From Shimia biformata (GTDB lineage: Bacteria; Pseudomonadota; Alphaproteobacteria; Rhodobacterales; Rhodobacteraceae): a DNA stretch of 64,000 nt. The notes below the pieces were generated by a model. It ran no database searches, was not told where the DNA came from, and was given only the letters and a program-made list of their open reading frames with translations. Shown in pieces: positions 1-64,000 of this stretch. The position numbers and the translations under genes are program-made. Location: contig NZ_JAFEJK010000001.1 in NCBI RefSeq assembly GCF_016888515.1, forward strand, positions 1,831,475 through 1,895,474. Reading direction: 5' to 3'. Numbering within the stretch: position 1 is the first letter of the stretch; every line of letters begins with the position of its first letter.

Positions 1-72
1 CAGGCGGCAGCACCAGAACGGTTCGCGGGTCTGATCGGCGATATCTCGGTTGCGATCAGCGGCGCAGAATAG
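1..72 (+). CDS. C-terminal end of an unidentified protein (cut by window edge)
   Basis: Frame 1 is open from the first base and ends at a TAG at 70-72, giving a 23-residue tail that ends GDISVAISGAE. It is followed by a 90-base gap and a gene on the same strand, which fits a real gene end, but the tail is too short to identify. Function unknown. Confidence 0.45.
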   Translation, partial: QAAAPERFAGLIGDISVAISGAE

Positions 73-161
73 GTCGCATTTTAGCGGCCTCCGTTTCACT
101 TAACCGATTGTTCGGCATTTTATTCCAGTTTCCGGCAAAGCGTTGTTTGTCGGAGAGGGAT

Positions 162-674
162 ATGAGCATTCATTCACAACTGGCCCCGCAGCAGGGGAAC
201 GGGGCCAAGGCCAAGGGCTTCATGGGCGGCTATCTTGAGGCGCTGTCGCTGGTCGAGCGGCTGCACCGGCTGCTGCTGGATGTCATCAAGGATGAGTTTG
301 AGCGCGTCGGCGTGCTTGAGATCAACGCGGTGCAGGCGTTGTTGCTGTTCAATGTCGGCGACAATGAGGTGACGGCGGGCGAATTGAAAAGCCGCGGCTA
401 TTACCAGGGATCGAACGTCAGCTACAACCTGAAGAAACTGGTCGAACTTGGTTTCATGCACCACCAGCGCTGCGAGATTGACCGCCGGTCCGTCCGGGTG
501 CGCCTGACCCCGCGCGGGCGTGAAATCCGCGATGTGGTCGCCACCCTGTTTGAACGTCACGCCGACGGGATCGAGGCCAAGGGCGTGCTGGACCTTGCCG
601 GGATCGAAGGCATCACCCACGACCTGAAACGGGTCGAACGCTATTGGACCGACCAGATCCGCTATATCTATTGA
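162..674 (+). CDS. ldtR: LdtR-like MarR-family winged-helix regulator
   Basis: A 170-residue transcription factor. The winged-helix core is visible: a helix around EINAVQALLLFNVG, the recognition region TAGELKSRGYYQGSNVSYNLKKLVELGF, and a wing with DRRSVRVRLTPRG. This pattern matches the LdtR branch of MarR proteins, which in other alphaproteobacteria control an L,D-transpeptidase and stress or cell-wall genes. The start at 162 is chosen because GGAGAGGGA lies directly upstream; a longer frame from 108 has no such site. It ends convergently with the next minus-strand gene, overlapping by 7 bases. Family assignment is firm; the regulated genes are not in view. Confidence 0.85.
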   Translation: MSIHSQLAPQQGNGAKAKGFMGGYLEALSLVERLHRLLLDVIKDEFERVGVLEINAVQALLLFNVGDNEVTAGELKSRGYYQGSNVSYNLKKLVELGFMHHQRCEIDRRSVRVRLTPRGREIRDVVATLFERHADGIEAKGVLDLAGIEGITHDLKRVERYWTDQIRYIY

Positions 675-1438
675 CCGCGTGGGGGCCGTCCGCCGGGTTG
701 TCGCGGTTGTGTTTTTGTCAGTTCGGACGTGTCCATCTGTGACACCGTCAGCCCCTGTAGCTCTCGTTTCAGTTTGCGGATCATGGCGGCCTCGAAATCC
801 TCGAAGCCGCCCGCCATCTCGACAAAGGCATCCGGCCCCGAGACCACATAGGCGCGGTAATATTCCGCCAGCCGCTCAAGCTGGGCCTGCCAGTGGGCGG
901 CCGTGTCGCGCAGCCCCTCGCGCTGGGCCCCGATCACCAGCCCGTTGACCGTGATCCCTGCGGGATGGGGCATCTGGCGCGGATGGGTGCCTGCATTGGC
1001 ATAACCGTCCCCGGACAGGTCCAGCGTGCGCTTCCAGCAGTCGGGTTTTTGCGCCAGAAGTGCCGCGCCAAAGGCAATGGCCGCGCTGATCCCGGTCGAG
1101 GTTTCACCGCCTTGCCGCCCCATATCCCGCAGCCCCGCGGCGATGGTCAGGATATCCGCCTGTGACGTGATCGCCTGCCAGCCAACCAGAAGCCGCTGGG
1201 TGCCGACCCCGCTCCATTCAAAAATGGCAAGGGAAACCGGCGGCAGGCCCGGCGCCAGCAGCGCCTCTTGGACTTCCGGGTCCAGAAGCGCGCTCGCCAG
1301 CCCGTCGAACTGGATTCGGTATTCGGCGCTGTCCACCGAGCCCGAGACATCCAGCCCCAAGGCCAGCGCCTGCCGGCATTGCGCCGCCGCCACGGTCGCG
1401 GTCAAAAGGCACAGGATCATCGCCAGCACGTATCTCAT
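668..1438 (-). CDS. DUF1194 (VWA-like) secreted protein, copy 1
   Basis: A 256-residue protein with a signal peptide (MRYVLAMILCLLTATVAAAQ), then a von Willebrand A-type core: ALGLDVSGSVDSAEY is a MIDAS-like DxSxS motif, and TLDLSGDGYAN is typical of DUF1194. The C-terminus is Gln/Arg/Pro-rich. It is the second gene of a tandem pair: its start overlaps the stop of the upstream paralogue by ATGA (1435-1438), so the two are probably translationally coupled. Members are predicted periplasmic, metal-dependent binding proteins; the role is unknown. Confidence 0.85.
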   Translation of the reverse strand: MRYVLAMILCLLTATVAAAQCRQALALGLDVSGSVDSAEYRIQFDGLASALLDPEVQEALLAPGLPPVSLAIFEWSGVGTQRLLVGWQAITSQADILTIAAGLRDMGRQGGETSTGISAAIAFGAALLAQKPDCWKRTLDLSGDGYANAGTHPRQMPHPAGITVNGLVIGAQREGLRDTAAHWQAQLERLAEYYRAYVVSGPDAFVEMAGGFEDFEAAMIRKLKRELQGLTVSQMDTSELTKTQPRQPGGRPPRGQ

Positions 1439-2154
1439 GGCCGCACCTCCAGAAGCCCAAGCGTGGGCGGGCGCAATTCGCGTTCAAGTTTCCTGCGCAT
1501 CGCGCGCTCGAAATCATCAAATCCGTTGGCGATTTCCAGAAAGGCACCCGGCCCGTGCAAAACCTGGGTCCGATAATAGTCCAGCAGGTCCAGCTCTCCT
1601 TCGAAATCGGCGGCGTTGATCGCCAACCCGTTGACCGTAACGTCCTGAAACGGAAAGGCGGCATAGGCTTCGGCTGCACCGAACCCCTCGTTGTTCTTGC
1701 CGTCCCCGCTGATGTCGACGGTGCGGAACAGGCAGGGCGGCGCGGCCCCGAGGCGGGTTGCGGCAAAGCCAAGCGCATGTCCCAGCGCGGTGGGAAACTC
1801 CTGGGTCGAGCGGGTCGAGCGCGCCAGCCTTTCCGCCGCCCGGACCAGCGCGCCGCGCGAGTCGATCAGCACCCAGTCCAAAAGGATCTTCTGGTTCCAG
1901 CGCCCGCTCCACTCAAAGACCGACAGGGCCACGGGTTGCGGCGCGGCAAAAAACGCGGCTTCGACCTCTGGCGCGATCAGGGCCGCCGCCAGCCCCTGGC
2001 GTTGCAATGCGTCCTCGGTCGCATCCACCGAGGACGACACATCCAGCGCCAGCACAAGCGCCAGCCGGCAATCGGCGGTCGCGGCGCTGGCCCAGAACAT
2101 CAAGACCGCCGCGTAAACCCTTACCAGTGGCCAGTATTTTCCATGCTCACCCAT
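1435..2154 (-). CDS. DUF1194 (VWA-like) secreted protein, copy 2
   Basis: A 239-residue paralogue of the adjacent gene. It has an N-terminal hydrophobic export segment (VRVYAAVLMFWASAATA), then LALVLALDVSSSVDATED (MIDAS-like DxSxS), RTVDISGDGKNNEG and a conserved C-terminal part (FLEIANGFDDFERAMRRKL) also seen in copy 1. The start overlaps the 3' end of the glyoxalase gene by 34 bases, implying one transcript gloA-DUF1194-DUF1194. No better start is present in frame. Function unknown; the pair could form a heteromeric complex (inference). Confidence 0.82.
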   Translation of the reverse strand: MGEHGKYWPLVRVYAAVLMFWASAATADCRLALVLALDVSSSVDATEDALQRQGLAAALIAPEVEAAFFAAPQPVALSVFEWSGRWNQKILLDWVLIDSRGALVRAAERLARSTRSTQEFPTALGHALGFAATRLGAAPPCLFRTVDISGDGKNNEGFGAAEAYAAFPFQDVTVNGLAINAADFEGELDLLDYYRTQVLHGPGAFLEIANGFDDFERAMRRKLERELRPPTLGLLEVRP

Positions 2155-2549
2155 GGCTCCGCCGGTTCAAGCGACTCTCCCATTTGCAGCAGTTCGACCG
2201 AGATGTTGTCGGGCGACCGCACAAAGGCCATGCGCCCGTCGCGCGGTGGCCGGTTGATCGTCACGCCATTGTCCATCAGGTGCTGGCACATTTCGTAGAT
2301 GTTCTCGACCTCATAGGCGAGATGCCCGAAATGGCGGCTGTCCGAGGGCAACCCGTCGTCGCCATCCCAGTTATAGGTCAGTTCGACCGGGCAGTCCTCT
2401 TGTCCGGGAGGCGCCATGAAGATCAGCGAGAACCGCCCCGCGTCACTGTCGTAGCGGCGCGTTTCCTTCAGGCCCAGCAGCGCGAAAAACGCCATTGTTT
2501 CTTCAAGGTCCTTCACCCGGACCATGGTGTGCAAGTACTTGATCTGCAT
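2121..2549 (-). CDS. gloA: Lactoylglutathione lyase (glyoxalase I)
   Basis: Converts the hemithioacetal of methylglyoxal and glutathione to S-lactoylglutathione in the cytosol. The 142-residue single VOC-fold chain is close to the normal bacterial GloA length. Metal ligands are recognisable: H7 (YLHTMVRV), E56 (VELTYNW), H76 (FGHLAYEV) and E119 (ISVELLQ), consistent with the Ni/Co-type enzyme. It is the first gene of a minus-strand unit running into the two DUF1194 genes and is divergent from thyA. Confidence 0.92.
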   Translation of the reverse strand: MQIKYLHTMVRVKDLEETMAFFALLGLKETRRYDSDAGRFSLIFMAPPGQEDCPVELTYNWDGDDGLPSDSRHFGHLAYEVENIYEMCQHLMDNGVTINRPPRDGRMAFVRSPDNISVELLQMGESLEPAEPWVSMENTGHW

Positions 2550-2732
2550 GTCGTCTCCTGTCTGTGTTTGGCGATAGTCTAGGTTTTGGGGCCCGAATGT
2601 CGAGAGGCAGCCAGAGAAGAAAAAATCGGCGGCAAACTCTTCATTCTGCGGGTGGCATCTGACGTGCTACCATATATTGTGGTTTGGCCCCCGGTGAAGA
2701 TTCGCGGGCAGGCAGCAGAAGCGGAGGATGAC

Positions 2733-3563
2733 GTGCAGCAGTATCATGACCAGTTGAAGCTCATTCTTGAGACCGGGGAAGAAACAACCGACCGCACCGG
2801 CACCGGGACGATCTCAACCTTTGGCTTGCAGGCGCGGTATCGTCTTGCCGACGGTTTCCCGCTGGTGACGACGAAGAAGCTGCACCTGCGCTCGATCATT
2901 CACGAACTGCTGTGGTTCCTGTCGGGCGATACAAACATCACCTATCTCAAGGAAAACGGCGTTTCGATCTGGGATGAATGGGCCGATGAAAACGGCGATC
3001 TTGGTCCGGTCTATGGCCACCAATGGCGCCATTTCCCCAAGCTGATCCCGGCGGGGCAGGTCGAAGGCCGCGAGGTGTTCCACGCCGGCGAGGTCGACCA
3101 GATTGCCGAACTGGTCGAGATGATCAAGACCACGCCCGACAGCCGCCGCCTGATCGTGTCCGCCTGGAACCCCGGCGACGTGCCGGAAATGGCGCTGCCA
3201 CCCTGCCATACGCTGTGGCAGGTCAAGGTGCTGAACGGCAAGCTGCATCTGCAGCTTTACCAGCGCTCGGCCGACATGTTCCTGGGCGTGCCGTTCAACA
3301 TCGCGTCCTATGCGCTGTTGCAGGTGATGCTGGCGCATGTGACCGGGTATGAGCCGGGCGACTTCGTGCATACGATCGGCGACGGGCACATCTATTCCAA
3401 CCATGTCGAACAGGTGAAACTGCAGCTCAGCCGCACACCCAAACCGCTGCCGCAGATCAGGATCGCGCGCGACGTGCGCTCGATCTTCGATTTCAGATAC
3501 GAGGATTTCGAGGTGCTGAACTATGATCCCGATCCGGGCATCAAGGCGCCGGTGGCGGTCTGA
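2733..3563 (+). CDS. thyA: Thymidylate synthase
   Basis: Methylates dUMP to dTMP using methylene-tetrahydrofolate. The ThyA signature is complete: [12 protein letters not shown] for the N-terminal phosphate-binding loop, [11 protein letters not shown], the catalytic cysteine in LPPCHTLWQ (C158), [21 protein letters not shown] and HIYSNHVEQ. The start is taken as GTG at 2733, preceded by GGAGG with 5 bases spacing; this gives 276 residues beginning [12 protein letters not shown]. The frame is open upstream to 2586, but that part is not ThyA-like. folA follows after 3 bases, so the dTMP cycle enzymes are co-transcribed. Confidence 0.95.
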
Positions 3564-3566
3564 GCC

Positions 3567-4043
3567 ATGCTGACCCTGATTGTTGCCCGTGACCGGAACG
3601 GGGCCATCGGCAAGGCCAACACGATCCCATGGCACGCACCCGAAGACCTGCGGTTCTTTCAGCGCGAAACCCTCGGTGGTGCGATCATCATGGGGCGCAA
3701 TACCTGGGACAGCCTGCCGGTCAAGCCGTTGAAAAACAGGTTCAATATCGTGGTTTCGTCGCAGCCGGACCTGTGCGAGACCGTGGTGCCGACGCTGGAA
3801 TCCGCCATTCAGCGCGCCGAGGCCGAGGGCTATCGTCGTCTCTACGGGATCGGTGGCGCGCGGGTTTATGGAGGGCTTCTGCCACGGGCCGACCGGCTTC
3901 TGGTGACCGAGGTCGATCTTTCGGTTGAGGGGGCGGATACGCATTTCCCGGACTTTGGCGCGGATGACTGGCGTCAGATCGGAAAGCTGGACCTGCGGTC
4001 AGAGGCCCCGAGATGCACCGTGCATGAGTATCTTCGTCGCTGA
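3567..4043 (+). CDS. folA: Dihydrofolate reductase
   Basis: Reduces dihydrofolate, which ThyA produces, to tetrahydrofolate with NADPH. The 158-residue length is standard. The N-terminus MLTLIVARDRNGAIGKANTIPWHAPEDLRFF carries the Met20-loop equivalent and the acidic substrate residue (ED near 26-27), followed by IIMGRNTWDSLP (NADPH site) and GIGGARVYGGLLPRADRLLVTEVD. It lies immediately after thyA, a common pairing. Confidence 0.95.
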   Translation: MLTLIVARDRNGAIGKANTIPWHAPEDLRFFQRETLGGAIIMGRNTWDSLPVKPLKNRFNIVVSSQPDLCETVVPTLESAIQRAEAEGYRRLYGIGGARVYGGLLPRADRLLVTEVDLSVEGADTHFPDFGADDWRQIGKLDLRSEAPRCTVHEYLRR

Positions 4044-4139
4044 AACCTGAACGCATTGTTTCCGATATGGAAATTGATCACGACAATCCCGGGCGATAGT
4101 CTTGGATGGTTGATCAATCGAATATGGAAAATCATTGCG

Positions 4140-4427
4140 ATGTCCGCTGTTAAGGTCTTTTCAATCCTCTCCCTGATATCCATGCCGGGTTTGTCCCTGG
4201 CCGAGGAAAGCGCCAGCACGGTTTTGCCCGCCAATCCGGTCTGGGCTTATGACAGTGCCGAAAACCATTGTCCCGATGGGATGCAGCCCGTCACCAATGG
4301 CGATGGGGTCGGGTGTGGGGTGCCCAACCAGGCCGTCAGCTATCAGGTTGCGACACGATCCCATGCACCGCGCCGCGGTTCCGGCGTGGTGTGCCCGGTT
4401 GGTGAAAAGGGGTGTTACACGCGCTGA
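4140..4427 (+). CDS. Small secreted protein of unknown function
   Basis: A 95-residue protein with an N-terminal signal peptide (MSAVKVFSILSLISMPGLSLAEE). The mature part contains four cysteines (HCPDGM, GVGCGVPN, VVCPVGEKGCYTR) and a basic tract. Four cysteines in an exported protein suggest disulfides. The start at 4140 is preferred over the longer frame from 4056 because it gives a clean signal peptide. No family recognised. Confidence 0.6.
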   Translation: MSAVKVFSILSLISMPGLSLAEESASTVLPANPVWAYDSAENHCPDGMQPVTNGDGVGCGVPNQAVSYQVATRSHAPRRGSGVVCPVGEKGCYTR

Positions 4428-4439
4428 AACAGCGGGTGT
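4417..4439. terminator. Hairpin between convergent genes
   Basis: ACAC-G-CGCTG pairs with CAGCG-G-GTGT around an AAA loop, with one G-G mismatch. It overlaps the stop of the small secreted gene and abuts the stop of the convergent cold-shock gene. Without a clear T-tract it is only a possible bidirectional terminator. Confidence 0.35.
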
Positions 4440-4646
4440 TCAGGCCAGCCTGACCTCGCCCGCCATTTCGCGCCCGTCTGGGCCGGATGTCAGTTCAAAC
4501 TCGACCTTCTGGTTCTCGGTCAGCGCCTCAAGGCCGGATTTCTGCACGACAGACACATGCACAAACACGTCCTTGCCGCCAGAATCGGGGGCAATGAAGC
4601 CATATCCCTTCGTGGTGTTGAACCATTTCACGGTGCCGGTCGGCAT
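4440..4646 (-). CDS. Cold-shock domain protein (CspA family)
   Basis: A 68-residue single CSD protein that binds single-stranded RNA or DNA. RNP1 is GYGFIAPDSG and RNP2 is DVFVHVSVVQ; the N-terminus MPTGTVKWFN is canonical. AAGGAGAAG precedes the ATG. A roughly 190-base upstream region without a gene could hold a 5' UTR and promoter, as often found for csp genes, but no specific element was recognised. Confidence 0.93.
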   Translation of the reverse strand: MPTGTVKWFNTTKGYGFIAPDSGGKDVFVHVSVVQKSGLEALTENQKVEFELTSGPDGREMAGEVRLA

Positions 4647-4869
4647 ACCGCTTCTCCTTCCATTCAGTCAAAGCCCCGGGGGAAAATGCTGCGTGTTTTC
4701 CCAATGGATCACGCATGAGGTAGGGCCGTCGTCTTCAATTGTTGTCAGAAAATACCAATTCCATCGCTAACAGTATGAAGATTGCACGGGATATGTAAAA
4801 AGCAAGCAAAACTGTAATCGGGCATCCGCCGAAGCGATGCCCTGTCAGACCGAGGAGTGCGGGCAGATC

Positions 4870-5181
4870 ATGAAACTTTACGGGTTAAAGAACTGTGACA
4901 CGTGTCGCAAGGCTTTGAAAGAACTTGATAATGTGACATTTGTCGATGTCCGCGATCAGGGCGTTCCGGCACAAACTCTGTCGCGTGCCTTTGACCAATT
5001 CGGGGGCGCGCTGCTTAATACGCTGTCAACGACATGGCGCGGTCTTGACGCCGATGAGCGCGCGAAACCGCCACTGGAATTGCTGACGGCGCATCCGACG
5101 CTGATGAAACGACCGTTGATCGAAAAGGATGGCGCGCTGTTCCTGGGCTGGAGCGACGCGGTGCGCGAGGCCCTTGGCTGA
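4870..5181 (+). CDS. ArsC/Spx/YffB-family protein
   Basis: A 103-residue thioredoxin-fold protein. The N-terminal MKLYGLKNCDTCRKALKEL carries a CxxC-type motif, and KRPLIEKDGALFLGWS is the ArsC-family C-terminal signature. The short length and CDTC motif fit the YffB/Spx-like branch better than a true arsenate reductase, and no ars genes are nearby. The start at 4870 has GAGGAG upstream; 4837 is a weaker alternative. Confidence 0.82.
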   Translation: MKLYGLKNCDTCRKALKELDNVTFVDVRDQGVPAQTLSRAFDQFGGALLNTLSTTWRGLDADERAKPPLELLTAHPTLMKRPLIEKDGALFLGWSDAVREALG

Positions 5182-5229
5182 GGGGCGATCCGCCCTTATC
5201 TAGCGTGCCACAACAAGAAGGATAGCAAC

Positions 5230-5598
5230 ATGCGCAACGCGGCACTGGTTCTTGGGATCATCGCTGGGATCGTCGGAATGATCGTCGGCTTTTTCAGCTG
5301 GGGCTATACCGAAGTCATCGACCGCTATGGCGAGATCGAGGGCCTGGCAGAGCAGGTGAACAATGTCGGCCTGATCCGGGCGGGCGCGCTTCTTGCGCCG
5401 CTGTTGGCCATCGCAGGCGGCGCCATGGCACGGGCGCGGGCGCTCTGGGGGGGTGTTCTACTGTTGATTTCGTCGGCGGGCATGTATGCCGCCTTTGGCT
5501 TTAACGCCTTCACCATGTTCCCCATCGCCTTTGCCGGGCTTGCCGGGGTTCTGGCGATTGCAGCCGGCAAACCCGACGAACCCAAGTCACATTTCTAG
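5230..5598 (+). CDS. Small integral membrane protein
   Basis: A 122-residue protein with about four hydrophobic segments: residues 4-25 (LVLGIIAGIVGMIVGFF), around 50-65, 70-90 and 95-115, ending in a polar KPDEPKSHF tail. GAAGGATAGC precedes the start. Alternating small and aromatic residues and the four-helix layout resemble DUF4064-like membrane proteins, but the match is not certain. Function unknown. It converges on the DoxX gene. Confidence 0.65.
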   Translation: MRNAALVLGIIAGIVGMIVGFFSWGYTEVIDRYGEIEGLAEQVNNVGLIRAGALLAPLLAIAGGAMARARALWGGVLLLISSAGMYAAFGFNAFTMFPIAFAGLAGVLAIAAGKPDEPKSHF

Positions 5599-5608
5599 GA
5601 GTCCAGGA

Positions 5609-6166
5609 TCACACCGCTTGGCTTCGCGCCTTCAGGAACCGGTCCACTGACAGCGGACCCGCGCCCTTGAAGACAAGAACCAGAAGGATGGCGATCCAGA
5701 ACAGGCGCTGGTCCAGGATCGCGCTGTCCTGGATGCGGTCGAACCACGCTCCGACCGTGGCCGAGTGTTCGATGGCCCGGTGGCCATAGAGATCCGTCAG
5801 GCTTTGCACGCAGATGAACCCGATCATGCCCAAAGCGGCAAGGCGGGTCAGGAAGCCAAAAAGGATCATCGCGGGCAGGATGAACTCGGCCAGTGTCCCG
5901 GCCACCACCACGGCCCAGTGCAGCACCGACATCTGGGACGTGTCATAGCCCACCGCCTCGAACGCACGCGGGAAAATCTGGGCATAGGCCCCCGCGCTGG
6001 GGCTGAAAACTCCAAGAAAACCGTCACCCACCTTGGTCAGCGCCGAATTCCAGAAATAGACCAGAAGCACCGCGCAGAACACGAAACGCGCCAGCGTGGG
6101 CAGCAGCCATTCGCTGCGTTCGATACGGGAAAAGGCGCGATTGTGCAGGGACAGCAGGGTATTCAT
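5609..6166 (-). CDS. bufD: DoxX-family membrane protein, last gene of bufferin operon (BufD)
   Basis: A 185-residue inner-membrane protein with four predicted helices (LARFVFCAVLLVYFWNSALTKV, VVVAGTLAEFILPAMILFGF, AALGMIGFICVQSLT, LFWIAILLVLVFKGAG) and the DoxX hallmark GAGPLSVDRFL near the end. The start at 6166 has AAGGAAC upstream and lies one base after the bufC stop. A DoxX gene is a known companion of bufferin operons, where it is named BufD; its role there is unclear, perhaps redox or copper related. Confidence 0.8.
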   Translation of the reverse strand: MNTLLSLHNRAFSRIERSEWLLPTLARFVFCAVLLVYFWNSALTKVGDGFLGVFSPSAGAYAQIFPRAFEAVGYDTSQMSVLHWAVVVAGTLAEFILPAMILFGFLTRLAALGMIGFICVQSLTDLYGHRAIEHSATVGAWFDRIQDSAILDQRLFWIAILLVLVFKGAGPLSVDRFLKARSQAV

Positions 6167-6167
6167 G

Positions 6168-6953
6168 TCATGTTCCTTGGCTTGGGCGGTGGTTCGGGCG
6201 GTGGTTTGGGCCTGTCGGGTGAAGGGCCGCGATTGCATTGGTGTTCAGAAGCAATCCCAGAACAGGTGTCAGGTCGAACTTGTCGCCGCCCGCGTCAACC
6301 GCGCATTCCAGTGGCGCAGCTTTACCGATAGCGGTCAGAAATGCCGCGCCCCCTTTGGGCAGAAGATGTGGTTCGGGGTCGAACCCGTCCCGCAGAACGA
6401 CCACATCCTGCGCTTCGGCGCGCGGCTTGGGGGCGTTTTCGGACGTATTGAAACGCCAGATGTCAAAGATCGGCCAGTCCGAGGTCACGATCCGCACCGC
6501 AGGCGCAAGCTCAAGCCGAAGGGCGCCAAGCGCTTCGGGCGGAACGGCGGCCAGCGCGTCCGCCGCGATCCCTTCCGCATCCGCGGCGTGATAGGATTGG
6601 CGCAGGGCCAGCTCAAGCCGGGCGACGTCGCTCAGATAACCAAGGTGCTGCAACGGTTCAAAGTCACGCAGGAAAGCCGGAAACTCGGACCCGTAGAACA
6701 TCATCAGCGGAGAGGTGGGCGGCGCGACGCGCAGGAACTGGCCCGCGACATGCTTGAAATTCTCAGGACCGATCAGCTTGCGGATGACCGGAAATCCGAC
6801 CTCAAGCGCCTCGGTCAGTGAGACCGCGACATTGTTGCGATAGACGTTATAGCGCCGTCCCGCTGCCCGGCCTTGCCCGTCCAGCAGCCCCTCGGGGACG
6901 GGCTGGGCCGCATCCAGAAGGGCAGCGCGGAAGATGTCCTGGCTCACGCTCAT
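6168..6953 (-). CDS. bufC: DUF2063 partner protein of the MNIO enzyme (BufC/HvfC)
   Basis: A 261-residue protein. The N-terminal DUF2063 domain is clear: [14 protein letters not shown], then [31 protein letters not shown], the typical YRNN-V-LT-A-FP pattern. The C-terminal half probably holds the RRE-like peptide-binding fold. In bufferin and methanobactin-like pathways this protein presents the precursor to the DUF692 iron enzyme. The start at 6953 overlaps the bufB stop (ATGA, 6950-6953), so B and C are translationally coupled. Confidence 0.9.
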
Positions 6954-7807
6954 GCCGCCACCTTCGCCAGCGCTGTTGCCGCGCGGGTCGCTTCTGCGGC
7001 CAGAATCGGCCAGTCGGGAACATCGGTGTCCCATTCGATCAGGATCGGGCGCGGACCGGACCGGGCCAGCGTATGATCCAGCAATGCCCAGACCGGGTCG
7101 ACCACCGGCTTGCCGTGGCTGTCAATCAAGAGCGGCGCACCGTGGTCGTCTTCGTCCTCGTCATGGCCGCCAAGGTGGATTTCCCCCACCTTGTCCAGCG
7201 GATAGGCGTCGATATAGGCGCGCGGTTCAAAGCCAAGGTTGGTGGCCGAGACAAAGACGTTGTTGACGTCCAGCAACAGGCCGCAGCCGGTGCGTTTGGT
7301 GATTTCAGACAGGAAATCCGGCTCGGCCCAGGTCGACTCGGCAAAGGCCAGATAGCTTGACGGGTTTTCCAGCATCATCTGTCGCCCGATCACCTCTTGC
7401 AGCTGGTCGATATGGTCGGCGACGCGGGTCAGGGTGGCGTTGGTATAGGGCAGGGGCAGAAGGTCGTTCAGGAACTCGGCCCCATGGGTGGACCACGCCA
7501 GATGTTCCGAGAAAACAGTGGGTTGCAGCCAGTTGATCAGGTGTTTCAGCCGCGCCAGATGGTCCGGGTCCAGCGCCCCTTCACCGCCGATCGACAGGCC
7601 GACCCCGTGAACCGAGATCGGAAACCGCTCGGACAGGTGCCTGAGCTGGGCAATCGGGCGCCCACCAGCGCCCATGTAATTCTCGGCGTGGATCTCCAGC
7701 CAGCCGACCGGGTCCGGGTCGGCCATGATCGCGGCGAAATGCTGTGGCTTGTAGCCGACGCCGGGCAGGGCGGGCAGTTCGGGAAAGCGTGGCTGGGTGT
7801 CGAACAT
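6950..7807 (-). CDS. bufB: DUF692 multinuclear non-heme iron oxidase (BufB/MNIO)
   Basis: A 285-residue TIM-barrel enzyme of the MNIO (DUF692) family, which oxidises cysteines in RiPP precursors. Likely metal ligands and conserved blocks are visible in order: [72 protein letters not shown] and LIEWDTDVP. The start at 7807 (ATG) is preceded by AAGGGA. It lies 23 bases after the second precursor gene and overlaps bufC. Cytoplasmic; it probably modifies both DUF2282 peptides encoded upstream. Confidence 0.92.
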
Positions 7808-7830
7808 CGGCAAATCCCTTCAGGCAGAAC

Positions 7831-8145
7831 TCAGGCGGGCAGGTCGCGGTCAAGCGGCTCCAGCGACGGCTGGCGCGGGCTGCCATCGGCCATGGCGGGC
7901 AACTCGATTTCAAGGCAGGATCCCTTGTCGACCAGTGTCCATGCATTGCCCTGGTAATCCACCGTCGATGTGCCTGCACAGGTCGTCCCCGGCCCCGCCT
8001 TGCAGCCGTTCTGTCCCGCCATCGAAATGCCATAGCATTTCTCTTTGGTTGCGGCGGCGGCTTCGGACCCCTGAGACGCAATTGCCGCCAGAACAGCGGC
8101 AGCAAGTGTCAGCGGTTGGGCGCGGGGTGTGATTTTTACGGTCAT
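7831..8145 (-). CDS. bufA: Bufferin-type precursor peptide (DUF2282), second copy
   Basis: A 104-residue precursor with an N-terminal export signal ([21 protein letters not shown]) and a core with four cysteines: C37 in [15 protein letters not shown]48, C56 (PGTTCAGTS) and C77 ([10 protein letters not shown]). Bufferins are copper-binding RiPPs in which, as described for Caulobacter, MNIO enzymes convert central cysteines to thiooxazoles. The core is nearly identical to the first copy but has NGCK where that one has NDCA. A strong GGGAGGG site precedes the start. Confidence 0.9.
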
Positions 8146-8248
8146 GTGACCCTCCCTGGGTTGGCTGGTGCGCGTGTGGTCGGGAGAATGATATCACGAA
8201 ACGCGCAAAAGGCGCGTGGCCCGTGCGGTTGCCGGGCCACGCAGAAAC

Positions 8249-8551
8249 TTATGCCGGAAGGTCACGCTCAAGCGCTTCCAGCGACCCCTTGCGCATGGTG
8301 CCGTCGGCCATCGAGGGCAGTTCCATTTCCATGCAGGTGCCTGCGTCCACCAGCTTCCAGGCGTTGCCCTGGTAATCGACGCTCGAGGTGCCTGCGCAGG
8401 TCGTGCCCGGACCGGCCGCGCAATCGTTCTGGCCGGCCATTGCGACGCCATAGCATTTTTCTTTTTCAGCGGCGACCGCGGTGGTGGCATGGGCACTGAC
8501 TGCGGCTGCGACGGCACCGGCAACGGCGAGGGTTTTGACGGTTTTGGACAT
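8249..8551 (-). CDS. bufA: Bufferin-type precursor peptide (DUF2282), first copy
   Basis: A 100-residue precursor: signal peptide [28 protein letters not shown], then [34 protein letters not shown] and [15 protein letters not shown]. The four cysteines (C33, C44, C52, C73) have the same spacing as in the second copy. The start at 8551 has AGGGAAG upstream; an in-frame upstream extension is not export-like. It is the promoter-proximal gene of bufA-bufA-bufB-bufC-bufD. A metal-responsive promoter in 8552-8797 is expected from family knowledge, but I could not identify it. Confidence 0.92.
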
Positions 8552-8797
8552 AATATACTTCCCTATCGAGGTTTGGTTGAACTCAGGCCACCCGAACCGG
8601 GCGGCATGGGGAAACCCTAAGACAGGCCAGTGCTGACAGACCAATCACGGGCCTGTGCATAACGCGTGCGTGAAGTTGCCGGGGTGTTTCGTGAAGATTC
8701 CGGCGCTGGAAGGTCGGAAATCTTACAAAAAATCCGGGGCGCGACCGGATTTCCCGTATCGCGCCCCAAAATGTTTCATCAATTGTTGCAGCCGGGA

Positions 8798-10747
8798 TCA
8801 GGTCAGATCGGGCGGCAGGGCCTGGGCTGCCAATTCTGTTACAATCTCGTCCAGGCTTTGGACCTTGGATTGCTTCTCGCCCAGACGCCGGGTCGACACG
8901 GTGCGGTCCTCGACCTCTTTCTTGCCGATGGCCAGGATCACCGGCACCTTGCCGACCGAGTGTTCGCGGACCTTGTAGTTGATCTTTTCGTTGCGGATGT
9001 CGGCCTCGGCGCGCACACCAGCGGCCTTCAGCGCCGCGACCACCTCATGCACATAATCGTCCGCATCCGACACGATCGAGGCGACAACCACCTGGCGCGG
9101 GGCCAGCCAGAACGGCAGCTTGCCGGCGTGTTCCTCGATCAGGATGCCGATGAACCGCTCGAACGAGCCAAGCGTCGCCCGGTGCAGCATGACGGGGCGG
9201 TGTTTCGCACCATCTTCACCGATATAGTTGGCGTCCAGACGCTCCGGCAGCACGAAATCCACCTGCAGCGTGCCGCATTGCCAGTCACGGCCAATCGCGT
9301 CGGTCAGCACGAACTCAAGCTTCGGCCCATAAAACGCGCCCTCACCGGGGTTCAGCTCAAACTCGCAGCCCGCGGCCTTGGTCGCCGCCATAAGCGCCGC
9401 CTCGGATTTGTCCCAGACCTCGTCCGACCCGGCGCGGGTGTCGGGGCGGTCGGAGAACTTGATCGAGAACTTCTCGAACCCGAGATCCTTGTAGATCGTC
9501 GACAGGAAGTCGATGAAGATCTTGGTTTCGGCCTCGATCTGGTCCTCGCGGCAGAAGATATGCGCGTCATCCTGCGTGAACCCGCGCACCCGCATGATCC
9601 CGTGCAGCGCACCCGAGGGTTCATAGCGGTTGCACGATCCGAACTCGGCCATGCGCAGGGGCAGGTCGCGATAGGATTTCAGACCCTGGTTGAAGATCTG
9701 CACGTGGCAGGGGCAGTTCATCGGCTTCAGCGCATTCACGGCCTTTTCGCGGGCGTGTTCCTCGTCCACTTCGACGATGAACATGTTTTCCTGGTACTTG
9801 TCCCAGTGGCCCGAGGCCTCCCACAGCTTGCGGTCGACAACCTGCGGCGTGTTCACCTCGACATAGCCGCCGCGCTGTTGCTGGCGGCGCATGTAATCCT
9901 GAAGCTGGGTGTAGATGGTCCAGCCATTGGGGTGCCAGAAGATCTGGCCCGGTGCCTCTTCCTGCATGTGGAACAGGTCCATCTCGCGACCCAGCTTGCG
10001 GTGGTCGCGCTTGGCGGCCTCTTCCAGCATGTGCAGATGCGCCTTCAGGTCTTCCTTGTTTTTGAAGGCGACACCATAGATGCGCTGCAACATGGCGCGA
10101 TTGCTGTCGCCGCGCCAATAGGCGCCCGCCACCGACATCAGCTTGAACGCATCCGCAGGCACCTGCCCGGTATGCTGCAGGTGGGGACCACGGCACAGGT
10201 CCTGCCAGTGGCCGTGCCAATACATCCGCAGCGGCTCGTCGCCGGGAATGGCGTCGATCAGCTCGACCTTGTAAGGCTCGTTGTTGGCTTCGTAATAGGC
10301 CACCGCGCGGTCACGCTCCCAGACTTCGGTCGTGACGGGATCGCGGCGGTTGATGATTTCCTTCATCTTCTTCTCGATCTCGCCCAGATCCTCGGGCGTG
10401 AACGGTTCCTGACGGTCGAAATCGTAATACCAGCCATTTTCGATCACCGGGCCGATGGTGACCTTCACATCCGGCCAGATTTCCTGCACCGCGCGCGCCA
10501 TGATATGCGCCAGGTCATGGCGGATCAGCTCCAGCGCCTCGGCGTCATTGTCCTTGATCGTGTTGATCGCGATCTTGGCATCGGCCTCGATCGGCCATTG
10601 CAGATCCCAGTGTTTGCCATCGACCGTGGCCGAAATCGCTTTCTTGCCAAGCGAGGTCGAGATCGACGACGCGACCTCGGCAGGGGTGACGCCCTTGTCG
10701 TAAGAACGTGCATTGCCATCAGGAAAAGTCAGGGAAATCTGGGCCAT
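8798..10747 (-). CDS. thrS: Threonyl-tRNA synthetase
   Basis: A class II synthetase of 649 residues with all domains: TGS ([11 protein letters not shown] to about 60), the second additional (editing) domain around residues 70-225 with the [16 protein letters not shown] motif, the catalytic core ([92 protein letters not shown]), and the anticodon-binding domain from about 550. The start at 10747 has GAGGCTG upstream. The 246 bases downstream, towards the bufferin operon, contain no recognised gene. Confidence 0.97.
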
Positions 10748-10947
10748 CAGCCTCAAGCTCCTCGTCGGTTTGGCGCCCACGGAACGCCCGGTTGCGGGTA
10801 TATGGTTCGCGCGCCTTTTCGCGCTTTGCTTGGTTCAGGTCAAGCCTTGGGTTGCACATGCCGGTGGGAATGGGGCGGGCGTTGCGAAAAAACGATTCAT
10901 CATTGACAACAAACACACTAGGCTGACGCCAAAGAAATGAGGGGCAT

Positions 10948-11706
10948 ATGAGCGCAACGCAGTTTTTGACCACCCCGAAGGGGCGACAACTCGCCTATCA
11001 CAAGACCGAAGGGCAGGGGCCGACCGTGGTGTTCCTTGGCGGGCTGAAATCCGACATGGAAGGCACAAAGGCCGTGCATCTGGAAGACTGGGCACGGGCG
11101 ACGGGACGCGCCTTTCTGCGGTTTGATTATTCCGGCCACGGCGAAAGCTCGGGCCGGTTCGAAGAGGGCTGCATCGGCGACTGGCACGAGGACACGCTGG
11201 CCGCGATCGACGCGCTGACCGAGGGGCCGGTGATCGCGGTGGGGTCCTCCATGGGCGGCTGGCAGGCACTGTTGTTGTGCAAGGCGCGGCCCGACCGGGT
11301 TGTCGGGCTTGTGACCATCGCCGCCGCGCCGGATTTCACCGAAGATGGCTATTGGGCAAACTTCTCCGAGGCCCAGAAACAGGCGCTGGACGAGGTCGGA
11401 CATGTCGAACTGCCCTCGGACTACATGGAACCCTATGTCATCACCAAGCGCATGATCGAGGACGGGCGCAACCGGCTGGTGCTGCGGTCTCCTCTGGTCC
11501 TTGATATGCCCGTGCGCCTGTTGCAGGGGGACGAGGATACCGCCGTGTCGGTCGAGACCGCGTTGCGGCTGTTCAATCACGCCGCGTCACCGGATATGCG
11601 GCTGGTTCTGGGTAAGGGCAAGGATCACCGCTTCTCGGACGAAGATTGTCTAAAACTGATTGAAACGTCGGTTGCTGAGGTGATTTTTAGGGGAGGATTT
11701 GACTAA
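10948..11706 (+). CDS. Alpha/beta hydrolase (ABHD10-like)
   Basis: A 252-residue cytoplasmic hydrolase. It shows the oxyanion region VVFLGGLKSDMEGTKA, FDYSGHGESSG, the nucleophile elbow VGSSMGGWQALL, the acid region LLQGDEDTAVS and the histidine in GKGKDHRFSDED. This arrangement resembles ABHD10 and alphaproteobacterial thioesterase-like hydrolases. Substrate unknown. Its stop overlaps the next start (TAATG), so it is coupled to the second hydrolase. Confidence 0.85.
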   Translation: MSATQFLTTPKGRQLAYHKTEGQGPTVVFLGGLKSDMEGTKAVHLEDWARATGRAFLRFDYSGHGESSGRFEEGCIGDWHEDTLAAIDALTEGPVIAVGSSMGGWQALLLCKARPDRVVGLVTIAAAPDFTEDGYWANFSEAQKQALDEVGHVELPSDYMEPYVITKRMIEDGRNRLVLRSPLVLDMPVRLLQGDEDTAVSVETALRLFNHAASPDMRLVLGKGKDHRFSDEDCLKLIETSVAEVIFRGGFD

Positions 11707-12686
11707 TGCGAACAATTGGGCGTTTCCTTGGGCGATTGCTTGTTGTCCTGATCGTCGTTGGTCTGGCGCTTTGGGCCTTCGGCCCATATGAGCGGATTTC
11801 GACCACGCCGACCTTTGCTGCGCAGGATATTGGCGAGGATATCGACAGCTATCTCGCGGCGCGCGAATCCGGGTTTGGCGAGATGACGGACGGGGTGCAG
11901 AAACGCGTGATCTGGCATGGCGATGCCGGGGAGCGGACCCCTGTTGCAGTGGTCTATGTGCATGGGTTTTCCGCCACGTCCGAGGAAATTCGCCCGGTCC
12001 CGGATCGTGTCGCCGAGGCACTTGGCGCCAACCTCTATTACACCCGCCTGACCGGGCACGGATTGCCCGGCGCGGCGCTGGCCGAGGCGACGGTTCAGGA
12101 CTGGATGAATGATGTCGCCGAAGCGATCGAAATCGGGCGGCGGATCGGCGACCGGGTGCTGGTGATCTCGACCTCGACCGGCGGAACGCTGGTGGCCGAG
12201 GCTGCGCTGCAGCCCGATCTGGTGCGGGATGTGGCAGGTATGGCGTTCATTTCGCCGAATTTCGGCATCAATGACCCAATGGCGCCGGTTCTGACATTGC
12301 CCGCCGCGCGCTGGTGGGTGCCGCTGGTGGCAGGGGCGGAACGCAGCTGGCAGGCGGGCAATGCCGAACATGAGAAATACTGGACCACGCGCTATCCCAC
12401 GGTTGCCGTGATGCAGATGGCGGCGCTGGTGCAGGATGCGGTCGGGCTGGACTTCGGGCAGGCAACCGTGCCCGCCTATTTCCGGTTCTCGAGGGCTGAC
12501 CGTGTGGTGCGCGAAGACATGACCCAGACCGTGGCCGATCACTGGGGTGCGCCGGTTGTCATCGACATCGTGTCGCCCGGACCAGATGACGACCCGGATC
12601 AGCACGTGATCACCGGCGACATCCGATCACCCGGAGAAACCGATGATACGATTCAGGATATTTTAAGCTGGTTCAATGGCTTGTAA
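11706..12686 (+). CDS. Membrane-anchored alpha/beta hydrolase
   Basis: A 326-residue protein with an N-terminal membrane helix (IGRFLGRLLVVLIVVGLALWAFG), then a serine hydrolase domain facing the periplasm: VVYVHGFSATSEEIRPV, LTGHGLPG, and the nucleophile elbow VISTSTGGTLVAEA. The elbow is S-x-S-x-G rather than strict GxSxG. The FRFSRADRVVREDM region holds the acid. It resembles lysophospholipase-type hydrolases. One-base overlap with the upstream hydrolase. Confidence 0.8.
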   Translation: MRTIGRFLGRLLVVLIVVGLALWAFGPYERISTTPTFAAQDIGEDIDSYLAARESGFGEMTDGVQKRVIWHGDAGERTPVAVVYVHGFSATSEEIRPVPDRVAEALGANLYYTRLTGHGLPGAALAEATVQDWMNDVAEAIEIGRRIGDRVLVISTSTGGTLVAEAALQPDLVRDVAGMAFISPNFGINDPMAPVLTLPAARWWVPLVAGAERSWQAGNAEHEKYWTTRYPTVAVMQMAALVQDAVGLDFGQATVPAYFRFSRADRVVREDMTQTVADHWGAPVVIDIVSPGPDDDPDQHVITGDIRSPGETDDTIQDILSWFNGL

Positions 12687-12705
12687 GCAAAAGGTCATGT
12701 AATAC

Positions 12706-13149
12706 ATGAGCATGAAAATGGAGCAAAGAGTTAGCCTGATCACGCTGGCGGTGCGGGATCTGGACCGCTCGGCGCGGTTTTACGAGGCACTGGGATGGAC
12801 CCGCGTCGACAGCCCAGACGGGGTCGTTGCGTTCGACCTGATCGGGCAGACGCTTGGCCTTTATGAGCGCGCAAAACTGGCCGAGGATCTGGGTATTCCT
12901 GCCGATGCGATCGGCGGGTTTTCCGGCGTCACGCTCAGCTACAACACGCGCGACCGGGACGAGGTCACAGCGGTGATCGACGCGGCTCTGGCGGCAGGGG
13001 GACGTATGCTGAAACCCGCGCAAGAGGTGTTCTGGGGCGGTTTCCACGGTTATTTCGGCGATCCCGACGGCCATGTCTGGGAAGTCGCTCATAACCCGTT
13101 CTCGGCGCTTGGACCGGACGGGGCGTTTCGCTGGAACGGCTATGAATAG
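12706..13149 (+). CDS. VOC-family (glyoxalase/bleomycin-resistance fold) protein
   Basis: A 147-residue single VOC domain: RVSLITLAVRDLDRSARFYEALGW, GVTLSYNTRDRDEV, and the C-terminal GYFGDPDGHVWEVAHNPF with the conserved acidic ligand position. Several in-frame ATGs occur at the start (12706, 12712, 12718), so the exact start is uncertain. It lies inside a plus-strand run of hydrolases. Substrate unknown. Confidence 0.85.
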   Translation: MSMKMEQRVSLITLAVRDLDRSARFYEALGWTRVDSPDGVVAFDLIGQTLGLYERAKLAEDLGIPADAIGGFSGVTLSYNTRDRDEVTAVIDAALAAGGRMLKPAQEVFWGGFHGYFGDPDGHVWEVAHNPFSALGPDGAFRWNGYE

Positions 13150-13158
13150 GCATACGCG

Positions 13159-13869
13159 ATGACCGAACCCCTTGTTTTGGTGCCCGGCTTCATGTGTGAC
13201 GCGCGGGTGTTCGAGCCCCAGATCACCACGTTTTCGGCGGAACGTCCCGTCATGGTCAGCCCGATCACCACGGGCGACACCGTCCGGGACATGGCCGCGG
13301 CGATTCTGGCGGGCGCCCCGGCCAAGTTTGCGCTGGCCGGGTTGTCGCTGGGCGGCATCGTGGCGATGGAGGTGCTGCGGCAGGCCCCCGACAGAGTCTC
13401 GCGACTGGCGCTGCTGGACACAAACCCGCTATCCGAAACTCCGAATGGCGCGGCGGCCTATGAACCGCTCCTGGTGCAGGCAAAGGCCGGTCACGTGGAA
13501 GAGGCGCTGCGCGGTTTCATGTCGCCCGACTACCTCGCTCCGGGGCCCAAGCGGATGGAACTGATCAATCTTTTCGTGCGCATGGGGCAGGGGATCGGGG
13601 CCGAGGTCATGACCCGGCAGGTCCGCGCGATGCAGCGGCGCCCCGATCAGCAGGGCACGCTGCGACGGTGCAAAGTGCCGACATTGCTGCTGTGCGGTGC
13701 GCTGGACCGGCTGACGCCTCCGAAACGGCACGAATTCATGGCCGAACTGATCCCCTTTGCCAAACTCGCCATGATCGAGGATGCCGGCCACCTGCCGACG
13801 CTGGAACAGCCCGAGGCCACGACCGCCGCGCTCAGGGGGTGGCTGGCGCAGCCCTATGTTCTGAGATGA
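13159..13869 (+). CDS. Alpha/beta hydrolase
   Basis: A 236-residue soluble hydrolase with LVLVPGFMCDARVFEPQ (oxyanion), the nucleophile elbow FALAGLSLGGIVAMEVL, LLLCGALDRLTPPKRH (acid) and MIEDAGHLPTLEQPE (catalytic histidine), the complete triad of the MetX/haloperoxidase-like group. Its stop overlaps the next start by ATGA (13866-13869). Substrate not predictable. Confidence 0.87.
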   Translation: MTEPLVLVPGFMCDARVFEPQITTFSAERPVMVSPITTGDTVRDMAAAILAGAPAKFALAGLSLGGIVAMEVLRQAPDRVSRLALLDTNPLSETPNGAAAYEPLLVQAKAGHVEEALRGFMSPDYLAPGPKRMELINLFVRMGQGIGAEVMTRQVRAMQRRPDQQGTLRRCKVPTLLLCGALDRLTPPKRHEFMAELIPFAKLAMIEDAGHLPTLEQPEATTAALRGWLAQPYVLR

Positions 13870-14099
13870 GGGAACCGGCCCGCAGTTGGAAACAGACGCT
13901 TTTGCGGTTTCTGGTCCGCGTGCGCCGCAGCGTGCCGCCGGGTGCGCGGCTTGTGCTGGGGCTGGTGCTGATGGTGGGCGGTGTCTTTGGTTTCCTGCCC
14001 GTTCTCGGGTTCTGGATGATCCCCCTGGGCGCGACCATCGCCTGGTTTGACATCAAACCGCTGTGGGAGCGGTGGCGCGGGCACAAAAAAGGGGGCTGA
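13866..14099 (+). CDS. Small membrane protein
   Basis: A 77-residue protein translationally coupled to the upstream hydrolase (ATGA). After a basic N-terminus (RSWKQTLLRFLVRVRRSVPPG) it has one long or two short hydrophobic segments (ARLVLGLVLMVGGVFGFLPVLGFWMIPLGATIAWF), then a basic tail. Function unknown. Its stop lies inside the terminator hairpin. Confidence 0.7.
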   Translation: MREPARSWKQTLLRFLVRVRRSVPPGARLVLGLVLMVGGVFGFLPVLGFWMIPLGATIAWFDIKPLWERWRGHKKGG

Positions 14100-14110
14100 T
14101 GCCCCCTTTC
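14085..14110. terminator. Bidirectional intrinsic terminator
   Basis: A-tract, GGGGGC, TGAT loop, GCCCCC, T-tract. The stem extends through AAA/TTT on both sides, so it can serve both the plus-strand hydrolase run and the convergent phaZ gene. Confidence 0.85.
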
Positions 14111-14132
14111 GATGTCAGATGTGAACCCGGTG

Positions 14133-15431
14133 TCAGGCCGCGGCGTTTTTGTTCGCGGCCTTTTTCTTGGTTGTCTTCTTTCGTTCATCCAGGTCGGGCG
14201 CGTCGCTGTTGGCGTCGATGAAATCCAGCACCAGCGGGCGGATATTGTTGCGCCAGCTTTTCCCGGCGAAGATACCGTAATGCCCGGCGTTCGGCTCGAC
14301 ATAGCTGGCCTTCTTCTCGTCCGGCAGGCCGGTGCAGAGGTCCAGAGCGGCGACACACTGGCCCGGGGCCGAGATGTCATCCTTGCCGCCTTCAACCGTC
14401 TTGACTGCGACGGTCGTGATCTTGCCAATATCGACCTTCTTGCCCGCCACGGTGAAGTTGTTTGACGCGATCTCACCGTTTTTGAAAATCCGCTCGACGG
14501 TCGAAAGGTAGAATTCCGCCGGCATGTCCATCACGGCGAGGTATTCGTCATAGAATCGGTTATGGGCATCGTGATCCGACGCCTCGCCGCGCATGACGCG
14601 GGTGATCTGGTCACTGAATGCCTTCGAGTGGCGCTCGGCGTTCATCGACATGAACGACGACAGCTGCAACAGGCCCGGATAGACCATGCGGCCCACGCCG
14701 GGGTATTTGAAGCCGACGCGCTGGATCATCATCTCTTCCAACTGGCCCATGGTAACGCGATGGCCAAAATCGGTGACTTCGGTCGGCGCGGCGTTTGGGT
14801 CGATCGGCCCACCGATCAAGGTCAGCGAACGGGGTTGGGCAGACGGGTCTTCCTCGGCCAGGTATGCGGTTGCGGCCAGGGTCAGCGGGGCCGGCTGGCA
14901 AACAGCGATCACATGGGTGTCTGGCCCCAGTTCCCGCATGAAATCAACAAGGTAAAGGGTATAGTCCTCGACGTCGAACTTGCCGGCCGAGACCGGAATG
15001 TCACGCGCATTGTGCCAGTCGGTCACATAGACTTCGCAATCGACCAATAGGGATTTCACCGTGGACCGCAGGAGGGTGGCATAGTGGCCGGACATTGGCG
15101 CAACCAGAAGAACCTTGCGCGGATTCGGCTCTCGGCCGGAAACCGAGAAATGGATCAGATCGCCAAAGGGTTTCTCGACAATGGTCTCGATATTGACCAG
15201 GTGGTCCTTGCCGTCGGCGCAGGTGAAGGTGCGGATGCCCCAGTCCGGTTTCGTGACCATGCGCTGGAAGGTGCGTTCGGTGACTTCGCCCCAGGCGGCC
15301 ATCCATTGCAACGCAGGATTTGGAACCATGGAGAAAATTGGATACGATGCCATGGCAAGCGCCGACGCGCCCAGCCACTGGTTTGTGTTCCGGACGGTCT
15401 CCATCAGGTCATACGTGGCCATGTATCGCAT
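14133..15431 (-). CDS. phaZ: Intracellular poly(3-hydroxyalkanoate) depolymerase
   Basis: Breaks down stored polyhydroxybutyrate inside the cell. The 432-residue chain has the family's lipase-box variant with cysteine as nucleophile (VIAVCQPAPLT, C178), LLVAPMSGHYATLLR, YVTDWHNARDIPV and the C-terminal histidine region EPNAGHYGIFAG. The tail is Lys/Ala-rich (KKTTKKKAANKNAAA), a plausible granule or DNA contact. CAGGAG stands 6 bases before the ATG at 15431. Divergent from phaC across about 110 bases. Confidence 0.95.
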   Translation of the reverse strand: MRYMATYDLMETVRNTNQWLGASALAMASYPIFSMVPNPALQWMAAWGEVTERTFQRMVTKPDWGIRTFTCADGKDHLVNIETIVEKPFGDLIHFSVSGREPNPRKVLLVAPMSGHYATLLRSTVKSLLVDCEVYVTDWHNARDIPVSAGKFDVEDYTLYLVDFMRELGPDTHVIAVCQPAPLTLAATAYLAEEDPSAQPRSLTLIGGPIDPNAAPTEVTDFGHRVTMGQLEEMMIQRVGFKYPGVGRMVYPGLLQLSSFMSMNAERHSKAFSDQITRVMRGEASDHDAHNRFYDEYLAVMDMPAEFYLSTVERIFKNGEIASNNFTVAGKKVDIGKITTVAVKTVEGGKDDISAPGQCVAALDLCTGLPDEKKASYVEPNAGHYGIFAGKSWRNNIRPLVLDFIDANSDAPDLDERKKTTKKKAANKNAAA

Positions 15432-15542
15432 TGGCGTCTCCTGTTACGTCGGGTTAACTAGTCCCGAATTGCTGAGTCGTCCGTGTATCATACACGCGAA
15501 CATCATGCTGCACAGCGGCGAGAATAGGGCTAAATATTGATT

Positions 15543-17336
15543 ATGACAACAAACGAGAATGCCGCAGGTGCAAATTTCGACAAGCTGAACGAAAACCTGG
15601 CGAAGGTTGAACAGCTGTCTCGTCGCCTTGTCGAAGTCATGGCCCACCGCAAACCGCTGCGCCCGGATCTGAACTCGCCGGACACGGATGTCTTCGTGAA
15701 TGCGGCCAATGCCTACATGCAGGAAATGGTCAACAACCCCGGCAAGATCATCGAGCATCAGCTCGATTTTTGGGCCAAGTCGGTCAAGCATTTTGTCGAG
15801 GCGCAGAATGTCCTGATGAAGGGCAAGCTGGAAGCGCCCGAGGATGAGACCCCCAGCGACGGGCGGTTTGCCAACCCGCTGTGGCAGAGCCATCCCTATT
15901 TCAACTTCATCAAGCAGCAATACATGCTGAACGCCAAGGCGATCACCGATGCGGTCAATGACATTGATGGCATGGATGACAAGGACAAGCAGCGCCTGAG
16001 CTATTTCTCGCAGCAGATCGTCGACATGATGGCGCCCACGAATTTCCTTGGGCTGAACCCCGATGCGCTGGAAAAAGCCGTCGAGACCGAGGGCATGTCG
16101 CTGGTGCAGGGGCTTGAGAACCTGATTGCCGATCTTGAGGCCAACAACGGCGAACTGGTGGTGCGGCTGGCCGATGAAAGCGCCTTTGAGGTCGGGGGCA
16201 ACATCGCCACCACGCCGGGCAAGGTGGTGTTCCGCAACCGGATGATGGAGCTGCTGCAATACACGCCCACCACGGAATCGGTCTATGCGGTGCCGCTGAT
16301 CATCTTCCCGCCCTGGATCAACAAGTATTACATCCTCGACCTGAAAGAACAGAACAGCATGATCAAATGGCTGGTCGATCAGGGCTATACGGTGTTCGTG
16401 GTCAGTTGGGTCAACCCGGACCGCAGCTATGCCGATGTCGGGATGGAGGACTATATCGAGGACGGCTATCTGACCGCGATTTCCGAGGTCAAGAAGTTGA
16501 CCAGCCAGAAACAGGTCAACGCCGTGGGATACTGTATCGCGGGCACCACGCTGGCGCTGACCTTGTCCCTGCTGAAGAAACGCGGCGACAAGTCGGTAAA
16601 ATCGGCAACCTTCTTTACCGCGCTGACGGATTTCTCGGACCAGGGCGAATTCACGCCCTTCCTGGCGGATGATTTCATCGACGCGATCGACAAGGAAATC
16701 GAGGATGAGGGGCTGTTGCGGTCCTTTATCATGCAGCGCACATTCTCGTTCCTGCGCTCGAATGACCTTGTCTATGGTCCGGCGATCAAAAGCTACATGA
16801 TGGGCCAGACGCCCCCGGCCTTTGATCTTCTTTACTGGAATGGCGACGGGTCGGGGCTGCCGGGCAAGATGGCGCATGAATACCTGCGCGAACTGTGCCA
16901 GGCCAACAAGCTGGCCGAGGGCGGGATCGAATTCCTGGGTGAGACGCTGAGCCTGAAGGATGTGGACGTGCCGGTCTGTGCCGTCACCTGCGAAACCGAT
17001 CACATCGCGCGCTGGAAGGACTGCTACAAGGGGTTCCAGCAGTGGGGCAGCAAGTCCAAGACCTTTATCGTGTCCGAGTCCGGCCATATCGCGGGTATCG
17101 TCAATCCGCCTTCGAAGAAGAAATACGGCCATTACGTCAATGCCGACACCAAGCTTTCGGCCGAGGACTGGATGGAAGGGGCGACCTTCACCGAAGGGTC
17201 GTGGTGGCCGCGCTGGGACGGCTGGCTGAAATCGCGCTCTGGCAAGCAGGTCGCGGCCCGCGATCCCGGCGATTCGGAGCATCCGGTGCTGTGCGATGCC
17301 CCCGGAACCTATGTTGTGGCCAAGGCAACCCGCTGA
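15543..17336 (+). CDS. phaC: Class I polyhydroxyalkanoate synthase
   Basis: Polymerises hydroxyacyl-CoA into PHA on the granule surface. A 597-residue class I enzyme: IIFPPWINKYYILDLKEQNSMIKWLVDQGYTVFVVSWVNPD in the core, the lipase-like box AVGYCIAGTTLALTL with the catalytic cysteine (C331), VCAVTCETDHIARWKDC with the catalytic aspartate, and SESGHIAGIVNPP with the histidine. ATG at 15543 is preferred over an upstream TTG in frame. Separated from phaP by about 130 bases that hold repeated PhaR-type boxes. Confidence 0.96.
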   Translation: MTTNENAAGANFDKLNENLAKVEQLSRRLVEVMAHRKPLRPDLNSPDTDVFVNAANAYMQEMVNNPGKIIEHQLDFWAKSVKHFVEAQNVLMKGKLEAPEDETPSDGRFANPLWQSHPYFNFIKQQYMLNAKAITDAVNDIDGMDDKDKQRLSYFSQQIVDMMAPTNFLGLNPDALEKAVETEGMSLVQGLENLIADLEANNGELVVRLADESAFEVGGNIATTPGKVVFRNRMMELLQYTPTTESVYAVPLIIFPPWINKYYILDLKEQNSMIKWLVDQGYTVFVVSWVNPDRSYADVGMEDYIEDGYLTAISEVKKLTSQKQVNAVGYCIAGTTLALTLSLLKKRGDKSVKSATFFTALTDFSDQGEFTPFLADDFIDAIDKEIEDEGLLRSFIMQRTFSFLRSNDLVYGPAIKSYMMGQTPPAFDLLYWNGDGSGLPGKMAHEYLRELCQANKLAEGGIEFLGETLSLKDVDVPVCAVTCETDHIARWKDCYKGFQQWGSKSKTFIVSESGHIAGIVNPPSKKKYGHYVNADTKLSAEDWMEGATFTEGSWWPRWDGWLKSRSGKQVAARDPGDSEHPVLCDAPGTYVVAKATR

Positions 17337-17361
17337 TTTTATTGCGTAATCGAAAATTATT

Positions 17362-17430
17362 CTGCGGTGCAGCAAAAAATACTTGAAATGCTGCGCTGCA
17401 GAAAGCATATTCTTTGCAGACGCAGCAAAG
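17362..17430 (+). promoter_or_regulatory. PhaR-type operator boxes upstream of phaP
   Basis: Two perfect CTGC-N3-GCAG palindromes at 17362-17372 and 17391-17401 (29 bases apart), followed by a related inverted repeat TTTGC...GCAAA at 17413-17429. CTGC-N3-GCAG is the binding pattern described for PhaR upstream of phaP in Rhodobacter sphaeroides. They lie about 70-110 bases before the phaP start, consistent with repression of phasin until PHA titrates PhaR. Confidence 0.75.
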
Positions 17431-17469
17431 CGGGTCCTCCCTCCCGCATCATTTTAAGGAACTGATACC

Positions 17470-17913
17470 ATGGCAAAGACCCAAGATATGACCGCCATCC
17501 TGAAAGACATGATGGGCGCATTCCCCGTTGACACCAAAGCAATGGAAGACGCGTTCAAGTCGACCGCAACCCTAAACGAGAAGCTGGCCGGCGTTGCGCT
17601 GGAAGCTGCCGAGAAATCCTCGGAAATCTCGTCCAAGTGGACCAAAGAAACCATCGAAAAGCTGGGTGGCCTGTCGAAAGCCAAAGCAGACCCCGCCGAC
17701 TATGCCAAAGCGATCACCGATTTCGCTTCGGCTCAGGCTGAAGTTGCCGCCGAGAACATGGCTGCCTTCGCCGAGGTTGCCAAGAAAGTTCAGATGGAAA
17801 CCGTCGAACTGCTGATGGCCGCTGGCAAAGACGCTTCGGAAGAAGCACAAGCCGCCGTCAAAAAAGCAACCGACGAAGTTGCCAAGGTCGCCAAGAAGGC
17901 AACCGCCAAGTAA
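17470..17913 (+). CDS. phaP: Phasin (PHA granule-coating protein)
   Basis: A 147-residue, cysteine-free, Ala/Lys/Glu-rich, mostly helical protein with the phasin pattern: FPVDTKAMEDAFKSTATLNEKLAGVALEAAEKSSEIS, then YAKAITDFASAQAEVAAENMAAFAEVAKKVQMETVELLMAAGKD. It covers PHA granules and sets their size and number. AAGGA precedes the ATG. It lies between phaC and phaR, with operator boxes upstream and a strong terminator downstream, so it is probably transcribed on its own. Confidence 0.93.
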   Translation: MAKTQDMTAILKDMMGAFPVDTKAMEDAFKSTATLNEKLAGVALEAAEKSSEISSKWTKETIEKLGGLSKAKADPADYAKAITDFASAQAEVAAENMAAFAEVAKKVQMETVELLMAAGKDASEEAQAAVKKATDEVAKVAKKATAK

Positions 17914-17962
17914 GAAATCGCAGATCTCTGCATCCCTCCCTCCCTGATGATGCAGATTGCGT

Positions 17963-17994
17963 GGGCGAGCCGTCGGCTCGCCCTTTCTTTTTAT
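17963..17994 (+). terminator. Intrinsic terminator after phaP
   Basis: A perfect 9-bp stem (GGGCGAGCC / GGCTCGCCC) with a GTC loop, followed by TTTCTTTTTATT. Confidence 0.92.
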
Positions 17995-18030
17995 TCTGCG
18001 CTCGCATAAGCTTTTCTGCAGCGCGCATAA
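17995..18030 (+). promoter_or_regulatory. Direct repeat before phaR, possible PhaR autoregulatory site
   Basis: TCTGC-GCT-CGCATAA (17995-18009) is repeated as TCTGC-AGCG-CGCATAA (18015-18030), 20 bases apart. Both contain the TGC...GCA half-site pattern of PhaR and lie within 55 bases of the phaR start. Autorepression by PhaR is known in Paracoccus; here it is inferred. Confidence 0.5.
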
Positions 18031-18046
18031 AGTAGGGGAGATGCCC

Positions 18047-18607
18047 GTGGCCGAAGACAAGAAACCGCTTCTGATCAAACGCTACGCCAGCCGCAGGCTC
18101 TATAATACCGAGACCAGCGACTACGTAACGCTCGACGACATTGCCGGGTTCATCCGCGACGGGCGCGAGGTGCAGATCGTCGACCTGAAAACGGGCGATG
18201 ACCTGACCCGCCAGTACCTGTTGCAGATCATTGCAGAACACGAAAGCCGCGGGGAAAACATGCTGCCGGTGAACGTGCTGAACGACCTTGTGCGCAGCTA
18301 CACCACCCAGGCCCAGTCGATGGTGCCGCAATTTCTTCAGACCAGCTTCGAAATGCTGCGCGAAGGTCAGGCCAAGATGATGGAGAACATGGCCTCCAAT
18401 CCGATGGGCAAGATGCCGGGTCTGGAAGCGATGCAGGCGCAGCAAGAGGCGTTCCTGAAGGCAATGACCGGCGGGTTCAACCCGTGGTCCGCCGCCGGCA
18501 CCAGCCAGCCCGCGTCCGAGGAGACCTCGGAAGAAGAGGGCGAGGATCTCGACGAGATCAAGAAACAACTGGCCGAGTTGCAGGACAAGCTGTCAAAGCT
18601 GAAGTGA
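18047..18607 (+). CDS. phaR: PHA synthesis repressor PhaR
   Basis: A 186-residue DNA- and PHA-binding repressor. The N-terminal PHB/PHA accumulation regulator domain is complete: KPLLIKRYASRRLYNTETSDYVTLDDIAGFIRDGREVQIVDLKTGDDLTR. The C-terminus has a Met/Gln-rich part and an acidic coiled coil (EEGEDLDEIKKQLAELQDKLSKLK). GTG at 18047 is preferred because AGGGGAG sits at the right distance; ATG at 18041 is nearly touching that site. Only a roughly 45-base gap separates it from the convergent aminotransferase gene. Confidence 0.94.
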   Translation: MAEDKKPLLIKRYASRRLYNTETSDYVTLDDIAGFIRDGREVQIVDLKTGDDLTRQYLLQIIAEHESRGENMLPVNVLNDLVRSYTTQAQSMVPQFLQTSFEMLREGQAKMMENMASNPMGKMPGLEAMQAQQEAFLKAMTGGFNPWSAAGTSQPASEETSEEEGEDLDEIKKQLAELQDKLSKLK

Positions 18608-18651
18608 CCGCACAACCCGTCCTGCGACATTGCACCTGAGAGGCAGGCCGC

Positions 18652-19899
18652 TCAGGTGCCGAAGGCCTTTCTGTCCGCCGTGACCGCGTCCGCGGCACCG
18701 ATCAGCACATCCGCGATCACATCCAGCTCGGCCCGCGTCAACCGCGCGGGCAGGCGCACGTCGCAGGCCCGCATCAGCATGGTGCGGGTCTGGGGCAATG
18801 CGGGGATCTGCCCAAGGAACTGCCAGTTCCAGAAGGCCCGCGCATTGTCCCGGCTCTGGCCAAAGACCTGCACCTTCACGCCACGATCCGCTGCCGCCTG
18901 CGCAAACTCGGTGACCTGCACATCGTCCATGCCAACAAGGTTGAACTGGATTGAATCCGGCGCGCGGTCCTCTGGTGCCAGCTTTTCCGGCACATTCAGC
19001 CAGGGCGAGGTGTTCAGCCGGTCCGCGACATAGTCATGGTTGCGCCGTCCATCACGCACCCGCCGCGCGATTTCCGGCAACTGCGCGCGCACCACGGCGG
19101 CCGACAGGTTCGACAGGCGCAGATTGTAAAGCGGCAGGTTGTTCTGCCAGCGCGCAAAGGCCGATGTCAGCGCGTCATCGGCTTTGGCTTGCCCGTGTTT
19201 CTGCCAGTTGTGTTCATAGGCCCCCGACATGATCACCGCCCGCGCCACTAGGTCGGCATCATCGGTGATCAGAATGCCGCCCTCTCCGGCATTGACCAGC
19301 TTGTAGGATTGAAAGCTGAAACAGCCGACCCGCCCGATGGTGCCGATATTCTTGCCGTTCCAGGTGGTGCCAAGGCTATGGGCGGCGTCCTCGACCACGG
19401 GAATGCCGCGCGCGTCACACAAAGCCATGATCGCATCCATATCCGAGGTATGGCCGCGCATGTGGCTGATGATGACGGCCTCTATTCCGCCGTCCAGCTT
19501 GGCTTCGAAATCGGCGATGTCGACACGGTAATTCTGACCCACTTCGCACAGGACCGGGACACAATCGGCATGGACAACCGACGACGGCACCGCCGCGAAT
19601 GTGAAGCCGGGGATCAGGACGCGTGCGTCTCGCGGAAGGCCAAGTGCTTTCAGCGACAGAAACAGCGCCGCCGAGCAGGACGACACCGCCAGCGCATAGC
19701 GTGACCCCATCAGCGCCGCGAACTCCTGTTCCAACAGCGTGACCGGCGCGTCCTGCGCCGCCGTGTAACGGAACAAGTCGCCCGATTGCAGCAGCCGGTC
19801 AATCTCGGCGCGGACCGCGTCGGGGATCGGCTCGGCGTCATAGACATTTGGCGGCGTGGCTAGGGGCGACGGGCTGTGGGAGGAGGGGCTCGAAGTCAT
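18652..19899 (-). CDS. DegT/DnrJ/EryC1/StrS-family PLP aminotransferase
   Basis: A 415-residue sugar-aminotransferase-type PLP enzyme. It has YALAVSSCSAALFLSLKALG (cofactor phosphate), VIISHMRGHTSDMDAIMALC, VEDAAHSLGTTWNGKNIGTIG (PLP aspartate) and FSFQSYKLVNAGEGG with the Schiff-base lysine. The start at 19899 gives MTSSPSSHSPSPLATPPN; the frame remains open upstream without homologous sequence. No sugar-biosynthesis genes are adjacent, so the substrate is unknown. Confidence 0.88.
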   Translation of the reverse strand: MTSSPSSHSPSPLATPPNVYDAEPIPDAVRAEIDRLLQSGDLFRYTAAQDAPVTLLEQEFAALMGSRYALAVSSCSAALFLSLKALGLPRDARVLIPGFTFAAVPSSVVHADCVPVLCEVGQNYRVDIADFEAKLDGGIEAVIISHMRGHTSDMDAIMALCDARGIPVVEDAAHSLGTTWNGKNIGTIGRVGCFSFQSYKLVNAGEGGILITDDADLVARAVIMSGAYEHNWQKHGQAKADDALTSAFARWQNNLPLYNLRLSNLSAAVVRAQLPEIARRVRDGRRNHDYVADRLNTSPWLNVPEKLAPEDRAPDSIQFNLVGMDDVQVTEFAQAAADRGVKVQVFGQSRDNARAFWNWQFLGQIPALPQTRTMLMRACDVRLPARLTRAELDVIADVLIGAADAVTADRKAFGT

Positions 19900-20014
19900 A
19901 GTTTTGGCTTTCCCAAATTCTGTCTTTGGAAAACATAAAACAAATTCACGCCGGAAACCAGTTCCCAAGCCCGTAAGATGGCGGGATTTCGCGACGTCAT
20001 CGGTTGGTGTGTGA

Positions 20015-21322
20015 TCAAACGCCCAACCGGTCGCGCAGGGCAAACCAAGTCATCGCCATGACCAGCAAGGGGCTGCGCATCATGGGGCCGCCGGGGAAGG
20101 GCTGGCTGGGAATGCGTGCCATGGTGTCAAACCCCTCGGCCTCGCCCGCCAGCGCGTCCGCGATCAGCTTGCCGGCATGGGTGGCGGTGCCGACCCCGTG
20201 GCCGGAATAGCCCGAGGCGCTGACGATATTGGGCGCAACCCGCGACAGGAAGGGCAGGCGGCGCATGGTGATCGCAAGCGTGCCGCCCCAGGCATAGTCG
20301 ATCTCGACATCGCGCAACTGCGGGTAAATCTCGCTCATCGGTTTGCGTACCAGCGCGGCAATGTCCGAGGGGAAGCGATAACCATAGGATTCACCGCCCC
20401 CGAACAGAAGCCGCTTGTCATGGCTGAGGCGGAAATAGTTGATCACGAACTTGCTGTCGGCAATCGCCACGTCGCGGCGCAGCACGCCGTCCAGTTCGTC
20501 ATTGGTCAGGGGCCGGGTCGCGGCGATGAAATTGTTGATCGGCATGACCCGCGCAGCCACTTTCCGGTTCAGCCCGCCCATATAGCCATTGGCGGCCAGG
20601 ACGACATGGTCCGCCACCACGCGGCCCCGGTCGGTCTGCACGACGGGTTTTGCGCCTTCGGTGATGTTGTGAACGCGGCTGGTCTCATAGATCCGAACAC
20701 CAGCCTTGTCCGCCGCCCGCGCCAGCCCCAGCGCATAGGCCAGGGGGTGCAGATGCCCGGCATCCATATCGAGCGACCCGCCGACATATTTCGGCGAGGG
20801 GCAGATCGCCATCATCCCGTCCCGGTCCAGGGGTTCCAGCTTGTCATAGCCATAGACCTTGGCCAGATGTTCGCCATAACGGTGTTCATGCTCGACTTCG
20901 GCCTTGGTGAAACAGGCATGGGCAACGCCGGGTTTCAGATGGCAGGGGATCTGGTGTTTCGCGATCAGACCCTTGACCAGCGCCTTGGCATCCTCGGCCA
21001 GCGCCCACATCTTCCTGGCATCCTCCAGCCCCATCAGCCGCTCGATCTCGGTCTGTTCCTGCCGCTGACCGGACCCCAGCTGACCGCCATTGCGCCCCGA
21101 GGCGCCAAAGCCGACGCGATGCGCCTCGACCAGCGCAACCGAGAACCCCCGTTCCGCCAGATGCAGCGCCGCCGACAGCCCGGTATAGCCGCCGCCCACG
21201 ACGCAGACATCCGCCGTGACCTCGCCTTTCAACTCGGGGAAAGGCGGCAGCGGGTCCACGGTGGCGGCATACCAGCTTGCGGGATATTCCCCGCGACGGT
21301 CATTGGCGGTCAACAGGTCCAT
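20015..21322 (-). CDS. puuB: PuuB-like FAD-dependent gamma-glutamylamine oxidase
   Basis: A 435-residue DAO-family flavoenzyme. The FAD-binding GxGxxG is DVCVVGGGYTGLSAALHLAERG, then VEAHRVGFGASGRNGGQLGSGQ, and the C-terminal FAD motif is SASGYSGHGVGTATHAGKLIADAL. The family includes gamma-glutamylputrescine oxidase. It is the last gene of a minus-strand block with two glutamine-synthetase-like ligases and a GATase, which supports a role in oxidising a gamma-glutamyl amine. The gene start overlaps one copy of a dispersed GAGTATTT motif region. Confidence 0.85.
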   Translation of the reverse strand: MDLLTANDRRGEYPASWYAATVDPLPPFPELKGEVTADVCVVGGGYTGLSAALHLAERGFSVALVEAHRVGFGASGRNGGQLGSGQRQEQTEIERLMGLEDARKMWALAEDAKALVKGLIAKHQIPCHLKPGVAHACFTKAEVEHEHRYGEHLAKVYGYDKLEPLDRDGMMAICPSPKYVGGSLDMDAGHLHPLAYALGLARAADKAGVRIYETSRVHNITEGAKPVVQTDRGRVVADHVVLAANGYMGGLNRKVAARVMPINNFIAATRPLTNDELDGVLRRDVAIADSKFVINYFRLSHDKRLLFGGGESYGYRFPSDIAALVRKPMSEIYPQLRDVEIDYAWGGTLAITMRRLPFLSRVAPNIVSASGYSGHGVGTATHAGKLIADALAGEAEGFDTMARIPSQPFPGGPMMRSPLLVMAMTWFALRDRLGV

Positions 21323-21328
21323 GCCCGG

Positions 21329-21354
21329 CCCCCTTCTTTCTTGCGGAAATACTC
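21329..21354 (-). repeat. Dispersed GAGTATTT...CAAGAAAGAAGG motif, copy 1
   Basis: On the minus strand this reads GAGTATTTCC-GCAAGAAAGA-AGGGGG. It sits between the ligase stop and the puuB start and provides part of the puuB ribosome-binding region. Related copies lie at 41251, 44486 and 62865. Confidence 0.6.
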
Positions 21355-21390
21355 TTGCCGAAGGCGCGGCCCCGTCCGGGGCCGCCCCGA

Positions 21391-22749
21391 TCAGACGTTC
21401 AGAAGCAGGTGTTCGCGTTCCCACGGGCTGATGACGCCAAGGAATTCCTCGTATTCGGTGCGCTTCACAATGGAATAGACGCGGGCGAATTCCGGCCCCA
21501 ATACCTCGTGCAGCGCCTTGGCTTCGTCAAACAGGTCCAGCGCCGCGCCAAACTCGCGCGGGATGTCCTCTTCGCCCTCATAGGCGTCACCGCGGAACTG
21601 CTCGTCGGGGCGTTTCTTCTCGATCAGGCCAAGGTAACCGCAGGCGAGGCTGACTGCGATGCCCAAATAGGGGTTCACATCCATGCCCGCCAGCCGGTTC
21701 TCGACCCGGCGCGCGGCGGGGGATGAGATCGGGATGCGGATGCCGGTGGTGCGATTGTCGCGGCCCCACTCCAGGTTGATCGGCGCGGCGTGTTCGCGCA
21801 CGTAGCGGCGATACGAGTTCACATAGGGCGCAAGCACCGCGATCGAGGCGGGCAGGTGGTTCTGCAACCCGCCGATAAAGTGGAAGAACGCGCTGGTGTC
21901 GCCGCCTTGCGGCCCGGCAAAGATATTGCGACCCGTTTCGCGGTCCACAACCGAATGGTGGATGTGCATGGCGCTGCCCGGTTCGTCGCTGATCGGCTTG
22001 GCCATGAAGGTGGCATAGCAGTTGTGCCGCATCGCCGCTTCGCGGATCAGGCGTTTGAAATAGAACACCTGGTCGGCCAGCGTGACCGGGTCGCCATGCA
22101 GAAGGTTGATTTCCAGCTGCCCGGCGCCGCCTTCCTGGGTGATGCCGTCGATCTCGATGCCCTGCGCTTCGGCAAAGTCATAGATGTCGTCGATCACCGG
22201 GCCGAATTCATCGACAGCCGTCATCGAATAGGCCTGCCGCGCGGCAGCGGGACGGCCCGAACGGCCCATCATCGGCTCAATTGCCTTGGCGGGGTCGATG
22301 TTGCGCGCGACAAGATAGAACTCCATCTCGGGCGCGACCACCGGTTCCCAGCCCTTCTTGCGATACATCTCGACCACGCGTTTCAACACGTTGCGCGGGG
22401 CGCATTCGATCGGGTCGCCGTCGATGTCATAGGCGTCGTGGATCACCTGAAGCGTCCAGTCGGCGGTCCACGGTGCGGCGGTGGCGGTCGACAGGTCCGG
22501 GCGCAGGATCATGTCGCGTTCGATAAACCCATCATCGCCCGCAGCCTCTCCCCAGCCGCCGGTAATGGTCTGGAAAAAGATCGAATCCGGCAGGTGGAAA
22601 TGGGCTTGGCGTTCGAATTTCTTGGCGGGGACCGCCTTGCCACGGGCAATGCCGGGCAGGTCCGAGATGATGCACTCGACCTCGTCCAGCCGCTTGCCGT
22701 CCAGGTATTCGCGTGCCGGTTCCGGCAGGTTGTCGATCCAGTTGGTCAT
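21391..22749 (-). CDS. Glutamine-synthetase-family ligase (PuuA-like), second copy
   Basis: A 452-residue type-III-like GS-fold ligase. GS motifs: APEMEFYLVARN (metal glutamate), QEGGAGQLEINLLHGDP, MHIHHSVVD, and EWGRDNRTTGIRIP with the substrate arginine. Relatives (PuuA, GlnA3/GlnA4-like) attach glutamate to putrescine, ethanolamine or other amines using ATP. Its start overlaps the GATase stop by ATGA (22746-22749). The oxidase gene follows, completing a gamma-glutamylation and oxidation route. Exact amine not determinable. Confidence 0.88.
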   Translation of the reverse strand: MTNWIDNLPEPAREYLDGKRLDEVECIISDLPGIARGKAVPAKKFERQAHFHLPDSIFFQTITGGWGEAAGDDGFIERDMILRPDLSTATAAPWTADWTLQVIHDAYDIDGDPIECAPRNVLKRVVEMYRKKGWEPVVAPEMEFYLVARNIDPAKAIEPMMGRSGRPAAARQAYSMTAVDEFGPVIDDIYDFAEAQGIEIDGITQEGGAGQLEINLLHGDPVTLADQVFYFKRLIREAAMRHNCYATFMAKPISDEPGSAMHIHHSVVDRETGRNIFAGPQGGDTSAFFHFIGGLQNHLPASIAVLAPYVNSYRRYVREHAAPINLEWGRDNRTTGIRIPISSPAARRVENRLAGMDVNPYLGIAVSLACGYLGLIEKKRPDEQFRGDAYEGEEDIPREFGAALDLFDEAKALHEVLGPEFARVYSIVKRTEYEEFLGVISPWEREHLLLNV

Positions 22750-23429
22750 TGGTCACGCTCCATGCGGAAGAAATCGGCGATCTGGTCGGCGATGGTCTGG
22801 TTGGCAGGCGATTTGTCCAGCGCAGAGACCGCGCCGTCCAGCACCGGGTCGGGCACCACGCCGCGCCCGCGCGCGTCGATCAGCCCTTGTACGAAGTCAT
22901 TGCCGAACTCGGGATGCGGCTGGACCGAGAACGCCCGGTCGCCATAGACCAGCGCGGCGTTCTTGCAGAAATCGGTCGAGGCAATGACCGTGGCCCCCGG
23001 CGGAACCTCGGTCACCTGATCCTGATGCCATGCGTTCAAGACAAGCGGCGTTCCGGCGAAATCGTATTCGGTCGGCCCCACCGACCAGCCGCCGTCAAAC
23101 TTCTCGACCTTGCCGCCCAGGGCCTGGGCAATGATCTGGTGGCCGAAACAGACCCCGACCAGCGGCACCTTTTCGGTCACGGCCTGGCGGATGAAATCCT
23201 CAAGCGGCGGGATCCAGTCGTGGTCTTCGTAGGCGCCATGACGCGAGCCGGAAATCAGCCAGCCATCGCAATCATGCACGTCCTCGGGAAAGTCGTTGTC
23301 GACGACAAAATAGGGATCGAACTCGAACCCCTGTCCCTGCAGGAGTTCGGCATAAAGCCGATCATAGTTGCCAAAGTCGGCCTGAAGCTCGTCAGGCAGG
23401 TGGCCGGCAATGAGAAAGCCGATTTTCAT
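22746..23429 (-). CDS. Class I glutamine amidotransferase-like hydrolase
   Basis: A 227-residue GATase1 protein with an intact triad: nucleophile C94 in LVGVCFGHQIIAQ, plus H171 and E173 in VQPHPEFG. It resembles GMP-synthase-type stand-alone GATases rather than the PuuD group. In this context it may remove the gamma-glutamyl group or deliver ammonia (inference). A conserved ATGAATTTGATCA motif lies 17 bases upstream of its start. Confidence 0.86.
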   Translation of the reverse strand: MKIGFLIAGHLPDELQADFGNYDRLYAELLQGQGFEFDPYFVVDNDFPEDVHDCDGWLISGSRHGAYEDHDWIPPLEDFIRQAVTEKVPLVGVCFGHQIIAQALGGKVEKFDGGWSVGPTEYDFAGTPLVLNAWHQDQVTEVPPGATVIASTDFCKNAALVYGDRAFSVQPHPEFGNDFVQGLIDARGRGVVPDPVLDGAVSALDKSPANQTIADQIADFFRMERDQ

Positions 23430-23445
23430 GAGTCACCAGATTTTT

Positions 23446-23458
23446 TGATCAAATTCAT
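23446..23458 (-). promoter_or_regulatory. Putative operator ATGAATTTGATCA, copy 1
   Basis: On the minus strand this reads ATGAATTTGATCA, within the palindrome TTTGATCAAA. It lies 17-29 bases before the GATase start. The same 13 bases recur at 24874-24886 before the first ligase gene, which suggests a common regulator. Confidence 0.4.
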
Positions 23459-23493
23459 GCTACTTCAGCATGTCGGTTGCGGCAAGGGGGTCC

Positions 23494-24810
23494 TCAGACC
23501 CTCTCGAGATAGGTGTGCCAGTGTTTCGACGACGGGATGTCGTCCAGCCGCTCCAACTCCTGCCGCTTGGTGCGGACAAGGTTGCGGATCAGCTGTCCGG
23601 GCAGGGCGCGGGCGATGATCGGATCTTTTTCGAACAGCGCGACCGCCTCTTCCCAGTCCTCGGCCAGCGTCGGCAAGTCCTGCTCATAGGCGTTGCCTTC
23701 GATCGGCGGGGGCGGGGTCAGGTCGCGGTCGATCCCGTCCATGGCCGCGCCCAGCATCACCGCCAGCATCAGATAGGGGTTCACGTCGCCCCCGGCGACG
23801 CGATGTTCGATCCGTCGCGCGGCGGTCGGACCGCCGGGCACGCGAATGGCCACGGTGCGGTTTTCATAGCCCCAGCAGACCTGCGTCGGGGCATGGGCAC
23901 CGGGCGCGAACCGGTCATAGCTGGGGCCGTGCGGGGCAAAGATCAGGGTCGAGGCAGGCATTGCTTCAAGGCAACCGGCTATGGCCGACAAAAGCAGCGG
24001 CGTGCCTTCCTCGCCACCATTGTCAAAGACGTTGTTGCCGTCCTTGTCCACGACCGAGAAATGCACATGCATGCCGTTCCCGGCGTCCTGTGCATAGGGT
24101 TTCGCCATGAAGGTCGCGGCCATGCCATGTTTGCGCGCCAGCCCGCGCACCAGCATCTTGAACAGAAGCGCGTCATCGGCGGCGTAAAGCGCCTCTTGAT
24201 GGTTGAACGTCACCTCGAACTGGCCGATCCCGGCCTCGTTCACGATGGACTGCACGGGCAGGTCCATCGCCTTGCAGCCGGTGTGCAGTTCGGTGAAGAA
24301 CAGGTCGAACGCGTCCAGCTCATCGAGCGAATACATCGACCCGCTGAGCAGCCGCCGCCCCGAGCGCGGATCGCGCGGCGGACGCAGGGCGTTGCCCTGA
24401 TCGTCAACCAGCGAAAACTCCATCTCCGAGGCTGCCATCACCTCCCAGCCACGGGCGCGATAGCGGTCAAGCACGTGGTTCAGCGCGTGACGCGGGTCGC
24501 CGAGGTAGGGCGTGCCGTCCTCAAGGCTCATCCACATCGGGACCAGCGCGGACGGGGTCGCGAGCCACGGCATCGGCACCGCGCCGCGGTCAGTTGGGTA
24601 AAGCACGCCATCGACATCGCCGCGCTCAAACACCAGCGGGCTGTCGGCGATATCCTCGCCCCAGATGTCGGCATTCAGGGCAGACAGGGGCAGGCGCACG
24701 GCCCCCTTGTCCAGCTTGGTTGCGTAAGTGCCGGGCACGCGCTTGCCGCGCCATTGCCCGTTCAGATCGGCTGCGCCGACTCGTATCGTGCTGAATTGGC
24801 CAAGGTTCAT
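23494..24810 (-). CDS. Glutamine-synthetase-family ligase, first copy
   Basis: A 438-residue GS-fold ligase, divergent from the second copy. Motifs: ASEMEFSLVDDQG, NEAGIGQFEVTFNHQ, MHVHFSVVDKDG, WGYENRTVAIRVPGG and GDVNPYLMLAVML. It lacks the adenylylation-site region of housekeeping GlnA, as usual for amine ligases. Located just downstream of the ABC permeases, so amine uptake and glutamylation are probably linked. A putative operator lies about 64 bases upstream. Confidence 0.87.
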   Translation of the reverse strand: MNLGQFSTIRVGAADLNGQWRGKRVPGTYATKLDKGAVRLPLSALNADIWGEDIADSPLVFERGDVDGVLYPTDRGAVPMPWLATPSALVPMWMSLEDGTPYLGDPRHALNHVLDRYRARGWEVMAASEMEFSLVDDQGNALRPPRDPRSGRRLLSGSMYSLDELDAFDLFFTELHTGCKAMDLPVQSIVNEAGIGQFEVTFNHQEALYAADDALLFKMLVRGLARKHGMAATFMAKPYAQDAGNGMHVHFSVVDKDGNNVFDNGGEEGTPLLLSAIAGCLEAMPASTLIFAPHGPSYDRFAPGAHAPTQVCWGYENRTVAIRVPGGPTAARRIEHRVAGGDVNPYLMLAVMLGAAMDGIDRDLTPPPPIEGNAYEQDLPTLAEDWEEAVALFEKDPIIARALPGQLIRNLVRTKRQELERLDDIPSSKHWHTYLERV

Positions 24811-24873
24811 GGACCCTCCGTGACATTTGTCCGGTCGAGACCATGTCTAGCCGACTCCCATGCGCCGCGCTAG

Positions 24874-24886
24874 ATGAATTTGATCA
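24874..24886 (+). promoter_or_regulatory. Putative operator ATGAATTTGATCA, copy 2
   Basis: Same 13 bases as the element at 23446-23458, in opposite orientation, here part of AATTTGATCATATT, an imperfect palindrome centred on TGATCA. It lies in the 121-base gap between the ABC permease stop and the ligase start, where a promoter for the ligase is expected. Confidence 0.4.
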
Positions 24887-24931
24887 TATTATTCGATATA
24901 GGCCGCAAAGCGGTGCCGGGATCGGCGGGGA

Positions 24932-25738
24932 TCAGCGCAACAAGTTGGGGCGGAAGCGCATCTTCTGACGCCGTTCCTGTGGCAGGTGCCGGTTCAGGCG
25001 GCGGTTCATCAGGCCGAAAATGCCGACAATCGCCAGCGTCAGCAGGATGAAATAGAAGGCCAGGATCGGGTAGGGGATGAACGGGTTGAAGGTCTTGTCC
25101 GCGAAATACCGCGCGTAATACAGCGCATCACCCTGCTGTTTCAGCACCGGGAAGCCCGAGAAGAAGACAAGCGTCGTGGCGTGGAACAGGAAGATCGCCT
25201 CGTTCGTATAGGCAGGCCATGCCAGCCGCAGCATGGTCGGAAAGGTGATCCGGCGGAACCGGGTCCAGCCGGTCATGCCATAGGCATCCGCGGCCTCGAT
25301 ATCGCCCTTGGGGATCGACAGAAGCGCGCCATAGAAGATCTCGCCCGAATAGGCGGCGGTGTTCATGAACAGCACCAAAAGCGCGCCCAGCCACGCGGCG
25401 GTGAAGGCGCCAAGGAAGGGCATCGACTGTTTGACCGCGAGAAAGACGAAATAGGCAAAGAAGAACTGGATGAACAGGGGCGAGCCGCGGAACACGAAGA
25501 TGAACCATTCCGACGGTTTGCGCAGCAGCGGGTTTGACGAATGTTTGCCCATCGCCAGCGCGACGGCAAAGAAGAACCCAAGACACAGGGCAAAGACCCC
25601 GAAATAGACGTTCCAGATCATGCCCGAGCCGATCAGCGTGAACTGCTGGCACAGGTCATAGCCCTCACGCGGAAGCAGCCGTTCGCCAATGCCGATCGAG
25701 CGCAGCGCATAGGCCTGGATGGTGTCAAAGCAGCTCAT
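24932..25738 (-). CDS. Polar amino-acid-type ABC transporter permease (HisM-like)
   Basis: A 268-residue inner-membrane permease with about five hydrophobic helices (FGVFALCLGFFFAVALAMG, FIFVFRGSPLFIQFFFAYFVFLA, and PYPILAFYFILLTLAIVGIFG at the end). The EAA loop is GDIEAADAYGMTGWTRFRRITFP, which contacts the ATPase. The start overlaps the upstream permease by ATGA (25735-25738). It forms a heterodimer with that permease, as in HisQM systems. Confidence 0.9.
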   Translation of the reverse strand: MSCFDTIQAYALRSIGIGERLLPREGYDLCQQFTLIGSGMIWNVYFGVFALCLGFFFAVALAMGKHSSNPLLRKPSEWFIFVFRGSPLFIQFFFAYFVFLAVKQSMPFLGAFTAAWLGALLVLFMNTAAYSGEIFYGALLSIPKGDIEAADAYGMTGWTRFRRITFPTMLRLAWPAYTNEAIFLFHATTLVFFSGFPVLKQQGDALYYARYFADKTFNPFIPYPILAFYFILLTLAIVGIFGLMNRRLNRHLPQERRQKMRFRPNLLR

Positions 25739-26619
25739 GCCTTGGCCCTCCGCTGGGCTTCACCGCCGGCGGTGGCCTGACCATGGGTGAGCCGCTTCAT
25801 CAGCTTGTCCAGCACGACCTCCGAGACCTTGGTGAAGCCAAGGTAGAAAACCAGAAGCGCCAGGAAATACCACATGCGCCAGTCGCCATGCGGGTAGTCG
25901 GTGAAGCGGGCGTTGACCGTGCCGCCAAGTTCGCGTGCCCAATAGACGATGTCCTCGATCCCGAGAAGGAACAAGAGGGGCGTCGCCTTGATCAGCACCA
26001 TCCACAGGTTCGAGAGACCCGGCAGGGCATAGACCCACATCTGCGGCACGAGGATACGCCAGAAGGTCTGGCGGCGGGTCATGCCATAGGCTTCCGCCGT
26101 TTCAAGCTGGGCCTGCGGCACGGCGCGCATGGCGCCGAACAGCACGTTGGCGGCAAAGGCGCCAAACACGATGGAAAAGGTCAGAACCGCAAGGAAGAAC
26201 GCGTAGGTGTTATGCACCCATTCCGGCGCCGTCGAAAGCGGCAGCTTGGCCTGCGCGCAGACTACAAAGTCGTTGCCCTGACGGATCGCGTCGGGCCAGT
26301 CGGGGCATTTGACCTGATGGCGGACCCATTCGAACGCCTGGTCCAGCGCGATGACGAAGAACATGAAAAACGCGATGTCGGGCACCCCGCGCACGATGGC
26401 GCTGTAGCCCTTGCCGAACCAGCGCAGCGGCAGGAAATGCGACCGCGCGGCCGTCGCGCCGCCAAAGCCAAACAAGAGCGCCACCGGTGCCGTGATCGCA
26501 AGCAGGACCAGCACGGTGATGACCGAGGTATAAAGCCCCATATGCTTGCCGGTGGTCAGGTAGCAGGAAAGCCACGTGAGCCCCTCAAGCGTGTCCGGTT
26601 CTACGCAATAGGAAAACAT
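25735..26619 (-). CDS. Polar amino-acid-type ABC transporter permease (HisQ-like)
   Basis: A 294-residue permease. Hydrophobic helices include SVITVLVLLAITAPVALLFGF, AFFMFFVIALDQAF and MWYFLALLVFYLGFT; the EAA motif is AQLETAEAYGMTRRQTFWRILVP. An insert between the first helices (VRHQVKCPDWPDAIRQGNDFVVCAQAK) contains two cysteines. Co-transcribed with HisM-like, the binding protein and the ATPase. Substrate probably a basic or amine-like compound, judging from the neighbours. Confidence 0.9.
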   Translation of the reverse strand: MFSYCVEPDTLEGLTWLSCYLTTGKHMGLYTSVITVLVLLAITAPVALLFGFGGATAARSHFLPLRWFGKGYSAIVRGVPDIAFFMFFVIALDQAFEWVRHQVKCPDWPDAIRQGNDFVVCAQAKLPLSTAPEWVHNTYAFFLAVLTFSIVFGAFAANVLFGAMRAVPQAQLETAEAYGMTRRQTFWRILVPQMWVYALPGLSNLWMVLIKATPLLFLLGIEDIVYWARELGGTVNARFTDYPHGDWRMWYFLALLVFYLGFTKVSEVVLDKLMKRLTHGQATAGGEAQRRAKA

Positions 26620-26749
26620 GCCCCGTCTCGTCCTTGTCCGTTTTGATGTTCACGGGCGGCGCCGCCATGTCGTTGGCCCGAGCGGGACAGAGGCGGAAAG
26701 TGGGATGCGCAAGAAATCCCCGCGCATCCCGTGATCACGTTGGATCAGA

Positions 26750-27460
26750 TTACCACTGGGAAGCGACTTCCCATTTCGCGATCAGCGCGTTCAGCGTGCC
26801 GTCGTCTTTCATCGACTGGATCGCCGCGTCGAACTTGGCGCGCAGTTCGCCATCCGATTCACGCAGGCCCATGCCAACGCCGCCACCGATCGATTCCATG
26901 CGCTCGAGCATCACGAGGCCGTCCATGCCGGCGACGGTGTCGAGGAAGGATTTGTCGGCCAGAACCGCGTCGGCTTCGCCGTTGCGCACGGCGGCGACGG
27001 TTTCTTCCGGGGTCGCGAATTCGATCAGGGTCCAGCCCTGTTCGGCGATGAACGACGCCTGGATGGTCGCTGCCTGCGCCGCGATCACACCGCCTTCAAC
27101 GTCCACATCGGCGCTGAGGGCGACATAGGCCGACGGATCCGGCGGCGTGTAGGGCTGGGTGAAGTCGATGACCTCATCGCGCTCGTCGGTGATCGACATG
27201 CCCGCGATGATGGTGTCGTAGTTGCCCGACACGAGGTTCGGAATGATCGAATCCCAGTCGTTCTTGACCCATTCACATTGCAGTTCGGCGCGCTTGCACA
27301 GCTCGTCGCCCAGTTCGCGCTCAAAGCCGTCGATCTCGCCAGCGTCGTTGACGAAGTTCCACGGTGCATAGGCGCCCTCGGTGCCCATGCGCACCACGTC
27401 GGCGGCCGCGATACCCGCGGTCAGCGCCAGCGCGGCGGTGCTGAGGATCAGTTTCTTCAT
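26750..27460 (-). CDS. ABC transporter periplasmic substrate-binding protein
   Basis: A 236-residue family-3 solute-binding protein with signal peptide MKKLILSTAALALTAGIAAA. Mature blocks: VVRMGTEGAYAPWNFVNDAGEIDGFERELGDEL, IIAGMSITDERDEVIDFTQPY (ligand carboxylate-binding region) and VRNGEADAVLADKS. The family binds lysine, arginine, ornithine, octopine or similar. It lies between the ATPase and permease genes. Confidence 0.92.
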   Translation of the reverse strand: MKKLILSTAALALTAGIAAADVVRMGTEGAYAPWNFVNDAGEIDGFERELGDELCKRAELQCEWVKNDWDSIIPNLVSGNYDTIIAGMSITDERDEVIDFTQPYTPPDPSAYVALSADVDVEGGVIAAQAATIQASFIAEQGWTLIEFATPEETVAAVRNGEADAVLADKSFLDTVAGMDGLVMLERMESIGGGVGMGLRESDGELRAKFDAAIQSMKDDGTLNALIAKWEVASQW

Positions 27461-27486
27461 GTGGTTTGCTCCCTTTGGTTGGTTGT

Positions 27487-28263
27487 TCAGGCGGCGGCAG
27501 TCGAGCTTAGGAACTGTCGCAGCCGTTCCGATTTGGGCGATCCGAACAGGGTTGCCGGGTCGCCTTCTTCTTCGATCAGGCCCTGATGCAGGAACACGAC
27601 GTGGTCCGACACATCATGGGCCATTTTCATGTCATGGGTCACGATCAGCATGGTCCGGCCTTCCTCGGCCAGCGCCTTGATCACGCGCACCACTTCCTGT
27701 TCCAGTTCCGGGTCCAGCGCCGAGGTCGGCTCGTCGAACAACAGCGCCTCGGGCTCCATGCACAGGGCGCGCGCGATGGCGGCGCGCTGCTGCTGGCCGC
27801 CCGAAAGCTGCGCCGGATAGACGTCGCATTTGTCGCCGATCCCGACCTTGTCCAGATAGGCGCGGGCCGATGCCTCGACCTCGGTCCGGTCGCGGCCCAG
27901 CACGGTCAGCGGCGCTTCCATCACGTTTTGCAGGATGGTCATATGGGCCCACAGGTTGAACTGCTGGAACACCATCGACAGGTTGGTGCGGATGCGCAGA
28001 ACCTGTTTCGGATCGGCGGGGACGCGGCCATGACCGCTGCCTTTCCAGCTGACAGGTTCGCCCTTGAACAGGATGTCCCCCTGCTGGCTGTCCTCAAGCA
28101 GGTTGGCACAGCGCAGGATGGTCGACTTGCCCGATCCCGACGACCCGATCAGCGACACCACATGGCCCGCCGGGGCGGTGATATCGACACCCTTGATGAC
28201 CTCAAGCTCGCCATAGGCCTTGTGAAGATTGCGGATTTCAAGAACGGGTGTTGTGTCGGGCAA
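27487..28263 (-). CDS. ABC transporter ATP-binding protein (HisP-like)
   Basis: A 258-residue ATPase: Walker A GSSGSGKST, Q-loop MVFQQFNLWAHM, signature LSGGQQQRAAIARAL, Walker B ALLFDEPTSALDPEL, and H-loop IVTHDMKMAHDV. Energises the amine or amino-acid importer. First gene of the transport block; 26 bases before the binding-protein start. Confidence 0.94.
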   Translation of the reverse strand: MPDTTPVLEIRNLHKAYGELEVIKGVDITAPAGHVVSLIGSSGSGKSTILRCANLLEDSQQGDILFKGEPVSWKGSGHGRVPADPKQVLRIRTNLSMVFQQFNLWAHMTILQNVMEAPLTVLGRDRTEVEASARAYLDKVGIGDKCDVYPAQLSGGQQQRAAIARALCMEPEALLFDEPTSALDPELEQEVVRVIKALAEEGRTMLIVTHDMKMAHDVSDHVVFLHQGLIEEEGDPATLFGSPKSERLRQFLSSTAAA

Positions 28264-28362
28264 GGGGGCAGCTTTGCGTTAGAAGTGGTTTTGTCAGGCA
28301 CGTAATGGAACTGAAAAAACGACCGATTGCAACTTGCAAAACGGGTGACGCTTGGTGAATTC

Positions 28363-28395
28363 CGACAATTCGGCAGGGGGACTGCCCGGATTGTC
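28363..28395 (-). terminator. Imperfect hairpin after the PhnD-like gene
   Basis: GACAATTCGG-CAG pairs with CTGCCCGGATTGTC around a G-rich loop, with one mismatch and one bulge. It overlaps the stop codon at 28394. No T-tract, so it may be an attenuator or RNA-protecting stem rather than a terminator. Confidence 0.3.
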
Positions 28396-29128
28396 ACCGT
28401 GCCGCAGGGGTCGGCACCGCGAGATAGGCGTCAGCGGAAAGCACCACCAGCCCGGCCAGGCCCAGCATGTCGCGCTGATCGGGCGCAAGCGCGGCGATCG
28501 CGCACGCCAGCGCGTCACGGATTGGGGCGGGATCACGGGTCTGCGCGGTGATGAAGGGCAGGGCCGGGGTGGGGGCGGTGCGGGCAAGTTCCGTCAGCTG
28601 CGCGGCAAACGGGTCGAACCGCTGCATCATCTCCCAACTCAGAAGGTCCAGCGCCGCCCAATCCGCGCGCCCCTCGGCCACCGCCTTGGCCGAGGCGCGA
28701 TGACTACCGGTTTCGACCGTCTCACCGATGGTCAGGCCCGCTGCCCGGAAATGCTCCACGGGGGCGGCCCAGCCCGATTGCGACAGCGCGTCGTTGACCG
28801 CCATGCGCCGCGTCTGCAAGGTTTCAAGCGGCGCGCCCGCATCGGCCCGGCGGGTCACGATCACGCTGCAATAATGGCCCTCGGGCACCCCGTCAAAACC
28901 GTGGTCAGGCGTCGCGACCAGCGTGACCGTGCCATGCAGCCGGGTGCGATAGGGCATGCCGCAGGTCTGCGCCAGCAAAAGGTCGGGGGATTGCCAGATG
29001 TCCCAAAGCGGCGTCTCGCGGTCCAGCGTCGCGGGGCCGTCGCCAAGCGCCTCTCGTGTCAATTGCCAAAGCCGGTCATTCAGCGCCGCCGTTTCCGGGC
29101 GGTCATACATGCCGAAGCTGGCGATCAT
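28394..29128 (-). CDS. PhnD-like phosphonate/phosphite-type binding protein without signal peptide
   Basis: A 244-residue periplasmic-binding-fold protein: SFGMYDRPETAALNDRLW, LLLAQTCGMPYRTRL, YCSVIVTRRADAG, RMAVNDALSQSGWAA, GSHRASAKAVAEGRADWAALD. This is the PhnD-like layout, with the SHRAS loop typical of oxyanion binding. No export signal is visible and no phn transporter genes are adjacent, so it may work in the cytoplasm or as a sensor. Its start overlaps the TerB stop (29125-29128). Confidence 0.75.
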   Translation of the reverse strand: MIASFGMYDRPETAALNDRLWQLTREALGDGPATLDRETPLWDIWQSPDLLLAQTCGMPYRTRLHGTVTLVATPDHGFDGVPEGHYCSVIVTRRADAGAPLETLQTRRMAVNDALSQSGWAAPVEHFRAAGLTIGETVETGSHRASAKAVAEGRADWAALDLLSWEMMQRFDPFAAQLTELARTAPTPALPFITAQTRDPAPIRDALACAIAALAPDQRDMLGLAGLVVLSADAYLAVPTPAAR

Positions 29129-29565
29129 GACGCGGCTTCGACCCGTTGCCGCGCCAGCGCGCAGTCACGGTCGTTCACCCCGAGGAAATGCGAGGCCAGT
29201 CGCACGATGGCCTCTTCCTCGGCATCGCGCGAGCCATCGGCAAGCACGACCTCCCACATGGCTTCGACCACGCCGACGCGTTCCTCAAACGGTACCGCGT
29301 CCTTGATTGCGCGGGTAAAGCGCACCGTGTCGGGGGCTTCGGCCTCAAGCGTTTCGGCTTCGGCGCGCAACAGCCGCGCCTGATTCGGCGTCAGCCCGCA
29401 GCGTTTTTCGCAAATCCGGTCGATGCGCTCGATCTCGGACAGGGCATAGTCGCCGTCCGAGCGCGCGATGCGCACCAGAAGCGCCATCAGCGCCAGCCGC
29501 GCGTCATTGGTATCAAGGACAGGCGGGGCGGGGGCGGTAATGCGACGGATGAGTTCTGCAATCAT
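29125..29565 (-). CDS. TerB-family protein, copy 1
   Basis: A 146-residue helical TerB (tellurite-resistance-like, DjlA N-terminal-type) domain: ALMALLVRIARSDGDYALSEIERIDRICEKRCGL, then VEAMWEVVLADGSRDAEEEAIVRLASHFLGV. The paired DGDY and DGSRDAEE acidic segments are metal-binding in the family. Followed by the PhnD-like gene with an ATGA overlap. No other ter genes are present, so tellurite resistance should not be assumed. Confidence 0.85.
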   Translation of the reverse strand: MIAELIRRITAPAPPVLDTNDARLALMALLVRIARSDGDYALSEIERIDRICEKRCGLTPNQARLLRAEAETLEAEAPDTVRFTRAIKDAVPFEERVGVVEAMWEVVLADGSRDAEEEAIVRLASHFLGVNDRDCALARQRVEAAS

Positions 29566-29653
29566 GGGCGCTATCTAGGGGCAGGGCGGGGTGGATACCA
29601 GAGGGGCCGCCCCGCTTTGTCGCAATTGTGACAACCGGCCGCTTGTGCCGGGG

Positions 29654-30076
29654 TCAGTCGGCGGCCGGCAGGTCTTCGGGCTGGATGCCGAGGATATGGG
29701 CGATCTCGCTCAGGGTGGCGTCTTCTTCCACCGCATGTTCGCCGTCGGCAATAATCACCCGCCACAGGGCGCGCATCACGTCCAGACGGTGCGGATAGTC
29801 CACGTTCTGCCGGATGATCAGCGCGAAATCCGGGGTGCCGGGGGCCTTGGCTTCGAGCTTTTCGCAGGTCGCGCGCATCTTGGCGGCCTCGACCGGGTTC
29901 AGGCCGAAGCTTTCTGCCAGAATGCGGTCGATCTCGCCGATTTCGACGGCGTCATAATGGCTGTCGGATTTCGCCACCCGCACCAGAAGCGCCCCCAGCG
30001 CGAGGTGTTCATCGGGTTCCGGCAGCTTGGGTTCTTGGGGTTTGCCGGACAGCCGGCGCATCAGGGCGTCCCACAT
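29654..30076 (-). CDS. TerB-family protein, copy 2
   Basis: A 140-residue paralogue of the adjacent TerB: LALGALLVRVAKSDSHYDAVEIGEIDRILAESFGL and MRALWRVIIADGEHAVEEDATLSEIAHILGI. The first acidic site is SDSHYD instead of DGDY. Its start overlaps the stop of the DUF1330 gene by one base (TGATG). Role unknown. Confidence 0.85.
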   Translation of the reverse strand: MWDALMRRLSGKPQEPKLPEPDEHLALGALLVRVAKSDSHYDAVEIGEIDRILAESFGLNPVEAAKMRATCEKLEAKAPGTPDFALIIRQNVDYPHRLDVMRALWRVIIADGEHAVEEDATLSEIAHILGIQPEDLPAAD

Positions 30077-30369
30077 CAGCCGTCATACCCTTCGACAATG
30101 ACCAGATCGCCGGACGAAACCGGGTCGCGGATTTCCTTGACCTTCTGGTATTCCGCCGAGTGATAACAGTCCCGCGCCGCCTGATAGGACGGGAACTCGA
30201 TCACCACATTGCGTGACCGGCTGGTGCCTTCGGGGTTCTCGAAGGCCCCGCCACGCACGATGAACCGGCCATCATAGGCATCAAACACCGCGCCATTGGC
30301 CTTGACGTATTTCATGTAGGTGTCGATGTCGTCGACATCGACACGCGCAATCCAGTAACCCTTTGGCAT
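30076..30369 (-). CDS. DUF1330 domain protein
   Basis: A 97-residue ferredoxin-like-fold protein: KGYWIARVDVDDIDTYMKYV, AYDGRFIVRGG, NVVIEFPSYQAARDCYHSAEYQ and GDLVIVEGYDG. This is the full DUF1330 pattern at its usual length. Enzymatic role unknown. It leads a small operon with TerB copy 2. Confidence 0.9.
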   Translation of the reverse strand: MPKGYWIARVDVDDIDTYMKYVKANGAVFDAYDGRFIVRGGAFENPEGTSRSRNVVIEFPSYQAARDCYHSAEYQKVKEIRDPVSSGDLVIVEGYDG

Positions 30370-30435
30370 CCGGTTGTCCCCCGTTTGATCTGTTTTCAGA
30401 CGAAGCTGACCCAGAAGGGGATTCGCTGCAAGGGG

Positions 30436-30708
30436 TCAGCTCTTGCATCCTTTCTCCGAAAGCTTGATTCCGGCAAAGCCGTTCATGTCGACCATCCCGT
30501 CCTTGGCCCAGCCGCGCACGATATCGCGGGTCTGGGACATGTCGAACCCGTGTTCGGGCAGCATCTGATCGGCCTCGGCGGAGGTCATCTGACAGCCATT
30601 GTCACGGATCAACTGCAACAAAACATCGGCGCGATCACCGTCTGTTGCCCATGCCGGAACGGTCAGGGAAAGCGTGGTGGCAATGGAAAGAAAAATACGC
30701 GTTTTCAT
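30436..30708 (-). CDS. Small exported protein of unknown function
   Basis: A 90-residue protein with signal peptide MKTRIFLSIATTLSLTVPAWA and mature part VLLQLIRDNGCQMTSAEADQMLPEHGFDMSQTRDIVRGWAKDGMVDMNGFAGIKLSEKGCKS. The two cysteines could pair. The mature fold reads like a small helix-turn-helix-like unit found in other roseobacter exported proteins. Start at 30708 chosen for the signal peptide. Confidence 0.7.
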   Translation of the reverse strand: MKTRIFLSIATTLSLTVPAWATDGDRADVLLQLIRDNGCQMTSAEADQMLPEHGFDMSQTRDIVRGWAKDGMVDMNGFAGIKLSEKGCKS

Positions 30709-30769
30709 AAACTTGATCTCCGGTTTCAAATACGCGCGCACCCTAGGGCGCGGTTTTGAAATGATCAAG

Positions 30770-31447
30770 TCAGGGCTGTGCCGTGATCGCCAGAAGCCCC
30801 AGAACCACCTCTTCGCGGAAGCGGACATTGTCCAGCGCAATGCCTTCCGGGTCGGCGTTTTCGATCAGCATCCCGGCGATGTCCGGGGTGTCATCACTGC
30901 GTCGGAACCCGTATTCCTTTTCGGACAGCGGCGCGATGGTCAGGCTGCCAATCGCCGTGCCGTCGCGTTTGAGAAAGGTCACAAAGGCCGCGCCCCCTTC
31001 GCCACCACGAATATCAAACCCGACGGCGCTCTGATCGTGGTCAAACAGGATCGCAACCGAGCCTTCGCCCGCCGCCTGCGGGTTTGGAAACCCGGCGGGG
31101 CCGTGACCATGCAGAACCGATGTCGCCATCAGCCGCAGGATGCCGAGGTTCTGGCCCTTGACGCCGGGCAGCACGGTCAGAGGCGCCATCGCGCCCCCGG
31201 CGGCGCGGTCATAGTCGCCATCGAATGTCAGGATCTGCCCGGCAAACCGTTCGCCAAACTGCGCCCCCTTGCGCACCAGCACCTCGGGCACCTCGCGGCC
31301 CACCCCGAATGAGGACGGCAGGTCGTCAAACGTGATGACCTGATCCAGCCCCAGCGTGTCGGGGTCGACCTCGCAAATGGGCGTGTCACAGGCCAGGGCG
31401 GGCTGGGACATGAGAAGAAAGGCGGCAATGGGTATCAAGGCGCGCAT
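30770..31447 (-). CDS. Exported protein of unknown function
   Basis: A 225-residue protein with signal peptide MRALIPIAAFLLMSQPALA. The mature part looks beta-rich: VITFDDLPSSFGVGREVPEV, ILTFDGDYDRAAGG, AVGFDIRGGEGGAAFVTFLKRDGTAIGSLTI, IALDNVRF. The sequence resembles jelly-roll, PEP-CTERM-like exported proteins (VGFD...G..LGSLT...IALDNV), but no sorting tail is present. Function unknown. Confidence 0.65.
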   Translation of the reverse strand: MRALIPIAAFLLMSQPALACDTPICEVDPDTLGLDQVITFDDLPSSFGVGREVPEVLVRKGAQFGERFAGQILTFDGDYDRAAGGAMAPLTVLPGVKGQNLGILRLMATSVLHGHGPAGFPNPQAAGEGSVAILFDHDQSAVGFDIRGGEGGAAFVTFLKRDGTAIGSLTIAPLSEKEYGFRRSDDTPDIAGMLIENADPEGIALDNVRFREEVVLGLLAITAQP

Positions 31448-31496
31448 GAACGCAGGCTATACCGGAATCGCCTTTCCGCAAATCACGAACACGGGA

Positions 31497-32984
31497 TCAG
31501 TATTCGTCGTTGCCGCCTTGCTGCCACGGCTGAACAAGGTTGCCGAAGCGGGTGAAGCGGCCCTCGAAGCTGAGATCGACCGAGCCGATCGGCCCGTGAC
31601 GCTGCTTGCCGATGATAACCTCTGCCTTGCCGTGCAGCTTGTCCATACGTTCCTGCCACGCGGCCATTTCGTCCAGCTTGTCATCCGACGGCTTTTCGCG
31701 TTCGACATAGTATTCCTCGCGGAACACGAACATCACCACGTCGGCATCCTGCTCGATCGAGCCGGATTCGCGCAGGTCCGAAAGCTGTGGCCGCTTGTCG
31801 TCTCGGCTTTCGACCTGACGGGACAGCTGCGACAGCGCCATCACGGGGATGTTCAGTTCCTTGGCGATGGCCTTCATGCCCATCGAGATCTCGGCGATCT
31901 CGTTCACCCGGTTGTCCGACATGCCCCGGCACAGTTGCAGGTAGTCGATCACCAACAGGTCAAGCCCGTGGGTCCGTTTCAACCGCCGCGCCCGTGCCGC
32001 CAGCTGGCTGATCGGCAGGGCAGGGGTGTCGTCGATGAACAGCGGGCAGGCTTCCAGTGTCTTGGCGGCCTCGACGAAGCGGCGGAACTCGGTCTCGGTC
32101 ATGTCACCGCGCCGGATGTTTTCCGACGGCACTTCCGAGGCTTCCGACAGGATCCGCGCCGCCAGCTGTTCGGCGCTCATCTCGAGGCTGAAGAAGCCCA
32201 CGACGCCGCCCTCGACCGCGCCTTCGCTGCCATCGGGTTTCTTGCCTTTCTTATAGGCCTTGGCGACGTTGAAGGCGATGTTGGTGGCAAGCGAGGTTTT
32301 CCCCATCGAGGGGCGCCCGGCAAGGATCAACAGGTCCGACGGGTGCAACCCGCCCAGCTTCTTGTCGAGGTCAATGAGCCCGGTCGACACCCCCGCCAGA
32401 CCGCCGCCGCGCTCATAGGCGGCATTGGCCGATTGCACGGCTTCGGTGACCGCCTTCAGGAACGAGACGAACCCGGTATCGGTGCGCCCCTGTTCCGAGA
32501 GGTTGTAAAGCGCCTGTTCCGCCTCGACGATCTGCTCTTTCGGCTCGCTTTCGACGTCAACCCGCGCCGCTTTGGTCGAGATGTTGTTGCCAAGGCTGAT
32601 CAGCTCGCGCCGGATCGCCATGTCATAGATCATCTGCGCATAGTCACGCGCGGCATAGGCCGAGATCGCAGCACCGGCAAGACGGGCAAGATAGGCGGGA
32701 CCGCCCAGTTCCTTCAGCCCCTCGTCATCCTCAAGAAAGGCCTTCAGCGTTACGGGTGAGGCAAGGTTGTTCTTGGCGATCCGCGCGGCCGCGACTTCGA
32801 AGATACGGGCGTGGACCGGATCATAGAAATGCTTGTCGGTGATGATCTGCGCGACGCGGTCATAGATATCGTTGTTGGTCAGGATCGCGCCCAGCAGCTG
32901 TTGCTCGGCCTCGATGGAATGCGGCATTGGATCGGCGGAATCCGCCTGTGCCTCGCCTGTTCGGATATTTGCAATCTCGTTCAT
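31497..32984 (-). CDS. dnaB: Replicative DNA helicase DnaB
   Basis: A 495-residue hexameric helicase. The N-terminal domain begins PHSIEAEQQLLGAILTNNDIYDRV. The RecA-like C-terminal domain has Walker A AGRPSMGKTSLA, GFFSLEMSAEQLAARIL, Walker B DLLVIDYLQL and ALSQLSRQVESRDDKRPQLSDLRESGSIEQDAD. A short insert (KAYKKGKKPDGSEGAVEGG) is typical of Rhodobacterales DnaB. No intein. A perfect DnaA box lies about 80 bases upstream. Confidence 0.97.
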   Translation of the reverse strand: MNEIANIRTGEAQADSADPMPHSIEAEQQLLGAILTNNDIYDRVAQIITDKHFYDPVHARIFEVAAARIAKNNLASPVTLKAFLEDDEGLKELGGPAYLARLAGAAISAYAARDYAQMIYDMAIRRELISLGNNISTKAARVDVESEPKEQIVEAEQALYNLSEQGRTDTGFVSFLKAVTEAVQSANAAYERGGGLAGVSTGLIDLDKKLGGLHPSDLLILAGRPSMGKTSLATNIAFNVAKAYKKGKKPDGSEGAVEGGVVGFFSLEMSAEQLAARILSEASEVPSENIRRGDMTETEFRRFVEAAKTLEACPLFIDDTPALPISQLAARARRLKRTHGLDLLVIDYLQLCRGMSDNRVNEIAEISMGMKAIAKELNIPVMALSQLSRQVESRDDKRPQLSDLRESGSIEQDADVVMFVFREEYYVEREKPSDDKLDEMAAWQERMDKLHGKAEVIIGKQRHGPIGSVDLSFEGRFTRFGNLVQPWQQGGNDEY

Positions 32985-33064
32985 GGCTGTCCCGGTGTCC
33001 TCGTTGAGGCGGTTCTAGTCCAAGGCCTGCGGCGACCGCAAATTGTATCTTTCTGTGGGTTATC

Positions 33065-33073
33065 TGTGGATAA
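33065..33073 (-). promoter_or_regulatory. DnaA box upstream of dnaB
   Basis: On the minus strand TTATCCACA, a perfect consensus DnaA box, inside CTGTGGATAACAG. A weaker related site (TGTGGGTTA) lies about 10 bases away. It sits 81-89 bases before the dnaB start, so it may regulate dnaB; an isolated box is not an origin. Confidence 0.45.
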
Positions 33074-33079
33074 CAGAAA

Positions 33080-33107
33080 CCCCCGCTATCTTGGCAGAAA
33101 GCGGGGG
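33080..33107 (-). terminator. Terminator downstream of pyrE
   Basis: CCCCCGCT / AGCGGGGG stem with a 12-base loop; on the minus strand it is followed by TTTC. It lies between the pyrE stop and the dnaB upstream region. Confidence 0.65.
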
Positions 33108-33170
33108 TCTGACGCAACATGTTGTGGTGGTGCGGTCTGTGGCCGCGTTATGACGTTGCGAAAAATCCGG

Positions 33171-33851
33171 TTATTTCTTCATCCGTGCGTCCTGCCATGC
33201 GCGCGGGTCGCGCAGGAAGGATTCGACTTCTGTCAGCGTCGCGTCACTGAACGCGCCCTGCGCCTTGGCCTCGGCCAGAACGTCCCACCAGGTACAGAGA
33301 TAGTGCAGTTGCACCCCATGATCGCCCAGTGTCTTCGTCGTCTCGGGGAAGATGTCGTAATAGAAGATCACGGCGGTATGACCGCAGGTCGCGCCGGTCT
33401 CGCGGATCGCATCTACAAAGGACAGTTTCGAGCCGCCATCGGTGGTCAGATCCTCGACCAGCAGCACCCGCTCGCCTTCGCTCATCGCGCCTTCGATCCG
33501 GGCGTTGCGGCCATAGCCCTTGGGCTTCTTGCGCACATAGGTCATCGGCAGCGCCATGCGCTCGGCCACCAGCGCGGCAAAGGGGATGCCGGCGGTTTCG
33601 CCACCGGCGATATTGTCAAACGCCTCGAACCCGGCGTCGCGCATCACGGTGACGGTCATGAAATCCATCAGCGTGGCGCGGATGCGCGGGAAAGAGATCA
33701 GCTTGCGGCAGTCGATATAGCTGGGCGAGGGCAGGCCGGAGGCCAGCGTATAAGGTTCGTCGGTATTGAAATTCACCGCGCCGATTTCCAGCAGCATCCG
33801 TGCGGTCAGGCGGGCGATTTCCTCTTTCGGAGGGAAGGCGGTGGGGATCAT
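33171..33851 (-). CDS. pyrE: Orotate phosphoribosyltransferase
   Basis: Makes OMP from orotate and PRPP. The 226-residue chain has the usual blocks: [55 protein letters not shown] and the PRPP motif [14 protein letters not shown]. The start at 33851 ([15 protein letters not shown]) is the homologous one; the open frame upstream runs through a palindromic repeat and is not protein-like. pyrC is the next gene upstream in the same direction. Confidence 0.95.
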
Positions 33852-33889
33852 GTGAGAGCTCCTGCGATTGGAGTAAGAAGATGTGTTCC

Positions 33890-33974
33890 CGGATCGCTTG
33901 CGATCCGGTTCGCGCCCGACCCGCCCCCCAGGGCGGGCGCGAATGCGCGCCCACCCTCGGGCCGGGCGCGAACC
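33890..33974. repeat. Nested palindromic element, copy A (between pyrC and pyrE)
   Basis: Three stems in a fixed order: CGGATCGC-TT-GCGATCCG (33890-33907); an outer stem GGTTCGCGCCCGACCC (33907-33922) pairing 15/16 with 33959-33974; inside it GGGCGCG-AATG-CGCGCCC (33935-33952). The core GACCCGCCCCCC recurs in a similar element at 37148-37225. Confidence 0.75.
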
Positions 33975-33999
33975 TCTGTGGGGAGCAGTGAAAACGTCA

Positions 34000-35040
34000 T
34001 TATTGAACCGACCAATGCACGGGATAACCCGGATCAAACACCGTGACCGGGCCGTCCGGCGTGTCGATCTTGGCGGGAAACGCGGTGGCCGTGTCGGATT
34101 TCACCAATGTCAGCGTCTCGGCATTCACCGGCAGCCCATAGAATGCCGGCCCGTTGCGGCTGGCGAAACCTTCCAGCTTGTCCAGCGCGCCGTCTTCTTC
34201 GAACACATGCGCCAGAAGTGGCATGGTGTTCGTGGCGGTGAAACAGCCGGCGCAGCCGCAGGCATGTTCTTTCAGGTGGTCCAGATGCGGTGCCGAGTCG
34301 GTGCCAAGGAAGAACCGCGCATCGCCGGATGTCGCGGCGGCACGCAGCGCCAGCCGGTGCTCCTCGCGCTTGGCGACGGGCAGGCAATAGTAATGCGGCT
34401 TGATGCCCCCAACCAGGATATGGTTGCGGTTGATGATCAGGTGATGGGTGGTGATCGTCGCGCCCAGGTCCCGGTCATTGGCCTTGACGTAGTCAACGCC
34501 GTTTGACGTGGTGATATGCTCCATCACCACCCGCAGTCCCGGCGTCGCGCGGCGGATCGGGTCCAGCACACGGTCGATGAACACCGCCTCGCGGTCAAAG
34601 ATGTCGATATCGCTGTCGGTGACCTCGCCATGCACGCAAAGGGGCAATCCGATCTCGGCCATGATTTCCAGCACCGGGCGCACCTTGTCGAAATCGCGCA
34701 CGCCCGACGCCGAGTTGGTGGTCGCCCCGGCAGGATAGAGTTTCAGCGCCTTGACCAGCCCGCTTTCTGCCGCTGCGCGCACATCTGCCGGGTCGGTCGC
34801 CTCGGTCAGGTAAAGCGTCATCAGGGGGTCGAATGTCATGCCTTCCGGCAGGGCGGCCATGATCCGGTCGCGATAGGCCGCTGCATCCGCACCCGTCACC
34901 ACGGGCGGCACCAGGTTCGGCATGATGATCGCGCGGCCAAAATCACGGGCGGTTTCCGGCAGCACCGCTTGCAGCATCGCGCCGTCGCGCAGATGCAGGT
35001 GCCAGTCATCGGGGCGGGGAATGGTCAGGCTTTGTGTCAT
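34000..35040 (-). CDS. pyrC: Dihydroorotase (class II)
   Basis: Cyclises carbamoyl-aspartate in pyrimidine synthesis. A 346-residue E. coli-type PyrC: metal ligands in [12 protein letters not shown], the carboxylated lysine region [47 protein letters not shown], and catalytic aspartate [15 protein letters not shown]. Upstream of pyrE on the same strand, separated by a roughly 150-base gap filled by a palindromic element. Confidence 0.95.
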
Positions 35041-35082
35041 GCTGTGCCGCTACCACAAAAGCGGCGGGATATTCCAGCCAGA

Positions 35083-36021
35083 TCAGGCCGCTTTGCCGAT
35101 CAATCGCTTCAACTTGCGCCGGAACATCGGCGCGTTCATGCGGCGCGTGACATTCGAACACAGAAGCGCGGTCAGGAAGGGGCGGTTGGCGTCCTCGGTC
35201 CTTTGCAGAAGGCGCCGCAGATAGGGGCCATAGTTGCGCCGCGCCCGCCACATTTGGTGAAAGGCGGTTGGCGACATCTTGCCCGCCGCTGCCTTGACCA
35301 GCAGGCGGAACAGGATTTGCGTGTCCAGCAGGTGTGTTTCAAGCCCACCACCCGGATCGCCCCCCAAGAGCGGCGTCTTCAACAGCTCGACATGATCCCG
35401 CGCAAACAGCGCCGCATGAACCGCGTCCCGTTCACTGTGCGGGTCGTAAAGCACAAAGGCGCGTTCGGCGGCCTCGACCATGCGCGGCGCATAGCCATAG
35501 CGCGAGGTGAACGAGACACGGCGCATCTGCGGAAACCGATCCTCCCACGGGACCAGCTGCGGGTCCAGCGTGGCCTGCGGTTCCACTGCCACCACGGTCG
35601 CGCCCGGCGCCGCCACCGAAAAGGCCGCCGCCGCATAGCCCCCCGGTCCTGCGCCGTAAAACAGCACCCGGTCGAACTCGTCAAAGAAACCGTCATCGGC
35701 CAGCCGGTCGACAAAGGCAAAGACCGCCGGGTCGCGGAACCACGTGTCGCCGTCGCTGAGAAATGCGAGCTGCGACCACCCCAGTTCGCGCACCAGTTCG
35801 AAACCCAGCGGCTGGCCGGTGTCGCCGCGATCCTGAATCGCCTGAAGCGATTCGAACGTGACCAGCAGCGTCGGCTTGTCCTCGATGAAGGCCGCCCAGT
35901 GCCGGTCGCCCAGCGACAGAAGATAGCCGTCCTCGTCCACGATCTCGTCCAGACGCAGAAGCCAGTCGTCTTTCGCCAGCCCCAGCATCGGGGTTTCCAT
36001 CGCGTTGGGTGTGTCCTGCAT
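35083..36021 (-). CDS. Conserved protein with Rossmann/hydrolase-like fold, function unknown
   Basis: A 312-residue soluble protein found in this group and sometimes labelled phosphoadenosine phosphosulfate reductase. No CysH motifs are present, and the true CysH lies at 49067-49861. Visible blocks: HWAAFIEDKPTLLVTFESLQAI, LGWSQLAFLSDGDTWFRDPAVFAFVDRLADDGFFDEFDRVLFYGAGPGGYAAAAFSVAAPGATVVAVEP (alpha/beta hydrolase-like elbow G-x-G-x-G-G), FAFVLYDPHSERDAVHAALF, and a basic C-terminus. Start at 36021 chosen from a GAGG site. Function unknown. Confidence 0.7.
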   Translation of the reverse strand: MQDTPNAMETPMLGLAKDDWLLRLDEIVDEDGYLLSLGDRHWAAFIEDKPTLLVTFESLQAIQDRGDTGQPLGFELVRELGWSQLAFLSDGDTWFRDPAVFAFVDRLADDGFFDEFDRVLFYGAGPGGYAAAAFSVAAPGATVVAVEPQATLDPQLVPWEDRFPQMRRVSFTSRYGYAPRMVEAAERAFVLYDPHSERDAVHAALFARDHVELLKTPLLGGDPGGGLETHLLDTQILFRLLVKAAAGKMSPTAFHQMWRARRNYGPYLRRLLQRTEDANRPFLTALLCSNVTRRMNAPMFRRKLKRLIGKAA

Positions 36022-36213
36022 GGTCGGGGTCCTCAGAGATCGGCGCTTGTCATGCCACCTGTTCTTGTCGCACGAATAATCCGGCACTTGGGCAAGAATA
36101 TGAAGCCGCGACAAGGAATTCCACCCCGGCGCGGCAAATGCAACGGTTGACCGGTCGCGCGTGGATCGGGCAGCCTTGGGCCTGGCGCGCGGCAAGAGGC
36201 AAGAGGGGTCGGC

Positions 36214-37122
36214 ATGACGGGCATGAACTCGATATCAGAGGTGCAGGACAGGCTGGCGGGGGCGGGCTATGTCTGCGGCCGGTCGCTGGCGACGGTGGTG
36301 TTCCTGTCCCTGCGGCTGGGGCGGCCGTTGTTTCTAGAGGGCGAGGCCGGGGTCGGCAAAACCGAGATCGCCAAGGCGCTGGCCACGGTGCTGGGGCGCA
36401 ACCTGATCCGGCTGCAATGTTACGAAGGGCTGGATGCGGCCAGCGCGGTCTATGAGTGGAATTTCGCCGCGCAGATGGTTGCGATCCGCACCGCCGAGGC
36501 GGGTGGTCAGGCTGACCGTGACGTCTTGCAGCGTGAATTGTTCGGTCCCGACTACCTTGTCGAACGGCCCCTGTTGCAGGCCATGCGCCCGCACCAGAGC
36601 GGCGCGCCGGTCCTTCTGATCGACGAGCTGGACCGCACCGACGAACCGTTCGAGGCTTTCCTCTTGGAGGCCCTCAGCGATTTTCAGGTCACCATTCCCG
36701 AGATCGGCACCATCAAGGCCCCGGAACCGCCCATCGTCATCCTGACTTCGAACCGCACCCGCGAGGTCCATGACGCGCTGAAGCGGCGCTGCCTCTATCA
36801 CTGGGTCGACTACCCGAATTTCGAGCGGGAAATGGCGATCCTGCACGCCCGCGCACCGGAGGCAGCGGAAAGCCTTGCCCGTGAAATCGTGGCCTTTGTC
36901 CAGAAACTGCGCACCGAGGACCTGTTCAAGAAACCCGGCGTGGCCGAGACTATCGACTGGGCGAAATGCCTTCTGGCACTGGATGTGATCAACCTCAGCC
37001 CCGAGGTCATCGCCGACACGCTGGGCGCGATCCTGAAATATCAGGACGACATCCAGAAATTGCAGGGGTCGGAAGCGCAGAGGTTACTGGACGAAGCCCG
37101 CGCCGAACTCGAGCCGGTGTGA
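36214..37122 (+). CDS. MoxR-family AAA+ ATPase (CoxD-like)
   Basis: A 302-residue MoxR ATPase: Walker A FLEGEAGVGKTEIAKAL, LIRLQCYEGLDAASAVYEWNF, Walker B VLLIDELDRTDEPFEAFLLEAL, sensor 1 VILTSNRTREVHDALKRRC. CoxD in carbon monoxide dehydrogenase clusters is a MoxR protein that helps assemble the Cu/Mo-S site. The VWA partner CoxE follows, so this pair probably matures the oxidase encoded downstream. Start at 36214; ATG at 36223 is an alternative. Confidence 0.88.
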   Translation: MTGMNSISEVQDRLAGAGYVCGRSLATVVFLSLRLGRPLFLEGEAGVGKTEIAKALATVLGRNLIRLQCYEGLDAASAVYEWNFAAQMVAIRTAEAGGQADRDVLQRELFGPDYLVERPLLQAMRPHQSGAPVLLIDELDRTDEPFEAFLLEALSDFQVTIPEIGTIKAPEPPIVILTSNRTREVHDALKRRCLYHWVDYPNFEREMAILHARAPEAAESLAREIVAFVQKLRTEDLFKKPGVAETIDWAKCLLALDVINLSPEVIADTLGAILKYQDDIQKLQGSEAQRLLDEARAELEPV

Positions 37123-37147
37123 TGACGCGGATTTCAAGGAGCTTGCG

Positions 37148-37225
37148 CCCGGCGACACCGCCGGGCAGCGCCGACCCGCCCCCCCGGAGCGGCGCTTCAC
37201 GCCCCCCCGCGGGACGGCGCTGCCC
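37148..37225. repeat. Nested palindromic element, copy B (between MoxR and CoxE genes)
   Basis: Same design as copy A at 33890: a first stem CCCGGCG-ACAC-CGCCGGG (37148-37165), then an outer stem GGGCAGCGCCG (37163-37173) pairing perfectly with CGGCGCTGCCC (37215-37225), and the shared core GACCCGCCCCCC. The arms differ in sequence from copy A but remain paired. Confidence 0.72.
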
Positions 37226-37275
37226 TTGGTTTGACCAATCGCTTGCAGATGACCTGTCGAGGTGGGTTGCCTCAT

Positions 37276-38535
37276 ATGTCTGAACAGATCCCCCTCGACA
37301 TACCCGACGCGCCGAAACTGGCGGGCAATATCACCCATTTTGCCCGCGCCCTGCGCAAGGCGGGGTTGCCGATTGGCCCCGGTCGCGTGATCGACGCCAT
37401 CCGCGCGGTCGAGGCGGCGGGGTTTACCAGCCGCACGGATTTCTACTGGACTCTGCATGCCTGTTTCGTCTCGCGCCCCGAACATCGCGTGATCTTTGCG
37501 CAGGTGTTCCGGCTTTACTGGCGCGATCCGCGCTACCTTGAACAGATGATGGCCGCCATGCTGCCCGCCATTCGCGGCGTGCAGGAGGACCGCGTCGCCG
37601 AAGCCGGCGAGAAACGCGCCGCCGAAGCGCTGCTCGATGGGGTCGAGCGTGACCTGCCGCAGACCGACGACGAGGGCGGCGAAACCGAGGTCGAGGTCGA
37701 CTCGACCCTGACCATGTCCGCCGAAGAACGGCTCAGGACGCTGGATTTCGAACTGATGGACACGGGCGAGATCGCGGCGGCCAAGCGCATGCTGGCGCGG
37801 CTCAGCCTGCCGGTGCGCCCGATCCCGTCACGGCGCGGCAAACCGGATGCGCTGGGCGCCAAGGCCGACTGGCGGCGCACGATCCGCGCGGCGATGCGCA
37901 CCGGCGGCGACATCCAGAGGATCGCCCGCAAATCCCCACGCCCACGCTGGCCCAACCTGATCGTGCTTTGCGATATTTCCGGCTCGATGAGCCAATACAG
38001 CCGTATGGTGCTGCATTTTCTCCATGCCGTGGCCAACCGCAAGGGGGCAGGCTGGGCCAAGGTGCATGGTTTCACCTTCGGCACGCGGCTGACCAATATC
38101 ACCCGCCACCTTGCCACCCGCGACGTTGATGCGGCGCTGGCGGCGGCAGGGGCCGAGGCGCAGGACTGGGAGGGCGGCACGAGGATCGGCGATTGCCTGC
38201 ACGCCTTCAACCGCGACTGGTCGCGCCGGGTGATGGGCCAGGGGGCGGTGGTGCTGTTGATCACCGACGGGCTGGACCGGGGCGACGCGGGCGCGCTGAG
38301 GGCGGAAATGGAGCGGCTGCATCTGTCGTCACGCCACCTGATCTGGCTCAACCCGCTGTTGCGCTGGGACGAGTTCGCCCCCCGCGCCACCGGCATCCGC
38401 GCCATGCTGCCCCATGTCGACGCCTTCCGCGCCGGGCATAACATCGCCTCGCTGGAAGACCTCGCCGCCGCGATCTCGCGCCCCGACGATGCGGGCGAAA
38501 AGACGCGGCTGATGGCGGCGCTGCGGCAGGGATGA
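37276..38535 (+). CDS. coxE: VWA-domain protein CoxE
   Basis: A 419-residue protein of the CoxE family. N-terminal helical part HFARALRKAGLPIGPGRVIDAIRAVEAAG; C-terminal VWA domain with MIDAS DISGSM (LIVLCDISGSMSQYSRM) and LLITDGLDRGDAG. CoxE works with the MoxR ATPase CoxD in active-site maturation of CO-dehydrogenase-type enzymes. ATG at 37276 follows a GGTGG-like site. A palindromic element occupies the gap to the MoxR gene. Confidence 0.88.
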   Translation: MSEQIPLDIPDAPKLAGNITHFARALRKAGLPIGPGRVIDAIRAVEAAGFTSRTDFYWTLHACFVSRPEHRVIFAQVFRLYWRDPRYLEQMMAAMLPAIRGVQEDRVAEAGEKRAAEALLDGVERDLPQTDDEGGETEVEVDSTLTMSAEERLRTLDFELMDTGEIAAAKRMLARLSLPVRPIPSRRGKPDALGAKADWRRTIRAAMRTGGDIQRIARKSPRPRWPNLIVLCDISGSMSQYSRMVLHFLHAVANRKGAGWAKVHGFTFGTRLTNITRHLATRDVDAALAAAGAEAQDWEGGTRIGDCLHAFNRDWSRRVMGQGAVVLLITDGLDRGDAGALRAEMERLHLSSRHLIWLNPLLRWDEFAPRATGIRAMLPHVDAFRAGHNIASLEDLAAAISRPDDAGEKTRLMAALRQG

Positions 38536-38613
38536 CGTCGCAGGCAGGGTCTCCTTGCGCTTTGGGGTATGTTGGCACATCTTTTATTGGACCGGCCAAC
38601 CTGCGGAGCAAAC

Positions 38614-39582
38614 ATGACCACCTCCTTCGACCAAATCCCCGAAATCGCGCTGGACTGGCACCGTGCGGGTCATGGCGCGGCGCTGGCCACCGTGGTCGAG
38701 ACCTGGGGCAGCGCCCCGCGCCGGGTGGGGGCGCAGATGGCGGTCTCGGGTGATGGTCGGCTGGAAGGGTCCGTTTCGGGCGGCTGCGTCGAGGGCGCGG
38801 TCATGGTCGAGGCGATGGACGCACTGGAAGACGGCAAGCCGCGCCTTTTGGAGTTCGGCGTCAGCGACGGGGACGCCTTTGCCGTCGGTTTGGCCTGTGG
38901 CGGCACGATCCGCGTGCTGGTCGAACCCGTCGGTGCCGTCATGTCCGAAAGCGTGCTGGCCGCGCTTGTCGCGGCACGGGCGGCGCGGCAGGCGGTGGCC
39001 TATGTCACCCATCCCGAACAGGGCGGCGGGGTGCTGGTGACAGAAGGGTTTGACGACCGGTTCCGCATGGACCGCTCGGGCTTTGAGGAAGACGGCTGTT
39101 TCGTTGCCATCCACAATCCGCCTCTGCGTATGGTGGTTGTGGGCGCGGTCCATATCGCTCAAGGATTGGTGCCGATGGCGCGGCTGGCCGGGTTTGATCC
39201 CGTTATCGTCGACCCACGCACCGCCTTCGGCTCCGAAGCGCGTTTTCCCGGTGAGACGATAATGGACGAATGGCCGGACGAGGCGTTGACGAAAGTGGGG
39301 CTGGATGCCCGCACCGCGCTGGTGCTTCTCACCCATGACCCCAAGCTGGACGATCCCGCCCTGCATATCGCGCTGAAATCGGACGTGTTCTATATCGGCG
39401 CGCTGGGCTCGACCCGGACCCATGCCAAGCGGGTGGCGCGGTTGCAGGATGATGGGTTTGCGGAAGATGAAATCGCCCGCATCCACGGGCCCGTGGGGTT
39501 GGACATAGGCGCGGCAAACCCGGCCGAGATCGCCGTGTCCATCCTGTCGCAGATGGTGCAGGTGCTGAGGAAAGGCGCATGA
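38614..39582 (+). CDS. XdhC/CoxF-family accessory protein
   Basis: A 322-residue protein: N-terminal XdhC domain (VVETWGSAPRRVGAQMAVSGDGRLEGSVSGGCVEGAVMVEAMDAL, GLACGGTIRVLVEPVG) and C-terminal Rossmann domain (RMVVVGAVHIAQGLVPMARLAGFDPVIVDPRTAF, IGALGSTRTHAKRVARL, GLDIGAANPAEIAVSILSQMV). XdhC proteins bind and sulfurate or deliver the molybdenum cofactor. GGAG precedes the ATG at 38614. Its stop overlaps the next start (ATGA). Confidence 0.92.
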   Translation: MTTSFDQIPEIALDWHRAGHGAALATVVETWGSAPRRVGAQMAVSGDGRLEGSVSGGCVEGAVMVEAMDALEDGKPRLLEFGVSDGDAFAVGLACGGTIRVLVEPVGAVMSESVLAALVAARAARQAVAYVTHPEQGGGVLVTEGFDDRFRMDRSGFEEDGCFVAIHNPPLRMVVVGAVHIAQGLVPMARLAGFDPVIVDPRTAFGSEARFPGETIMDEWPDEALTKVGLDARTALVLLTHDPKLDDPALHIALKSDVFYIGALGSTRTHAKRVARLQDDGFAEDEIARIHGPVGLDIGAANPAEIAVSILSQMVQVLRKGA

Positions 39583-40592
39583 AATTTGGCCCCGTCTCCG
39601 TGAGCAAGGCCAGGGGTGCGATCCTGGCCCATTCGATCAAGCCCGAGGGCGGGCGGCGGATCGCCAAGGGCACGGTGCTGGGGGATGGCGAACTGGCGGC
39701 GCTGATGTCGGCGGGTGTCGCAACCGTGGTGGTGGCCCGCCCCGACCCCGGCGACGTGACCGAGGACGCCGCGGCGCTTGAGCTTGCCCGCGCGATTGTG
39801 CCGGAACCGCATGTTCAGGGTCTGCGGATCTCGGGCGCAGGCACCGGGCGGGTGAACCTCTATGCCACCGGGCCGGGGGTGGTGCGGGTGGCCACCGACA
39901 AGGTTGCGGCAATCAACGGCGGCGACCCGATGATCACGATTGCCACCGTGCCACCCTTTCACCGGGTCGATGCGGGCGGCATGGTGGCGACGATCAAGAT
40001 CATCTCCTACGCGGTTGGCGGGGCTGCGCTGCGGGATGCCTGCGCGTCGGCGGTGGGGGCGCTGGCGGTGGCGGCGCCTGTTTTGAAGACTGCCACATTG
40101 ATCGAGACCGTGATCGGCTCTGACACGCCGTCAGACAAGGGCCGCGCGTCGATGGCGGGGCGGCTGGACCGGTTGGGCGTGAGCCTTGCGCCGCGCCTTC
40201 TGGTGCCGCATGACACAGCCGCGATTGCCGCGGCGATCGAGGCGGCCACAAGCGATCTGGTCCTGATCCTGACCGGGTCGGCCACCTCGGACGCCCATGA
40301 CGTCGCGCCGGAGGCACTGCGGCAGGCGGGCGGCGCGGTCGCGCGGTTCGGCATGCCGGTCGATCCCGGCAATCTTCTGTTCCTTGGCAACCGTGGCGCT
40401 ACGCCGGTCATCGGCCTGCCGGGATGTGCGCGGTCGCCGGCATTAAACGGGGCGGACTGGGTGCTGGAGCGGGTGGTCTGCGGCATCCCGGTCTCGGCCG
40501 GAGACATTGCCGCGATGGGGGTTGGCGGGCTGCTGAAGGAAATCCCCACCCGCCCGATGCCCCGCCGCGCGATCGAGGGCGACGGGAACTGA
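39579..40592 (+). CDS. Molybdopterin-binding (MoeA/MogA-fold) protein
   Basis: A 337-residue protein: MKFGPVSVSKARGAILAHSIK, VNLYATGPGVVRVATDKVAAINGGDPMITIATVPPF, LILTGSATSDAHDVAPEALRQAGG, GNLLFLGNRGATPVIGLPGCARSPALNGADWVLERV. This is the MoCF_biosynth fold, with the C-terminal pattern of proteins that often carry a fused NTP-transferase (MobA-like) domain. That domain is absent here. Coupled to XdhC by ATGA. Probably handles Mo-cofactor for the downstream oxidase. Confidence 0.85.
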   Translation: MKFGPVSVSKARGAILAHSIKPEGGRRIAKGTVLGDGELAALMSAGVATVVVARPDPGDVTEDAAALELARAIVPEPHVQGLRISGAGTGRVNLYATGPGVVRVATDKVAAINGGDPMITIATVPPFHRVDAGGMVATIKIISYAVGGAALRDACASAVGALAVAAPVLKTATLIETVIGSDTPSDKGRASMAGRLDRLGVSLAPRLLVPHDTAAIAAAIEAATSDLVLILTGSATSDAHDVAPEALRQAGGAVARFGMPVDPGNLLFLGNRGATPVIGLPGCARSPALNGADWVLERVVCGIPVSAGDIAAMGVGGLLKEIPTRPMPRRAIEGDGN

Positions 40593-40727
40593 CCGCCCGG
40601 CGCGGTCAAGTGACTGGACCATCGGCAATTTTCGGACCGTTTGGAAAAAACCGGGTTCTCAACGTGAAACCCGCGTGCTTAACTCTAGGTCATAAACAAA
40701 ATAATGAATTCAATTAGGGAGGAGCCA

Positions 40728-41213
40728 ATGACACAGGTCAGCATGACCGTGAATGGCAAGTCTGCGTCCGGCACAGTCGAAGGACGTACCTTGCTCAGCC
40801 AATTCTTGAGAGACCAACTGGGCCTGACGGGAACACATGTGGGCTGCGATACCAGCCAATGTGGGGCCTGCGTGGTGCATGTGAACGGTGAGGCGGTCAA
40901 GGCCTGCACCATGCTTGCGCTGGAAGCGGATGGGGCCGAGGTCGGCACGATCGAGGGCCAGGCCAATGCCGATGGCTCGCTGAACGTGATCCAGCAGGCG
41001 TTCCAGGACCACCATGGGCTGCAATGCGGGTTCTGCACGCCGGGCATGGTGATGTCGGCGGCGGCGCTTTTGAAAGACAACCCGACGCCCACCGAGGCGG
41101 AAATCCGGGATTACCTGGAAGGCAATATCTGCCGCTGCACCGGCTACCACAATATCGTCAAGGCGATCATGGCGGCATCCGGTCAGGACGTCAGCGGCAT
41201 CGCGGCCGAGTGA
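40728..41213 (+). CDS. coxS: CO-dehydrogenase-type small subunit (2Fe-2S), CoxS
   Basis: A 161-residue electron-transfer subunit. Two [2Fe-2S] sites: [24 protein letters not shown] (plant-ferredoxin type) and [12 protein letters not shown] plus [18 protein letters not shown] at 40728 has an excellent AGGGAGGAG site. First of the S-L-M gene order characteristic of form II enzymes. Confidence 0.95.
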
Positions 41214-41250
41214 TTCTATCCGGCGCGCCGGGAGGAGGCGTGGCGGAATT

Positions 41251-41276
41251 GAGTATTTGGACAAGAAAGAAGGGGG
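41251..41276 (+). repeat. Dispersed GAGTATTT...CAAGAAAGAAGG motif, copy 2
   Basis: GAGTATTTGG-ACAAGAAAGA-AGGGGG, in the gap between coxS and coxL. Confidence 0.6.
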
Positions 41277-41313
41277 CGGGCGTGGCCCGCAATTGCCTTC
41301 AGGGAGGATTGAG

Positions 41314-43677
41314 ATGCCAAAGGACCATGGCATAGGCGCCAGCCCCAAGCGGCGCGAAGACGTGCGGTTCCTGACAGGGGCCGGGAATTATACAGACGAC
41401 ATCAACGTGAACGGGCAGGCCTATGTGCATTTCCTGCGCTCTGATGTCGCCCATGCAAAGATCAACGGGATCGACACCAGCGCGGCCGAGGCGATGCCCG
41501 GCGTGGTGCGGATTTTCACTGGCGCGGATTTCGAAGGCGTTGGCGGCATGCCCTGTGGCTGGGGTGTGACCGACCGGCACGGGGAACCGATGCAGGAACC
41601 GCCGCACCCGATCCTTGCCCAGGGCAAGGTGCGCCATGTGGGTGATCCCATTGCCGCCGTGATTGCCGACACCTATGAACAGGCGCGCGACGCGGCCGAG
41701 GCGATCGAGGTCGACCTCGATGACCTGCCCGCCGTCGTCGACATGAAAGCGGCGCTGGCAGATGGCGCCACCAAGGTGCATGACGATCTGACCTCAAACC
41801 TGTGTTACGACTGGGTTCTGGGGGAAACCGACGACGCGGCGGTTCAGGCGGCCTTCGACAGCGCCGCCCATGTCACCACGCTGGAACTGGTGAACCAGCG
41901 CCTTGTCGCCAACCCGATGGAGCCGCGCGTGGCGGTGGGGGATTACAACCGTGGCACGGACGAGCATACGCTCTATACCACCAGCCAGAACCCGCATGTG
42001 ATCCGGCTGTTGATGTGCGCCTTCGTGCTGGGCCTGCCCGAACACAAGGTCCGCGTGGTGGCGCCGGATGTGGGCGGCGGTTTCGGCACCAAGATCTTCC
42101 ACTATGCCGAGGAAGCCTTTGTCACTTTCGCGGCCAAGGCGATCAACCGGCCCGTGAAGTGGACGGCAAGCCGGTCCGAGGCGTTCATGTCGGACGCCCA
42201 GGGGCGCGACCACGTCACCAGGATCGAACTGGCGCTGGACGCAAGCAACAACTTCACCGCGCTGCGCACCAATACGCTGGCCAATATGGGGGCGTATCTG
42301 TCGACCTTCTCGTCCTCGGTGCCGACATGGTTGCACGGGACGCTGATGGCGGGGAACTACAAGACGCCGACGATCCAGGTGAACGTGAAGGCGGTCTTTA
42401 CTAACACGGTTCCGGTTGATGCCTATCGCGGCGCGGGCCGTCCCGAGGCGACGTTCCAGATCGAACGGGTGATCGACAAGGCCGCGCGCGAACTGGGCGT
42501 CGACCCGGTTGCCCTGCGCCGTCAGAACTTCATCACCGAGTTCCCCTATGACACGCCGGTCGCGCTGACCTATGACACCGGGGATTACCACGGCACCATG
42601 GACAAGCTTGAGGCCGCGGCCGATTTCGCAGGTTTCGCCGCAAGGCGTGCTGCGAGCGAAGCCAAGGGCAAGCTGCGCGGGCTGGGTGTGAACTGCTATA
42701 TCGAGGCCTGCGGTATCGCGCCCTCGAACATCGTCGGCATGCTGGGCGCGCGCGCCGGGCTTTATGATGCCGCGACGGTGCGGGTGAACGCCACCGGGTC
42801 AATCTCGGTCATGGTTGGGGCACATAGCCACGGGCAGGGGCATGAAACTGCCTTCCCGCAGGTTGTCGCCGATATGATCGGTATCGACGAGAGCATGATC
42901 GAGATCGTGCATGGCGATACCTCGAAGATCCCGTTCGGCATGGGCACCTATGGCTCGCGTTCGCTTGCGGTCTGCGGCTCGGCCATGGTCAAGGCAACCG
43001 AGAAGGTGATCGCCAAGGCCAAGAAAATCGCCGCGCACCTGCTTGAGGCGTCTGATGCCGATATCGAGTTGAAGGACGGCGTGTTCAGCGTTGCCGGCAC
43101 CGACAAGTCGGTCGCCTGGGGCGATGTCACCCTGACGGCCTATGTGCCCCACAACTTCCCGCTGGAAGAGGTGGAGCCGGGGCTTGAAGAAACCGCCTTC
43201 TATGATCCGGCGAACTTCACCTTCCCGGCGGGCGCCTATGCCTGCGAGGTGGAAGTGGACCCCGAGACCGGCAAGGTCACCATCGAACGCTTTGCCGCGG
43301 CGGATGATTTCGGCAACATCATCAACCCGATGATCGTTGACGGGCAGGTCCATGGCGGGATCGGTCAGGGCATCGGCCAGGCATTGCTGGAAAACTGTGT
43401 CTATGACGCGGACGGCCAGCTGATGACCGGGTCTTACATGGACTATGCCATGCCGCGCGCCGACGACGTGCCGTTCTATACAGTCGACCATTCCAGCCAG
43501 ACACCCTGCACCCACAACCCGCTTGGGGTGAAGGGCTGTGGCGAGGCCGGGGCCATCGGCTCGCCGCCTGCCGTGGTGAACGCGGTGATCGACGCGCTGC
43601 AATCGGGCGGCAAGAACGTGGACCATATCGACATGCCGGTTTCGCCCTCGCGGGTCTGGTCGGCGATGAACGCCTGA
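41314..43677 (+). CDS. coxL: Form II CO-dehydrogenase-type large subunit (molybdenum hydroxylase)
   Basis: A 787-residue Mo-hydroxylase catalytic subunit: RREDVRFLTGAGNYTDDI, VRVVAPDVGGGFGTKIFHYAEEAF, the active-site loop AYRGAGR (residues 370-376), VMVGAHSHGQGHETAFPQ, GTYGSRSLAVCGSA, and the C-terminal GVKGCGEAGAIGSPPAVVNAV with the conserved glutamate. Form I CO dehydrogenases have AYxCSFR, with the copper-binding cysteine; AYRGAGR marks form II, whose physiological substrate is uncertain. AGGGAGG precedes ATG 41314; the upstream open frame runs through a dispersed repeat and is not used. Confidence 0.95.
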   Translation: MPKDHGIGASPKRREDVRFLTGAGNYTDDINVNGQAYVHFLRSDVAHAKINGIDTSAAEAMPGVVRIFTGADFEGVGGMPCGWGVTDRHGEPMQEPPHPILAQGKVRHVGDPIAAVIADTYEQARDAAEAIEVDLDDLPAVVDMKAALADGATKVHDDLTSNLCYDWVLGETDDAAVQAAFDSAAHVTTLELVNQRLVANPMEPRVAVGDYNRGTDEHTLYTTSQNPHVIRLLMCAFVLGLPEHKVRVVAPDVGGGFGTKIFHYAEEAFVTFAAKAINRPVKWTASRSEAFMSDAQGRDHVTRIELALDASNNFTALRTNTLANMGAYLSTFSSSVPTWLHGTLMAGNYKTPTIQVNVKAVFTNTVPVDAYRGAGRPEATFQIERVIDKAARELGVDPVALRRQNFITEFPYDTPVALTYDTGDYHGTMDKLEAAADFAGFAARRAASEAKGKLRGLGVNCYIEACGIAPSNIVGMLGARAGLYDAATVRVNATGSISVMVGAHSHGQGHETAFPQVVADMIGIDESMIEIVHGDTSKIPFGMGTYGSRSLAVCGSAMVKATEKVIAKAKKIAAHLLEASDADIELKDGVFSVAGTDKSVAWGDVTLTAYVPHNFPLEEVEPGLEETAFYDPANFTFPAGAYACEVEVDPETGKVTIERFAAADDFGNIINPMIVDGQVHGGIGQGIGQALLENCVYDADGQLMTGSYMDYAMPRADDVPFYTVDHSSQTPCTHNPLGVKGCGEAGAIGSPPAVVNAVIDALQSGGKNVDHIDMPVSPSRVWSAMNA

Positions 43678-43690
43678 GGGAGGACAGATC

Positions 43691-44473
43691 ATGTATGCAT
43701 TCGACTTTGAGAGACCTTCCACCATTGCCGAGGCCGTGGCCGCCTTGCAGGACGAGGACGCGCAGGCGCTGGGCGGGGGGCAGACCCTGATCCCGACGCT
43801 GAAACAGCGGCTGGCAAGCCCGTCGAAACTGGTCAGCCTGTCGGGGATCGCCGAGATGAAAGGCGTCTCGATCGAGGGTGGTGTGCTGACCATCGGCGGC
43901 GGGGCCACCCATGCCGAGGTCGCGGCGGACGCCTGTGCGCCGCTGGCGGCGCTGGCGGCCAATATCGGCGACCCGGCGGTCCGCAATCGCGGCACCATCG
44001 GCGGCAGCCTTGCCAACAATGACCCGTCGGCGGATTACCCGGCGGCGATGCTGGCGCTGGGGGCGACGATCATCACCAACACGCGCGAGATCGCGGCGGA
44101 TGACTTTTTCCAGGGCATGTTCACCACCGCGCTGGAAGAGGGCGAGATCATCACCTCGGTCCGCATCGACGTACCACCGGGGGGCGCGAACTATCAGAAG
44201 TTCGAGCAGCCCGCCTCTCGATTCGCACTGGTCGGGGTCTTTGTCGCCCGCACCGCGAACGGGGTGCGTGTCGGCGTGACCGGGGCGTCAGAGGATGGCG
44301 CCTATCGCTGGAGCGAGGCCGAGGAAGCCCTGAACAAGGAATTCCGCGAGGACGCGCTGATGGACCTGCGTCCGAACCCGGCGATCATGATCGAGGACCT
44401 GCACGGGTCGCGTGAATACCGCGCGCATCTGGTGCGGGTCTTGACCAAACGCGCGGTGGCCGCGATCGGCTAG
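43691..44473 (+). CDS. coxM: CO-dehydrogenase-type medium (FAD) subunit, CoxM
   Basis: A 260-residue FAD subunit: LGGGQTLIPTLK (first FAD loop), GGGATHAEVAAD, and VRNRGTIGGSLANNDPSADYPAAMLALGA (second FAD loop), followed by VRIDVPPGGANYQKFEQPASRFALVGVFVA. Accepts electrons from CoxS. Last gene of the S-L-M operon, followed by a dispersed repeat and a terminator. Confidence 0.95.
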   Translation: MYAFDFERPSTIAEAVAALQDEDAQALGGGQTLIPTLKQRLASPSKLVSLSGIAEMKGVSIEGGVLTIGGGATHAEVAADACAPLAALAANIGDPAVRNRGTIGGSLANNDPSADYPAAMLALGATIITNTREIAADDFFQGMFTTALEEGEIITSVRIDVPPGGANYQKFEQPASRFALVGVFVARTANGVRVGVTGASEDGAYRWSEAEEALNKEFREDALMDLRPNPAIMIEDLHGSREYRAHLVRVLTKRAVAAIG

Positions 44474-44485
44474 TGCCTGCGGCGC

Positions 44486-44510
44486 GAGTATTTGCGCAAG
44501 AAAGAAGGGG
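44486..44510 (+). repeat. Dispersed GAGTATTT...CAAGAAAGAAGG motif, copy 3
   Basis: GAGTATTTGC-GCAAGAAAGA-AGGGG, directly after coxM and merging into the left arm of the terminator. Confidence 0.6.
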
Positions 44511-44535
44511 CGCCGGGGTTTTCCGGCGCCCTTTT
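44507..44535. terminator. Intrinsic terminator after coxM
   Basis: GGGCGCCGG pairs with CCGGCGCCC around GGTTTT, followed by TTTT. It lies between coxM and the convergent methyltransferase. Confidence 0.85.
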
Positions 44536-44551
44536 CATGTCTGGTGCGGTG

Positions 44552-45202
44552 TCAGGCGGGTTTGCGCGCGACGAAGTCGATCAGCGCCGACATCCCGGCA
44601 TGGCCCCGGCCTTCGCGGATATCACGGTCGTATTCGCGGCACTCCAGAACCTCCCACCCGGCAAAGGCGCCGCGCAGGATGACCTCTGAATACATGTTGT
44701 CGGCAAAGGGCGGGCCGCCGGTGCCATAGGTGATCTGTTTCGGCGTGTAGCCGTGCAACAGGGCCAGCCCGCCCGGTTTCAGGGTTCGCTTGATGCCGTC
44801 GAAGATCCGGCGGCGGCCCTCTGGGTCTGCGAACTGGATGAAGATCCCGGCGACAAGGTCGAAGCGTTCGGGCGCCCAGTCGCGCGAAAAAATGTCGGAC
44901 TGTTCCAGATCAAGCGCAACACCCCTCTGGTCGGCAAGGGCGCGGGCGCGTCCAAGCGCGGTGGGCGAGAACTCTTGCGCGGTCACGTCCATCCCCTGCT
45001 GCGCCATCCACACAGAATTGCGCCCCTCGCCATCGGCAAGGACCAGCGCGCGGGCGCCTTTTTCAAGGAATTGCGCATGATCGGTCAGAAAGGCGGCGGG
45101 ATCGGTGCCAAAGACATAGCTGTCGGACGCTGCGAACCGGCCTTCCCACATGGACAATCCGCGATCCTGGAATTTGGCCTGGACTCTGTTCGGTTTTGAC
45201 AT
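44552..45202 (-). CDS. Class I SAM-dependent methyltransferase
   Basis: A 216-residue methyltransferase of the tellurite-resistance/thiopurine-like group: MWEGRFAASDSYVFGTDPAAFL, motif I ARALVLADGEGRNSVWMAQQGMDVTAQEFS, FDLVAGIFIQFADPEGRRRIF (motif IV) and RTLKPGGLALLHGYTPKQITYGTGGPP. The GTGGPP signature is shared with alphaproteobacterial proteins annotated as small-molecule methyltransferases. Start at 45202 has AGAGGGA upstream. Substrate unknown. Confidence 0.85.
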   Translation of the reverse strand: MSKPNRVQAKFQDRGLSMWEGRFAASDSYVFGTDPAAFLTDHAQFLEKGARALVLADGEGRNSVWMAQQGMDVTAQEFSPTALGRARALADQRGVALDLEQSDIFSRDWAPERFDLVAGIFIQFADPEGRRRIFDGIKRTLKPGGLALLHGYTPKQITYGTGGPPFADNMYSEVILRGAFAGWEVLECREYDRDIREGRGHAGMSALIDFVARKPA

Positions 45203-45272
45203 TTGCGTCCCTCTCAAACGAAAAACGGCCCGGACGAGCCGGACCGTTCAAATAATCACGTGTCGATGGCGA

Positions 45273-45821
45273 TCACTTCTGCGGAAGCGGGCCGATCATC
45301 ATGATCATCTGGCGGCCTTCCATCTTCGGCATGTTCTCGACCTTGCCGATGTCCTTGACGTCCTCGGCGACGCGCTCCAACAGTTCGCGGCCCAGGTTCA
45401 GGTGCGCCATCTCGCGGCCACGGAAGCGCAGGGTAACCTTCACCTTGTCGCCATTTTCGAGAAACTTGAAGACGTTGCGCATCTTCACGTCATAGTCATG
45501 GGTGTCCGTGTTGGGGCGGAACTTGACCTCTTTGACCTCGATGATCTTCTGCTTCTTGCGGGCTTCGGATTCGCGTTTCTGCTGTTCGTATTTGAACTTG
45601 CCGAAATCCATGATCTTGCAGACCGGCGGATTGGCGTTCGGAGAGATTTCCACCAGGTCGAGTCCGGCCTCTTCCGCCATCGCGAGCGCTTCGCGAGGGT
45701 GAACGACGCCGACATTCTCGCCATCCGCGCCGATCAGGCGGATTTCGGGCGCACGGATGCGGTCGTTGACTCGGGGGCCGGTATCGCGCTGCGGGGGCGC
45801 GTTATGAGGTCTGCGGGCTAT
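45273..45821 (-). CDS. infC: Translation initiation factor IF-3, apparently with ATA start codon
   Basis: An IF-3 of 182 residues: N-terminal domain [68 protein letters not shown]-terminal domain [41 protein letters not shown]. The homologous reading frame extends 47 codons upstream of the first ATG (45680) and ends at an in-frame TAG at about 45857. No ATG, GTG or TTG occurs in this stretch; an ATA at 45821-45819 follows AAGGA with suitable spacing and yields [22 protein letters not shown]-3 genes with rare starts (ATT in enterics) autoregulate through IF-3's own start-codon proofreading. Confidence 0.92.
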
Positions 45822-45859
45822 GGTTTCGTTCCTTCGATAGCTATTGTTGACAGGTGCCT

Positions 45860-45888
45860 AAATTAGTGGGCGAACCACCGCCTTACAA
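45860..45888 (-). promoter_or_regulatory. Candidate promoter of infC
   Basis: On the minus strand TTGTAA, 17 bases, TAATTT. The spacing fits a sigma-70 promoter placed about 40 bases before the ATA start. A short inverted repeat (GGCGGTGG...CGCC) lies in the spacer. Confidence 0.35.
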
Positions 45889-46014
45889 GCGGATTCCTGC
45901 TGGGAGTGACGGGAAACTCGTGACTTTCCCCCTTGAGGTCGAGGCCGCTTCCGACCATGTGTTGCCACGGCCGGGGAGCGAACACCCGGAAATTGGACAA
46001 CGGAGAGAATTGTC

Positions 46015-46629
46015 ATGAAAAACCTGATTTGGATCGTGCTGGCGGCGGGTGTCGCGGCAGGTGGCTATTACGCCTATACCGCGATGCAGCCCGAAGAGCG
46101 GACCGCAGGGGACGCGATGAAGGACGCGGGCGAGAACCTGAAGGATGCGGCCGGGATCGCCACCGAAGAGATCAAGGACAAGGCCGAGGAACTGGTCGAT
46201 CAGGCCGAAGAGATGAGCGAAGAGGCCAAGACAGAGGTCGAAGGCGCGGTTGACGCCGCCAAGGAAAGCGCAGGCGAGGCGGTTGACGCCGCCAAGGACG
46301 CCGTCGACGAAGCCGCGGAGAAGGCCGGTGAAATGGTCGATGACGCCACCGCCAAAGCCGGCGAGATGGTCGAGGACGCAACCAAGGCGGCCTCGGAGGC
46401 CGGCGACGCGATGGCCGACGGCGTGAACAAGGCCGCAGAAGACGCCGCCAGCGCCGTCGAAGAGATGGTGAAACCGGCGGATGAGGCGGTCGACGCGGCC
46501 GGGGACGCCGCCAAGGACGCCATGGAAGACGCCACCAGCGACGCGGCCCAGGATGCGGCGGAAGAGGCCGTGAAGGACGCGGTGGATACCACCAAGAAGA
46601 AACTGCCGACCACCGAAGCCTCGGAGTAA
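46015..46629 (+). CDS. Membrane-anchored LEA-like Ala/Asp/Glu repeat protein
   Basis: A 204-residue protein with an N-terminal signal anchor (MKNLIWIVLAAGVAAGGYYAYTAM), then a long, cysteine-free, Ala/Lys/Glu/Asp-rich region with 11-residue-type repeats such as VDAAKESAGEAVDAAKDAVDEA and AEKAGEMVDDATAKAGEMVEDA. This is the pattern of LEA or amphipathic-helix proteins that protect membranes or proteins under stress. Located at the cell envelope. GGAGAG precedes the ATG; a terminator follows. Function inferred only from composition. Confidence 0.8.
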   Translation: MKNLIWIVLAAGVAAGGYYAYTAMQPEERTAGDAMKDAGENLKDAAGIATEEIKDKAEELVDQAEEMSEEAKTEVEGAVDAAKESAGEAVDAAKDAVDEAAEKAGEMVDDATAKAGEMVEDATKAASEAGDAMADGVNKAAEDAASAVEEMVKPADEAVDAAGDAAKDAMEDATSDAAQDAAEEAVKDAVDTTKKKLPTTEASE

Positions 46630-46648
46630 CGCGCTCATACAAAACGAC

Positions 46649-46678
46649 AAAGGCCGCCCATGCCGGGCGGCCTTTTTT
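46649..46678 (+). terminator. Intrinsic terminator after the LEA-like gene
   Basis: Perfect stem AAGGCCGCCC / GGGCGGCCTT with a 5-base loop, followed by TTTTG. Confidence 0.9.
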
Positions 46679-46747
46679 GTTGCGCTGTCGGGAGTGGGTG
46701 GTCTCTGAAATCAGTCGGGGTCGTATAATCGGAGCACGCCATTTCGA

Positions 46748-46900
46748 TCACCAAGGGCTTGGGGCGCAATTGGCGTCCTCTTTCATTCCCGTCGCCAACC
46801 GCTTGTCCTTGAGTTCGAAGTTGAATGCCAGGTACTTGCGGATCATGGCGTGGGTGTGTTCGGGAGCAGTCGCATGATTGGGGTCGGGGCAAAGCGGCTG
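46748..46900 (-). pseudogene. Decayed 3' fragment of a ferredoxin-NADP reductase gene
   Basis: On the minus strand the frame between an in-frame TAA (46903-46901) and a TGA (46750-46748) ends AMIRKYLAFNFELKDK, RLATGMKEDANCAPSPW. From AMI onward it aligns with the intact fpr C-terminus (AMICGNLAFNLELKDM, LEAAGLEEGANSKP) at 17 of 29 residues, in the same orientation. No start codon or upstream FAD/NADP domains remain. It lies upstream of the PIN-like gene, while intact fpr lies downstream. It makes up most of the roughly 360-base gap between annotated genes. Confidence 0.7.
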
Positions 46901-46990
46901 TTACCACTTTGCGTCCTGAAAGAAAAAATCGAACCGACTTGACTTGTTCCCAAAGTCTGTTTTCGTTGGGGCTGTATTGGAGCAAAACCT

Positions 46991-47596
46991 TTGAAAAACA
47001 ACTATATCCTGGTCGATTTCGAGAATGTTCAACCCAAGAACCTCGGGTTGCTTCGAGGCCATGCCTTTACGTTAGTGATCTTCGTAGGGGCCAACCAAAA
47101 GAGTGTGCCTTTTGACTTTGCCACCGCACTTCAAGATCTGGGGGAAAACGCGAGTTATCAGAAGATAACCGGGAATGGAGCGAACGCATTGGACTTTCAT
47201 ATCGCGTTCCATATGGGCGAAATTGCAGCCAAGGATACCAATGCGTACTTCCACGTGATTTCTCGTGACAAAGGCTTCGACCCACTGATTGAACATATGC
47301 GGAAGCAGAAGATCCACGCCTTACGTCATGTTGATCTGTCCGAGATCCCATTCGTCAAAATTTCTAATGCGGACTCGCTGGACCAGAAGATCGAAGCGAT
47401 AGTTGACAGCTTGAGGGCCAGAGGGACTGCGCGCCCAAGAAGGATCAAAACCCTCAAAGGAACCGTGAACGCGCTATTCAGGAAGACTTTGGATCAAGAT
47501 AATCTGGAAGAGCTAGTTGACGAGTTAAAGAGACGAGGACACGTTCTCGTCAATGATCAGTCCATTAGCTATGGCCCCGGCATTGTCCGACATTGA
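46991..47596 (+). CDS. PIN-like/NYN-type ribonuclease-fold protein
   Basis: A 201-residue protein. N-terminal PIN-like domain with the acidic ligands of this superfamily: NYILVDFENVQPKN (D9, E11), GNGANALDFHIAFHMGE (D68) and FHVISRDKGFDPLIEHM (D93, D97). The C-terminal 60 residues (LKGTVNALFRKTLDQDNLEELVDELKRRGHVLVNDQ) look like a small winged-helix domain. The fold is known in RNases and RNA-binding proteins, some in defence loci. The sequence is clearly less GC-rich than its neighbours. No antitoxin-like partner is adjacent. Probably acquired by transfer. Confidence 0.78.
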   Translation: MKNNYILVDFENVQPKNLGLLRGHAFTLVIFVGANQKSVPFDFATALQDLGENASYQKITGNGANALDFHIAFHMGEIAAKDTNAYFHVISRDKGFDPLIEHMRKQKIHALRHVDLSEIPFVKISNADSLDQKIEAIVDSLRARGTARPRRIKTLKGTVNALFRKTLDQDNLEELVDELKRRGHVLVNDQSISYGPGIVRH

Positions 47597-47635
47597 CCAC
47601 TTCGTCCTGCCCTCACATCACCCCGTCCGTCAAAC

Positions 47636-47668
47636 AAAAAAGCCCCGGCCATTACGCCGGGGCTTTTA
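47636..47668. terminator. Bidirectional terminator between PIN-like gene and fpr
   Basis: AAAAGCCCCGGC pairs perfectly with GCCGGGGCTTTT around CATTAC. Confidence 0.92.
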
Positions 47669-47688
47669 AGCTCAAGTGACTGCTCGGA

Positions 47689-48546
47689 TCAGTCCAGAAA
47701 CGCCTTTTCGACCACGTATTGTGCCGGTTTGGAATTGGCGCCTTCTTCAAGGCCTGCCGCTTCCAGCATGTCCTTCAGTTCAAGGTTGAACGCCAGGTTG
47801 CCGCAGATCATGGCGCGGTCGTTGTCGGGGTTGAGCGGTTCGACGCCGAGGTCGGCGTAGGCTTCGCCCGAGTTGATCAGGTCGGTGATCCGGCCCATCT
47901 TGGCGCTCTCTTCGCGCGTCGTGGTCGGGTAATATTTGATCTTCTTCCAGAAGCCTTCGCCGATCACCTCGTTCAGAAGCTCGTCCTCTTTCAGCGACTC
48001 GATGATTTCGCGGCCATAGGTCAGCTCTCCGGCCTCGCGGCAGGTGTGGGTGATGATGACCTCGTCGTAATCGGTATAGGTCTGTGGTTCCCGCAGGAGC
48101 GAGGCGAAGGGCGCGAAGCCGGTGCCGGTGGCAAAGAACCAGATGCGCTTGCCCGGAAGCAGGGCGTCATGGACCAGCGTGCCGACGGGTTTCGGGCGCA
48201 GGATGATCTCATCGCCGGGCTTGATATGCTGCAATTTCGAGGTCAGCGGGCCATCCGGCACCTTGATCGAATAGAACTCAAGCTCTTCGTCCCACGACGG
48301 CGAGGCGATGGAATAGGCGCGCAGAAGGGGCTTCTGCTTGCCGGTCTTGGGGTCGGGGTCGCCCATCAGACCGATCATCACGAACTCACCCGATCGGAAC
48401 CGCAGCGACGCGGGCCGGGTGCATTTGAACGAGAACAGGCGGTCGGTATAGTGCTTGACCTCGGTGACGGTCTGGGCGTCGGGCAGGGCGGGCACTTTGG
48501 TAGCGGGGGCGGCGGATGCGTCGGTCACGGGTGTTTGCTCATTCAT
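47689..48546 (-). CDS. fpr: Ferredoxin/flavodoxin-NADP+ reductase
   Basis: A 285-residue bacterial FPR: FAD-binding FRSGEFVMIGLMG, LLRAYSIASPSWDEELEFYSIKVPDGPLTSKLQ, NADP-binding WFFATGTGFAPFASLLREPQTY and VIITHTCREAGELTYG, C-terminus DRAMICGNLAFNLELKDML...YVVEKAFLD. It supplies reduced ferredoxin or flavodoxin. It follows the sulfite-reduction operon in the same direction, which suggests electron supply to sulfite reductase. ATG 48546 is taken; GTG 48555 in frame is an alternative. Confidence 0.93.
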   Translation of the reverse strand: MNEQTPVTDASAAPATKVPALPDAQTVTEVKHYTDRLFSFKCTRPASLRFRSGEFVMIGLMGDPDPKTGKQKPLLRAYSIASPSWDEELEFYSIKVPDGPLTSKLQHIKPGDEIILRPKPVGTLVHDALLPGKRIWFFATGTGFAPFASLLREPQTYTDYDEVIITHTCREAGELTYGREIIESLKEDELLNEVIGEGFWKKIKYYPTTTREESAKMGRITDLINSGEAYADLGVEPLNPDNDRAMICGNLAFNLELKDMLEAAGLEEGANSKPAQYVVEKAFLD

Positions 48547-48656
48547 CTGGGTCACAAGGCGGGCTTGCCGCCCCTCATATCATCTGGTGGCAGGAATAGA
48601 AGGCGTCAGCGCGCCGCGTCCTTGACATATCTCAAAGTTGCGATGCGTTGGCGGGT

Positions 48657-49070
48657 TTACGTGGCGGCGCGGCGCAGGCGCGACTGATAGTCATGCGCGG
48701 TGTGATCCGCGCGGAACTGCCACTCGGCTTCGGGCTGGCGCGCGGCCAGTTCGTCCGAGATCTCGACCTCGTCGAAGCCCGACCGCCGCGCCATGGCGTA
48801 TTGGTCGGAAATCACATGGCCCTTGGCGCGCAGGCGCCCGGTGAACCCGCGCTGGCGCAGGCGGCGGGCAATGGTAAAGCCACGGCCATCGGCAAAGGAC
48901 GGAAAGTCCACGCGCACCATTTCAAGTGCCGGCGTCAGCGCCACGGTTTCGGCATCGGCGTCCGAGCCGAGGTCCAGTGCCACCACGTCATTGGCGGCTT
49001 CGCTTGCCTCGGTGAACCCGCCGGTCCAGTCATCGGGGCCAAAGCCCTTGTCGGTTACGATCACAGTCAT
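48657..49070 (-). CDS. DUF934 protein of the sulfite-reduction operon
   Basis: A 137-residue protein: VDFPSFADGRGFTIARRLRQRGFTGRLRAKGHVISDQYAMARRSGFDEVEI is the DUF934 signature. Members occur next to assimilatory sulfite reductase and are thought to assist it, possibly in electron transfer or siroheme handling. Its start overlaps the cysH stop by ATGA (49067-49070), the final gene of the operon. Confidence 0.92.
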   Translation of the reverse strand: MTVIVTDKGFGPDDWTGGFTEASEAANDVVALDLGSDADAETVALTPALEMVRVDFPSFADGRGFTIARRLRQRGFTGRLRAKGHVISDQYAMARRSGFDEVEISDELAARQPEAEWQFRADHTAHDYQSRLRRAAT

Positions 49071-49861
49071 GCGTTTGCTCCTTGGCGGACAAATTTTCCA
49101 TCAATGATGTGAATGCCGCACTCATCCTTGTTCTGCCCGCGCCAGCGGCCCGAGCGGGGGTCTTCGCCTTCCTTCACCGGGCTGGTGCAGGGCGCACAGC
49201 CGATCGATGGATAGCCCTTGGCCACCAGCGGGTGCCGGGGCAGGCGGTTTTCTTCCATATAGGCGCGCACGTCTTCGGGCGCCCAGTGGGCCAGCGGGTT
49301 GACCTTGATCCGGCCGGTAAACTCTTCGACCTCGAAGAAATCCAGCGCGGCGCGGGTGCCGGACTGGAACCGCTTGCGCCCGGTGATCCAGCCGTCATAT
49401 TCGCGCAGCGCCTTTTGCAAGGGGCGGGTCTTGCGCAATGAACAGCAGGCATCGGTGTCGCGCTGATGCAGCGTGCCATCGGGGTCTTCGGCGGCAACGG
49501 TCGCCTCGGACGCGCGGATGATCTTGAGGTTCTGCAGATGCAGCTTCTCGGCCAGTTCCGCCTGATAGACCAGGGTTTCGGCAAACAGCATCTCGGTGTC
49601 GATGAACAGCACCGGCACGTTCCTGTCCACCATCGCGGCAAGGTGCAACAGCACCACCGATTCCGCCCCGAAGGACGACACCAGCGCGACTTTCCCCGCA
49701 TCCGGGTCATTCAGCGCGGCCTCGATCACCGAGGTCGCGGAATGGTGCTTGTAGCGGGCATTGAGCGCGTCCACCTTGTCCTGCAGCGGGTTCGGGGCCG
49801 CAGGCCCCGGCGCGACAAGCGAAATGGACGAGGATGCCCCGTCAATCACATCATGCGGCAT
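49067..49861 (-). CDS. cysH: Phosphoadenylyl/adenylyl-sulfate reductase (thioredoxin)
   Basis: Reduces APS or PAPS to sulfite. The 264-residue enzyme has VALVSSFGAESVVLLHLA (P-loop), DTDACCSLRKTRPL and YPSIGCAPCTSPVKEGEDPRSGRW. The two cysteine pairs (CC and CxxC) bind a [4Fe-4S] cluster and mark the APS-using type. ATG at 49861 lies inside the 3' end of the sulfite reductase gene (11-base overlap). Confidence 0.94.
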   Translation of the reverse strand: MPHDVIDGASSSISLVAPGPAAPNPLQDKVDALNARYKHHSATSVIEAALNDPDAGKVALVSSFGAESVVLLHLAAMVDRNVPVLFIDTEMLFAETLVYQAELAEKLHLQNLKIIRASEATVAAEDPDGTLHQRDTDACCSLRKTRPLQKALREYDGWITGRKRFQSGTRAALDFFEVEEFTGRIKVNPLAHWAPEDVRAYMEENRLPRHPLVAKGYPSIGCAPCTSPVKEGEDPRSGRWRGQNKDECGIHIIDGKFVRQGANA

Positions 49862-51518
49862 TGGCCCGTGCCTCTGGGTAAAGAGCGGCCTTGAACGGCG
49901 CCGCACCAAGGCGGCGATAGGCGGCAAGGAAGGTTTCCTCGTCGCTTTCCCGCAGGTCGAGATAGGCCAGCACCAGCCGTTCGATCGCCGGAACGATCTC
50001 GTCATAGGCAAAACCCGGCCCGGCACGCTCACCGATATGGGCGTCCCAGGTGGCGTCGCCGCCCAGGGTGATCTGATAGTTTTCGACCCCGGCGCGATCC
50101 AGACCAAGGATGCCGATGTGACCGACATGGTGGTGGCCGCAGGCGTTGATGCAGCCCGAGATCTTGATCTGCAGATGGCCGATGTCATGCTCCAGCTTCA
50201 ACTCGTCAAACCGGGTCGCGATCTGCTCTGCGACCGGGATCGAACGGGCCGTCGCCAAGGCGCAATAGTCCATGCCGGGGCAGGCGATGATATCCGAGAT
50301 CAGCCCGATATTGGCGGTCGCCAGCCCGTGTTCCTTCAGGCGGGCATGAACCGCCGGCAACAGCGATTTATGCACATGCGGCAGGATCACGTTCTGTTCG
50401 TGGCTGATGCGCAGCTCGTCATGACCGAACTCGCGCGCCAGCGCCGCCATCACGCGCATCTGCTCGGCGGTGGCGTCGCCCGGCGTGTCCCCGTGTTTCT
50501 TGATCGAGATCGTGACGATCGCGTAGTCGGGGTTCTTGTGCGTGGCGATATTGGTATCGACCCACGAGCGGAACACTGGATCGTTGGTATAGGCCGCTTC
50601 AAACGGCGCCACCGATGCATTCAGGTAATCCGGCGCCGCGAAATGCGCCTTGATGTCTTCGAACAGCTTCACGTCATAGCCCTGATAGGCCGCCTTGTTC
50701 GCAGGGAAGCGCGCCTCGACCATCTCGCGGATGGTGTCGATGCCGTTCTCATGCACGGTGATCTTGATCCGCGCCTTGTACTTGTTGTCGCGCCGACCCA
50801 GCACGTTATAGACCTGAAGCACGCTTTCGACGTATGGCAGCAGGTCTTCGCGCGGCAGGAACTCGTTCAGCACCTTGCCGATCATCGGCGTGCGGCCCAG
50901 ACCACCGCCGACAAGGATCTGGTATCCGGTCTCACCGGCGTCATTCTTCACCACGCGCACGGCAAGGTCATGCGCCTTCAGAACCGCGCGGTCATGCTCG
51001 GCGGCACCCACGGCGATCTTGAACTTGCGGCCGAGGAACTGGAATTCCGGGTGGTCGGTGGACCACTGGCGCAGCAATTCGGCGATCGGGCGGGGGTCTT
51101 CGATCTCATCCGCCGCGGCGCCTGCGAAATGGTCGGCGGTCACGTTGCGGATCGTGTTGCCGCTGGTCTGGATCGCGTGCAGGCCAACCTCGCCCAGGGC
51201 GTCCAGCATATCCGGCACATCGGTCAGCTTGGGCCAGTTGTACTGGATGTTCTGGCGGGTGGTGAAATGGCCATAGCCTTTGTCCCACTTCTCGGCCAGC
51301 AGCGCGAGCGTGTCCATCTGGGCCGAGTTCAGCGTGCCATAGGGGATCGCGACCCGCAGCATATAGGCGTGCAACTGCAGATACAGCCCGTTCATCAGGC
51401 GCAGGGGGCGGAACTCGTCCTCGGTCAGCGCGCCGGAAATGCGGCGCTCGACCTGGGCCCGGAACTGGCGGTTGCGCTCGGCAAGGAAGGCCGTGTCAAA
51501 TTCGTTATACTTATACAT
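49851..51518 (-). CDS. Ferredoxin-type sulfite (nitrite/sulfite) reductase
   Basis: Reduces sulfite to sulfide with siroheme and [4Fe-4S]. A 555-residue chain beginning MYKYNEFDTAFLAERNRQFR, with GYGHFTTRQNIQYNWPKL, CPGMDYC (CX5C) and GCINACGHHHVGHIGILG (CX3C), the four cluster ligands. The ferredoxin-type architecture agrees with fpr nearby. CGGAGG precedes ATG 51518, which overlaps the DUF2849 stop by 8 bases. Confidence 0.93.
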   Translation of the reverse strand: MYKYNEFDTAFLAERNRQFRAQVERRISGALTEDEFRPLRLMNGLYLQLHAYMLRVAIPYGTLNSAQMDTLALLAEKWDKGYGHFTTRQNIQYNWPKLTDVPDMLDALGEVGLHAIQTSGNTIRNVTADHFAGAAADEIEDPRPIAELLRQWSTDHPEFQFLGRKFKIAVGAAEHDRAVLKAHDLAVRVVKNDAGETGYQILVGGGLGRTPMIGKVLNEFLPREDLLPYVESVLQVYNVLGRRDNKYKARIKITVHENGIDTIREMVEARFPANKAAYQGYDVKLFEDIKAHFAAPDYLNASVAPFEAAYTNDPVFRSWVDTNIATHKNPDYAIVTISIKKHGDTPGDATAEQMRVMAALAREFGHDELRISHEQNVILPHVHKSLLPAVHARLKEHGLATANIGLISDIIACPGMDYCALATARSIPVAEQIATRFDELKLEHDIGHLQIKISGCINACGHHHVGHIGILGLDRAGVENYQITLGGDATWDAHIGERAGPGFAYDEIVPAIERLVLAYLDLRESDEETFLAAYRRLGAAPFKAALYPEARANAA

Positions 51519-51822
51519 GACGATCCTCCGCCTGTTTGCCATGGAAATAGTTGGAAGGTCCGGTGCGCCGGAACTCTTCGCGGAAATGGGTCGGCGCGGG
51601 GCGGCCATCCGGCCCGGCCACCGCATCGGCAAGATAGGCGCCGACAATGGCGCCCTGCTGCTGTTCCGCCTCAAGCAGACGCAGCTGCGCATCCGCCTCA
51701 TCGGTCAGAAGCGCGGCTTCCGACAATTCTCGGGTCCATTGACCGTCCTCGGTCAGATAGATCACGTCGCCCTCGATCAGGGCATTCGCGGTCACGACTT
51801 TCGGGGTGAAGGCTCGGGCCAT
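51511..51822 (-). CDS. DUF2849 protein of the sulfite-reduction operon
   Basis: A 103-residue protein: ARAFTPKVVTANALIEGDVIYLTEDGQWTREL, then AEQQQGAIVGAYLADAVAGPDGRPAPTHFREEFRRTGPSNYFHGKQ. DUF2849 proteins lie between cysG and sulfite reductase in many alphaproteobacteria; the role is unknown. The start at 51822 is one base before the cysG stop, and its end overlaps the sulfite reductase start. Confidence 0.9.
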   Translation of the reverse strand: MARAFTPKVVTANALIEGDVIYLTEDGQWTRELSEAALLTDEADAQLRLLEAEQQQGAIVGAYLADAVAGPDGRPAPTHFREEFRRTGPSNYFHGKQAEDRHV

Positions 51823-51823
51823 A

Positions 51824-53233
51824 TCAGGCAAGCTCCTGTTCGCGAGTGGTGGTTTCACGTGTGTTGTTTTCGGGGGCGGACGCGGCGCGCGGGGCAAGGC
51901 CAAGAAGGATCAGGGCCGGGGCCTCGGGCGCCGCGTCCGCCAGAGCAGCGGGCAGGGTCGCGAGGGGAGTGGAAATAACCCGCTGCTCGGGTCTGGTGAC
52001 GTTTTCGACAATGGCGACCGGGGTTTCGGGCGCCGCGCCATGCATCAGCAGGCGCGCCTGCACGAAACGCGCGGCTTTCTTGCCCATATAGATCGCGGCC
52101 ACTTCTCCAGGGGCGGCCAGCGCCTTCCAGTCGTGGTCGGCAAAGCCCTTCATGTCATGCCCGGTCAGGAACCGCACAGAGCCATTGCGCCCCCGTTTCG
52201 TCAGGCTTTGCCCGATCGCGGCAACCGAGGCCGAGGCCGCAGTGATGCCCGGCACGATATGCCAGCTGATGCCCGCCGCGTCCAAGGCGTCGATCTCTTC
52301 GTCGAGACGGCCAAACACGGTGACATCGCCGCCTTTCAGACGCACGACCTGCGCGCCTTTCGCGGCATGTTCCACGATCAACGCATTGATCTTTTCCTGC
52401 GGCGTTGACGGGCCGAACCCGGTCTTGCCGACGTCGATCATCAACGCCTCTCGGCGGGCCAGTTCAAGGATCTCGCCCGTCACCAGCCGGTCATGAATGA
52501 CCACGTCAGCGGCATCCAGAAGCTTGCGCGCCTTCAAGGTCAGAAGTTCGGGATCACCGGGGCCGGCACCGACAAAGGCGACATGACCCGCCGCCGCATC
52601 ACGCGACAGGTGGTCGGCCAGAAGGTCATCGAGCGCCCCCTTCAGGGCGTCCTTGCCGCCATCGGCGGCACGCGGTCCGGCGTTGAAATAGTAATCCGCC
52701 CAGAAGTCGCGCCGCGCCCGGCCAAAGGGCAGCGCATCGGCGGCCTTGCGGAACCCCTGGCCGACACGGGCCAGGAGGCCCAGCTTGGGGGACAGCCGTT
52801 CCTCAAGCTCGGCCTTCAGCGCGCGCGCCAGAACCGGGGCCGCGCCCTCGGTGCCGATGGCGATGGTCACCGGGTCGCGGTCAACGATGGCCGGGGTGAT
52901 GAAATCGCTGTCATCCAGATTGTCGACCACATTGAGCGCCACCCGCTCGGCGCGGGCAAAGGCCGCGGTGCGGGCGTCCAGCGCGTCATCCTCGTCGGCG
53001 GCATAGGCCAGCGCCGCGCCGAAAAAGTCGCCGCGCTCGATCAGCCGACGGTGCAGCGCGATTTGCCCGTCCAGCGCCCAGGCGGTCAGTTCAGGGGCGG
53101 GGGATTGGGCAAAAACCTCGATCCGGGCTTCGGTCTTCATCAAAAGACGCAGCTTTGCCAGCGCCGCATCACCGCCGCCGGACAGGACGATCCTTTGTCC
53201 CTTCAGATCCAGATATACCGGAAAGTGCCGCAT
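51824..53233 (-). CDS. cysG: Siroheme synthase (CysG)
   Basis: A 469-residue trifunctional enzyme making siroheme for sulfite reductase. N-terminal precorrin-2 dehydrogenase/ferrochelatase (MRHFPVYLDLKGQRIVLSGGGDAALAKLRLL, GxGxxA NAD site), C-terminal uroporphyrinogen-III methyltransferase (VAFVGAGPGDPELLTLKARKLLDAADVVIHDRLV, VRLKGGDVTVFGR, VPGITAASASVAAIGQSLT). First gene of the sulfur operon; a divergent Lrp-type regulator starts 144 bases away. Confidence 0.95.
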   Translation of the reverse strand: MRHFPVYLDLKGQRIVLSGGGDAALAKLRLLMKTEARIEVFAQSPAPELTAWALDGQIALHRRLIERGDFFGAALAYAADEDDALDARTAAFARAERVALNVVDNLDDSDFITPAIVDRDPVTIAIGTEGAAPVLARALKAELEERLSPKLGLLARVGQGFRKAADALPFGRARRDFWADYYFNAGPRAADGGKDALKGALDDLLADHLSRDAAAGHVAFVGAGPGDPELLTLKARKLLDAADVVIHDRLVTGEILELARREALMIDVGKTGFGPSTPQEKINALIVEHAAKGAQVVRLKGGDVTVFGRLDEEIDALDAAGISWHIVPGITAASASVAAIGQSLTKRGRNGSVRFLTGHDMKGFADHDWKALAAPGEVAAIYMGKKAARFVQARLLMHGAAPETPVAIVENVTRPEQRVISTPLATLPAALADAAPEAPALILLGLAPRAASAPENNTRETTTREQELA

Positions 53234-53377
53234 GGCCCTTCAATTCCCTCTCACGTTCCTTGGGTGCAATATAGGAAATTGTCCCTGTTTTGCGCTAGGT
53301 CTGCGCAAAAATAGAAACGCTTGTTCTTTTCGGCGCAACAATGTAAGAGAGAATTCGTGAAATCGGGGGAAACAGGA

Positions 53378-53839
53378 ATGTCGTTTCGCATAGACCAGAT
53401 GGACCGGAAAATCCTTGGCGAGTTGCAGCGTGACGCCGCGCAGTCGCTGGATGAAATCGCCAAGCGCGTCGGGTCGTCGAAGACGCCCGTGTGGAACCGG
53501 ATCCGCAAGCTGCGCGAGGCCGGGGTGATCCGCCAGCAGACGGTTCTGCTTGATGCCGAGGCGCTTGGATTCGAAGCCTGTTTCTTCGTCCTGATCCGCA
53601 CCAGCGAACACGAGGCCGACTGGCAGGCCAAGTTCCTGAAAGCCCTTCAGGATCGTCCCGAGGTGCAGGAAGCGCACCGGCTGGCGGGGGATATCGACTA
53701 TATTCTGAAAGTCCGCGTCGCCAATGCCCGCGCCTATGACGCCTTTTACCAGGCGCTGATCTCTGAGGTCCGCGTGCATAACGTGACCGCGCTATTGTCG
53801 ATGGAAGAGATCAAGTCGACGGTCAGCCTGCCGCTCTGA
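53378..53839 (+). CDS. Lrp/AsnC-family transcriptional regulator
   Basis: A 153-residue regulator: HTH in MDRKILGELQRDAAQSLDEIAKRVGSSKTPVWNRIRKLREAGVI, and RAM ligand domain FEACFFVLIRTSEHEADW, EAHRLAGDIDYILKVRV. Divergent from cysG over a 144-base region, so it probably controls the sulfur assimilation operon, perhaps sensing cysteine or another amino acid (inference). ATG 53378 chosen; GGGGGA lies upstream. Confidence 0.9.
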   Translation: MSFRIDQMDRKILGELQRDAAQSLDEIAKRVGSSKTPVWNRIRKLREAGVIRQQTVLLDAEALGFEACFFVLIRTSEHEADWQAKFLKALQDRPEVQEAHRLAGDIDYILKVRVANARAYDAFYQALISEVRVHNVTALLSMEEIKSTVSLPL

Positions 53840-53840
53840 C

Positions 53841-53863
53841 CCTTTTTGCTGGTCGGAAATACA
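53841..53863 (-). repeat. Degenerate copy of the dispersed GAGTATTT motif
   Basis: On the minus strand GTGTATTTCC-GACCAGCAAA-AAGG, similar to the motif at 21329, 41251, 44486 and 62865 but with changes. Relation is uncertain. Confidence 0.3.
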
Positions 53864-53869
53864 CCGGGG

Positions 53870-53921
53870 GTCCGGGGGCTGGCCCCCGGTTCTTGCCTGG
53901 GTCCGGGGGCTGGCCCCCGGT
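53870..53921. repeat. Tandem CCGGGGG-CTGG-CCCCCGG palindromes
   Basis: The palindrome occurs at 53872-53889 and 53903-53920, each within a GGTCCGGGGG...CCCCCGGT unit with a 31-base period. It sits between the convergent lrp and P450 genes and may form strong hairpins that end transcription from both sides. Confidence 0.75.
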
Positions 53922-53929
53922 CTTGCGCC

Positions 53930-55120
53930 TCAGCGCGCCACCATCAACCGTTCCAGCCCGTGGAAGTGATAGACATTGGCATAGCGCGGCGTTTCGACCA
54001 GCGTCAGCCCCGGACAGCGATCAAACAGGATCGGCAGCGCGATCTGCATCTCCAGCCGTGCCAGCGGAGCGCCGACGCAGAAATGAAGGCCGCCGCCAAA
54101 GGCCATGTTGGTCCTGATCGGGCGGGTGGGGTCGAACCTCTCTGGCGCGTCCCACGCCTTGGGGTCGCGGTTCGCCGCGCCCAGCAACAGCGCCACCTGA
54201 TCGCCGCGTTTGAAAGCATGCCCGCCAATCTCGATATCCTCATAGGCCCAGCGGGTGAACATATGCAGCGGCGGGTCGAAACGCAGGGTTTCCTCAACCG
54301 CGAGGTCGATCCCGTCACCACTTGAGAAAGCCGCCACAACATCCTGTTCCAAAATGGTTTTCACCGCGTTGCCCAGCCCGTGAACCGTGGCCTCGTGACC
54401 GGCATTCAAGAGCAGGATACAGGTGGTGATCAACTCGTCCGTGGTCAGCTTCTCGCCCGCTTCCTCGGCGGCGATCAGGTGGGTCAGAAGGTCATCGCCG
54501 GGCACCCTGCGGCGGCTGTTGATATAGTCGCGGATGAAATCTGCAAACTCGGACGACGCCCGCGCCGCAGCCAGTTCCGTCTCAGATGTACGGCTGGCCT
54601 GATACATCGCCACCATGTCGTGACTCCAGCGCAGCAATTGCGGCCCCATCTCTTCCGGCACACCCAGAAGCCGGGCGATGATCGTCACCGGCAATGGATC
54701 GGCAAAGGCGGCAAGCAGGTCAAACTCACCGTCCGGGAACCCGTCGATCAGCGCATGGCTCAGGCTCTCGATATCCGGCCCCAGTTCCTTGATCCGACGC
54801 GAGGTAAACGCCCGCAGCACCAGCGACCGCAGCCGCGTGTGGCGGGGCGGTTCCAGTTCCAGCATCGAATGCGCCTCGATGTCATAAAACGGCGTCAGGT
54901 GATCCGGCACTGGTGTCCGTTTCTCCTCGGGCACCTCGCGACCGAAGCGGCGGTCCCGGAAGATCGCGTTCACAAGGTCCAGCCCGACGGCGGCGGGCAT
55001 GCCGTATTCTTCCCAGAAGAACAGATCGCCGCCCGTGCGGGCGCGCTCATAGAACGGATAGGGGTTCTGGACAAAATCCGGGTCGGTCGGGGATTGCGAG
55101 AGATGTTTCATCGGCCACAT
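53930..55120 (-). CDS. Cytochrome P450
   Basis: A 396-residue bacterial class I P450. I-helix ILLLNAGHEATVHGL (oxygen-activation motif AGHEAT), K-helix VEETLR (ExxR), heme loop FGGGLHFCVGAPLARLEM with the axial cysteine. Also LELEPPRHTRLRSLVLRAF. Probable CYP107-like hydroxylase; substrate unknown. No ferredoxin gene is adjacent. ATG 55120 (MWPMKHLSQ) has GGAAGAA upstream; ATG 55111 is an alternative. Confidence 0.93.
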   Translation of the reverse strand: MWPMKHLSQSPTDPDFVQNPYPFYERARTGGDLFFWEEYGMPAAVGLDLVNAIFRDRRFGREVPEEKRTPVPDHLTPFYDIEAHSMLELEPPRHTRLRSLVLRAFTSRRIKELGPDIESLSHALIDGFPDGEFDLLAAFADPLPVTIIARLLGVPEEMGPQLLRWSHDMVAMYQASRTSETELAAARASSEFADFIRDYINSRRRVPGDDLLTHLIAAEEAGEKLTTDELITTCILLLNAGHEATVHGLGNAVKTILEQDVVAAFSSGDGIDLAVEETLRFDPPLHMFTRWAYEDIEIGGHAFKRGDQVALLLGAANRDPKAWDAPERFDPTRPIRTNMAFGGGLHFCVGAPLARLEMQIALPILFDRCPGLTLVETPRYANVYHFHGLERLMVAR

Positions 55121-55237
55121 TTGCCGTTCTTCCGGGGGGCATTGCAAGGGGCAAGTCGGGCGGTGTTTGCGCCTTTCGCGGGGGGCAGGTCAAACTGGTG
55201 ATTCACGTTTGCCTCGAAACGCTTTAGTGTTTGCAGC

Positions 55238-56995
55238 ATGACAGCCCTGGTGCGCCACAGATTTGCGATTCTCGCGCTTTTCACCTTTCTGGCGGTGGTC
55301 GCTGCCGCCGGGGTCTGGCGCTTTGGGCTGAGTCAGGCGATCGCGCAGGTGGCGCAACGGGGCGAGGCCGACCTTGCGCTGGCCTCGGACCGGCTGACGG
55401 CGCAGTTGCAGCGCTATCGCGAACTGGCGGTTCTAATGGCGGACCGGCCGGAACTGGTGGCGCTGACCAGGGGGGCGGGCGACCGCGACACCGCCGAGCA
55501 GCTGCTGCGCGCCGCAGCCGACAAGACTTCGGCGCTCGATCTGATCTATGCCGACCGCGACGGGGCGGTTCTGGCCTCGGCGCAGCCCGACGACCCGGTC
55601 TATGCCCTGTTGCAGGAACAGCCGTTTTTTCGCCGCGCCCTGCACGGGGCGCTTGGTGCGGCCCATGCCCGCAGCCCGCGCTTCGACCGCCGTGCCTTTT
55701 ACTTCGCCGCGCCGACCTTCGGGGTCGATGGCCGGGTGATCGGGGTTCTGACCGTCATTGTCGATGTCGAATATGTCGAATGGGAATGGCGCGGCGATCG
55801 TCCGGCGGTCCTGTTCGTCGATGATCGCGGCGAGGTCTTTATCTCCAACCGCTCGGAAATGCTGTTCTGGAAGCGCGCCGAAGGGCAGGCCGGGTTGACG
55901 CCGCCGCAAGGGGAAACCCCGCCGTTCGAAAGCCGCCTGATGGACGGGCGCGAAATCTGGCAACTGGACTGGGGGCCGTATCTGCCGACGCAGGCGCTGC
56001 ATATCGTCAAACCCCTGCCGGTGATCGGCATGCAGGGTGAGGCGATTGTCGACATCGCCCCCGCCCGACGGCTGGCCGGGTTGCAGGCGGCGGTTGCGGC
56101 CGCGGTGTTCCTGATCTTCGGTCTGGTTCTGTATCAGGCGATGCAGCGCCGCCGGGTTCTGTTCGAGGCGAACCTTGTTCTTGAGGAACGCGTGGCCGAA
56201 CGCACCCGCGAACTCTCGGAAACCAACACCGTCCTGCGCCACGAGATCAGCGAACGCCAAGAGGCCGAGGCCGCGCTGAAAAGGGCGCAGGCGGAACTGG
56301 TGCAGGCGGGCAAGCTGTCGGCGCTGGGGCAGATGTCGGCGGGGATCAGCCACGAATTGAACCAGCCCCTGATGGCGATCCAGCAATTTGCCGAAAACGG
56401 CGCCCTGTTCATGGAGCGCGGCAAGCCCGAGAAGGCGGCCGAGAACCTTGGCCGCATCTCGAAGATGGCGGCGCGCATGGCGCGGATCATCCGCAACCTG
56501 CGGTCCTTTGCCCGCAACGAAAATGAACCGATGGGGCGGGTCGATATCGTCGCCGTGATCGACACCGCGTTGGAACTGACCGAGACCCGGCTGACCAAGG
56601 ACCGCATCAAGGTGCATTGGAAACGCCCCCACCACCCGGTCTGGGTGCGCGGCGGCGAGGTGCGGCTGGGGCAGGTGCTGGTCAACCTCATCACCAATGC
56701 CGCCGACGCGATGGAAAACAGCGCCCGCCGCACCCTGCACCTGACGGTCGAGGAAGGCGCGCGCGTCACCGTCCATGTCAGCGACACCGGCCCCGGCATC
56801 AAGGAGCCGGAAAAGATCTTTGACCCGTTCTTTTCCACCAAGGCCGTGGGCGCGGCCGAGGGGGTTGGCCTTGGGCTGTCGATCTCTTATGGGCTGGTCC
56901 AAAGCTTCGGCGGCAATATCCGGGGCATGAACACCGAAGAGGGCGCGCGCTTTTCGGTGGAACTGGAACGCTGGCAAGAGGAACAGGCGGCATGA
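55238..56995 (+). CDS. dctB: DctB-type sensor histidine kinase
   Basis: A 585-residue membrane kinase. First helix FAILALFTFLAVVAAAGVW, periplasmic double-PAS-type sensor (about 35-285: LTAQLQRYRELAVLMADRPELVALTRG, SALDLIYADRDGAVLASA, RRAFYFAAPTFGVDGRVIGVLTVIVDVEYVEW), second helix VAAAVFLIFGLVLYQAMQ, coiled coil, H-box SAGISHELNQPL (H372), N/G boxes VLVNLITNAADAME and DTGPGIKEPEKIFDPFFSTK. Senses C4-dicarboxylates in known systems. Overlaps dctD by ATGA. Confidence 0.92.
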   Translation: MTALVRHRFAILALFTFLAVVAAAGVWRFGLSQAIAQVAQRGEADLALASDRLTAQLQRYRELAVLMADRPELVALTRGAGDRDTAEQLLRAAADKTSALDLIYADRDGAVLASAQPDDPVYALLQEQPFFRRALHGALGAAHARSPRFDRRAFYFAAPTFGVDGRVIGVLTVIVDVEYVEWEWRGDRPAVLFVDDRGEVFISNRSEMLFWKRAEGQAGLTPPQGETPPFESRLMDGREIWQLDWGPYLPTQALHIVKPLPVIGMQGEAIVDIAPARRLAGLQAAVAAAVFLIFGLVLYQAMQRRRVLFEANLVLEERVAERTRELSETNTVLRHEISERQEAEAALKRAQAELVQAGKLSALGQMSAGISHELNQPLMAIQQFAENGALFMERGKPEKAAENLGRISKMAARMARIIRNLRSFARNENEPMGRVDIVAVIDTALELTETRLTKDRIKVHWKRPHHPVWVRGGEVRLGQVLVNLITNAADAMENSARRTLHLTVEEGARVTVHVSDTGPGIKEPEKIFDPFFSTKAVGAAEGVGLGLSISYGLVQSFGGNIRGMNTEEGARFSVELERWQEEQAA

Positions 56996-58218
56996 CCCGG
57001 AAAGTGTTGCTGGTCGATGATGACGCCGCCGTCCGCGAGGCGCTGAGCCAGACGCTTGACCTTGCCGATTTCGACGCGACCACAGCCGGGTCCTTCATCG
57101 AGGCCAAGGACCATATCTCGGCCGAGTTCGACGGGGTCATCGTCTCGGATATCCGTATGCCGGGGCGCGACGGGTTTCACCTGCTGGATTTCACCCACAA
57201 GACCGACCCGGAATTGCCGGTGATCCTTCTGACCGGTGAGGGCGACATTCCGATGGCGGTGCGGGCCATGGGGCAGGGGGCGTTTGACTTCCTTGAAAAA
57301 CCCTGCGCGCCAAAAGACCTGATCGCGGTCATTGAACGGGCGCTGACCACCCGGCGGCTGGTTCTGGAAAACCGCCGCCTGAAGGCGCAGCTGGAAACCG
57401 GCGACGCGGCGGCGCGGATGATCTTCGGCTCGTCCCATCTGGCCGAGGAGTTGCGCCAACGGGTGCGGTCGGTGGCTCGTGTCAACGCCTCGGTGCTTGT
57501 CACCGGCGCGCCGGGGGTGGGGATTTCCAAGGTGGCCGAGGTGATCCACCTCTGTTCACCGCAATCGAAATGGCCTTTCGCCAAGAAAGCCTCGTCGGGG
57601 CTGGGGCGGGTCGAACTGTTGCAAACCATCGACGACTGCGAGGGCGGCAGCCTGTTTCTCGATGAAATCGCCGCCTTGCCGATGGAGACGCAATTCGCGC
57701 TGATGGAGCGGCTGGAACAGGGCAACCCGCCGCGCGTGATCGCCGGCAGCACCGCCGATCTGGGCCGCGCGGTCGAGGATGGCCGTCTGCACGGCGATCT
57801 CTATTACCGGCTGGACGCGATGGAGGTGCGTATTCCGGCGCTGTCCGAACGGCCCGAGGATATCCCGGTGCTGTTCCGCCAATATGTCGCGCAGGCGGCG
57901 GAACAGGCCGGCGTCAAGCCGCCCGAGATCACGCCGGATGTCATCTCGGGGCTGATGGCGCGGGACTGGCCCGGCAATGCCCGCGCCCTGATGAGCCACG
58001 CCATGCGCTTTGCCCTTGGGTTGCAGGGGGACGAGGTACCCGCCACCGATCTTGGGCTGGCCGAGCAGATGGCGCAGGTCGAACGCTCGCTTCTGGCGCT
58101 GGCCCTGCGCAATCACAAGGGGCGGGCGGCGGCGGCGGCCGAGGCGCTGAAACTGCCGCGCAAGACCTTCTATGACAAGCTGGCGAAACACGGGCTGAAG
58201 CCCGAGGATTTCCGCTGA
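56992..58218 (+). CDS. dctD: DctD-type response regulator lacking the GAFTGA loop
   Basis: A 408-residue NtrC-family regulator. Receiver with D9/D10, phosphorylation site D53 (VIVSDIRMPG), T81 and K103. The AAA+ domain (about 140-330) is degraded: the Walker A position reads GAPGVGIS (from G172) without the GK pair, and the ESELFG...GAFTGA segment between HLCSPQSKWPF and LLQTIDDCEGGSLFLDEI is missing. Walker B (GSLFLDEI) and the DLYYRLDAMEVRIPALSER region remain. A Fis-type HTH ends the protein. It probably cannot activate sigma-54. Confidence 0.88.
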   Translation: MTRKVLLVDDDAAVREALSQTLDLADFDATTAGSFIEAKDHISAEFDGVIVSDIRMPGRDGFHLLDFTHKTDPELPVILLTGEGDIPMAVRAMGQGAFDFLEKPCAPKDLIAVIERALTTRRLVLENRRLKAQLETGDAAARMIFGSSHLAEELRQRVRSVARVNASVLVTGAPGVGISKVAEVIHLCSPQSKWPFAKKASSGLGRVELLQTIDDCEGGSLFLDEIAALPMETQFALMERLEQGNPPRVIAGSTADLGRAVEDGRLHGDLYYRLDAMEVRIPALSERPEDIPVLFRQYVAQAAEQAGVKPPEITPDVISGLMARDWPGNARALMSHAMRFALGLQGDEVPATDLGLAEQMAQVERSLLALALRNHKGRAAAAAEALKLPRKTFYDKLAKHGLKPEDFR

Positions 58219-58339
58219 TACATCCCGCGACATTTGGCTTTCCGTTGCTCGTCAATACGTTAGCGCAAACAGTGGGTGTCGTGAGTCGATTCGTCCGATG
58301 TCCCGAGGGCCGATTCGGGAATTCCTGACCTTTCCCTGC

Positions 58340-58392
58340 TTGTGCGGATTTCCGCACAACGCCCTGCATCGCGCGTGCGGGTTTCCGCACGA
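58340..58392 (+). promoter_or_regulatory. Paired palindromes upstream of dctP, likely DctD sites
   Basis: TTGTGCGGA-TT-TCCGCACAA (58340-58359, perfect) and GTGCGG-GTTT-CCGCAC (core from 58375) with identical half-sites, 33 bases apart, about three helical turns. They lie about 190-240 bases before dctP in a 364-base gap. Tandem palindromes bound by DctD are known upstream of rhizobial dctA. Confidence 0.65.
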
Positions 58393-58582
58393 ATGCTGCG
58401 GCGCGGAGATTTCGGCACTTCAAGAGATCGCTCTAAGACCATGAAAAACCGGCCTAAACAGGGGGCGCGTTTTGTCCGGTAACAAAAGATTGAGTGAATT
58501 CTGCCGTGGCGTCACATTTCCCGACGTAGCGCCCAAACCGGGGGCGACATGACTGATTTTTGACCATTGGGAGGAGACCCAC

Positions 58583-59587
58583 ATGAAATTCCTGACCACC
58601 GCCGCCACCGCGCTGGCCCTTGCCGTCACCGGCGCCACCGCCGCCTCGGCCGCCTGTGACGAAGGCGAAGTCGTCATCAAGTTCAGCCACGTGACCAACA
58701 GCGACAAGCACCCCAAGGGCATCGCCGCGTCGCTGCTGATGGAGCGTGTCAACGAAGAGATGAACGGCAAGGCCTGCATGGAGGTCTACCCGAACTCGAC
58801 CCTCTACAACGATGACCAGGTTCTGGAAGCCATCCTGCAGGGCAACGTCCAGCTGGCCGCGCCGTCGCTGTCGAAGTTTGAGCAGTTCACCAAGGTGTTC
58901 CGCATCTTCGACCTGCCCTTCATGTTCAAGAACATCGAAGCCGTGGACGCGTTCCAGAACTCGGAAACCGGCCAGGCGATGAAGGAATCGATGGCCCGCC
59001 GTGGTCTTCTGGGCCTGCAGTTCTGGCACAACGGCATGAAGCAGATGTCGGCCAACAAGCCGCTGAATTCGCCCTCTGACGCCGCGGGCCTGAAATTCCG
59101 AGTCCAGCCGTCGGAAGTAATCAAGGCACAGATGGAAGCGATCGGCGTTTCGCCCCAGCCCATGGCCTTCTCGGAAGTCTATGGCGCGCTGCAAACCGGC
59201 GTCGTGGACGGTCAGGAAAACACCTGGTCGAACATCTATGGCCAGAAGTTCTTTGAGGTTCAGGACGGCATCACCGAAACCAACCACGGCATCATCGACT
59301 ACATGGTCGTGACCTCGACCGACTGGTGGGATTCGCTGGACGCCGATGTGCGTGACCAGCTGGCGACCATCCTTTCGGAAGTCACCACCGAGCGGAACGC
59401 AGCCGTTGGCAAGGTCGACTCGGACGCGCGTCAGGCGGTTCTGGATGCCGGATCGGTGATCCGCGAACTGACCCCTGAGCAGCGTCAGGAATGGGTCGAT
59501 GCGATGAAACCGGTGTGGGAGCAGTTCCGCGACGACGTCGGTCAGGAAAACATCGACGCGGCGCAGGCGATCAACGCCGCGATGTAA
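58583..59587 (+). CDS. dctP: TRAP transporter substrate-binding protein DctP
   Basis: A 334-residue periplasmic binding protein: signal peptide MKFLTTAATALALAVTGATAASA, then VVIKFSHVTNSDKHPKGIAASLLMERVNEEMNGKACMEVYPNSTLYNDDQVLEAILQG. The ligand-carboxylate arginine lies in AAGLKFRVQPSEV, followed by PMAFSEVYGALQTGVVDGQENTWSNIY. Binds C4-dicarboxylates in the DctP group. GGGAGGAG precedes the ATG. First gene of dctPQM. Confidence 0.95.
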   Translation: MKFLTTAATALALAVTGATAASAACDEGEVVIKFSHVTNSDKHPKGIAASLLMERVNEEMNGKACMEVYPNSTLYNDDQVLEAILQGNVQLAAPSLSKFEQFTKVFRIFDLPFMFKNIEAVDAFQNSETGQAMKESMARRGLLGLQFWHNGMKQMSANKPLNSPSDAAGLKFRVQPSEVIKAQMEAIGVSPQPMAFSEVYGALQTGVVDGQENTWSNIYGQKFFEVQDGITETNHGIIDYMVVTSTDWWDSLDADVRDQLATILSEVTTERNAAVGKVDSDARQAVLDAGSVIRELTPEQRQEWVDAMKPVWEQFRDDVGQENIDAAQAINAAM

Positions 59588-59709
59588 CCCTTAGGGGACC
59601 GGATACCCGGCCGTGCCAGTCGCGCGGCCGGGTATTCTTCAAGCCGGGTCAGGCACATTCCGACCGGATCGCAGGCTTTACGGGACACACTCGGGACAAG
59701 GGGACAGCC

Positions 59710-60399
59710 ATGTCTGCCCATTATCACGCGAAGACGCCGCTTGGCCGTTTCGTGAACGAATTCGAGGAGACGGCCATCGCCGTCATCCTGGGTCTGATGA
59801 CCATCATTACTTTCATCAACGTGGTGCTGCGCTATGGCTTCCAGACGGGTCTGACCTGGGGTCTGGAAGCGGTGTCGTTCCTGTTTGCGTGGCTGGTGCT
59901 GTTCGGCATCTCCTACGCGGTCAAGGTCACGGCCCACCTGGGTGTCGACGCGGTGGTGAACCTGTTCTCAGCGCCCGTGCGCCGCCTTCTGGCGCTGTTT
60001 GCCGCGGCGCTCTGCATTTTCTATGCCGCGCTTCTGATGAAGGGCGCCTGGGACTACTGGGCCAACTTCGCCAACCTTCCCCAGACAACGGGCCACTGGT
60101 TCCCGACCGGGTTCGAGGAAATGAAGCGCACGTCCTATCGCGGCTGGTACGAGGTTCTTGAACTTCCCATGCCCGAGATCCTGCGCTGGATCGAACCCCT
60201 GATGAACGAGGGCGAGCATTACGAGAAAATGCCGCGTTTCATCCCCTATGCCATCCTGCCCATCGGCTGTGCGCTTCTGCTGTTTCGTTTCATCCAGGCC
60301 GGTGTGCGGATCTGGACCGGTGAGAATGACAGCCTGATCGTCAGCCACGAAGCCGAAGACGCCGTCGACGAGGTGGCGCATATGAACCGCGAGGACTGA
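59710..60399 (+). CDS. dctQ: TRAP transporter small permease DctQ
   Basis: A 229-residue membrane protein with four helices: AIAVILGLMTIITFINVVLRY, GLEAVSFLFAWLVLFGISYAV (family signature E...W), RRLLALFAAALCIFYAALLM and IPYAILPIGCALLLFRFI. A longer than usual loop (KGAWDYWANFANLPQTTGHWFPTGFEE to the last helix) is typical of DctQ with an extended loop. ATG 59710, 122 bases after dctP. Confidence 0.92.
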   Translation: MSAHYHAKTPLGRFVNEFEETAIAVILGLMTIITFINVVLRYGFQTGLTWGLEAVSFLFAWLVLFGISYAVKVTAHLGVDAVVNLFSAPVRRLLALFAAALCIFYAALLMKGAWDYWANFANLPQTTGHWFPTGFEEMKRTSYRGWYEVLELPMPEILRWIEPLMNEGEHYEKMPRFIPYAILPIGCALLLFRFIQAGVRIWTGENDSLIVSHEAEDAVDEVAHMNRED

Positions 60400-60402
60400 T
60401 CC

Positions 60403-61779
60403 ATGGACGTCGTCATTCTCTTTGCCATGGTCATTGGCCTGATGCTGGTCGGTGTGCCGATCGCGATCTCGCTGGGCCTGTCGTCGATCCTGTTCCTGCT
60501 GGTTCTGTCGGATACCTCTCTGGCAGCCGTGGCACAGTCGCTATTCCAGGCGATGGCGGGGCATTATACCCTGCTGGCCATTCCGTTCTTCATCCTGGCG
60601 TCGTCCTTTATGTCGACCGGCGGGGTGGCGCGGCGGATCATCCGTTTCTCGATCGCCATCGTGGGGCATTTCCCCGGCGGTCTGGCCATCGCGGGTGTGT
60701 TTGCCTGCATGCTGTTTGCCGCACTCTCGGGCTCGTCCCCGGCAACCGTGGTCGCCATCGGCTCGATCGTGATCGCAGGGATGCGTGAGGTCGGCTATAC
60801 CAAGGACTTTGCCGCCGGTGTCATCGCCAACGCAGGGACATTGGGCATCCTGATCCCGCCGTCCATCGTGATGGTGGTCTATGCCTCCGCCACCGACGTG
60901 TCGGTGGGCCGGATGTTCCTGGCGGGTGTCATTCCCGGCATCCTGGCCGGCACCATGCTGATGGCCACGATCTATATCATCGCCGTCATGCGCGACCTGC
61001 CCAAGGGCGAGTGGAAAGGCTGGGGCGAGGTGTTCCAGTCGGGCCGCGAGGCGGGCTGGGGCCTGTTCCTGATCGTCATCATCCTGGGCGGCATCTATGG
61101 CGGGATCTTCACCCCGACCGAAGCCGCAGCCGTGGCCGCGATCTATGCCTTCCTGATCGCCAGCTTTGTCTATCGTGACATGGGGCCGCTGTCGGGCAAG
61201 GACGGGCAGCCGCACAAGACCCTGTTGCAGAAACCCATCGCGCTGGTGACGGCCTTTTTCCACCGCGACACGCGCGACACGCTGTTCGAGGCGGGCAAAC
61301 TGACCATCACCTTGATGTTCATCATCGCCAACGCGCTGATCCTAAAACACGTGCTGACCGACGAGCAGATCCCCCAAAGCATCGCCGGGGCCATGCTGGA
61401 CGCCGGGTTTGGCCCGATCGTGTTCCTGATCATCGTGAACGTGATCCTTCTGATCGGCGGTCAGTTCATGGAGCCCTCGGGCCTGATCGTGATCGTCGCG
61501 CCGCTGGTCTTTCCGATTGCGATCGAACTGGGCATCGACCCGATCCATCTGGGCATCATCATGGTGGTGAACATGGAGATCGGGATGATCACGCCGCCGG
61601 TGGGTTTGAACCTGTTCGTGACCTCGGGCGTTGCGGGTATGCCGATGATGAACGTGGTCCGCGCGGCCCTGCCGTTCCTGGCGGTTCTCTTCGTCTTCCT
61701 GATCATGGTGACCTATATCCCGTTCCTGTCGACATGGTTGCCGACAACCTTCATGGGACCGGAAATCATAACGAAATAA
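60403..61779 (+). CDS. dctM: TRAP transporter large permease DctM
   Basis: A 458-residue permease with about 12 helices: VVILFAMVIGLMLVGVPIAISLG, SFMSTGGVARRIIRFS, AALSGSSPATVVAIGSIVIAGMREVGYTKDFAAGVIANAGTLGILIPPSIVMVVYASATDVSVGRMFLAGVIPG, TPTEAAAVAAIYAF, GMITPPVGLNLFVTSG. A hydrophilic loop (SGKDGQPHKTLLQKPIALV) separates the halves. Begins 4 bases after the dctQ stop. Confidence 0.95.
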   Translation: MDVVILFAMVIGLMLVGVPIAISLGLSSILFLLVLSDTSLAAVAQSLFQAMAGHYTLLAIPFFILASSFMSTGGVARRIIRFSIAIVGHFPGGLAIAGVFACMLFAALSGSSPATVVAIGSIVIAGMREVGYTKDFAAGVIANAGTLGILIPPSIVMVVYASATDVSVGRMFLAGVIPGILAGTMLMATIYIIAVMRDLPKGEWKGWGEVFQSGREAGWGLFLIVIILGGIYGGIFTPTEAAAVAAIYAFLIASFVYRDMGPLSGKDGQPHKTLLQKPIALVTAFFHRDTRDTLFEAGKLTITLMFIIANALILKHVLTDEQIPQSIAGAMLDAGFGPIVFLIIVNVILLIGGQFMEPSGLIVIVAPLVFPIAIELGIDPIHLGIIMVVNMEIGMITPPVGLNLFVTSGVAGMPMMNVVRAALPFLAVLFVFLIMVTYIPFLSTWLPTTFMGPEIITK

Positions 61780-61860
61780 CACTTTCGGACAGTGAAAACA
61801 GAGAAGGGCGGCCCGGTTTCCCGGCGCCGCCTCTCACCAAAGTTGCTGTAGTATTTCTTT

Positions 61861-61922
61861 GGTTGGTCACAAAGTGGCCAACCTATCGCCTGAGAACCTA
61901 GCTTGAACGAACCTCAAACTAG
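61861..61922. repeat. Two inverted repeats in the gap after dctM
   Basis: GGTTGGTCAC-AAA-GTGGCCAACC (61861-61883, 9 of 10 paired) and CTAGCTTGA...TCAAACTAG (61898-61906 with 61914-61922, 8 of 9). They lie in the 278-base gap before the AT-richer orphan gene. A GC-rich imperfect stem at 61806-61832 may end dctPQM transcription. Nothing else was recognised there. Confidence 0.5.
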
Positions 61923-62057
61923 AGATGACAGGTGAGGTATGTCTCGCAACAATCCGCGGCAGGCCTCAATAAGTGCTTTCCACTGCCTCTTTTGTGGTTG
62001 AAATGATTCTGTTTTTTCCCTTAGTTCTGCATGTTTACATTGTGCACTCAGGACAAG

Positions 62058-62621
62058 ATGGCTTCAGGATCAAATAACCAGGCGGGACAACCGGGCACCA
62101 CCAAGAAGTATTGGGATCCGTTCTACTACGCCGGAAAGGAAGTCGCCCTTTCCCATCTTGAGCCTCATGAATTCCTTTGCATCACACCTGACGGAAATGC
62201 CCGGAAGATCAGAGCAGTCTACTCTCCGCATGTGTTCACGCGCAGCGCAACTGATACTGACCCGGCAACTCACGTTTGTTTCGATAACAGGGTGTTTTGC
62301 CCGAATCGCTATCAGGATGCTCTCTACCTTCCGGGGATCATTCAAAATCTCCCGAACACCAAGGTTTTTCAAACCTGGGAAGAAAGGAACTATGTTTACC
62401 TGACCGTCGACACTCCTTTTCGGAATGATCGCTACCATGTGTTTTTTGAATTGAAAAAGAGTGGCGGCAAGCGAAACAAGCATGTTTTGCTTCGAATTGA
62501 GAGCGCATACCGTGCTTCGGCCTCAGGATATCTCCCACCGGAGAACCCAAATTCTATTCGTTTTTCTGTTTTGATTCAAAACACTTATATGGGACGAGCT
62601 ATTCGATTTGCCCGGAGGTAA
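62058..62621 (+). CDS. Orphan protein of unknown function, AT-richer
   Basis: A 187-residue soluble protein, not recognised. Visible blocks: TTKKYWDPFYYAGKEVALSHLEPHEFLCITPDGNARKI, HVCFDNRVFCPNRYQDALYLPGIIQNLP, NYVYLTVDTPFRNDRYHVFFELKKSGG, LLRIESAYRASASGYLP. No signal peptide or helices spanning the membrane; three cysteines. ATG 62058 has AGGACAAG upstream; 62031 is an alternative. Its codon use is visibly different from neighbours, and it is flanked by stem-loops, suggesting acquisition. The YWDPFYY...L..HEF layout hints at a phage- or stress-cargo protein, without support. Confidence 0.65.
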   Translation: MASGSNNQAGQPGTTKKYWDPFYYAGKEVALSHLEPHEFLCITPDGNARKIRAVYSPHVFTRSATDTDPATHVCFDNRVFCPNRYQDALYLPGIIQNLPNTKVFQTWEERNYVYLTVDTPFRNDRYHVFFELKKSGGKRNKHVLLRIESAYRASASGYLPPENPNSIRFSVLIQNTYMGRAIRFARR

Positions 62622-62636
62622 GCCCCAAAACGATAG

Positions 62637-62658
62637 AGGGCTGCCCGAAGGCAGCCCT
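62637..62658 (+). terminator. Hairpin after the orphan gene
   Basis: AGGGCTGCC pairs with GGCAGCCCT around a CGAA tetraloop. No T-tract follows. Confidence 0.55.
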
Positions 62659-62864
62659 AGGATCCAGCTTCCACTTTGATATCTCGCTCGCGCGTGGACC
62701 TTCTTGCAAAGGCGGGGAGACGCTGTTGCAGCCGGTCTGTCGTCTCGTTGAACTGTATATAGTGTCATTATGAAGGAAGCAATAAAAATGCGCACCGTTT
62801 CGGCGGCACCCACATTACAAAATACTGGCGAGAGGCTTGGTTCCCGTGGCCGTCCTTTTCATTT

Positions 62865-62887
62865 GAGTATTTGTGCAAGAATGAAGG
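62865..62887 (+). repeat. Dispersed GAGTATTT...CAAGAAAGAAGG motif, copy 4
   Basis: GAGTATTTGT-GCAAGAATGA-AGG, at the 3' end of tpiA in the gap behind the orphan gene. The remaining 62660-62860 sequence holds no recognised feature. Confidence 0.55.
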
Positions 62888-63637
62888 TCACGCCGCGTCC
62901 AGCGCGGCGATGATGGCGCTGAAATCTGCCGCCTTCAGGCTGGCACCGCCGACCAGCGCGCCGTCGACATTGGGAACCGAGAAAATCTCGGCGGCGTTGT
63001 CGGGTTTGACCGAGCCACCGTAAAGAATGCGGGTCGAGCGGCCGACGCCTTCCCCAAAGCGGCGCTCCAGCCGGGCGCGGATGAAATCATGCACCTCGCC
63101 GATTTGCGCGATGGTCGGCACCTTGCCGGTACCGATGGCCCAGATCGGTTCATAGGCAATGACAAGGTTTTCGCCGGTAGCCGTATCGGGGATCGATCCG
63201 GCCAACTGGCCGCCGATGATGTCGAGCGTATTGGCGGCTTCGCGCTCGGCCAGGCTTTCGCCCACACAGATCACGGCGGTCAGTCCGCCGTCGATCGCGG
63301 CACGGGCCTTGGCGCGCACATCCTCGTCGCGTTCGCCGTGATCCTCGCGCCGTTCGCTGTGGCCAAGGATCACCATCGACGCCCCGGCATCGGCCAGCAT
63401 CTGCGCGGATATGTCGCCGGTGTGCGCGCCGGATTCCAGCGCGTGGCAGTCCTGCCCGCCAAGGGCAATGGCGGTTCCGGCAAGCGTGTCGGCGGCGCGG
63501 CTGATAAGGGTCGCGGGCGGGCAGATCAGGATATCGGTCTGAGAAGTAGCAGGCGTTTGGGCCAATTTTTCAAGCTCGGACAGGGCCGCGCCCGTGCCAT
63601 TCATCTTCCAATTGCCCGCTGCCAGTTTCCGCCGCAT
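62888..63637 (-). CDS. tpiA: Triose-phosphate isomerase
   Basis: Interconverts dihydroxyacetone phosphate and glyceraldehyde 3-phosphate. The 249-residue TIM barrel has [11 protein letters not shown] (K11), [10 protein letters not shown] (catalytic histidine), [14 protein letters not shown] (catalytic glutamate) and [12 protein letters not shown] (phosphate loop). It shares the strand of the adjacent Fe-S carrier gene with about 60 bases between. Confidence 0.96.
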
Positions 63638-63697
63638 CCGCCCATTTCCTCAATCAATGAATTGTCGAGGCTTTTGTCGGCGCAAGTTGCCCAAAGG

Positions 63698-64000
63698 TCA
63701 AGAAAGTTTGGGCGGTCCGCCCGCGTCGGCCGGGGCCGGGGGCTCCATGTCCTCGAACTTGATCGACTCGCCGCAGCCGCAGGCCTCGGTCACGTTCGGG
63801 TTGTTGAACTTGAAGCCCGATTCCAGAAGCGAGACCTCATAGTCGATCTCGGTGCCGAACAGGAACATCTGGGCCATCGGTGCAATCAGCACGCGCGCGC
63901 CGTCCTGTTCCACGACCTCGTCATGGGGGTCTTTCTCGGTGACGTAGTCCATGGTGTATTCCATGCCCGCGCAGCCGCCTTTCTTGACGCCGATGCGCAA
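63698..64000 (-). CDS. A-type Fe-S carrier (IscA/SufA/ErpA family), N-terminus beyond window
   Basis: The last 100 residues of a HesB/IscA-family scaffold: IGVKKGGCAGMEYTMDY (first ligand cysteine), FLFGTEIDYEVSLLESGFKFNNPN, and EACGCGESIKFEDMEPP with the C-x-C pair. Delivers Fe-S clusters to apoproteins. The 5' part, and any suf/isc neighbours, lie outside the window; the first residue seen is internal. Confidence 0.92.
   Translation of the reverse strand: MRIGVKKGGCAGMEYTMDYVTEKDPHDEVVEQDGARVLIAPMAQMFLFGTEIDYEVSLLESGFKFNNPNVTEACGCGESIKFEDMEPPAPADAGGPPKLS

Follow-up and report, generated by a model that had tools for sequence, protein, structure and literature searches.

A putative Buf1 bufferin operon of Shimia biformata with a hairpin between two paralogous precursors

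Why does an operon with a single modifying enzyme carry two peptide precursors, and in what do the two peptides differ? This question is raised by a row of five minus-strand genes in Shimia biformata, lying in a window of 64,000 nucleotides, the whole stretch of DNA that was analysed. The row begins with two DUF2282 (Buf1) precursors, A1 (8249..8551, start located; 100 aa; PF10048, E 7e-25; cysteines 33, 44, 52, and 73) and A2 (7831..8145; 104 aa; PF10048, E 3.7e-22; cysteines 37, 48, 56, and 77), the latter with a PSL tail. They are followed by BufB, an MNIO (DUF692; 6950..7807; PF05114, E 2.5e-103; NF050167 MNIO_BufB, 372.5 bits against a cut-off of 310), by its DUF2063 partner BufC, which has a C-terminal domain (6168..6953; PF09836, E 2.8e-22), and by a DoxX-family protein as the last gene (5609..6166; PF07681, E 1.3e-5, 26.2 bits against a cut-off of 23.6). 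These Pfam and NCBIfam matches, far beyond chance for the operon's families, bear out the gene order and the two four-cysteine precursors of the original prediction, and the ATGA overlap that it placed between BufB and BufC is found at 6953-6950; BufB ends with ATGA in 76 of 81 loci, the Shimia biformata locus counted. The operon sits downstream of thrS, which precedes it codirectionally in 78 of the 80 named loci; the remaining two (L013 and L071) are cut off and contain no thrS stretch. Judged by eye only, export-type N-termini are plausible on both A1 and A2. All four cysteines are kept in 7 of 7 A1, 7 of 7 A2, and 74 of 74 single precursors, rows that were selected with a pattern already requiring these cysteines.

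Family matches together with structure alignments and comparisons uphold the predicted bufferin identity, and, going by these likenesses, we have little doubt that the locus is a Buf1 bufferin operon. BufB could be aligned with the MNIO structures 3bww, 8hci (TglH), and 7dz9 (MbnB). The AF2 model of BufC (pLDDT 92.6; alignment of 32 of 81 rows, a set of 40 less L020, L034, L042, L048, L052, L056, L066, and L074, with L022 left out beforehand) matched 8hci_A, 8hi7_A (TglHI), and 3dee in Foldseek at E < 0.001. TbiB1 RRE chains matched this model only at E > 1, so the assignment of an RRE part in BufC rests on its likeness to TglI and 3dee. The Buf2 class does not fit: Buf2 precursors have six or twelve cysteines, and our four-cysteine precursors score 20.1 and 19.3 bits against the cut-off of 60 of the NCBIfam model Cu_RiPP_BufA2, while BufC and DoxX score below the Hvf-type NCBIfam cut-offs. 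A search by sequence found no solved structures for BufC and A1, and the AF2 model of mature A1 (pLDDT 46; precursor alignment of 24 of 89 distinct sequences) was set aside. In the organism's own genome (30 contigs), we found one MNIO gene (threshold E 0.001) and two DUF2282 matches (threshold E 1), which makes one enzyme for both peptides the natural reading; in line with the original prediction, the one MNIO found is the only candidate modifier of both, and that it acts on both precursors is quite probable. By likeness to the family, both peptides would be exported through Sec, BufC would present them to BufB, and BufB would convert the two central cysteines, the residues modified in Buf1 according to a figure legend (PMC12452194), into thiooxazoles, so that the peptides could bind excess periplasmic copper.

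That bufferin clusters can have tandem precursors has been published before (Antoine et al. 2025, PMC12452194); what the present work adds is the A2 paralogue, the placement of the hairpin, and an operator-like motif. A search of related genomes for double-precursor operons, as proposed with the original prediction, found two precursors in 5 and one in 74 of the 79 named loci with upstream DNA (L071, with no precursor in its DNA, was dropped). Three loci from organisms named Shimia (L004, L005, and L041) have one precursor. Another tandem, in genome G007, consists of two nearly identical copies with the hairpin after the second, and three genomes (G256, G319, and G371) have two DUF2282 matches on different contigs, so their tandem status is not established; the number of genomes with two DUF2282 matches is a lower bound, up to 16 candidates having been scored per genome. 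For the wider family loci, the pattern yielded no precursor for L089, L092, and L106, and extra out-of-frame rows of L095, L109, and L115 were left uncounted. A DUF692 RiPP-like cluster is also named in a relative in the Rhodoalgimonas paper (PMC10608839).

As for what sets A2 apart from A1, the original prediction saw in the motif at the second cysteine (NDCA versus NGCK) a hint of different modification. This idea found no support: NGCK is the motif of the sole precursor at locus L053, 9 of the 74 single precursors depart from NDCA (six NDCK, two NGCA, and one NGCK), and the seven A2 genes are themselves divided among NGCK (2), NGCA (3), NHCA (1), and NDCA (1). Such variation among single precursors and A2 genes speaks against the residue beside the second cysteine as a meaningful A1/A2 difference, and Gadgil et al. 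report DUF2282 precursors with little conservation around the cysteines (PMC12668002). The consistent differences lie elsewhere, in the GSL-to-PSL change of the tail and in the position relative to the hairpin. At the first residue of this tail motif, proline is found in 7 of 7 A2 and glycine in all 81 other A1 and single precursors compared (rows of G007, G350, G256, and G319 were aligned but do not belong to the three groups counted); among loci from other families, 4 of 6 also have the GSL tail motif. The A2 genes (7 rows) group together (SH-aLRT 90) in a tree built on few columns, in which the A2 branch is not starred. Within the same genome, A2 is 71-75% identical to A1; it is also the more diverse of the two (mean pairwise identity, 0.763 versus 0.846), with longer terminal branches than A1 in 7 of 7 genomes. 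Nevertheless, all seven A2 genes have an open frame, all four cysteines, and most of the core, and the mean pN/pS ratios (0.167 for A1 and 0.198 for A2; 21 pairs each) show that both four-cysteine precursors are held by purifying selection. On this comparison of sequences, A2 is a paralogue that a Shimia-like group has conserved and that evolves faster than A1, and its changed tail may alter recognition by BufBC.

The hairpin between A1 and A2 (8214..8242, minus strand) has perfect 10-bp arms at 8233-8242 and 8214-8223, and it folds with a z of -3.37 over 106 nt (matched by 0 of 200 shuffles) and of -2.97 over 60 nt (2 of 200). Of the 80 first precursors compared, 75 are followed by a stem of at least 8 pairs, the other 5 lacking a long uninterrupted stem, but of the A2 genes 0 of 6 are, so the dose of A2 is probably lower. 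The 5' arms of these first-precursor hairpins are diverse (62 different among 75), and the U-tracts are weak, with at least five T in the next 8 nt after 10 of 76 first precursors versus 25 of 66 thrS genes. A terminator consensus scan gave 4 terminator-like sites versus 3.7 expected; the A1-A2 hairpin, whose loop and tail fall outside the scan's rules, is absent from them. We incline slightly to the view that the hairpin sets a dose difference between A1 and A2. It would act either by stabilising the mRNA over A1 or by stopping a fraction of the polymerases. More A1 would then be made than A2 or the enzymes, on the pattern of the Rhodobacter puf operon, and the paralogue A2 would be kept in the Shimia-like group at an enzyme-like dose. 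The hairpin may also be a plain terminator or repeat with no dosing role, and because in G007 it follows the second copy, the second precursor is not always placed past the hairpin. In the main text of PMC12452194, the words hairpin, terminator, attenuat, and stem-loop have 0 occurrences, and the literature searched offered nothing about hairpins or terminators in bufferin clusters, though we make no claim that the feature is unpublished.

Upstream of A1 lies a conserved, near-palindromic, operator-like motif of 34 bp (8641..8674, minus strand), which is present in 79 of 79 near loci with upstream DNA, that of Shimia biformata included (L013 and L071 are outside this set). Its lowest score in the loci is 23.1 bits versus a highest score of -6.5 in shuffled sequence, the motif having been fitted to these same sequences; among 26 wider family loci, it exceeds 14 bits in 13 and is missing in the other 13. 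No second site was found within the window, nor a second copy between A1 and A2 in 6 of 6 loci. When 10 genomes were searched with a longer pattern that tolerated up to 3 mismatches, each had a single match at 0-1 mismatch, at this locus. Weaker off-locus matches numbered 74 in the 10 genomes versus 39 for a control with the pattern reversed, so additional weaker sites are possible; among the matches listed when a short pattern was run on 16 genomes allowing 1 mismatch, many look coding by eye. A -10-like element, TAGGGT, lies at 8614..8619 (minus strand): TANNN[T/G], a pattern chosen after the sequences were seen, begins 17-24 nt past the motif in 68 of 79 loci, 64 of these at 20 or 21, versus 5 of 79 and 2 of 79 in control intervals. 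A sigma-70 consensus scan gave 0 promoters. By comparison among the loci, transcription would start from one regulated promoter, with the motif at 8641-8674 and a -10 near 8614-8619, though A2 may have further promoters ahead of it.

Regarding the inducer, copper is the one toward which we lean; this is by analogy, since copper dependence is drawn from relatives only, namely the Caulobacter operons induced by copper (PMC8224329). These relatives respond also to cadmium and dichromate (PMC3511200), Antoine et al. write that other metals may be the target of some bufferins (PMC12452194), NrsF was not found in the one genome searched, the organism's own (a control search was positive in Caulobacter vibrioides), and the motif found as the sole near-perfect site in each of 10 genomes is a different one, all of which would suit another metal or stress acting in this group through a different regulator. 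Such a switch seems unlikely nonetheless, as bufferin thiooxazoles are tied to copper in the literature (PMC12452194) and nothing found at this locus points to another metal.

Whatever the inducer, the second precursor could be ordinary redundancy, A2 adding dose while being modified and used like A1, with the hairpin an incidental terminator or repeat. We regard this as quite possible, if short of probable: the published tandems (PMC12452194), the two nearly identical G007 copies ahead of their hairpin, and the retention in A2 of all four cysteines and most of the core speak for it, whereas the divergence of A2 from A1 in the same genome, its proline in 7 of 7, its diversity under purifying selection, and its position past the hairpin in all six loci measured do not. 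The longer A2 end branches, the single precursors of the three Shimia-named loci, and the GSL motif shared with other families might instead mean that A2 is poorly modified, is losing recognition by BufBC, and is on its way to loss; seven intact four-cysteine frames, the low pN/pS of A2, and NGCK as the motif of a sole precursor make such decay very doubtful. A two-tier metallophore, with A1 ahead of the hairpin as a bulk buffer in large excess and A2 past it, its recognition tail changed from GSL to PSL, as a low-dose, differently handled peptide with a role of its own, we put forward as speculation, unlikely as it stands. Were it true, A2 might serve another metal, carry another degree of modification, or hand metal over to a target, and both peptides would depend on one MNIO and one regulator, the latter with its sole strong genomic site at this locus. 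Taken as a whole, a bufferin operon with a regulated promoter, dosing by a hairpin, and an A2 paralogue is the likely explanation of this locus.

Bufferins are a widespread peptide family dealing with copper, and a natural, conserved pair of paralogues served by one enzyme amounts to a ready-made test of substrate recognition by BufBC. In addition, the hairpin suggests how one operon might yield many peptides per enzyme, and the promoter motif provides a way towards the regulator in a large marine group. Among known systems, the Caulobacter crescentus Buf1 operons CC3254-CC3257 and CC2907-CC2905 share DUF2282, DUF692, and DUF2063 with Shimia biformata, and the first of them also DoxX (PMC3511200). 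Each of them has a single precursor and is controlled by SigF/NrsF, whereas Shimia biformata has two precursors, no NrsF that we could find, another conserved motif, and a hairpin after A1. The tandem-precursor clusters of Antoine et al. likewise have more than one precursor per MNIO, and some MNIOs are suggested there to have more than one substrate; the A1-hairpin-A2 arrangement is not described in the sections covered of that paper (PMC12452194). In the Rhodobacter puf operon, a hairpin divides highly made upstream from less made downstream genes and determines how much reaction centre is made relative to LHI (PMC10253847), a likeness to the predicted A1-A2 hairpin, although the puf genes are unrelated to bufferin genes. 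Finally, the single-precursor thrS-linked operons of Rhodobacteraceae/Roseobacteraceae differ from Shimia biformata in being without A2, yet share with it the site downstream of thrS, the same motif, and the hairpin after the precursor.

The five genes that the original prediction had placed in a row, two precursors, an MNIO, a DUF2063 protein and a DoxX protein, are present and occupy positions 8551-5609 of the minus strand, with family matches for all five. These matches were strong for the two DUF2282 precursors, A1 (8551-8249, −) and A2 (8145-7831, −), for the MNIO, BufB (7807-6950, −), and for the DUF2063 protein, BufC (6953-6168, −), and above the cut-off for the DoxX protein (6166-5609, −); the cysteine positions assigned to A1 and A2 and the ATGA overlap of the bufB and bufC genes were likewise correct. 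Upstream and in the same orientation lies thrS (ORF 10780-8798, −; named by eye from the sequence), and the next gene downstream, convergent with the DoxX gene, encodes a small hydrophobic protein (5230-5598, +) for which family searches gave nothing above the cut-off. Adjacent ORFs at 2586-4043 (+) resemble, by eye, thymidylate synthase and dihydrofolate reductase. Between thrS and the operon, a stem and a T run can be seen by eye, the fold being no better than that of shuffled sequence (z −0.54). Our comparison set consists of the 80 named loci whose MNIOs are closest to this one; in 78 of them thrS stands directly upstream in the same orientation (the remaining two are cut off), a gene order suggesting that the bufferin operon has long been inherited vertically at this site.

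Of these loci, 79 contain a precursor, 74 of them a single one and 5 a pair, namely L007, L008, L014 and L057, all named Shimia, and L019, from a MAG, while three more loci named Shimia (L004, L005 and L041) have a single precursor. Among 394 genomes of the same family as the window, 279 gave a DUF2282 match and at least 7 of these gave two, with the genes close together in G007, G124 and G350, as in the window's own genome (G000), and on separate contigs in G256, G319 and G371; G060, from outside the family, also has a DUF2282 pair. By eye, double-precursor layouts vary, with G124 arranged like the window. G007 (L094, contig C18, matches 55492-55990) carries a near-identical tandem pair with the hairpin 3′ of the second copy, the stems having 3 pairs after the first copy and 11 after the second. 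In G350 (L127, contig C2, matches 385234-386177), 803 bp separate the two match starts and an inverted repeat follows each precursor; by eye, the one after the first looks terminator-like and has a T run, and the second is followed by a hairpin and the enzyme start.

In a tree of the mature precursors (96 rows on 72 columns, few for such a number), the seven A2 genes (window, L007, L008, L014, L019, L057 and G124) are set apart by a branch whose SH-aLRT is 90 and which is not starred. In all seven genomes the end branch is longer for A2 than for A1, and A2 is the more diverse (mean pairwise identity 0.763 versus 0.846); within one genome, the mature parts of A1 and A2 are 71-75% identical. Mean pN/pS is 0.167 for A1 and 0.198 for A2 (21 pairs each), with synonymous sites near saturation and dN/dS finite in 19 and 7 pairs, respectively. 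Sequence comparison indicates that both are under purifying selection and that A2 is a second precursor conserved in a Shimia-like group. The consistent difference between them sits in the C-terminal tail, RxGSLExLxRDLP, where G occurs in 7/7 A1 and 74/74 single precursors and P in 7/7 A2. GSL is found in four of six loci of other families (L084, L087, L088 and L095, but not L110 or L111) and is lacking in L104, a wider family locus. That BufBC might recognize this tail is a guess. The residues around the second cysteine, NDCA versus NGCK, which the original prediction had taken as a hint of different modification efficiency or metal affinity, do not bear this weight: they are inconsistent among A2 genes and occur in single precursors, 74 of which include NDCK six times, NGCA twice and NGCK once. 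Gadgil et al. state that DUF2282 sequences are little conserved around cysteines, with the counterpoint that their FonBC left unprocessed those substrates in which a charged residue follows the cysteine, HNDCK among them (PMC12668002); FonB falls in another substrate group.

A perfect 10-bp inverted repeat separates A1 from A2 (8214-8242, −), and its fold stands out against shuffles both over 106 nt (z −3.37; 0/200 as good) and over 60 nt (z −2.97; 2/200). Counting uninterrupted stems of at least 8 pairs no more than 60 nt after the precursor stop codon, we found one after the first precursor in 75 of the 80 loci (window included) and after A2 in 0/6; in 69/80 loci, at most 5 of 100 shuffles folded as well. 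The 75 5′ arms comprise 62 distinct sequences, and therefore pairing has been kept while the letters change. A stem also follows the precursor in 23/26 loci of the wider family (the second precursor in G007), some of which may duplicate the 80, and in 2/6 loci of other families. In a comparison within the same loci, stems were counted after the first precursor in 76/80 cases, after thrS in 66/79 and after DoxX in 19/79. At least 5 T in the next 8 nt follow 10/76 first-precursor stems versus 25/66 for thrS and 3/19 for DoxX, counts that fit a leaky terminator or a 3′ stabilizer better than a full stop. By analogy with the puf operon of Rhodobacter, where a hairpin is reported to set the ratio of reaction centre to LHI (PMC10253847), we infer that the hairpin may let A1 output exceed that of A2 and the enzymes. 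In L043 and L065, the post-precursor hairpin, GTAGGGTGGGTT...AACCCACCCTAC, resembles a dispersed genomic repeat, so some lineages may have taken a repeat as the hairpin.

Upstream of the first precursor, a motif finder returned a motif that was refined to 34 bp (8641-8674, −). It scores in 79/79 loci (total 38.1 bits; minimum 23.1), having been fitted to the same sequences, and shuffled sequence reached at most −6.5 bits. It is near-palindromic: for 14 hits among the 80 loci, and for one within the window, the reverse strand also gives more than 15 bits at the same place. A −10-like TANNN[T/G], a pattern chosen post hoc, begins 17-24 nt past the motif in 68/79 loci (64 at 20 or 21), compared with 5/79 and 2/79 in control intervals. 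In each of 10 genomes, a site with 0-1 mismatches is unique to the bufferin locus; weaker hits elsewhere number 74 versus 39 with a reversed-pattern control. Because none of the six double loci has a second copy of the motif between A1 and A2, both genes are most likely transcribed from the promoter upstream of A1. Of 26 wider-family loci, 13 have the motif at more than 14 bits and 13, including G007, lack it, and it therefore belongs to a subgroup; the motif-less loci include eight (L085, L086 and L113-L118) with tails lacking the RDLPA end. Between thrS and the motif, an imperfect dyad, ACCTTCCAGCGCCGGAATCT (8695-8714, −), with similar stretches by eye in several Shimia-type loci, is reminiscent of MerR/CueR-type copper operators. 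A search of the window's own genome did not find NrsF, which in Caulobacter pairs with SigF as its anti-sigma factor.

Two SigF-controlled DUF692 clusters of C. crescentus, CCNA_03363-03366 and CCNA_02999-03001 (the latter taken to be CC2905-CC2907), are described as upregulated with copper whatever the cell type or medium, and the sigF mutant as copper-sensitive (PMC8224329); cadmium and dichromate are reported to affect the SigF regulon likewise (PMC3511200). A related EGKCG-type cluster in Microbulbifer cautions against taking copper induction for granted: its products are reported to have gone undetected in the proteome, also when copper was supplied (PMC12538549).

The MNIO clears the NCBIfam BufB model (372.5 bits versus a cut-off of 310) and can be aligned with 3bww, TglH (8hci) and MbnB (7dz9, 7tcr). 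A sequence search of solved structures gave no match for the DUF2063 protein; its AF2 model (pLDDT 92.6) matches TglHI chain A (8hci_A, 8hi7_A) and NGO1945 of the gonococcus (3dee) at E < 0.001. Because the MNIO passes the BufB model and the DUF2063 model resembles TglHI chain A and 3dee, the operon is a Buf1 bufferin cluster, which bears out its earlier reading as bufferin-type. The locus is real and was read correctly, and within its known family it is an ordinary case. What the analysis adds is a comparative frame: a second precursor, conserved in a Shimia-like group, that lies past a conserved hairpin and carries a fixed change in its tail, together with a conserved promoter motif, a candidate regulator site. 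The double precursor is not new as such, tandem precursors having already been described in bufferin clusters by Antoine et al. in 2025 (PMC12452194).
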